25,941 bases of DNA from a virus, in the IMG/VR virus record IMGVR_UViG_3300015371_000783, positions 1 through 25,941 of that record. One strand, given 5' to 3'. Positions 1 to 25,941 of the stretch are shown here, piece by piece (within the stretch, counting starts at the first letter, position 1; every line of letters starts with the position of its first letter). Made by a program: the position numbers and the translations under genes. Below the pieces are notes generated by a model, which worked only from the letters and a program-made list of their open reading frames with translations, had not been told where the DNA came from and ran no database searches.

Positions 1-90
1 TATCAACATCGGTGGGAAACTGTGCTAAGAGAGTTGGAGGACTGCATCATGATCTGTGCCAACTGTCATAGGATTCGCCATGCCAAATGA
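1..90 (+). CDS. HNH endonuclease, C-terminal end (partial, runs off the left edge)
   Basis: The first frame is open from base 1 to a TGA at 88-90 and encodes 29 residues ending in ICANCHRIRHAK. A 'CxNCHR..H' ending after a 'W..VLRELEDC' helix is the usual C-terminus of small zinc-binding HNH endonucleases, where the two cysteines bind structural zinc and the His lies near the catalytic centre. No start is visible because the gene begins outside the window. Its last bases overlap the ATG at 80 of the next HNH gene, so the two nuclease genes are translationally coupled or were inserted as a pair. The fold is inferred from the short tail only. Confidence 0.6.
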   Translation, partial: YQHRWETVLRELEDCIMICANCHRIRHAK

Positions 91-562
91 TCCCACTGAC
101 GTGTTTAAGTATATCGACATGCTCGGTCCCTCTGACTGTTGGAGATGGAAGGGGCCGTGGGGTGGGCGTGCAACAGATAGACGCCCGTACTTCATGTCCA
201 ATGGTAGGCGAACAATGAGCTACCGATGGGTCTATGAACTAGTCAATGGTGTCTCAGTACCTGATGGACAGATGCTGCGACACACATGCGACAATGGATC
301 ATGGCCCATCGGTTGTTGTAATCCATACCATGTTGTCCCTGGCAATCATCAAGAGAACATGGATGACATGACAAGCAGAGATCGTCATGGACTGCCAAAG
401 ACAGCAAGGAATGGCATACGCAGGTTGCTCAGTGAGGGCAGGACACAACAAGAGATCGCTGACTTGTATGGCGTCTCACGAGAGACAGTCAGTGCCATCG
501 CCACTGGGAGGGTGTATAAGAGGGACAACACTGATGAGGAAGAAGGACGACGGGAAGAGTAA
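80..562 (+). CDS. HNH endonuclease with C-terminal helix-turn-helix
   Basis: The 160-residue product resembles phage HNH homing-type endonucleases. From the ATG at 80 it shows CW at 20-21, the H-T-C-D-N core at 68-72 and CCNPYH at 79-84, followed by an 'H-Q-E-N-M-D-D-M' helix at 90-97, which is the classic HNH finger ending in 'ENM.DM..R.RH'. Residues 121-143 (TQQEIADLYGVSRETVSAI) form a helix-turn-helix of the kind that gives such enzymes site specificity. An in-frame GTG at 56 would add 8 residues, but the ATG at 80 has AGGA 6 bases upstream, whereas GGAGG at 36-40 is 15 bases from the GTG. Expected activity is DNA nicking or cleavage with metal. It may be a free-standing mobile element or a packaging-linked HNH. 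Confidence 0.8.
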   Translation: MPNDPTDVFKYIDMLGPSDCWRWKGPWGGRATDRRPYFMSNGRRTMSYRWVYELVNGVSVPDGQMLRHTCDNGSWPIGCCNPYHVVPGNHQENMDDMTSRDRHGLPKTARNGIRRLLSEGRTQQEIADLYGVSRETVSAIATGRVYKRDNTDEEEGRREE

Positions 563-800
563 ATGCCCACACTGTGGTAATGGACCAGTCTATACAATAG
601 ACAGCCGTCACGACACCACATACCGAACACGACGCAAGTTGTGTACGTCATGCCATGAACGATGGAATACAATTGAAGTTCCAGAGGATCTGATCAGCAG
701 CATAATCAAACACCGAGTGCTGCTCGATAATATGAAGTTCACAATAGAACAAATACTCGGCACCAATCCTCTACTGAAAGCACACAACGATGAACAATGA
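534..800 (+). CDS. NrdR-type zinc-ribbon protein without ATP-cone
   Basis: An 88-residue protein overlapping the end of the HNH gene in another frame. AGGG at 521-524 lies 9 bases before the ATG at 534. Two CxxC pairs (C11/C14 and C37/C40) enclose 'IDSR....Y.TRRKLC', the arrangement of the N-terminal zinc ribbon of NrdR, the repressor of ribonucleotide reductase genes. NrdR proper is about 150 residues because an ATP-cone follows; here only about 45 unrelated residues follow the ribbon, so nucleotide sensing is not expected. It may be a DNA-binding regulator of host or phage genes, but the ribbon alone does not prove this. A longer reading frame extends back to 387 but runs entirely through the HNH gene and has no better start. 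Confidence 0.7.
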   Translation: MRKKDDGKSKCPHCGNGPVYTIDSRHDTTYRTRRKLCTSCHERWNTIEVPEDLISSIIKHRVLLDNMKFTIEQILGTNPLLKAHNDEQ

Positions 801-1044
801 GATGCAACTGCAATGGACTAAGGAAGGTGGCACCTTCAAGGACGCACATGGCACCAAATGCAGGATATCACCTGCTAACTGGATAGGCAAAAGCCACATC
901 TACATCACTGCCGTATCCGGTGCAGTTGTGTTATCCGCTGAGATGTGTGCCGAACTCGCATTGGTTCTTGGCTATGTGGCATTCACCAATGGTGAGTTGC
1001 CTGAGCCAGACACAGATCAACCAACAGCAAAGGAGGATACATGA
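790..1044 (+). CDS. Small hypothetical protein
   Basis: An 84-residue acidic-ended protein that I do not recognise. It overlaps the zinc-ribbon gene by 11 bases, as expected for a coupled operon gene. The central stretch around residues 45-65 (SAEMCAELALVLGYVAF) is an amphipathic or hydrophobic helix, and the C-terminus is rich in Glu, Asp and Pro. An in-frame ATG at 802 is an alternative start. No signal peptide or metal motif is seen. Its stop codon is overlapped by an ATG preceded by a perfect AGGAGG (see the micro-ORF at 1041). Confidence 0.6.
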   Translation: MNNEMQLQWTKEGGTFKDAHGTKCRISPANWIGKSHIYITAVSGAVVLSAEMCAELALVLGYVAFTNGELPEPDTDQPTAKEDT

Positions 1045-1064
1045 CCGCAGCGCAGCCGCGCTGA
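1041..1064 (+). other. Seven-codon micro-ORF behind a perfect ribosome binding site
   Basis: AGGAGG at 1031-1036 stands 4 bases before an ATG at 1041 that overlaps the previous stop as ATGA. This is the layout of a normal downstream gene, but the frame closes after seven codons (MTAAQPR). A 6-bp hairpin (CAGCGC 1048-1053 with GCGCTG 1058-1063, loop AGCC) lies inside it. It could be a leader peptide, or the start of a gene cut off when the following PEP-CTERM gene was acquired. Translation is not proven. Confidence 0.35.
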
Positions 1065-1096
1065 AATGAGGAATTGTATAAACAAACGGAGAGAAC

Positions 1097-1744
1097 ATGA
1101 AACAACTACTACTCGCAACAGCTGCAAGCATCGGGATGCTGGCATCTGCGAATGCAGCCAACATCGTAACATTGGCACAGACTAGCAACTCCAACACAGT
1201 GACAGCCACTGCGAATGGAGGAGGAACACAGACGACATTGGATATCACCAATGCGACTGTGGCCATTGGTCAGTTCCTTGGGCCTAATCCACTGAATGCA
1301 TTCTTTGGCTTGGATGCAACGAGCACAGACTCAGCTACACAGGTGCTGAATGCAGTGATCCAGCACTATGCAGGCAACTTCTGTCTCACATCCGCAGTGA
1401 ACTGTGGTGGCACTAACTACCTGTCAGGCACATTCACTGATGCTGCATTCGGTGGTCTCGGTGGTCCTGGCCTTGTCGTCAATGTCAACAATCCACCTGA
1501 TACACTGAATCTCACATCGTCTGTGATCCCTGCTGAGGCATTGCAGCCGCCTAACTCGTTTGGCCTTGGCTTCACTAATCTGTCACCTGCATTGTCGATC
1601 GTTGGTTCAACCATCGCGTCGTTCACTGCATCGTTCAGTGGCACTGCATCTGCATCCACTATCAATGTGCCTGAGCCTGCATCTATGGCTGTGCTTGGCT
1701 TCGGTCTGCTTGGTCTTGGCTTGATCCGCTATCGTCATAGCTAG
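1097..1744 (+). CDS. Secreted PEP-CTERM sorting-domain protein
   Basis: A 215-residue exported protein. Residues 1-20 are a Sec signal peptide (Lys, hydrophobic core, small residues ending ANA). Residues 191-215 carry a complete PEP-CTERM signal: VPEPASMAVLGF, a hydrophobic transmembrane stretch and a basic tail RYRHS. In Gram-negative bacteria that make exopolysaccharide, exosortase (EpsH/XrtA type) recognises VPEP and processes such proteins for surface display or release. The mature part is rich in Thr, Ser, Asn, Ala and Gly, with two cysteines in the middle, and I recognise no catalytic domain. GGAGAG at 1088-1093 precedes the ATG. A terminator-like hairpin follows the stop, so it may be an independent moron-type cargo gene. 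Its base use is like its neighbours, which argues against very recent transfer. No exosortase gene is in the window, so host machinery would be required. Confidence 0.85.
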   Translation: MKQLLLATAASIGMLASANAANIVTLAQTSNSNTVTATANGGGTQTTLDITNATVAIGQFLGPNPLNAFFGLDATSTDSATQVLNAVIQHYAGNFCLTSAVNCGGTNYLSGTFTDAAFGGLGGPGLVVNVNNPPDTLNLTSSVIPAEALQPPNSFGLGFTNLSPALSIVGSTIASFTASFSGTASASTINVPEPASMAVLGFGLLGLGLIRYRHS

Positions 1745-1753
1745 TTGACTATG

Positions 1754-1788
1754 GGCCTCGGTGTTCATGCATCGGGGCCTTTGTCATT
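1754..1788 (+). terminator. Probable intrinsic terminator after the PEP-CTERM gene
   Basis: GGCCTCG at 1754-1760 pairs with CGGGGCC at 1773-1779 (7 bp with one G-U, 12-base loop), followed by a T-rich run TTTGTCATTT. It lies 10 bases after the stop codon. The T-run is interrupted, so termination may be partial and the next gene may still be read through. Confidence 0.5.
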
Positions 1789-1799
1789 TGGGGAATGTC

Positions 1800-3752
1800 A
1801 TGTATCCATACATCATCTATGTACCTGCGCCTGATCTGCAACAGCTATTCCTACCAGCCGAGTCACCACCGACTGAACCGCCTGATCCAGTCGCTGAGCC
1901 AAGTGTGCATATAGAGTTCAATGGCTTCAGCGCAATGTTCAACTCTGGTGATGGTGTGGAACTAGATTCATACCATGATCCATCAGGTGCATTCATCCAA
2001 CGATGCATCGTGTGCACCAGTGATACCCTCCCAGGATTCCGTGCCATCTATCGACCAGATGAGAAGAGCATCCGTGAGGAGTGGGTGTTCGAATATGGTG
2101 ATCCATGGATAGACCCACCAACTGCCAATGCACCGCCATACAAAGTGACCATCACACTACGCGATGGAACAACTGTAACCATGGAAGCACCAGTCGGTCA
2201 CTTCTGGTACTCTCGTTGGCGTTGGCAATCAACACCACGTCCTGTGCGTCGCACATACGATCAACTAGCAGCACAGAACCTCATCCCGCACTTCGACACT
2301 ACAGGACTTGTCTTTGGCAATATAGCGACTGTGAGTAACTACACACCCATGGCATACTGTGGCCTACCACCTGGACAGACACAGACAGGTGCATATCCCG
2401 GCCTCGGCATCCAGACAGGATGGCAAACTCAATACCTCACACGTGGTGCACCTGAGTCTTCATTCCGCAACCAAGCAGAGGCCAGTGGCACATACCAAGC
2501 CCATGTGCGTGATACTCGGACACATGCACCAATCAATCTGATAGACGACTATCCCAAGGCCACCATGTATGCGGCCAGCACGGGCACACCGTTCATACCG
2601 CGTGGTCCAGGCGAGAACATCACCGATCAAGGCCACATGCCATCGGTGTCGTATGTCCCATTCCTACTCACTGGTGATCCCTATTATCTAGAGGAGATGC
2701 AGTTCTGGGCCAACCAGAACATGCTGGCTATGCCTGGGAACAGCAGTCGATTCATGGTCTCAGGCAGATACCTTGCATGGCCACTGCGTGCATTGTATGA
2801 ATGCTACATCGCCACGCCTGACACTGTGCCCACGTGGTTCCTCACCAAGTCCTATTGGCTATCATGGGTAGACAAGTGCCGTGGTTTCGTAGAGACACGA
2901 ATGGCAAACAACAGTGATCCATTCTACTATGTGTTCCATACGATCCCTGACACTGGTCAAGTCACTGATCGTGATCCGAACAAAACTGGTGATCACGTAT
3001 GGCAACAGGCCATGTTGCATCTGGTTGCTGCATGGATCGCGTGCACACGGAGCGAATGGATAGAGTCAGCCGAGTGGTTGATCCATAATAGCATAGGACG
3101 ATCAGGCAAGAATGCCGGTTGGTGCAGATCACGTCCTGCTCCATACCACATCCGACTGCAACATGCCTCTGTGCTTCGTGAGGCAATGAACACAACTACT
3201 GATGTGATGCGTATTCAGTATCGACAGGACTTCCAATCCGGTGACACTGTGCGTATCGACTCTGAAGTATTTGTGTTGAAAACAGTATCGCCTGATGGAC
3301 TCGACTGGACATTTGAGAAGAGAACGAAGCCAGCCAATCATGCAACTAAGGCAGCAGTGTATGGCGACAAGTGCTTATCATGGGCTGAGGCTGCTCAGGT
3401 CAATGTGCTAACCTATGGATGGGATGATACAGCTGACAACGATCACTTCTCTTCAAAGACAACAGACATAACCTATCACAGCTACATGCGTGCTGCATTG
3501 GCTCAGGCCATACATGCTGGATTAGATGTGCCAGGACTGGTGGAGGCATATGAATATATGGACAGCGAGATGCGAAGGCTGGTTGCATCCAAGAAGTTGT
3601 TTGTTGGAGATAATTGGTGTGTTGTCCCTGCTGTTGGTGCCGTGCAGCGTCGTTATGCTCATCGTAGTGATGAGTCTGATCCTCAGCACAACTGGGAAAT
3701 GAGTGCACTGCTTGATGAAGTAAGAACAGAGGATGGAGATCCAGATGCCTAG
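1800..3752 (+). CDS. Large hypothetical protein, possible alpha/alpha-toroid (glycan-active or tail-related)
   Basis: A 650-residue protein. The ATG at 1800 has GGGGAA at 1790-1795; an in-frame GTG at 1761 lies inside the upstream terminator and is rejected. The N-terminal 200 residues are Pro-rich and beta-like. From about residue 270 the chain becomes helical and aromatic-rich, with segments such as SYVPFLLTGDPYYLEEMQFW and GRYLAWPLRALYECYIATPD. Repeats of this kind (hydrophobic helix, 'TGD.YYL', long helix) recall alpha/alpha-barrel proteins such as polysaccharide lyases and glycoside hydrolases. A beta segment at about 485-530 interrupts the helical part. No catalytic residues can be assigned with confidence, and there is no signal peptide. 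It lies outside the structural block, next to the PEP-CTERM gene, so a depolymerase, a host-surface protein or an unusual tail protein are all possible. The fold is an inference. Confidence 0.45.
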   Translation: MYPYIIYVPAPDLQQLFLPAESPPTEPPDPVAEPSVHIEFNGFSAMFNSGDGVELDSYHDPSGAFIQRCIVCTSDTLPGFRAIYRPDEKSIREEWVFEYGDPWIDPPTANAPPYKVTITLRDGTTVTMEAPVGHFWYSRWRWQSTPRPVRRTYDQLAAQNLIPHFDTTGLVFGNIATVSNYTPMAYCGLPPGQTQTGAYPGLGIQTGWQTQYLTRGAPESSFRNQAEASGTYQAHVRDTRTHAPINLIDDYPKATMYAASTGTPFIPRGPGENITDQGHMPSVSYVPFLLTGDPYYLEEMQFWANQNMLAMPGNSSRFMVSGRYLAWPLRALYECYIATPDTVPTWFLTKSYWLSWVDKCRGFVETRMANNSDPFYYVFHTIPDTGQVTDRDPNKTGDHVWQQAMLHLVAAWIACTRSEWIESAEWLIHNSIGRSGKNAGWCRSRPAPYHIRLQHASVLREAMNTTTDVMRIQYRQDFQSGDTVRIDSEVFVLKTVSPDGLDWTFEKRTKPANHATKAAVYGDKCLSWAEAAQVNVLTYGWDDTADNDHFSSKTTDITYHSYMRAALAQAIHAGLDVPGLVEAYEYMDSEMRRLVASKKLFVGDNWCVVPAVGAVQRRYAHRSDESDPQHNWEMSALLDEVRTEDGDPDA

Positions 3753-3770
3753 TGTTGGAGGAGATAGCCA

Positions 3771-3965
3771 ATGCCAACCGTAAGTAGGGCACAGCAACGA
3801 TTGATGCATGGTATTGCATCAGGCAATATCAAGCCGACCAAAGGCAAACCAAGTGTGAAAGTCGCTAGGGAGTTCGTGGCCGCCGATCATAAGCGTGGTG
3901 CGAAGAAGCTGCCACAGAATGTAGGTGGTGCTATTGTCCGGAACAAGTCTGTGGAGGAGATGTGA
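3771..3965 (+). CDS. Small basic DUF3008-like phage protein
   Basis: A 64-residue basic protein with GGAGGAG at 3757-3763, 7 bases before the ATG. Its start, 'SRAQQRLMHGIASG', and the following 'KGKPSVKVAREFVAADHKRG' match the pattern of small phage proteins that begin 'SKAQQRLM...' and contain 'VAKEF..AD', which are often labelled DUF3008. Their function is unknown. The stop codon overlaps the next ATG as TGATG, so the two genes are coupled. Family assignment rests on pattern memory only. Confidence 0.6.
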   Translation: MPTVSRAQQRLMHGIASGNIKPTKGKPSVKVAREFVAADHKRGAKKLPQNVGGAIVRNKSVEEM

Positions 3966-4849
3966 TGGATAATCCATTTGCTGAATACAACACTGACAAG
4001 TCAAGCATCCTATTCCCTGTCGCTGAGCGGCCACTCGGTTGGCTCAACATGAAGCTCGGTGAATACCAGAAGATGAAGACACACAAGGCAATCATCCGAG
4101 TCAACGAGAAAGGTGATGGTGCTATCCTGCTGAATGTGGTTGGTCATGGATACAGGATCATCCACAACAAAGAGCTGTTCACATCCATTGAACAATGCAT
4201 GGTCAATGAGATGCTGCCTGAGCACTTCGTTGGTCTACAAGTGCGTGACAGCGTATCAGGTTGGGGACGTATATGCTTTCGTGAATACGTGTTCCCAGCC
4301 ATCAAGTGTCGGCTGTCACACAATCAGAGCGACATTGGCTTCCGCATCATCGTGCAGAATGGCTATGGCGGTAGTGCACTCCGCATACATAGTGGAGCAA
4401 TTGACTTCTTCTGTCTCAATGGCATGATCCATGGCGAGTTCACTAGCACCTATCGTCGTCACACCAGCGGCATCATGATCGGCAACCTCACCAACACGAT
4501 CCATGAGTCACTGACACAGTTCGCATCGCAACAGATAATATGGAACAAATGGGTCAATACACCAGTGAAGGTGGATGCTGTTGCTGAGTTGTTCGACAAG
4601 GTGAGCACCAGCATCAGGATGCGTGAAGGTCTGCTCGCACAGTACGAGCGTGAGAGCGACTCACGAGGCAAAACACTGTGGTCCGTCTATAGTGCCATGA
4701 CTCACTATGCATCGCATCATGATGGTCAGTTCACACTGCGTAAGTCAGTGGAGGATGCAGACACAGTTGCCAGCACGATGTTGACACGTGAGTTGAATGT
4801 AGCCAAGTGGCTGAACTTGCCGGAGTTCAAGAAACTGGAAGATGCATAA
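3965..4849 (+). CDS. DUF932 family phage/plasmid protein
   Basis: A 294-residue protein. The central block around residues 135-165, 'NGYGGSALRIHSGAIDFFCLNGM' (from residue 138 onward) followed by RRHTSG, is the signature of DUF932 (phage/plasmid-like protein, TIGR03299 group), in which 'N.YDGS..L....G.FR..CSNG' precedes 'RHT'. Members are common in phages and plasmids near replication and recombination genes, and their biochemical role is not settled. The length fits the family. The ATG at 3965 has GGAGGAG at 3953-3959; a GTG one codon earlier at 3962 is also in frame. The C-terminal third is helical and Arg/Glu-rich. It overlaps the next gene by 8 bases. Confidence 0.8.
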   Translation: MDNPFAEYNTDKSSILFPVAERPLGWLNMKLGEYQKMKTHKAIIRVNEKGDGAILLNVVGHGYRIIHNKELFTSIEQCMVNEMLPEHFVGLQVRDSVSGWGRICFREYVFPAIKCRLSHNQSDIGFRIIVQNGYGGSALRIHSGAIDFFCLNGMIHGEFTSTYRRHTSGIMIGNLTNTIHESLTQFASQQIIWNKWVNTPVKVDAVAELFDKVSTSIRMREGLLAQYERESDSRGKTLWSVYSAMTHYASHHDGQFTLRKSVEDADTVASTMLTRELNVAKWLNLPEFKKLEDA

Positions 4850-5087
4850 CCACACATGGTGGTTGGCATTGGCTATAGCTGTTGAATTGATAGAACTCCA
4901 TGGACCTGATGGCCAAGTTGCGTATGTCAACACGCATGAGATCAGCACATTGCGATCTCCGACAACACGTGACTTGGCTACTCACTTTACGAAGGGAGCA
5001 CACTGCATTGTAGTGACAACCAATGGTAAGTTTATCGCAACAACCGAATCTTGTTTGGAGATTCGCAACGCGATACTAGGTAAATAA
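4842..5087 (+). CDS. Small FlbD-like hypothetical protein
   Basis: An 81-residue protein overlapping the DUF932 gene by 8 bases. From residue 16 it reads IELHGPDGQVAYVN, then 'I', and later HCIVVTTNGKFIATTESCLE. This 'I.L....G....N...I......I...NGK...V.ES..E' layout is that of the small beta proteins of the FlbD-like family, which are frequent in phages. Residues 6-17 (WWLALAIAVELI) are hydrophobic and not part of that family, so the true start may be internal, for instance the TTG at 4887, although no good ribosome site precedes it. The function is unknown. Confidence 0.55.
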   Translation: MHNHTWWLALAIAVELIELHGPDGQVAYVNTHEISTLRSPTTRDLATHFTKGAHCIVVTTNGKFIATTESCLEIRNAILGK

Positions 5088-5088
5088 C

Positions 5089-5117
5089 TTGACATAAGGG
5101 CATCAGTGTGGTATAAT
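5089..5117 (+). promoter_or_regulatory. Consensus sigma70 promoter with extended -10
   Basis: TTGACA at 5089-5094 and TATAAT at 5112-5117 are separated by exactly 17 bases, and TGG directly before the -10 gives the TGn extension. All 12 hexamer positions match the consensus. It sits in the 58-bp gap before the gene at 5146 and should start RNA near 5124. It is the only such match I noticed in the window and probably drives the replication block by host RNA polymerase. Confidence 0.88.
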
Positions 5118-5145
5118 ACTTACATAATGAAGAAAGGAATGTGCA

Positions 5146-5595
5146 ATGTCTATGACAAGTCGCATCAAGAATAAGCTGATGAGCAACATCAACAGCGTGT
5201 TCGGTGTGATTGGAACAACGACTGAAACACGACCAACAAGGATATCCAAGAACAACACCGCTCTCGTCGCATGGGAGTTCTTCGTAGCCAGCCATCTACA
5301 GACGATGGCACAAGCACGGCGCAAAAAAGCACGTGAACTGGCAATCGAAGCCGGTGTTCTGTTTGATTCCGATAAAGAACCACGTGATCCTGGCACCAAT
5401 GATACGGTGTATGAGGATGAGAACATGTTCATCACTGTCACAGTGAAGAACCCGGCCACACGTATCAACACAGACATTCTGCTAGAACAACTAGTTGGCA
5501 AAGTAAGCAAACAAGTGTTGGATGATGCAGTAGCCAAGGCAACATTCGAGACTAAGCCTGCACATGAGTTCAAGGTGACACTTCGCACAGAATGA
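5146..5595 (+). CDS. Hypothetical early phage protein
   Basis: A 149-residue charged protein, the first gene behind the consensus promoter, with AAAGGA at 5133-5138 and the recurring GTGCAATG start context. An in-frame ATG at 5152 is possible. Residues 40-68 form a helix rich in Ala, Arg and Lys; residues 85-150 look alpha/beta, with FITVTVKNPATRINTD and LLEQLVGKVSKQVLDDAVAKA. It resembles unnamed phage proteins encoded near recombination genes, but I cannot give a function. The position suggests an early, strongly expressed product. There is no signal peptide or cysteine-based metal site. Confidence 0.7.
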   Translation: MSMTSRIKNKLMSNINSVFGVIGTTTETRPTRISKNNTALVAWEFFVASHLQTMAQARRKKARELAIEAGVLFDSDKEPRDPGTNDTVYEDENMFITVTVKNPATRINTDILLEQLVGKVSKQVLDDAVAKATFETKPAHEFKVTLRTE

Positions 5596-5649
5596 GTTGA
5601 CTATAAGTATGTGGAAGGGGCAAGCTATGCCCTTTCCACGGAGGTCAAC
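5596..5649 (+). promoter_or_regulatory. Long hairpin enclosing the ribosome site of the next gene
   Basis: GTGGAAGGGGCA at 5611-5622 pairs with TGCCCTTTCCAC at 5628-5639: 12 bp with one G-U pair and a 5-base loop AGCTA. Outside it, GTTGAC at 5596-5601 can pair with GTCAAC at 5644-5649, which touches the GGAGG (5640-5644) of the gene starting at 5653. There is no T-run, so translational control or RNA processing is more likely than termination. Confidence 0.6.
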
Positions 5650-5652
5650 CAC

Positions 5653-5934
5653 ATGGCAATGGTGATTAACTTGTCAGACGCAAGAAAAGAACGAGCGAAG
5701 ATCACCCCTAATCGACGCACGTATGAACATGGGGGACAGAAGTACACTTGTATGTTCGATCCCAATGCTCCCAAAGGCAAGCAATGGGTGTGGTTCGTGA
5801 ACTATGTGCACACCATTCGATTGGTAAGCTCAGCACCAACCATGGAAGCAGCATCCGTCAAAGCACGTAAGGAAATCCATGGGCTGAACAAAACATTCGG
5901 CAAGATCGAAGAGGATGATGTGCATGGTTCATGA
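5653..5934 (+). CDS. Small hypothetical protein
   Basis: A 93-residue protein that I do not recognise. The ATG at 5653 follows GGAGG (5640-5644) by 8 bases; an earlier in-frame GTG at 5611 lies inside the 12-bp hairpin and is unlikely. The middle of the protein, around residues 25-55 (QKYTCMFDP, then QWVWFVNYVHTIRLV), is beta-rich and aromatic, followed by a helix (ASVKARKEIHGL) and an acidic end. It is probably a small cytoplasmic DNA-metabolism or regulatory protein, but nothing specific can be said. It overlaps the next gene. Confidence 0.6.
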   Translation: MAMVINLSDARKERAKITPNRRTYEHGGQKYTCMFDPNAPKGKQWVWFVNYVHTIRLVSSAPTMEAASVKARKEIHGLNKTFGKIEEDDVHGS

Positions 5935-6295
5935 CGAAACAACGGTATGCTCAGGGGATGAGACAGTTGATCAATTTGATACTCCTACTGAGCGTGCCAC
6001 AATCAATCAACTCACTGTTGATCAGCTAGACGAATGGCTCGGTAGGATACGACAACGTAGACTAGTCGCAGTGAAAAAGCTGGAAGCAGCAGCCAAGGTG
6101 CGTGCTGACGCTGTGCGATTGGAGGCATTCCTCAAATTAGAGAAGGCCATTGCGACAACACGACGCGCATTGATGAAACTGGAAGAACAAGACGCCAAGG
6201 TAGAGAAGCTGATCCATCGCTGTCGGATATTAGCGATGGCCGCACAATTGGAAGTGGGGATGGAAGAAGAGGAGGAACAGGATGCCGCCCCCTAA
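5924..6295 (+). CDS. Coiled-coil hypothetical protein
   Basis: A 123-residue protein dominated by helices. After an acidic N-terminus, residues about 30-115 are a nearly continuous Leu/Ala/Lys/Arg/Glu coiled coil, ending in a Glu-rich stretch. ATGs at 5915 and 5918 are also in frame, but GAGG at 5911-5914 is too close to them and stands 9 bases before the ATG at 5924, whose context TGTGCATG resembles the start motif of other genes here. It overlaps both neighbours, consistent with coupled translation. The role is unknown; a multimerising or scaffold-type protein is possible. Confidence 0.6.
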   Translation: MVHDETTVCSGDETVDQFDTPTERATINQLTVDQLDEWLGRIRQRRLVAVKKLEAAAKVRADAVRLEAFLKLEKAIATTRRALMKLEEQDAKVEKLIHRCRILAMAAQLEVGMEEEEEQDAAP

Positions 6296-6560
6296 CATTC
6301 GCACAGGACCAGTGCGTGCACGTGATCTACGAGCCAATGTCAAAGAGCTTGGCTTTGAAGAAGGCATACTGATCACAATAGAACTCATGCTTGAAGAGTA
6401 TGTGCAGGATAGACAAACCATGAAGCAGGTTGTTGAAATCCTGAATGATTGTGCAGGCAATGTGCTGAAGATGATGCACATTGGTGAGAAGATGAAACAA
6501 GAGCTAGAACAGCTGAAGCGAGACAGACAGGGTGGTGATGCTATTGATCACAATGGTTAG
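6282..6560 (+). CDS. Small helical hypothetical protein
   Basis: A 92-residue mostly helical protein that overlaps the coiled-coil gene by 14 bases. GGAGG at 6271-6275 is 6 bases before the ATG. Residues 20-80 are amphipathic helices rich in Glu, Lys, Met and Leu (VVEILNDCAGNVLKMMHI, then EKMKQELEQLKRD). It may pair with the preceding coiled-coil protein, but this is only suggested by adjacency and helix content. I see no known domain. Confidence 0.6.
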   Translation: MPPPNIRTGPVRARDLRANVKELGFEEGILITIELMLEEYVQDRQTMKQVVEILNDCAGNVLKMMHIGEKMKQELEQLKRDRQGGDAIDHNG

Positions 6561-6568
6561 GGGGTTCT

Positions 6569-7669
6569 ATGCAAGTAGAAGGCTCAGAGGTTACAGCCAT
6601 TTGTAGAATGACTACCGATGCTGATAAGCATTTGGAAACATATGATCATACGAAGCTTGCTGCTGTTAACACCTGTCCAACGTTTGGGATTATCCGTTAC
6701 CAGATGCACAAGACGATGCCAGGGCTTGGTCGTGCAATGGCATTGGAAGCAGGAACAGCGATGCATGAGGTGTTTGCATGGATCAGACTATGCACACTCG
6801 GCACGCAGCTAGAGGATCGACCAGAGGAATTTGTTGATAGGACACGCATGCATCACGGCATACGCTTGTTTGGTGCAGAGCGATACAACCATCTACGTAA
6901 GGAAGTGCAGAGTGCAGGAGACCTATTGGAAGCAACACGACGAGGTGCGATTGCTGTACTAGATACGAGTGGATTCTACGACGATCCACGAGACCGACGA
7001 CGCACCATGTCCAATCTAGAGGAATGTGCGTATGCTTACATTGGTCGTTGGCGTTGGGACCATCCTGTGTGGATGCGTGATCCTAACGAACCTACAAGTG
7101 ATGTGGGGATCGAGATTCCCTTCGATATCGTTGTTGAGACTAGCGGGCTTGACATGGTTCCTTTTCGTCTCACTGGTCGTATTGATGGTATACACTGGGA
7201 TGGACTGAAACGGTTGACTGTGCATGATAATAAGACAGCCAGTAGATTAGGAGATGCATGGGCACAATCTCAGACTATCAATCACCAGTATACAGGATAT
7301 TGTGTGGCTGCATCCGTGTTTGCACAAGATGTGGTAAACAACTGTGATGTAATAGGACTTGCTATTCCACTACCCAAGACGTATGATTTCGGTGGCTTCG
7401 ATCGAGTGCCGATGACCAGAGAGCAGCATCACTTGAAGCGGTGGCTGCACTGGTTGGTTCATACTGTCATGCTGACTCGCCTATGGGCTAATGATCCCAT
7501 ACATGCACCTAAATACACCCATTCATGCAACCGATACTTTCGGCCATGCATGATGATCCCGTTCTGTGACGGGGATGACGAGGAGCAACGGAGAATACTC
7601 AATGAGATGGTGACAGACGAATGGAGTCCCTTGAACAAAGTAGTGTTAGACGGCGTTGGCAACGAATGA
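6569..7669 (+). CDS. PD-(D/E)XK nuclease, Cas4/AddB-like with probable Fe-S cluster
   Basis: A 366-residue protein that fits phage Cas4-like exonucleases (PDDEXK_1 type). LTGRIDGI with D206 and then VHDNKTA with D220 and K222 form the metal-binding D...(D/E)xK core. H67 in GTAMHEVF resembles the conserved His of the RecB-family motif. One cysteine near the N-terminus (C36 in NTCPT) and three near the C-terminus (C320, C327, C333) give the split four-cysteine pattern that binds a 4Fe-4S cluster in AddB and Cas4 enzymes. Such enzymes resect DNA ends. The Sak4-like ATPase and probable SSB just downstream form a plausible recombination set. There are no Cas1/Cas2 genes or arrays nearby, so CRISPR adaptation is not suggested. 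GGGGG at 6560-6564 lies just upstream of the ATG. Confidence 0.8.
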   Translation: MQVEGSEVTAICRMTTDADKHLETYDHTKLAAVNTCPTFGIIRYQMHKTMPGLGRAMALEAGTAMHEVFAWIRLCTLGTQLEDRPEEFVDRTRMHHGIRLFGAERYNHLRKEVQSAGDLLEATRRGAIAVLDTSGFYDDPRDRRRTMSNLEECAYAYIGRWRWDHPVWMRDPNEPTSDVGIEIPFDIVVETSGLDMVPFRLTGRIDGIHWDGLKRLTVHDNKTASRLGDAWAQSQTINHQYTGYCVAASVFAQDVVNNCDVIGLAIPLPKTYDFGGFDRVPMTREQHHLKRWLHWLVHTVMLTRLWANDPIHAPKYTHSCNRYFRPCMMIPFCDGDDEEQRRILNEMVTDEWSPLNKVVLDGVGNE

Positions 7670-7686
7670 CACAATGGAGGATCGTT

Positions 7687-7851
7687 ATGGACGAAATTGA
7701 ACACCGTGAACTCTATAACACAGCAGCAGACGCAATCAGTCGCGTCTCTGATCCTGCTATCAAGACAGCACTTGCATTGCTCGGTCAGCTTATCAATGGA
7801 CTGAATGAACGGATCATTGAAATACAGAACTATGAAGAGGATGAAGAGTGA
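7687..7851 (+). CDS. Very small hypothetical protein
   Basis: A 54-residue acidic helical protein. GGAGG at 7676-7680 stands 6 bases before the ATG at 7687; the longer frame back to 7621 overlaps the nuclease gene and lacks a ribosome site. The sequence is two amphipathic helices (YNTAADAISRVSDPAIKTAL and LLGQLINGLNERIIEIQN) ending in a Glu/Asp tail. Its stop TGA is directly abutted by the ATG of the ATPase gene, so it may be a cofactor of, or coupled to, that product. The function is unknown. Confidence 0.65.
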   Translation: MDEIEHRELYNTAADAISRVSDPAIKTALALLGQLINGLNERIIEIQNYEEDEE

Positions 7852-8700
7852 ATGAGTGTTAGCATCACACCAGTAGCACCTGATCCATCCAACATCCAAT
7901 TCGTTGGCTTGATCTGGGGACCAGCAGGTGATGGTAAGACAACACTCGCATCTACTGCACCTGGGAACAAATTGTTCCTCATGCTTGATCCTAATGGTGA
8001 GATGTCACTCGCAGGCAGAGAGGACTGTCGCCACATCTATCAACTGTATAGTGTCAACCCAATCACCGTGTGTGGTGAGTTGAAGAAGGATGATCCGTAT
8101 GGTCTATCCAAGTATGTCAAGGACCATGATATCGAGACAGTCGTGTTGGACAGTGCAACCATGCTGTCTAACATTGCATTGTATGAAGCTGTGCAAAAGA
8201 ACGCAACAGGCCGCAATGCAATCACCTTGGAACAACCAAGCATGGCCGGGTATGCGTATCGCAACGCAGTGGTGCAGCGTGTAGCGAACAATCTGCTACG
8301 CTTGTGTGCCAGACTACATGTGAACCTGATCTTCACTACACATGAGGGTGCTCCTCAGTATGCTGACAATGGTCAGATTGAGAGCATCACCATGATCTTG
8401 TCTGAGAACTTGGCTAATCAGATGGGATTGCGCTTCAACGAAGTGTGGCATCTGCGTGAGAATGGGAACAGTAAGACAATCAGTGTCAAACCACACACCA
8501 AGATGAAGCCAATGAAGACGCGCATGTTCCTGGCTGATAGGCCACAGTTCACATGGCACTTCGATGCAAACACACTGATCGGTGAGGGTATCAGTGATTG
8601 GTGGATTGCATGGAAGCAAAGTGGTGGCAACAAGATTAAGCTGCCATCACAACTTGTTAATTCTGCAACCAAAGGAGGTGCAAAAAAGATGGCCCTCTGA
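7852..8700 (+). CDS. AAA_24/Sak4-like RecA-fold ATPase
   Basis: A 282-residue ATPase. GPAGDGKT at residues 23-30 is Walker A, and ETVVLDSA with D100 is Walker B. 'LIFTTHEG' follows about 70 residues later, as the sensor strand does in RecA-fold phage ATPases. Layout and length match the AAA_24 (PF13479) group, which contains Sak4-type single-strand annealing/recombination ATPases of phages. These work with an SSB-like partner, and a candidate for that lies two genes downstream. It probably acts in strand annealing during recombination or replication restart. A DnaC-like or other helper ATPase role cannot be excluded from sequence alone. Confidence 0.8.
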   Translation: MSVSITPVAPDPSNIQFVGLIWGPAGDGKTTLASTAPGNKLFLMLDPNGEMSLAGREDCRHIYQLYSVNPITVCGELKKDDPYGLSKYVKDHDIETVVLDSATMLSNIALYEAVQKNATGRNAITLEQPSMAGYAYRNAVVQRVANNLLRLCARLHVNLIFTTHEGAPQYADNGQIESITMILSENLANQMGLRFNEVWHLRENGNSKTISVKPHTKMKPMKTRMFLADRPQFTWHFDANTLIGEGISDWWIAWKQSGGNKIKLPSQLVNSATKGGAKKMAL

Positions 8701-8715
8701 GTTACCAAAGGGCCA
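8681..8715 (-). terminator. Terminator-shaped hairpin at the ATPase stop codon
   Basis: TGGCCCT at 8690-8696 and AGGGCCA at 8709-8715 form a 7-bp stem around the TGA of the ATPase gene. On the plus strand an A-run precedes the stem, so on the minus strand the same stem is followed by TCTTTTTTG, the shape of an intrinsic terminator for antisense RNA. On the plus strand it lies directly before the ribosome site of the 22-codon gene and may act there instead. Confidence 0.35.
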
Positions 8716-8728
8716 GGGAGTATGTGCA

Positions 8729-8797
8729 ATGACTAGAACGGTCAAACACCGTTGGATTATATGTAGGACACAACCAAACAAGGGTCAAGCAGAATGA
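8729..8797 (+). CDS. 22-residue micro-protein between ATPase and SSB-like genes
   Basis: The ATG at 8729 has GGGAG at 8716-8720 and the GTGCAATG start context shared with four other starts in the window. The product is 22 residues, basic, with a Trp (MTRTVKHRWIIC then RTQPNKGQAE). Its TGA overlaps the ATG at 8794 of the next gene as ATGA, typical of coupling here. It fills the only gap between the ATPase and the SSB-like gene. It is either a true small protein or a leader that brings ribosomes to the SSB-like gene. No family is recognised. Confidence 0.5.
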   Translation: MTRTVKHRWIICRTQPNKGQAE

Positions 8798-9195
8798 GCA
8801 TTATGGACTTCGGCCAGGACCTCAACACTCAGGAAGCACCACCGCTTCTCCCACAGGGTCCATATCCTGCTGAGATTATCGGTGCAGAGGAACGGAATGG
8901 GAAGATCGGTCCGTATCTGAACATCGTATTTCGTATCCACAGCGAGAGCTATCCAGCAGATTTCACTGATGGTGATCCGGATGGAACGGATGTCTACTAC
9001 ATGCGGTTGCAGAGTGACTGGACCAAGCCAGGCAATCGGTTCCGCATGAAGACGTTCTTGCAGCGTGTCGGTGCACCACTCTCGGCGCAGTATGATCTCA
9101 ATGACTTGATCGGTCGCACTGCTACCATCGAGATCGGTCACTGGGACGCACAAGACGAGACGCGGTTGCAGGTCAATCGCATATTGGCACCATAA
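8794..9195 (+). CDS. DUF669-like probable ssDNA-binding protein
   Basis: A 133-residue protein. The pattern 'LPQGPYPAEIIGAEER...IGPYLNIVFRI', then a hydrophilic loop, 'FRMKTFLQRVGAP', 'LNDLIGRTATIEIGHW' and a final 'LQVNRILAP' matches phage DUF669-type proteins and their relatives. Those have an OB-like beta fold and are encoded beside Sak-type ATPases as single-strand binding partners. The short length, lack of a Walker motif and position directly behind the AAA_24 ATPase all fit. There is no acidic C-terminal tip of the bacterial SSB kind. AAGGG at 8780-8784 precedes the ATG, and translation is probably coupled to the 22-codon gene. Confidence 0.65.
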   Translation: MSIMDFGQDLNTQEAPPLLPQGPYPAEIIGAEERNGKIGPYLNIVFRIHSESYPADFTDGDPDGTDVYYMRLQSDWTKPGNRFRMKTFLQRVGAPLSAQYDLNDLIGRTATIEIGHWDAQDETRLQVNRILAP

Positions 9196-9201
9196 AGTCA
9201 T

Positions 9202-9234
9202 GCACGCACGGTTGCATTCAGTAGCCGTGCGTGC
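9202..9234 (+). promoter_or_regulatory. Perfect 10-bp hairpin in the gap after the SSB-like gene
   Basis: GCACGCACGG at 9202-9211 is fully complementary to CCGTGCGTGC at 9225-9234, with a 13-base loop. No T-run follows (TACACTCAT), so this is not a standard intrinsic terminator. It could stabilise the 3' end of the upstream message, be an RNase site or be a protein-binding palindrome. Confidence 0.55.
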
Positions 9235-9269
9235 TACACTCATATGGTCGTGGACAATGAGGAGTTATA

Positions 9270-9548
9270 ATGTCAGAGACACAACAGACCCCGCGCAAGC
9301 GTCGGCCACGCAGTCCGAGTGCTGTGAAGCCTGCATTCATTGTTGTGCAGGTGTTGAACCATGAAGGTCAGCCAGAGCACTTCGATAAGAAGCGGCTCAG
9401 AGTGGTGTCGGTAGAGCGTGATGCCGAGAAGGTCATGGCACTCACTGAGGATCGTGCGGATGAGAATATGTTCTACATTCGCATTGTCGTGCCGCCTACT
9501 GCACCACAGCAGGCACGTCGTAAGCCGGAGCTACAGACTGCTGCGTAA
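9270..9548 (+). CDS. Small basic hypothetical protein
   Basis: A 92-residue protein with GAGGAG about 7 bases before its ATG. Residues 1-20 are very basic and Pro-rich (TPRKRRPRSPSAVK), suggesting nucleic-acid contact. Residues 22-75 look like a small alpha/beta domain (AFIVVQVLNHEGQPEHF, then FYIRIVVPP). It is flanked by a hairpin upstream and an intrinsic terminator downstream, so it is the last gene of this transcript segment. No family is recognised; a DNA-binding accessory protein is a guess. Confidence 0.6.
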   Translation: MSETQQTPRKRRPRSPSAVKPAFIVVQVLNHEGQPEHFDKKRLRVVSVERDAEKVMALTEDRADENMFYIRIVVPPTAPQQARRKPELQTAA

Positions 9549-9580
9549 CCCCCCAGTGACGTAGCGTCAGTAGAGGAAGA

Positions 9581-9614
9581 GGCCACATGTATTCCCGCGT
9601 GTGGCCTTTTTCTT
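9581..9614 (+). terminator. Intrinsic terminator
   Basis: GGCCACATG at 9581-9589 pairs with CGTGTGGCC at 9598-9606 (9 bp, one G-U, 8-base loop) followed by TTTTTCTT at 9607-9614. A purine run (GAAGA) precedes the stem. This is the clearest rho-independent terminator in the window and separates the recombination genes from the helicase-polymerase genes. A smaller 5-bp hairpin (TGACG/CGTCA) lies just before it. Confidence 0.85.
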
Positions 9615-9644
9615 ATCCACTCATTCTGAAAGTTAGGAAGTGCA

Positions 9645-10970
9645 ATGCCAGACCAGGACTTGCCACAACACATTGAGTGGGATGACACACAGGAAACAGC
9701 AATACAAGCATGTTGTGATGTAACACGTCGCATCGTAGCAGTGACCGGCAAAGCAGGCACAGGCAAGACGATGATGATGCGTGAAGTATCTAAGCGCCTA
9801 CGTGATCATGGATACAATGTGCAGTCATCTGCACCGACAGGTAAAGCAGCGAAGAGAATACGTGAGGCTACAGGACTAGAAGCCATGACCAATCATCGAC
9901 TGCTGGGTTATGGTATGCCGAGAGAAATAGAAGTTGAGGATGATAAGACAGGCAACACCAAGATCGTGTCTGTCTCCACAGGACCACGCTACTCACGATT
10001 GAGACCATTGGACCATGACACGATACTGTGTGATGAGTATGCAATGGTCAACCAAGAGATCAATCGCAATCTCATAGATGCACTGCGCTCAGGTGCACGC
10101 ATATGCATGTTCGGTGATGTCAATCAACTGAAGCCTATCGAAGAGGATAGGAGGTTAGATGAGCAACCATCGGCATTCCAGAATGCATTATCGAAGTTTG
10201 GCGGGATCACCCTCGACACGATCCATCGACATGACGAAGGCTCTGGAATTGCTCGCAATGGTTCGCTTATCTTGCAAGGAAGAGTGCCCCGTGGAAGTGA
10301 TGATTTCACGCTCAGGCAAACAGATAACCCTGTCGCTGACTTGCAGAAATTCATCACACTGTCTAGCTCACAAGGACATGCTTACAACGATACGGATCAT
10401 CAGATAATCACAAGCATGAACAAGACGTGGATCGGAACACAGAAGTTGAACATCGTAATCCAGTCCATGTTCTGGGATCGTGCACGGCCATACATTGATT
10501 TACCGCGGTATCGTATCGGCGGTAAGGAGCAACCACCCATCCGTGTGCAGGTGGGTAGCAAAGTAGTCTACACTGCGAACACATACGATCTGACTGGGGA
10601 TGGATCAGGCACAGAGTATGCCTTCAATGGTGAAGTAGGCATCGTAGTGGATATCAACCACAGTGATGGCAGTGTAGAGATAGACTTCGGTGATCGAACA
10701 GTGGTGATCCCACCACTGATCATCGTCGTGTGGGACAATGGCAAGGTGGTGGAGCAAGACCCACGGCGCAACATCGACTTGGCATATGTCCTGACCACAC
10801 ACAAGATGCAAGGGAGTGAGGTGAAACATGTGTGTTACGTGATGAACAAGTCTACGACCTGGACGCAATCCAGGAGGAATTTCTACACCGCGATCACTCG
10901 TGCACGTGAACACTGCACGGTGTTCTTTGATGCTCAGTCAATGGCGAAGTCAACTCGCTTCGCTGGCTGA
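9645..10970 (+). CDS. RecD-like SF1B DNA helicase
   Basis: A 441-residue helicase with all the usual SF1 motifs in order: Walker A GKAGTGKT at 35-42, motif Ia SSAPTGKAAKRI, motif II TILCDEYAMV, motif III FGDVNQLKPI, an SH3-like region with IRVQVGSKVVYTANTYDLTG before motif V, then AYVLTTHKMQGSE and motif VI RRNFYTAITRARE near the end. The 'THKMQGSE' block and 'ITRARE' are diagnostic for the RecD/Dda-type 5'-3' helicases. It should unwind DNA during phage replication together with the polymerase encoded 700 bases downstream. AGGA and the GTGCAATG context define the start. No promoter is visible between the terminator at 9614 and this gene, so it may depend on read-through. Confidence 0.9.
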   Translation: MPDQDLPQHIEWDDTQETAIQACCDVTRRIVAVTGKAGTGKTMMMREVSKRLRDHGYNVQSSAPTGKAAKRIREATGLEAMTNHRLLGYGMPREIEVEDDKTGNTKIVSVSTGPRYSRLRPLDHDTILCDEYAMVNQEINRNLIDALRSGARICMFGDVNQLKPIEEDRRLDEQPSAFQNALSKFGGITLDTIHRHDEGSGIARNGSLILQGRVPRGSDDFTLRQTDNPVADLQKFITLSSSQGHAYNDTDHQIITSMNKTWIGTQKLNIVIQSMFWDRARPYIDLPRYRIGGKEQPPIRVQVGSKVVYTANTYDLTGDGSGTEYAFNGEVGIVVDINHSDGSVEIDFGDRTVVIPPLIIVVWDNGKVVEQDPRRNIDLAYVLTTHKMQGSEVKHVCYVMNKSTTWTQSRRNFYTAITRAREHCTVFFDAQSMAKSTRFAG

Positions 10971-10984
10971 ATGGAGTAAGTGCA

Positions 10985-11572
10985 ATGGCTTTTGTAAGAA
11001 TAGAGAAACTACGAACGGGACAACGCTCAGATTTCGGAATAGCTTCTGTGACTATGGGTGCATACCTTGCTGATGGTAAGACGCACTCTAGTAAGAGCAT
11101 CATGTTCCGGCTCACACATATGCTCATCGAGCAACTCGGCTGGAAGTTTGATGAGACGAATGCTATCTACATTACTGTCAATGAGGGCAATGGATCTGAT
11201 GCTGGCTTCTTGCAGCTAACAACAGGTGGTCCAGATGCCCTTGCACGTAGAGCGTCGAGGTCAAAAGACAAACAACGGCAAGGAGTGTCTGTGGCTATCT
11301 CTGTCGATGCAATGAAGCACTATGTCCTCAATGAGTGTCCTGTTCCAGCACAGGAAGTGACACACATGATCGACGACGGTGCACTTATCATCCAGTGTCC
11401 TGATTGGTTACGCTACAATCCGCTGAGCTATCAGGAACCGGAGGTTAAGAAGCCGACTACCGTACGCCCCCCTATGCTAGAGGTAGTAGAAAACGATGAC
11501 AGCGATGCTACTCATCTGAACCGCAGTCAGAGAAGGAAACTTGCTAAGCGAGTTGCAGGAGCACTGCGATAG
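10985..11572 (+). CDS. Hypothetical protein, possible small DNA-binding or transcription factor
   Basis: A 195-residue protein placed between helicase and polymerase, starting in the GTGCAATG context with GGAG upstream. Residues 1-90 look like a beta-rich domain: RIEKLRTGQRSDFGIASVTM, then 'HMLIEQLGWKFDETNAIYITV' (starting at about residue 45) and 'DAGFLQLTTGG'. This recalls a loose group of phage and proteobacterial proteins with a swapped-hairpin, AbrB-like look, but I cannot confirm it. The C-terminus (NRSQRRKLAKRVAGALR) is a strongly basic helix suited to nucleic acid. Between them is a Pro/Thr/Val linker. The position suggests a replication accessory role. Confidence 0.6.
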   Translation: MAFVRIEKLRTGQRSDFGIASVTMGAYLADGKTHSSKSIMFRLTHMLIEQLGWKFDETNAIYITVNEGNGSDAGFLQLTTGGPDALARRASRSKDKQRQGVSVAISVDAMKHYVLNECPVPAQEVTHMIDDGALIIQCPDWLRYNPLSYQEPEVKKPTTVRPPMLEVVENDDSDATHLNRSQRRKLAKRVAGALR

Positions 11573-11581
11573 CTATACAAT

Positions 11582-11603
11582 GGGTGGTCCTTCGGGGCCA
11601 CCC
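11582..11603 (+). promoter_or_regulatory. UUCG-capped hairpin before the polymerase gene
   Basis: GGGTGGTCC at 11582-11590 pairs with GGGCCACCC at 11595-11603 around a TTCG loop closed by C-G, the exceptionally stable UUCG tetraloop. One G-U pair is present. It lies 9 bases after the stop at 11572. No T-run follows, so message stabilisation, attenuation or RNA processing is more likely than full termination. Confidence 0.6.
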
Positions 11604-11624
11604 TCACTATAAGGAACATGTGCA

Positions 11625-11680
11625 ATGAAGATAAAGCTCACACAAGGATACGAAGCACAACTTTGAGGAGGACTAACATC
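11625..11680 (+). pseudogene. Probable N-terminal relic of an AP2/HNH-type homing endonuclease
   Basis: The ATG at 11625 has the best ribosome site in this gap (AAGGAA at 11611-11616, 8 bases) and the GTGCAATG context, but its frame stops after 13 codons: MKIKLTQGYEAQL. 'I.LTQG..A.VDDED' is the hallmark beginning of AP2/HNH homing endonucleases. If one T of the CTTTGAGG at 11661-11668 is dropped, the frame continues L-E-E-D before another stop, as the family would. This looks like a frameshifted, almost fully deleted homing endonuclease just upstream of the polymerase. The alternative is a translated 13-residue leader peptide. Confidence 0.5.
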
Positions 11681-11683
11681 GTG

Positions 11684-14179
11684 ATGCAAGGACCATTCGT
11701 GTCCATTCAGGAAGCAAACCATGACTTGCGAGCCATTACTCTTGCTTCTGGCCTCAGCTTCGATTGCGGTGCTGGTGGCGACATTCGTTCTAGTATTGCT
11801 ATTGTCGCAGAGGCTCCTGGTGAACGAGAACTACAGCAGCACATCCCACTCATCGGTGGATCAGGCAAATACCTATGGGATATTCTACGCAAACACCGCA
11901 TCACACGGAACGATGTATACATTACCAACGTCGTCAAGCGTAAGCTTGTCTCAGCAGCCAACGGGCATGAGCTTACTGACAAGCAAGGCAAGATCACGTT
12001 GCCTAGACAAGAACGACAACAGTGGAGTCATATACTTAGGGAAGAACTCCAGAGGCTGCCCAACTTGCAGTATGTTGTTGCGCTGGGAGGCTATGCACTA
12101 CAGGCCCTCGTTGGAGAATTTGCTATCAGCAAAGCCAGAGGCAGTGTCTTTCCCATCAGGATCGGTGAACATGTTGTGCAGGTCTTGGCAACCTACAACC
12201 CCGCCCACGTGATGCGCGAACCACGCATGGAGATCGTGTTCCGCTTCGACTTAGACAAGTTGCAGCGCATACGCACAGGTGACTTCCATGTTCCACATAT
12301 ATCAACACTCACCAATCCATCGTTCACAGAGGCAATGGATGCGCTCCGTTGGCTACACACTGTCAAAGAGCCAATCGCCTATGACATTGAGACGATGGCT
12401 AATGAGACAGCATGTGTTGGCTTTGCTGCATCGAACACAGAGGCAATTTGTATTAACTTTCGTTCGCAGGGACAGAACCATTATTCACTCAGCGAGGAGC
12501 GGGAAGTCAGACTCGCGATACAATCCGTTCTGGCTAACAAGACACTACGCTTCATCACACAGAATGGCCACTATGATGCTGCGTGGTTATGGTATAAGGA
12601 TCGTATCGCTTGTCACGGCCACCACTTCGACACAATGCTGGCACACCATACTCTATACCCCCCGTTACCGCATGGCCTTGATTTTATCACAGCACAGTAT
12701 ACAGACCATCCCTATTACAAAGATGAAGGCAAGCTATGGAAAGAAGATGGCGATATAGATGCATTCTGGGAATACAATGGCAAGGACTGTTGCATCACTC
12801 GCACTGTGTATGAGAAGATGGATGCTGAACTACACCAGCATGGCCTTGCTGACTTCTTCTACAACCATGTGATGCGCTTGCAGCCTGAACTGATCAGTGC
12901 ATCAGTCAATGGAGTGATGTCAGATGTCGGAAGAAAAGACAAGCTCGCAGATGAACTCGGACGAAGCTTGGAGGAGGCAAAGCAACTATGCCAAGTTAAG
13001 GCTCGTGATGCAACTGGAATACCAACATACGAATTTAATCCCAACAGTTCTCATCAACTCGGTGAACTCTTCTTTGGCCAACTACAACTGGTCGGACGAG
13101 GAACGTCAACTGATGCGGAGAATCGTGAGCGTATTAGAAAAAATCCAAGAACAAGCCGCGCAGCTAGGGAACTTGTTGATGCCATTGACACCTATAAGGA
13201 ACAAGCTAAATTCGTCTCCACTTACGTTGGTGCAGAACCAGACAGCGACGGACGGTGGCGATGCACCTACAAGCAAACAGGAGTTGCCTCAGCCCCAGGC
13301 AGATTGAGCAGCAGCCAGACCCATTGGGGTAGTGGGCTCAACATGCAGAACATACCAGAGAATGCAAAGGACATGTTCATTGCACCCCCTGGTTGGGAGT
13401 TTAGTTACTACGACATGTCACAAATCGAAGCTCGCATTGTAGCATATTTAGCTGACATCCCCGTGTGGAAACAGCAGTTTGAACAAGCACGCTTGCATCC
13501 TGGCTCATATGATGCTCATTGTGCACTAGCAGCAGATATGTTCAAGGTGCCCTATGAGCAAGTTCCTCGAAAGGATCGGGACGCGGACGGACAGCCGACC
13601 ATCCGATATGTTGCCAAACGATGTCGGCATGGCCTCAACTATCGCATGGCCCCAGACAAGCTTTCCACCGTCACAGGTCTGTCACAGGTTGAAGCCGAAC
13701 GGGCATACCGACTATACCATATGGCGAGTCCAGAGATCGCCGTGTGGTGGGATGATGTTATTGAACTCGTGCGACGGGAGCAACGCATCACTACTTGTTG
13801 TGGTAGACGATGGTTATTGATGGAGCGATTTGACGTAAATGCACTAGACAGCATCATCGCCTTCGAGCCTCAGTCGATCAATGGAGATCACACAAGCAGT
13901 GTGATCTACAAATGCCATAACGATCCTCAGTGGCCCTCCACCGCTAGGATCGTTATCAACGTCCACGATGCGAACATTGCACTCAATCGCATCGTGGACG
14001 GACCGCAAGTGCGTGCGATCATGAAGCATCATGCTGAGCAACCACTCATGATCAATAGCATCCACAACCGACTGCATGGTATCAACAAGCCTGAACCACT
14101 GATCGTGCCCGCTGAGATGGGCGTATCACGAGCAGGCAATGATGGCGTGCATCGCTGGTCAACGATTGAGAAGATATAG
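11684..14179 (+). CDS. DNA polymerase, family A, with N-terminal uracil-DNA-glycosylase-like domain
   Basis: An 831-residue fusion. Residues 38-180 resemble family 4/5 uracil-DNA glycosylase: EAPGE (43-47), VYITNVVK (78-85), VALGG (132-136) and NPAHVMR (172-178, in place of HPS...R). Residues 229-400 are a 3'-5' exonuclease with DIE (D234, E236) and NGHYD (294-298), then NGKDCCIT. The polymerase has motif A YYDMSQIE (D577), motif B R641...K645...GLNYR and motif C VHDA (H761, D762). Here the usual motif C Glu is Ala763. It copies the phage genome; the N-terminal domain may sense or remove uracil. The family 4 Fe-S cysteines are not present (R86 where VVKC is usual). GGAGG at 11667-11671 serves the ATG at 11684 or the GTG at 11681; an upstream ATG at 11618 has almost no spacing to its ribosome site. 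Confidence 0.9.
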   Translation: MQGPFVSIQEANHDLRAITLASGLSFDCGAGGDIRSSIAIVAEAPGERELQQHIPLIGGSGKYLWDILRKHRITRNDVYITNVVKRKLVSAANGHELTDKQGKITLPRQERQQWSHILREELQRLPNLQYVVALGGYALQALVGEFAISKARGSVFPIRIGEHVVQVLATYNPAHVMREPRMEIVFRFDLDKLQRIRTGDFHVPHISTLTNPSFTEAMDALRWLHTVKEPIAYDIETMANETACVGFAASNTEAICINFRSQGQNHYSLSEEREVRLAIQSVLANKTLRFITQNGHYDAAWLWYKDRIACHGHHFDTMLAHHTLYPPLPHGLDFITAQYTDHPYYKDEGKLWKEDGDIDAFWEYNGKDCCITRTVYEKMDAELHQHGLADFFYNHVMRLQPELISASVNGVMSDVGRKDKLADELGRSLEEAKQLCQVKARDATGIPTYEFNPNSSHQLGELFFGQLQLVGRGTSTDAENRERIRKNPRTSRAARELVDAIDTYKEQAKFVSTYVGAEPDSDGRWRCTYKQTGVASAPGRLSSSQTHWGSGLNMQNIPENAKDMFIAPPGWEFSYYDMSQIEARIVAYLADIPVWKQQFEQARLHPGSYDAHCALAADMFKVPYEQVPRKDRDADGQPTIRYVAKRCRHGLNYRMAPDKLSTVTGLSQVEAERAYRLYHMASPEIAVWWDDVIELVRREQRITTCCGRRWLLMERFDVNALDSIIAFEPQSINGDHTSSVIYKCHNDPQWPSTARIVINVHDANIALNRIVDGPQVRAIMKHHAEQPLMINSIHNRLHGINKPEPLIVPAEMGVSRAGNDGVHRWSTIEKI

Positions 14180-14182
14180 CAA

Positions 14183-15427
14183 ATGAACTACGCTAAGCTG
14201 GTGCCCAAGGATTCATTCCTTGGGCGCTATCTCTCATACATGCAGACACAGGAGACGGCACATGCCTTCGACTGGTGGTGTGGATTATGGTGTCTTGGAG
14301 CAGCTTGCGGTCGCAGTAGCTTTGTTGATCGTCCTCGCGCACCTGTATATCTCAACATGTTTACAGTGCTGGTCGGAGAGAGTGGTGTCGCTCGTAAGAC
14401 GACAAGTGTTGCTGTTGCGACTCGCGCTGTTCGGGCTGTCATTGCTGATCGTGATGAACTTGGCATTATCGACGCTAAGCTCACACCTGAGAAACTAGAT
14501 CTTCTCCTACACCAGAGGACTGAGGAACATGGCACAGCCCAACTATGCATTGCCGTACCGGAGCTTGCTGTATTCCTTGGCACTGAGCGTTATATTGCGC
14601 ACATGCCGACTCTCCTCACTGACCTATATGATTGTCCAAGCATCCGATCGGGGGGAGGAACAATTGCTAGAGGAGCTGTTGTTCAAAGGGATGTTTGGAT
14701 TCACTTCCTATCGGCCTCCACTCCTATCTGGTTACTTAAGACAGTCAATCCCAATGTCATTGAAGGCGGATTCACATCACGCTGTTACTTCATTGTAAGC
14801 AACGAACCGAAGCGCAAGATCATCTGGCCAGAGGACCCTGATCGCAATCTATTCCAAGACCTGTGTGATGATCTACGTATCATATCGAGAGAAGCAATAG
14901 CACGTGGTCCCATACCACTATCTCCTACTGGCCGTGCTGCGGCTGAACGTTGGTATACGAACAGAGATCACTCAGTCGATCCGTTCAAACAGTCGTTTGA
15001 AGCACGAGAGGATGCACATGTGTTGCGTATCTCCGCATTGCTCAGTATCAATGATGGCACATGGAGCATCCAACGCTCGCATATCAATGTGGCCATACGA
15101 TTGCTGAGCAATCTCAAGGAGAGCAGTGCGAAGATATTCACTAACACTGCTGCACGTACCAAGTATGCACTTGGATTCGATACCATGCGATCCGTGCTGG
15201 TGGATGTGGGTATGGACCCGATCCCACGCCATCACCTATACCGCCGATGCAGGCACCACCTGTCTCATGCCGAGTTCATCGTAATGCTAGAGACCCTGCA
15301 CAAGTATGGAGCCATACAGCGGTTCGCAATTGACAACGACCGAGGCCCACCGACGGACTACATCCGTGGGACCACAAAGCTGTTATCACGAGGCATGGGA
15401 GAACAAATCTTGGAGATGTTCACATGA
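14183..15427 (+). CDS. DUF3987-like phage ATPase/helicase
   Basis: A 414-residue protein starting 3 bases after the polymerase stop. The N-terminal part (FDWWCGLWCLGAACGRSSFV, then YLNMFTVLVGESG) and the later DLYDCPS, LSASTP and GGFTSRCYFI segments are characteristic of DUF3987 proteins, a RecA/AAA-like ATPase group found in phages and plasmids and often linked to primase domains. The P-loop is GESGVARKTT at residues 65-74, with Arg instead of the usual Gly before Lys. CIAVPELAVFL acts as the Walker B strand with Glu. The C-terminus looks winged-helix-like (HHLYRRCRHHLSHAEFIVML). No primase domain is fused. It probably works as a replicative helicase or loader with the polymerase; the specific activity is inferred. 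Confidence 0.7.
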   Translation: MNYAKLVPKDSFLGRYLSYMQTQETAHAFDWWCGLWCLGAACGRSSFVDRPRAPVYLNMFTVLVGESGVARKTTSVAVATRAVRAVIADRDELGIIDAKLTPEKLDLLLHQRTEEHGTAQLCIAVPELAVFLGTERYIAHMPTLLTDLYDCPSIRSGGGTIARGAVVQRDVWIHFLSASTPIWLLKTVNPNVIEGGFTSRCYFIVSNEPKRKIIWPEDPDRNLFQDLCDDLRIISREAIARGPIPLSPTGRAAAERWYTNRDHSVDPFKQSFEAREDAHVLRISALLSINDGTWSIQRSHINVAIRLLSNLKESSAKIFTNTAARTKYALGFDTMRSVLVDVGMDPIPRHHLYRRCRHHLSHAEFIVMLETLHKYGAIQRFAIDNDRGPPTDYIRGTTKLLSRGMGEQILEMFT

Positions 15428-15666
15428 CCATGGTTCATATTCGTAAGTCAGATGATGATCTGGAAGACAAGTACTTCGGTTGGGATATCAATGTACCAGC
15501 CAAATTTGGTAAGCCAATCAAAGCATGGCGTGTCGAATACAAAGCACATGTTCAATGTGAGAAGGGCATGTATATATGCAAGCTACCTTGGCGCAGCAAG
15601 GAGGAGTATATGGAAAGGACCAGGGCATATGAAAAAGCTGTCCAGCGTCTAAATAATAAGGCTTGA
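15424..15666 (+). CDS. Small hypothetical protein ending the plus-strand block
   Basis: An 80-residue basic protein whose ATG overlaps the previous stop as ATGA; an in-frame ATG at 15430 is an alternative. It has a Trp/Tyr-rich beta-like first half (KYFGWDINVPAKFGKPIKAW) and a helical, charged second half (KEEYMERTRAYEKAVQRLNN). Two cysteines near residues 40 and 50 do not make a clear metal site. I recognise no family. It is the last gene before the convergent junction. Confidence 0.6.
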   Translation: MTMVHIRKSDDDLEDKYFGWDINVPAKFGKPIKAWRVEYKAHVQCEKGMYICKLPWRSKEEYMERTRAYEKAVQRLNNKA

Positions 15667-15669
15667 CAA

Positions 15670-15710
15670 GCCCCCCAGGGGACGTGTTATCGACATGTCC
15701 CATGGAGGGC
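15670..15710. terminator. Large palindrome, probable bidirectional terminator
   Basis: GGGACGTG (15679-15686) pairs with CATGTCCC (15694-15701), and the arms continue outward (CCA/TGG, then GCCC/GGGC) with two single mismatches, giving about 15 paired positions around a 7-base loop. It begins 4 bases after the last plus-strand stop, between convergent gene blocks. A pyrimidine-rich tract with many Ts follows on the plus strand from about 15720, not directly at the stem. On the minus strand a T-rich sequence (CTTATTATTTAG) lies about 10 bases beyond the stem. Confidence 0.6.
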
Positions 15711-15719
15711 GGGCATAGG

Positions 15720-15749
15720 TCTTCCTTTCTTGCTTCCTTCCTTCTTTCC
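15720..15749. repeat. Polypyrimidine tract
   Basis: Thirty bases of T and C (TTC/CTT-like units) with a single G at 15732, lying in the convergent junction between two hairpins. It is the most strand-biased stretch I see in the window. It could serve as the U-rich part of termination, or be a structural element such as a triplex-prone tract. It encodes nothing that I can support. Confidence 0.5.
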
Positions 15750-15796
15750 GAGGATTACCTCAGCGAGCGAGAGCGAGATGAGGAATCCGAAGGAAA
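15745..15796. terminator. Second hairpin in the convergent junction
   Basis: GGATT-A-CCTCA (15752-15762) pairs with TGAGGAATCC (15779-15788) with one bulged A; beyond an internal loop, TTTCC (15745-15749) can pair with GGAAA (15792-15796). The loop GCGAGCGAGAGCGAGA is a purine-rich near-repeat. It stands 15 bases downstream, in minus-strand terms, of the giant gene's stop codon, so it is a candidate terminator for the minus-strand operon, although no clean T-run follows on that strand. Confidence 0.45.
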
Positions 15797-15810
15797 CATA
15801 GGCGACCCCC

Positions 15811-18800
15811 TCAAAACTGACCCCTGTCCCTGCTCCAATCAATAGTCCTAACATCCACTGGCTTACCAACCATTCTACTTAGCACTTCATTCATCTGCTT
15901 GATGCGTGCATCCACCTTCGCATAGCTGTTATTCAGCTGCACTGCATAGTCATTACCCACTGCACGCTTATCACTACCACTCAATCCAATGCTCTGTGAC
16001 TGCTTCATCTGCACCTTGATGTCGCTGATCTCCTTCAACAGCGGTGCCATGCTATTGTAGTAGTTCTTCACAATGCCCTGCATCTGGAACATCACTGGAT
16101 CAGTCGGCTTAGTAGGCTCACCAGTGATTGCCAGAGGCTTGCTGCTACCTGAGCTAGCGAATCCTAAGCTGGTGCTATTCGTAGGACTCTGCGTCTGTCG
16201 CATTGCATTCAATGCACTGCTCACGCTCTCTTCCATCGGGTTGTATGTAGTCAACCGTGCAGTGTTGCCCCATACCATGTTGCCCCATGGTGCATTGTCA
16301 CGGAAGTTCTGTCCTGCATCACTGCCAAAGCCAGTCAGTGCATCCCAGAAGCCACCACCCTCCTGCATCATACGCTGCTTACTGGCACCATACGTGTCAG
16401 CAATCGCCTTACCAGCAGCACCGAACACAGCGCCAAGCACCTGCTGCAACCACTGTCCATCATTACTCGACATGATGGTGCTGTCACTGGTCTGTCCTGG
16501 CACACGACTCTCAGTCTGTGGCCGTAGCATACCACTGTTCCATGGCTGACCAGTCTCAATATTCTGGATCAGTGTGCCCAGGTGTGGCTGTATGCTCTCA
16601 GTGCTACCGAGCAGTGCCGGTATGGCTGATATCTGTGGAGGTATTACCATATCAGTCATATCGCTCAGGCCATGCAGTGACGACGTGTGCGTGCTGTTCT
16701 GTATATGATGCGAGAAGAAGTCGCTGATCGTATGGATCAATCGCTGCCGTATATCCTCATCACCATGTGCCTGAAACGCACCTAACGCAGTGGACACCAT
16801 CTCTAAGATAATCGGATACAACACACGCCAACGCTGTGGTAGGCTGATCTGCGTGTTGTTCAATGCATCTGTGCCATCATGATAGAATCTCGCATTAGCT
16901 GCACGTTGTTGATTGCTTAGTCCCTCCTCCATATGGTTCACATGATCAGGCCCACCGAGCATAGCAGTCAGTGTCTGTGCTACTGCTAATGCACCGAGCG
17001 TTTGCACAGTTCCCATAGTCGTAGCGAATGGCGCATCACGGAAGTTCCGTGCCAATCGCACAGCATCCTGCACCATTGGATTGAAATACGGTATGCTACG
17101 TCCCAATCCCTGTGCCCATGCTCCACTACCCATGTGGCCTGGATCGCCAAGCACACGCTGTGACTCATACGCAGCACGACGCTTACCAATACCAGCCTTA
17201 TTCAGCTCATAGTAATAGGAGTTGGCACCATCCTGCACTTCCTGATGCAAGTCCCTGAGCAGTGCCTTTAGATTGATGAACGTAGCAGTAGTGCCCTTAC
17301 CTCCTGGCAACCGAGTGAAGCCATTGCTACGCCACAGTGTCGGTGCAACATCACTCAGTGGATTGGCAGTCCTACGTGTGCTCTCACCAAGTTGCCATGC
17401 AGTGAGATCAGTTGTGCCCTGTGTGCCTGCTCCTCCTAATCCCTGTGCATGTCGCTGTCCTGCTCTACTACCAAGATACCGAGCTTGCAGCTTAGTAGCA
17501 TATGCATCAGCCCACTTGTCGCCTAGTATCTTACGCAGTGGATGATCAGCACTCGACATAGCGATGCTGAGGTTCTTTGCCATCACTGCACCAGCACCAC
17601 GGCCAGCTTCTGCTATTGATCCAGCTACAAAGAACGGATCAATGCCACGGTAATGTCCTTTACCAAGCACACGCTCTATCGGACCACCGATAGTCCCAGG
17701 TGTCCTGTCTATTGGTATCTGCAATGCATTGCGAAGCAAGCCGGTCACTGCGAATGGACGTTGTGCAATGATGGAACCAGCAACACCAGTGGTGCCTGAT
17801 TGATACAACTTACGCAATGTGTTGGCACCACCAACCAATGCACCTACCTGCGAGTTGTTACCATGCAGTGCCTTCCACAGCGTGGTGTTGTAGACATGGT
17901 ATGTCTTTGGACCATCAGGCGTATGCACAGTGATCGTGCGTTCTTTAGGCCCAGGTGTTGCTTCCATCACTGTAGGATTGGGTGTCACCTGACCAGTAAC
18001 AGGATCGACTTTCTCAGTCATCTTCGGAGACACCTTCTCCTTGAAGATGATCGGTCGTGTTGAGTCAGCACCTTGCCAGTCTAGTGCATTCTTAACAATG
18101 TTCCTTATCCAATCATTCTTGGCCATGTCCTTATACACAGCATCGTAATGCTGTACAAGTGTATCCCATGAACGTGTGGGTATATCATCAAACCCCTCCC
18201 ATCGTGCTGCACCACGCTCACCGAATGGATGAGTGATCTTGCCTTCTACATCCACTGAGGATATGTAATGGGGACGCACCCTCCTAACATCACCTGCCAC
18301 TGCTTTCGTTATGCGACCACGTGCTTCCATCTCGTCAATGTGCGATAGGTTCAACGCCTTGATCTGATCAGCAATTGCAGCTAGCTTAGGATTGTTCTCC
18401 ATCAGCGCCACGGCATGACGCAAATCATCGCTGTGCGTATTGTAGAAGTTGTGCCTTACCTGCGTATCGTCAAACGCTGGTATCTCAGTGCCACCTTTCT
18501 TACCACGCTTGATGTCATTGATCAGCTTCTGCGTCAGGTCCTTACGAGTATCCAACTCATCACGACTGAACAGACCGATATCCAGTACCTTCTGCTCACC
18601 TTCATTCAACTGATCAATGCTTCTGACAATCTGATCCAACTTCGGATGCACACGTCCAGTTGCTTCACTGACACCAGTCATCATCTGTGAACCGATGATC
18701 TTGGTCTGTGCAGCGTGGCTGTTCGTAGTACCAGTTGTTGCTTCTAGTTCAGCAGCAGCCGTCTTGGTCGGTGCAGTTGCCTCAGTGAATGCATTGATCA

Positions 18801-19812
18801 CACGGTTGCTATCCACAGTGCGCTGTGACAACCGAGTCATAGGACTATCAGCACCACCCGGTAACTTCACTTCACCAATGGGAGGACCACCGGGTTTAAT
18901 ATTACCAGCATCTCTAGCTGCAAGTGCTGCATTGTGTTCGGCTGCACCTGTATACTTAGTGGCACCGGGCAATGACTCGATGATGGGATTCAATATCTTC
19001 CCACCATGCTTCATAGTCAGCCATGCACCACCTAGAACAGCGGCACCACGTGCTAACCAACGCAGGTAATCAGTATCAGTCTCACCTTCTCCGCTGTAAG
19101 TTGGTGCGGTTGTTGTTCTCTGATCCCCCGACAGCAACTCCGGTGTTAACACTATCGGCTGGGTCGAATTCGTAGGAAAAGGGCGCTGCGCGGAGCCGCC
19201 TTGCCCCGGTGTTTGCTGTTGCTGCTGTTGTGATTGGAATAACTTAACAACAGGTTCATCCTGTGCCTGTTCTCCCATATGTTCCAATGCACCACTGACT
19301 AATGCCATACCGGGCACAGCGACAGGCATCGCTTCCTTAGTTGGCAGTGCAATATGCGCTGCTGCTCGCAACGCAGCTGTTGGTAATCTAGTCAGTGCAG
19401 CACCAGGGATCGGTGATAACATACCACCGCCACTGAACAGCATCTCATGGATGCGTGCCTCATCCTCATTCTCAGCCAGCTTGTGTGCTGGGATCATGTT
19501 CTTCGCTAAGCGACTGGTGTCTGCATACTCTTGATTAGCCGTCTCTGCTCCTGGCAGATTAGGCACCAGTTCCCTACCGAGCACATAGTTGATAGCAGCA
19601 GGGATCAGTGTGCCGAGGCCACCATATATGGATGTTGCCACACCCGGTATTGCAGGACGCACCTCACCTTGTTCGTTCTGTGCAGCAGGCAACACTTGTG
19701 CAAGTGCACCGGGAGCTAAGCTAGTAGCAGCCAATGGTGCACGTGCTAAGCCACGGTTGTATGCAGCATAGTCCTCTGGTGTTGCGTCAGGTGCAAGGAG
19801 TGTATAGCTCAT
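15811..19812 (-). CDS. Giant internal virion / polyvalent-type protein (1333 residues)
   Basis: The last and longest gene of the minus-strand block. It is Ala/Gly/Thr-rich with a low-complexity region and a run of six Gln at about residue 195. A probable membrane segment (ARGAAVLGGAWLTM) lies near residue 260, followed by long helical parts. Around residue 905, GRSIPYFNPMVQDAVRLARN followed by a hydrophobic segment resembles the C-terminal domain of large polyvalent phage proteins (LPD38-like). Size and position at the end of a tail/internal protein cluster resemble T7 gp16, which is ejected with the DNA to form a channel. I do not see a lytic transglycosylase EAxxG motif near the N-terminus. 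Its ATG overlaps the stop of the upstream gene. Ejection protein is the best inference; the large middle part is unrecognised. Confidence 0.65.
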   Translation of the reverse strand: MSYTLLAPDATPEDYAAYNRGLARAPLAATSLAPGALAQVLPAAQNEQGEVRPAIPGVATSIYGGLGTLIPAAINYVLGRELVPNLPGAETANQEYADTSRLAKNMIPAHKLAENEDEARIHEMLFSGGGMLSPIPGAALTRLPTAALRAAAHIALPTKEAMPVAVPGMALVSGALEHMGEQAQDEPVVKLFQSQQQQQQTPGQGGSAQRPFPTNSTQPIVLTPELLSGDQRTTTAPTYSGEGETDTDYLRWLARGAAVLGGAWLTMKHGGKILNPIIESLPGATKYTGAAEHNAALAARDAGNIKPGGPPIGEVKLPGGADSPMTRLSQRTVDSNRVINAFTEATAPTKTAAAELEATTGTTNSHAAQTKIIGSQMMTGVSEATGRVHPKLDQIVRSIDQLNEGEQKVLDIGLFSRDELDTRKDLTQKLINDIKRGKKGGTEIPAFDDTQVRHNFYNTHSDDLRHAVALMENNPKLAAIADQIKALNLSHIDEMEARGRITKAVAGDVRRVRPHYISSVDVEGKITHPFGERGAARWEGFDDIPTRSWDTLVQHYDAVYKDMAKNDWIRNIVKNALDWQGADSTRPIIFKEKVSPKMTEKVDPVTGQVTPNPTVMEATPGPKERTITVHTPDGPKTYHVYNTTLWKALHGNNSQVGALVGGANTLRKLYQSGTTGVAGSIIAQRPFAVTGLLRNALQIPIDRTPGTIGGPIERVLGKGHYRGIDPFFVAGSIAEAGRGAGAVMAKNLSIAMSSADHPLRKILGDKWADAYATKLQARYLGSRAGQRHAQGLGGAGTQGTTDLTAWQLGESTRRTANPLSDVAPTLWRSNGFTRLPGGKGTTATFINLKALLRDLHQEVQDGANSYYYELNKAGIGKRRAAYESQRVLGDPGHMGSGAWAQGLGRSIPYFNPMVQDAVRLARNFRDAPFATTMGTVQTLGALAVAQTLTAMLGGPDHVNHMEEGLSNQQRAANARFYHDGTDALNNTQISLPQRWRVLYPIILEMVSTALGAFQAHGDEDIRQRLIHTISDFFSHHIQNSTHTSSLHGLSDMTDMVIPPQISAIPALLGSTESIQPHLGTLIQNIETGQPWNSGMLRPQTESRVPGQTSDSTIMSSNDGQWLQQVLGAVFGAAGKAIADTYGASKQRMMQEGGGFWDALTGFGSDAGQNFRDNAPWGNMVWGNTARLTTYNPMEESVSSALNAMRQTQSPTNSTSLGFASSGSSKPLAITGEPTKPTDPVMFQMQGIVKNYYNSMAPLLKEISDIKVQMKQSQSIGLSGSDKRAVGNDYAVQLNNSYAKVDARIKQMNEVLSRMVGKPVDVRTIDWSRDRGQF

Positions 19813-20846
19813 GGCACTGCTGGTCCCACTGTTGCATCAGGCATCACGTAGTGTAACTTGCCATTCTGCATGGTGACTGGCACATTGTTGCCCAGCTTCG
19901 GCATGATCCTGTTGTATTGCTGTTGCAGTTGCGGTGGCAGTGATCGCAATCCTGCTCTGGCTCTGTCTTGTGATGACTTACTGTTGTCGAGTATCAACTG
20001 CTGTTGTTGTTGTCCACTACCAGTCGGTGCCGCCTGTGCAGCAGGCTTAGCAGTTGTTGCACTTGGCTTTGCAGGACCTAAGCTTGTTCTACCACTGGGC
20101 TGTGCTGCGTTAGGACCAACTGGACTCTGTGAAGCAGGAACACCTGGCACACCCGATGGCTGTAACTGCGTAAGTCCAAGCGCCCGTCTTGCAAAGTCAA
20201 CCTTTGCTTGTATCTGTGCATCGGTGTCACTATACCTAAGCTTCACTCCTGTCTTCTGCACCTGACCAGTGCTTGGATCAATTACATCTGGTCCACCAAC
20301 AGGTGCTATGAATGAGTCCTCTTTCTGTCCATGTGCAGCAGCACGAGCGTTGGCTCCTGCTTCTCGCATCTGTGCTATCTGAATATCCGGTCGCACACCG
20401 AAGCCTGATACACCTAGGTTAGTGGTGAGTGCTTCAGGTGTCATACCAGCAGTGCTGTATCCAGATGCAGCACCACCCAGCTTGCTGTGTCGCTCAGCTT
20501 CAGCTTTCTGTGCTGCCCATTGATACATGTTGTTAGGATCAGCACCATAGAATCCACCCTGCTGTTGTATTACATCAATCAGTCCAGGGTCTGCATCCTT
20601 ATACAGTGCGAGATATTTCTCACGCAGTGCATTCTGCATCTGCTGTTGTTGCAGCACACGGTTGGCTTCAATCTCCTGACCATACAGGTTCTTATTCGCT
20701 TGCCGCTCAAGCCAATACTGATCCAGCAGTGTCTGTTGCTGTGGATTGCCTGGGCCTTCATACGCATCCTTAGCAAGCGTGGTCTCGATCTGATACGGAT
20801 CAAGTGCAGCTGGTGAGTAAGTCAGTCCTGATGTTGAACTAGCCAT
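19809..20846 (-). CDS. Gln-rich internal virion-like protein
   Basis: A 345-residue protein. The N-terminal half is helical and Gln/Glu/Ala-rich (NRVLQQQQMQNALREKYLAL), followed by Gly/Tyr-rich parts. The C-terminal half has a long Pro/Ala/Ser/Thr/Gln linker with QQQQQ and ends in a short ordered part (LPPQLQQQYNRIMPKLGNNV). No enzyme motif, cysteine cluster or signal peptide is seen. It overlaps the giant gene by 4 bases and follows another helical low-complexity gene by 3 bases, as do the internal core proteins gp14-gp16 of T7-like phages. The function as a DNA-ejection or core protein is inferred from context and composition only. Confidence 0.55.
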   Translation of the reverse strand: MASSTSGLTYSPAALDPYQIETTLAKDAYEGPGNPQQQTLLDQYWLERQANKNLYGQEIEANRVLQQQQMQNALREKYLALYKDADPGLIDVIQQQGGFYGADPNNMYQWAAQKAEAERHSKLGGAASGYSTAGMTPEALTTNLGVSGFGVRPDIQIAQMREAGANARAAAHGQKEDSFIAPVGGPDVIDPSTGQVQKTGVKLRYSDTDAQIQAKVDFARRALGLTQLQPSGVPGVPASQSPVGPNAAQPSGRTSLGPAKPSATTAKPAAQAAPTGSGQQQQQLILDNSKSSQDRARAGLRSLPPQLQQQYNRIMPKLGNNVPVTMQNGKLHYVMPDATVGPAVP

Positions 20847-20849
20847 GGC

Positions 20850-21914
20850 TTAGCTCCAGTCACTCGCTGCTTGACGTTCTGCATCTGTGTAACCGCTGCT
20901 CTTGTTGCCACTACCACTGAACCAATCGCTGAGTTGCTTGATCGCATCCTGTCCCACACCACCCTTACCGAACATGGTGCTGAGGTCCTTCAGCCCACTG
21001 ATGGTCTGGTTCAATCCGAAGTTAGGATCAGGAATGTTCTTCCTGGCTGCATCATATCCAGCATTCAATCCTTGTATTGCTGCATTGGCTCCTGTGGCAC
21101 CATATGCAGATGACATAGGAGCATTTGCTGAACGCTGTGCCAACATAGTAGCCAATGCACTACCCTGATTACTACTCGCACCACCTGTGCTCTGCAAGTT
21201 GGGTGTCGCTAGAGTACTGGCATTAGCAGCAGCATTCTCCAATCCACTGCGACGTGACTGGTTCATCGCATCAGTCTGTGTCATACCAGTGATCAGTGCA
21301 TCACGTAGTGAGTTGCGTAGGTTCTGTGCTTCACCTGCACCAAGCTGTGCAATCACAGGCCCAGCCGCAGTGCCAGTGCGCTGTGTGGTCCGCAACACAT
21401 CATTCCTCAGTGGATCATATGCTTCACGTGCAGCAGTGGTTGCTTGATTAGTTAACAGACCAATTAACTGATCCTGTCCTCTTGGCCTGAAGTTCTCTAA
21501 GTCCCTACGTGTCGTATCAGCATAACCACCAGCTTCCATTGCACGGCGCAATGCTTCCTGATTGGCCAAGCGCACACGTGCAGGATCAGTTGTGTTCGCT
21601 GTAATATTCGCTTGCATGGCTGCACGATCAGCAGCCTGTGGCAAATCACCTAGCTTGGATACCCACGTGTTAGTCGTGGGATCATACTGCATAGATGAAC
21701 CGAAGCTATCTCTCGTACCAGCAATAGCACGCTGATTGATCATAGCTTGAACAGCTTGCTGTTGAGCAGCGTTCTGCTTCTGGAAGTCTAGCTGCTCTCT
21801 GCTCAGCCTGTTCTGTTCTTGTGCAGCCGCATTGCTACGTGCTGATCCTGCACTACTCGCAGCAGCACCGAGTATCCCTGATAGGAGTGCCGCACCGGCA
21901 GTGACGAATGCCAT
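20850..21914 (-). CDS. Internal virion protein, gp14-like by composition and place
   Basis: A 354-residue protein. Residues 2-22 (AFVTAGAALLSGILGAAASS) form a small-residue hydrophobic helix, followed at 27-60 by a Gln/Asn/Arg-rich coiled coil (AQEQNRLSREQLDFQKQNAA). This is the layout of T7 gp14-type internal virion proteins, which insert in the outer membrane during DNA ejection. The rest is Ala/Asn/Thr/Gln-rich and helical, with a Gly/Ser-rich stretch towards the end. Its ATG shares one base with the stop of the upstream GNAT gene. There is no cleavage site that would make residues 2-22 an ordinary Sec signal. The assignment is by layout, not by motif. Confidence 0.6.
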   Translation of the reverse strand: MAFVTAGAALLSGILGAAASSAGSARSNAAAQEQNRLSREQLDFQKQNAAQQQAVQAMINQRAIAGTRDSFGSSMQYDPTTNTWVSKLGDLPQAADRAAMQANITANTTDPARVRLANQEALRRAMEAGGYADTTRRDLENFRPRGQDQLIGLLTNQATTAAREAYDPLRNDVLRTTQRTGTAAGPVIAQLGAGEAQNLRNSLRDALITGMTQTDAMNQSRRSGLENAAANASTLATPNLQSTGGASSNQGSALATMLAQRSANAPMSSAYGATGANAAIQGLNAGYDAARKNIPDPNFGLNQTISGLKDLSTMFGKGGVGQDAIKQLSDWFSGSGNKSSGYTDAERQAASDWS

Positions 21915-22369
21915 TACCTGATATCCTTCACATAGCTAGTCTCTTCAGCTTTGTATCCATGCTTGATGAACAGTGGATCATCAGGGTAGATCAGCCTAAA
22001 GTTGTGCACGATGTGTGTCACACCTTGTGCCTTCAGCCATTGCTCGGCATAGTCCATTAGATAACTACCGACACCATGGTTCCTATGATCAGGATGCACA
22101 GCGATCATATCACACGTGGCTAACACCTGACGATGATGCATATGCGCATGCATGAAGTAGTTCACAAACCCACGCAATCTGTGTGGCTGGTTGTCTTCTC
22201 GTGCAGTTACAAACAACAATCGACCACGTGCATCCAGTTCCTTATATGCATCCCACTTGAACTCCAATGGGTCCATGCCTTCGCCAGCACGTGTTGCACC
22301 GAAGTAGTAGTGCACTAAGTCACTGACCTCATCGGCTGCTTCTGGCATGTGTTCTCTTGCATACTTCAT
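21914..22369 (-). CDS. GNAT-family acetyltransferase (second copy in reading order)
   Basis: A 151-residue single-domain GNAT. The acetyl-CoA loop is seen in CDMIAVHPDHRNHGVGSYLM, with R96-x-x-G99-x-G101 (the Q/R-x-x-G-x-G/A motif A) after beta strand 4 and before the helix DYAEQWLKAQG. Near the end, 'DPLFIKHGYKAEET' is the usual motif B region ('F..HGF'). It should transfer an acyl group from acyl-CoA to an amine; the substrate is unknown. It lies between two internal-virion-like genes and overlaps both neighbours by one base, so it may act in the virion or modify the neighbouring proteins. GNAT-like proteins occupy a comparable position in T7-like tail/internal protein blocks. Confidence 0.8.
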   Translation of the reverse strand: MKYAREHMPEAADEVSDLVHYYFGATRAGEGMDPLEFKWDAYKELDARGRLLFVTAREDNQPHRLRGFVNYFMHAHMHHRQVLATCDMIAVHPDHRNHGVGSYLMDYAEQWLKAQGVTHIVHNFRLIYPDDPLFIKHGYKAEETSYVKDIR

Positions 22370-23478
22370 CAGAATGCACCTGTGTTACCAAGCCCACGCT
22401 TGCGTGTCGCCAACTCCTCATCCGGTGTCAGTGCTGTGCCTGTGCCAATACCAGTTGGATTGGTAGCAGTTGGGTTGTTCGCTCCCTGTGCAGCACCACC
22501 AGCATTCAGCAGATCAGTGAGATCAGCAAACTGGCTATTACCAACAGCATTCCGCAATGCACCACCGAAGTTGGTCATGTCACGTGCAACCAGATCATTC
22601 GCACGTGTCCTATACGACTCAGGATCAAACTGTCCACTAAGCGACAGATTGGATATGTCACTGCGACCACCACTGATCAGATCATCCAATCCTGACCGAT
22701 ATCCGCTCAGTATGTTAGCTCCTAGGTTGCTCACGGTATCACGTGCTGCACTCTTCTTCTGGTTCAGTCGAGCTAATGCTGCCTGATATCCAGTGTCAGT
22801 CAGCGTGCTGCGCTTCTGTGCATTGGTCAGTTGTGCAGTCAGTGGATCGAATTGCTCGTTTACTATCGTGTCGATGTAGCTTCCAGTCGTGGTGTCAGGG
22901 ATCGCTGTAGTTGAATAGTTGGGATTGAAGATACTGTTGTATTGATTACTAAGCTGTGACCGCCGATCACTGGTCGCTTGGTTCAGTATCGTCTGTCCCA
23001 GCGACGAGGGGAATGCACCATACGGATTGGGGTCCATATCCTGTATGCTGTTATACGTCCTACTCAGTGTGGGGTCGATGTAGTTTGCCCGATAGGCATT
23101 GGGATCAACACCCGCGTTCGAGAATGAACGTAGCGTATCCTGCAATGCAGCATCATATGCGCCTTGTCGATTTGTATTAAACGTCGCCCTGTCCGCAGCA
23201 GTCTTTGTGTCAGCAGCTTGCTGGGTTGTGAGTGCTGTCTGAGCTTCTCTGTCCTTGCGTGCTCGTATCGCATCATTCAATTGCTCAGCCGCTGTCTTAC
23301 CACCTTGATACATAGACCAAGGACTGCTGGTGTATGCTTCACCAGTGGCAGGATCAGTAAGTGTGGTCTCATCCCACCATGTCTTACCACCGCCGCCACC
23401 TCCACCACCACCGCCTTTGCCACCACGCAGACCAGCAAAGGTAAGCCTATCTATCTGACCACCGGGAGTGAACATCAT
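22369..23478 (-). CDS. Low-complexity internal virion-like protein with poly-Gly run
   Basis: A 369-residue protein. Near residue 20 there is a run of ten Gly flanked by Lys, followed by a Trp pair (KTWWDETTL). Residues 60-270 are helical and Asn/Gln/Thr/Ala/Asp-rich (LTTQQAADTKTAADRATFN, LTNAQKRSTLTDTGYQAALA), and the C-terminus is Asn/Thr/Gly-rich. It has no cysteines and no enzyme motif. The start is the first of two consecutive ATGs (23478 or 23475). It overlaps both GNAT genes. The composition fits the internal or ejection proteins of podoviruses, but no family can be named. Confidence 0.55.
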   Translation of the reverse strand: MMFTPGGQIDRLTFAGLRGGKGGGGGGGGGGKTWWDETTLTDPATGEAYTSSPWSMYQGGKTAAEQLNDAIRARKDREAQTALTTQQAADTKTAADRATFNTNRQGAYDAALQDTLRSFSNAGVDPNAYRANYIDPTLSRTYNSIQDMDPNPYGAFPSSLGQTILNQATSDRRSQLSNQYNSIFNPNYSTTAIPDTTTGSYIDTIVNEQFDPLTAQLTNAQKRSTLTDTGYQAALARLNQKKSAARDTVSNLGANILSGYRSGLDDLISGGRSDISNLSLSGQFDPESYRTRANDLVARDMTNFGGALRNAVGNSQFADLTDLLNAGGAAQGANNPTATNPTGIGTGTALTPDEELATRKRGLGNTGAF

Positions 23479-23933
23479 CGCCTGTTCCTGAATATCGTGC
23501 CATACCGTTCGAAGCCCATGCGCTTATACAGTGCATCGACACCAACCGTAGCTGTCCCAGCTATATCACCACTCTGCACCATCACAGCGCCATTGTCGTA
23601 GCACCACTGCACGAAGCCCTTCATCAGCATCATGCCGATCTTGGCTCTGCTTGGTGTCCCTTCACGCACATACCATCCATGTTCCATGCCGAAGCGCACA
23701 GGAGCGAATGAGAACTGCTGCATGAATCCATACACGCCACCTACATACACACCATTCATATTGGCAAGACGGAAGTAATGGTCCTTATCATCCATGACAT
23801 GCAGCAGATATCCGAAGTAGTAGTCCCATACGAATGGCACTTCATCTCTCAGCGATCCAAGGTCCTTCAACTCCTTAGTCAGCGCACAGGCATGTGCTAC
23901 ATTGTTCACGTCCAGTCGCTCTATCTCTATCAC
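23475..23933 (-). CDS. GNAT-like acetyltransferase (first copy in reading order)
   Basis: A 152-residue protein with the GNAT fold pattern: an N-terminal 'IEIERLDVNNVAHACALTKE' (beta1-alpha1), a central beta sheet (GVYVGGVYGFM, EHGWYVRE), then SRAKIGMMLMKGFVQW as the loop and helix of motif A, and YKRMGFERYGTIFR as motif B. The acetyl-CoA loop is weaker than in the other copy (R96-A-K-I-G100), so activity is less certain. It sits between the tail nozzle gene and the poly-Gly protein gene, with 4-base overlaps on both sides. The substrate is unknown. It could be a virion protein of GNAT fold. Confidence 0.7.
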   Translation of the reverse strand: MIEIERLDVNNVAHACALTKELKDLGSLRDEVPFVWDYYFGYLLHVMDDKDHYFRLANMNGVYVGGVYGFMQQFSFAPVRFGMEHGWYVREGTPSRAKIGMMLMKGFVQWCYDNGAVMVQSGDIAGTATVGVDALYKRMGFERYGTIFRNRR

Positions 23934-25633
23934 CGCCTGATGCTGCCCATGAGATATGCAAGCGATATGCTTATGAACCGCAACGGCAGTCGTGTCGATC
24001 CACTGAACCGCAGCTTCAGCAACTTGAACTTGGCTACGAATGCAAACAATCGTTCATCAGACGAACGCCTGCCACCGCCATACGGTGCATCGCCATATGG
24101 ACTATTGCCATAGCCAGTCGATGATCCACCAACGAAGTCCATGGTGAGCAGTGGGCTGTCATTACCTTGGAAATGGTAGATGTTGTCTACATACGCACGC
24201 ACAGTGAATTTGGATGTGCCCTGTGTATCCATGGCCAGATACCGTATGTACTTGATCAGCATCCTATGCTTGAGGTCAGTCCACGGCATCTCCCAATCGA
24301 AGTGTACATCTTCACCTTCACCACCTTCCACATCGGGATCGAACTTACGATCAATACGTTCGCCTTCATTGTCGTAATCATAGGCATACAGCTTGTAGCC
24401 TCGGCTGAAGATGATGTTCTGTAATGCAGTGCGACATGCAGACTGCCACAGCCATCCACGTAGTCGTGCCCATGCCTGTATCTTCAGTGTCGGGATGTTC
24501 GTATAGCTAAAGCACACGGTCTCCACGATCTGATCGCCTTGGAACACCGGCACGAACAGCATATACCTGAAGTTCCGCAGATCATAGACTGCGAACATGT
24601 ACTTCTGTATCTGTGCAACAGACAGCGGTTGTATCGCAGCAATAGTCAATGGCTCAATCAGATGGCTGGCCCTGATAGGCCGCAGCGTATTGAACACGTT
24701 CACACGGTTGATGCTGTTCACACCAACGTTGTCGTTGAAGAAAGTGTCGTCCCCCACTGATATAAGGGACCGATGACAGAGGCAACCGAACTCTTCGATG
24801 AATCCGTCATCGGTTGGCGTATGCACTGCTGGTGATCCTGTGTAGACACCAAGATTGAGTGCCAACACTCCACGCTCAAATGTGACCAGCAGCTTATCTC
24901 TGTAAGCCACAAGGCCAGTGATCGTGCTGCTGCCAAGTGACACGCGAGGCCCCAAGTCAACATTGACTGCATCATTCGGTGCTGGGTCTCCAACAAATGT
25001 CCCAGCGGTTCCCTTAGCACTGATGAATACCGTGCTTGGTTCGACCGATGATCCTGCAATGATAAGATATTGTCCATGTGCTACCACGTATTTGCCAACG
25101 GGGACATTGATGTTCGTGCCAGTTGCCTCATCAATGAGGAACTGAGCCTTCATGTAGTTGGGATCACTCGGCTTGCCTTTTACAATGATAGGCTTGTCTC
25201 TACCATTGCAACCAACTAGATTGCTGTTGAATATCGTGAACGACGTGTAGTCAGTGCCATTGGTCCATGGCTTACTGCCAGGAGGAGCGGCAACCAATTC
25301 CATGTTGGTGCCATCTCCATTGGCAAGCACAGCAGTCCATGCACCACTGGTCTGTGTCGCTATGACATTCGCATTGAAGTATGTGTGGTTCACAATGTCT
25401 GTGGTATCCCACAGATCACTGCTATGCATACGTGTCCCTGGCCTGATTGCCAGTGATCCGTCTGTCTGTCGCTCTACATTGTCTAGTATACGCGCATACT
25501 TAGGCGACATGTTCAGGTCAGTGTCAGTGACATTCAAGCCACCTTCGAATGATCGAACAGTCGTGGTCTGCAAGTTGCTCTGCGGCTGTTGACCGCGAGG
25601 ATTCAGACCGCCTTGTGTGCGTTGTGCATACAT
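23930..25633 (-). CDS. Tail nozzle/stabilisation-like protein (T7 gp12 / P22 gp10 class)
   Basis: A 567-residue beta-rich protein. The start region, 'SFEGGLNVTDTDLNMSPKYA', then ILDNVE and GSLAIRPGTR, is typical of phage tail-tube B/nozzle or stabilisation proteins, which begin 'F.GG.N..D.....P.....L.N......G.L..RPG'. The body has repeated beta segments (YLIIAGSSVEPSTVFISAKG, YRDKLLVTFERGVLALNL, KYMFAVYDLRNFRYMLFVPV) as in the beta-propeller of the T7 nozzle gp12. The C-terminus is Gly/Tyr-rich (GYGNSPYGDAPYGGG). It closes the tail and contacts the host surface in these phages. It precedes the internal proteins as in T7. Its ATG overlaps the upstream stop as TAATG. Confidence 0.7.
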   Translation of the reverse strand: MYAQRTQGGLNPRGQQPQSNLQTTTVRSFEGGLNVTDTDLNMSPKYARILDNVERQTDGSLAIRPGTRMHSSDLWDTTDIVNHTYFNANVIATQTSGAWTAVLANGDGTNMELVAAPPGSKPWTNGTDYTSFTIFNSNLVGCNGRDKPIIVKGKPSDPNYMKAQFLIDEATGTNINVPVGKYVVAHGQYLIIAGSSVEPSTVFISAKGTAGTFVGDPAPNDAVNVDLGPRVSLGSSTITGLVAYRDKLLVTFERGVLALNLGVYTGSPAVHTPTDDGFIEEFGCLCHRSLISVGDDTFFNDNVGVNSINRVNVFNTLRPIRASHLIEPLTIAAIQPLSVAQIQKYMFAVYDLRNFRYMLFVPVFQGDQIVETVCFSYTNIPTLKIQAWARLRGWLWQSACRTALQNIIFSRGYKLYAYDYDNEGERIDRKFDPDVEGGEGEDVHFDWEMPWTDLKHRMLIKYIRYLAMDTQGTSKFTVRAYVDNIYHFQGNDSPLLTMDFVGGSSTGYGNSPYGDAPYGGGRRSSDERLFAFVAKFKLLKLRFSGSTRLPLRFISISLAYLMGSIRR

Positions 25634-25809
25634 TATGCTTCCTTAGATGGAGCAGGATCAGGCTTGTTGCCTTCAGCTAACCATGCTTCATATTCCTGTC
25701 GATCCCTGTTCGCAGGATCATTCGGTATGTATGCCATATCAGCAACACGCAGTATCATGGTGCTGATTTCGCCAGTCATTGGGTCACGGAGTTGTTGGTA
25801 TTCTGCCAT
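25633..25809 (-). CDS. Small phage protein, assembly-chaperone-like C-terminus
   Basis: A 58-residue protein. The ATG at 25809 follows the stop of the upstream gene (25817-25819) by seven bases and has TGAGGA as ribosome site; a longer frame to 25875 would overlap the upstream gene by 59 bases and is less likely. Residues 17-48 read [20 protein letters not shown] then [13 protein letters not shown]. This 'D...IP.DP.N.D...Y..WLA.GN.P' ending is common in small phage proteins near tail-fibre and tail-assembly genes. A tail assembly factor is possible; the function is not established. Confidence 0.55.
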
Positions 25810-25816
25810 GTTGTCC

Positions 25817-25941
25817 TCATAGGTCTGCGGATGCGGTAAAGGTGCCATTCCAGTAGACGCTACCAAAACTGCCATTAACGTTCGTCACTCGGAAGGCCAC
25901 CATGTCATTGAACCCCTCTACGAGTGCATTAGGGCTACCAA
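25817..25941 (-). CDS. C-terminal end of an unknown protein (partial, runs off the right edge)
   Basis: Reading leftward from base 25939 the frame is open for 40 codons and stops with TGA at 25817-25819. The visible end, [20 protein letters not shown] followed by [12 protein letters not shown], has a beta-strand pattern and ends in SADL. The following gene starts seven bases later behind a good ribosome site, which supports this as a real coding end. It probably belongs to the tail or structural block, but the fragment is too short to name. Confidence 0.55.

Follow-up and report, generated by a model that had tools for sequence, protein, structure and literature searches.

A phage-borne PEP-CTERM protein with a conserved sorting signal and exchangeable cargo, a candidate substrate of host exosortases

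The window analysed here, a 25,941-base IMG/VR virus contig that is itself a fragment, carries at positions 1097-1744 (+) an open reading frame of 215 amino acids with an ATG start, which its sequence features confirm as a genuine phage-encoded PEP-CTERM protein and whose routing to the exosortase pathway is, on the same features, well supported. We give an even chance to the reading that this gene is a phage moron whose product is an exosortase substrate that ends up at the infected cell's surface or in its matrix, where it would most likely alter adsorption. The gene, its parts and its downstream neighbour are as follows:

1088..1093 (+): GGAGAG, ribosome-binding-site-like, 3 nt 5' of the ATG, identified by reading the sequence
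1097..1156 (+): Sec-type signal peptide, residues 1-20, MKQLLLATAASIGMLASANA, from the sequence and, in relatives, from a simple Sec-signal test
1157..1666 (+): mature domain, residues 21-190, a predicted beta-barrel, from alignments and AlphaFold2
1667..1738 (+): PEP-CTERM sorting signal, residues 191-214, PF07589 above cut-off
1753..1780 (+): intrinsic terminator-like hairpin directly 3' of the gene, a 12 bp stem followed by a T-rich stretch
1800..3752 (+): neighbouring gene, about 650 amino acids, AlphaFold2 pLDDT 89.3, with alternative upstream starts at 1761 and 1767

The predicted signal peptide ends as MKQLLLATAASIGMLASANA^A and the C-terminus reads VPEPASMAVLGFGLLGLGLIRYRHS, with residues 191-214 running from a PEP motif through a hydrophobic stretch to an RYRH tail. 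PF07589 matches the window protein with 25.5 bits in a protein scan (cut-off 20.7) and the window itself with 29.5 bits in a genome search (E 3.5e-8); as a control for chance, it matches in none of 14 control genomes. The NCBIfam model TIGR02595 is narrowly missed (15.5 bits, cut-off 16), and the model of the flocculation-associated protein PepA, NF033554, scores 30.7 bits over residues 10-214 against a cut-off of 80. A profile of the C-terminal tail found a PEP-CTERM gene in 0 of 80 bacterial loci around related terminases. Upstream, AGG-rich stretches also precede the gene in most relatives, and a search for a sigma-70-like promoter near the window gene found none. Downstream, the segment 1745-1795 folds with -25.2 kcal/mol (z -5.5); a terminator as a general trait of the family is not supported, with 14 of 63 members having one against 12 of 113 control genes.

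Pattern searches of viral contigs reveal a large family around this protein. A first scan with six patterns, one of them in the tail, returned 34 relatives, and a second with two mature-domain patterns returned 104 related viral contigs. The 80 best were retained; going by the dataset numbers that form part of the contig names, they represent about 70 metagenome datasets. Gene counts were taken from a profile search. Identity to the window protein ranges from 46 to 62% in an alignment of 53 members, whose invariant core reads GxF...LxGxFxDAAxG...PPxxL, the mature-domain core in the family alignments being GxFxDAAxGxxGGPGLxVNVNNPPDxL. Sixteen alignment columns are invariant, 14 of them within the mature domain, and E193 and P194 are the sole invariant residues outside it. 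The E-P pair, hydrophobic stretch and basic tail are present in 67 of 67 non-redundant members (full P-E-P in 55), and a Sec-like signal is detected by a simple rule in 60 of the 62 full-length members. Because nearly all members were recruited via the mature domain, the conservation of the tag is a largely unbiased test, and the first-pass annotation, which had described a phage PEP-CTERM gene with a Sec signal and a complete sorting tail, is borne out by the PF07589 match, the tails and the viral context. Pooled dN/dS ratios of 0.41 for the signal, 0.48 for the mature part and 0.37 for the tail, which are rough at high dS, and values below 0.2 for the mature domain in many close pairs fit purifying selection on all three parts.

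A signal peptide and a C-terminal helix would anchor a protein in any Gram-negative host, and no exosortase above cut-off was found on the phage contigs; the product might accordingly stay unprocessed as a periplasmic protein at the inner membrane and act there, for example, against the DNA entry of a second phage. We consider this very unlikely, given that in each of the 67 members E-P immediately precedes the helix and that the tail specifically matches bacterial PEP-CTERM proteins. Indeed, the invariance of E193 and P194 counts for the sorting reading, as a plain membrane anchor would not require them.

Outside viruses, the mature domain and the tail behave differently. Searched separately from the tail, as the first-pass annotation had proposed, the mature region has relatives in viral contigs and none among 84,980 bacterial and archaeal genomes scanned by pattern, a method that detects a gene only if it contains one of two short patterns. 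When 754 proteobacterial genomes, 369 of the class to which an Azospira genome belongs and 385 of that of an alphaproteobacterial MAG, were searched with a profile, matches appeared in 76 and 38 genomes, respectively, mainly at profile positions ~150-216, which correspond to the PEP-CTERM end; the best reaches at most 40 bits, true members scoring about 200-320, and the few weak matches that extend into the body (e.g., 102-214, 32.5 bits) were counted as uninformative. A second cargo family, FAM1, occurs in 20 viral loci, and its profile again gave mainly tail-region matches in 274 genomes, while the named phages and plasmids in the collections searched held no convincing relative. The address tag is therefore common with bacteria, and the cargo looks virus-only within the searches made.

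The first-pass annotation had also placed the gene among phage genes, and this holds both for the viral flanks in the window and for the relatives, which adjoin genes for the terminase large subunit, two kinds of portal, a head maturation protease, head morphogenesis and the major head protein. The plus strand of the window carries replication genes (exonuclease-like, Sak4-like annealing protein, RecD/Dda-like helicase, UDG-PolA fusion and primase) and the minus strand a block of probable virion genes, with an HNH endonuclease also among the viral genes. Misassembly and bacterial flanks, named in the same annotation as what would undo its reading, find no support, and misassembly or bacterial contamination was rejected as an explanation, as the gene recurs across the ~70 datasets beside phage structural genes. 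Recent capture of a host gene is likewise not supported: the GC content of the gene follows that of its contig from 39 to 68% (r 0.97), and no bacterial source was found.

Within the family the position of the gene differs, before the terminase, after it, after the portal or after the capsid gene, and its placement varies even inside syntenic blocks. The first-pass annotation had asked whether related phages carry the gene at the same site: some of them do, but over the family as a whole the position moves and the cargo can be swapped. Most terminase relatives are without the PEP-CTERM gene; among those in viral contigs, it was found only in the contigs of the same phages and in L247, whose terminase is 70% identical and is directly followed by a FAM1 gene. 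Morons are extra genes of varying position that are absent from relatives, and these traits are observed here; of the promoter and terminator that a moron would also bring along, the window gene shows the terminator-like hairpin. As the gene often lies between terminase, portal and capsid genes, its product could in principle be a virion component assembled with the products of the late genes, a reading that we find hardly credible in view of the Sec-like signal in nearly all members, the variable position and the absence from most terminase relatives. Nor would one expect a Sec-exported protein in the virion of a tailed phage. A search confined to tyrosine integrases found none in 31 of 34 phage records; this fits use in lytic growth, weakly so because the contigs are mostly fragments.

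Several other genes of these contigs deserve mention in their own right. In the window, the HNH endonuclease (56-562, +) has a C-terminal helix-turn-helix, and the gene after it (537-800, +) encodes a small protein whose zinc ribbon is NrdR-like; a DNA polymerase A (11618-14179, +) is fused to an N-terminal uracil-DNA-glycosylase domain (residues 54-204) and has distant relatives in Microcystis, Desulfofustis and uncultured phages; and two GNAT acetyltransferase genes, both phrog_1249 (21914-22369 and 23475-23933, both -), are interleaved with probable virion genes. Among the relatives, cluster c4 encodes a proline-rich repeat protein of ~184 amino acids with HPDQGLPG, DNTLPG and RPSNELPG units and without a signal peptide, for which a Pfam search gave no match; it is present in 20 loci (L012, L013, L025, L040, L042, L043, L072, L075, L080 and 11 others), in 8 of which it immediately precedes the PEP-CTERM gene.

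The tail profile further uncovered, in viral loci, PEP-CTERM genes of about a dozen families with no detectable similarity between their mature parts, although some of the single-member families may be distantly related to one another; the genes often stand in tandem, two or three together, as in L017. Two loci, L051 (FAM0) and L142 (FAM5), carry genes of different families at the same site between flanks of 79-88% DNA identity, including the neighbouring c24 gene. Their PEP-CTERM genes are 82% identical over the first ~75 nt and again over the last ~105 nt, and 50% identical over the cargo, which is the level of unrelated sequences under global alignment: the cargo has been swapped between a constant signal and a constant tail. 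In L014 and L018 the mature part is nearly identical and the signal differs (dN 0.01 and 1.03, respectively), which suggests three modules, signal, cargo and tail, each exchanged on its own. Furthermore, like PEP-CTERM genes are found beside unlike terminases, as in L075 and L082 (proteins 81% identical, terminases 22%) and in L061 and L081 (gene body 94%, portal DNA 83%, terminases 18%), so that the gene and its parts pass between phages. Joint descent with the terminase was rejected as an account of the distribution, the link between the two being modest only (Mantel r 0.39, p 0.003). We see equal weight for and against the broader proposal that phages share an exchangeable set of exosortase-addressed cargoes, in which virus-only domains are swapped behind a constant signal and PEP-CTERM tail and would remodel the host surface or matrix in a host-exosortase-dependent manner. 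The first-pass interpretation as a whole is partly supported, and the gene is carried by related and unrelated phages alike; an effect on superinfection, aggregation or receptor masking, and a host range limited to exosortase carriers, stand as proposals.

AlphaFold2 models the window protein (mean pLDDT 87.4) as an all-beta barrel followed by a C-terminal helix at residues 195-214. Foldseek gave no match for the model in the PDB at E <= 0.001, the values lying above 0.1, and none in BFVD, and a PDB sequence search with the protein likewise gave no match. The highest VIA Z was 9.2, for 7x86; other common small barrels scored only slightly lower, and dirigent-type barrels were among the weak likenesses. 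All these were rejected as relatives and taken as a common arrangement only. As modelled, the cargo fold gives no functional reading.

The neighbouring gene product is modelled as a beta domain and an alpha/alpha barrel, for which VIA reports a Z of 13.3 to the polysaccharide lyase 5noa and to GH105/GH88 chains. Its inserted beta domain resembles phage tailspike and baseplate parts, residues 454-523 matching the LKA1 tailspike at 1.6 A over 66 residues; Foldseek returned nothing significant for the model (E at best 0.02). The predicted fold of the neighbour resembles that of GH105/GH88 enzymes and polysaccharide lyases, at ~10% identity and with the inserted phage-tail beta domain as a distinguishing feature. 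We regard it, as a lead, as a probable tail-associated polysaccharide-active protein, and the model suggests a tail enzyme directed against exopolysaccharide, which fits a host that makes such polymers. The family has no Pfam or PHROG match; an alignment-based search found relatives in 56 viral loci, a single-sequence scan having given none, and PEP-CTERM genes are near these relatives in 11 of 55 loci, in part because some are the same contigs. Loci L092-L146 represent the neighbour family, which in L110 and L111 is part of a 1000-residue protein.

With such a neighbour, and with weak fold likenesses that include dirigent-type barrels, the cargo might serve as a matrix adhesin or aggregation factor, the barrel binding polysaccharide or neighbouring cells and keeping infected cells in the floc or virions in the matrix; in bacteria that form flocs, PEP-CTERM proteins are considered components of the matrix (PMC9850573). 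We nonetheless judge this role fairly unlikely, since neither Foldseek nor VIA yields a confident fold match, no binding site was identified, and many unrelated cargo domains would need to do the same job.

A search of 36 phage records for exosortase (PF09721) gave no match above cut-off, and the phage would therefore rely on the exosortase of its host. One contig, G005 (that of L011), has at 7700-7870 (+) a partial exosortase match of 15.5 bits over 56 model positions (cut-off 25.7). Exosortase is present in 5 of 10 bacteria with related terminases, bacteria that are not established hosts. Host inference found no tRNA genes in 38 loci and obtained nothing via named phages, and the best prophage terminase relative, at 60% identity, is too distant for naming a host.

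According to the exosortase literature (Haft 2006 via PMC12188702; PMC9850573), substrates of this route are exported by Sec, cleaved by exosortase and then deposited at the cell surface or within the matrix. By analogy with this family knowledge, we propose that the phage protein would be made during infection and exported via the host Sec system, and that its C-terminal helix would hold it until the host exosortase cuts at the PEP motif, releasing the beta-barrel cargo or attaching it to the cell surface or exopolysaccharide matrix. The cargo could then mask receptor or matrix and so keep newly arriving phages, or progeny of the phage itself that run into debris, from being captured. Membership of the family makes processing by exosortase and surface placement probable, and the block on adsorption is the least certain step. 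That cargoes are exchanged behind a constant address would suit a task exposed to shifting pressure, for instance the blocking of different receptors, and would suit an adhesin role too. The superinfection-exclusion proteins of phages such as T5 are early products, and the position of many members among late structural genes was counted against such a role.

The same route could be exploited by a decoy, whereby the phage substrate floods the host exosortase and leaves host matrix proteins unsorted, so that floc or biofilm is loosened and lysis or spread eased, and the cargo hardly matters. Host PEP-CTERM proteins are required for floc formation (PMC9850573), the tail is strictly kept although the cargo is swappable, and tandem genes would increase the dose. 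A pure decoy needs no conserved barrel, however, and with the mature domain under purifying selection and holding 14 of the 16 invariant columns we rate this possibility as distinctly improbable.

Exosortase sorting has been described as bacterial and tied to exopolysaccharide and floc formation, and our search of the open-access literature found no paper connecting PEP-CTERM with phage genes. If the preferred reading of a surface-placed exosortase substrate is true, a large, conserved, virus-only substrate family would mean that phages exploit the exosortase pathway; it would supply small, defined proteins as probes of exosortase function, predict a need for exosortase-carrying hosts and present a clear case of cargo swap behind a fixed address.

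Compared with known systems, the phage proteins share the Sec signal, PEP motif, hydrophobic stretch and basic tail of the bacterial PEP-CTERM/exosortase system (PF07589, PF09721) but differ from it in being phage-encoded, mobile and swappable in a cargo that was not found in bacteria, and in coming from contigs without exosortase. PepA (NF033554) is similar in size and layout, yet the window protein falls far below its cut-off and is not a member. Prophage-borne LPXTG surface proteins of Gram-positive bacteria also combine a phage gene with a host sortase-like route; the enzyme, signal and host group differ, and those systems are prophages, whereas most contigs here are without tyrosine integrase. 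Finally, the superinfection-exclusion lipoprotein Llp of the virulent phage T5, which acts on FhuA from the periplasm, is likewise a small exported envelope protein of a phage (PMC9586334), a likeness of purpose only between a lipoprotein and a protein to which it has no sequence or sorting relation.
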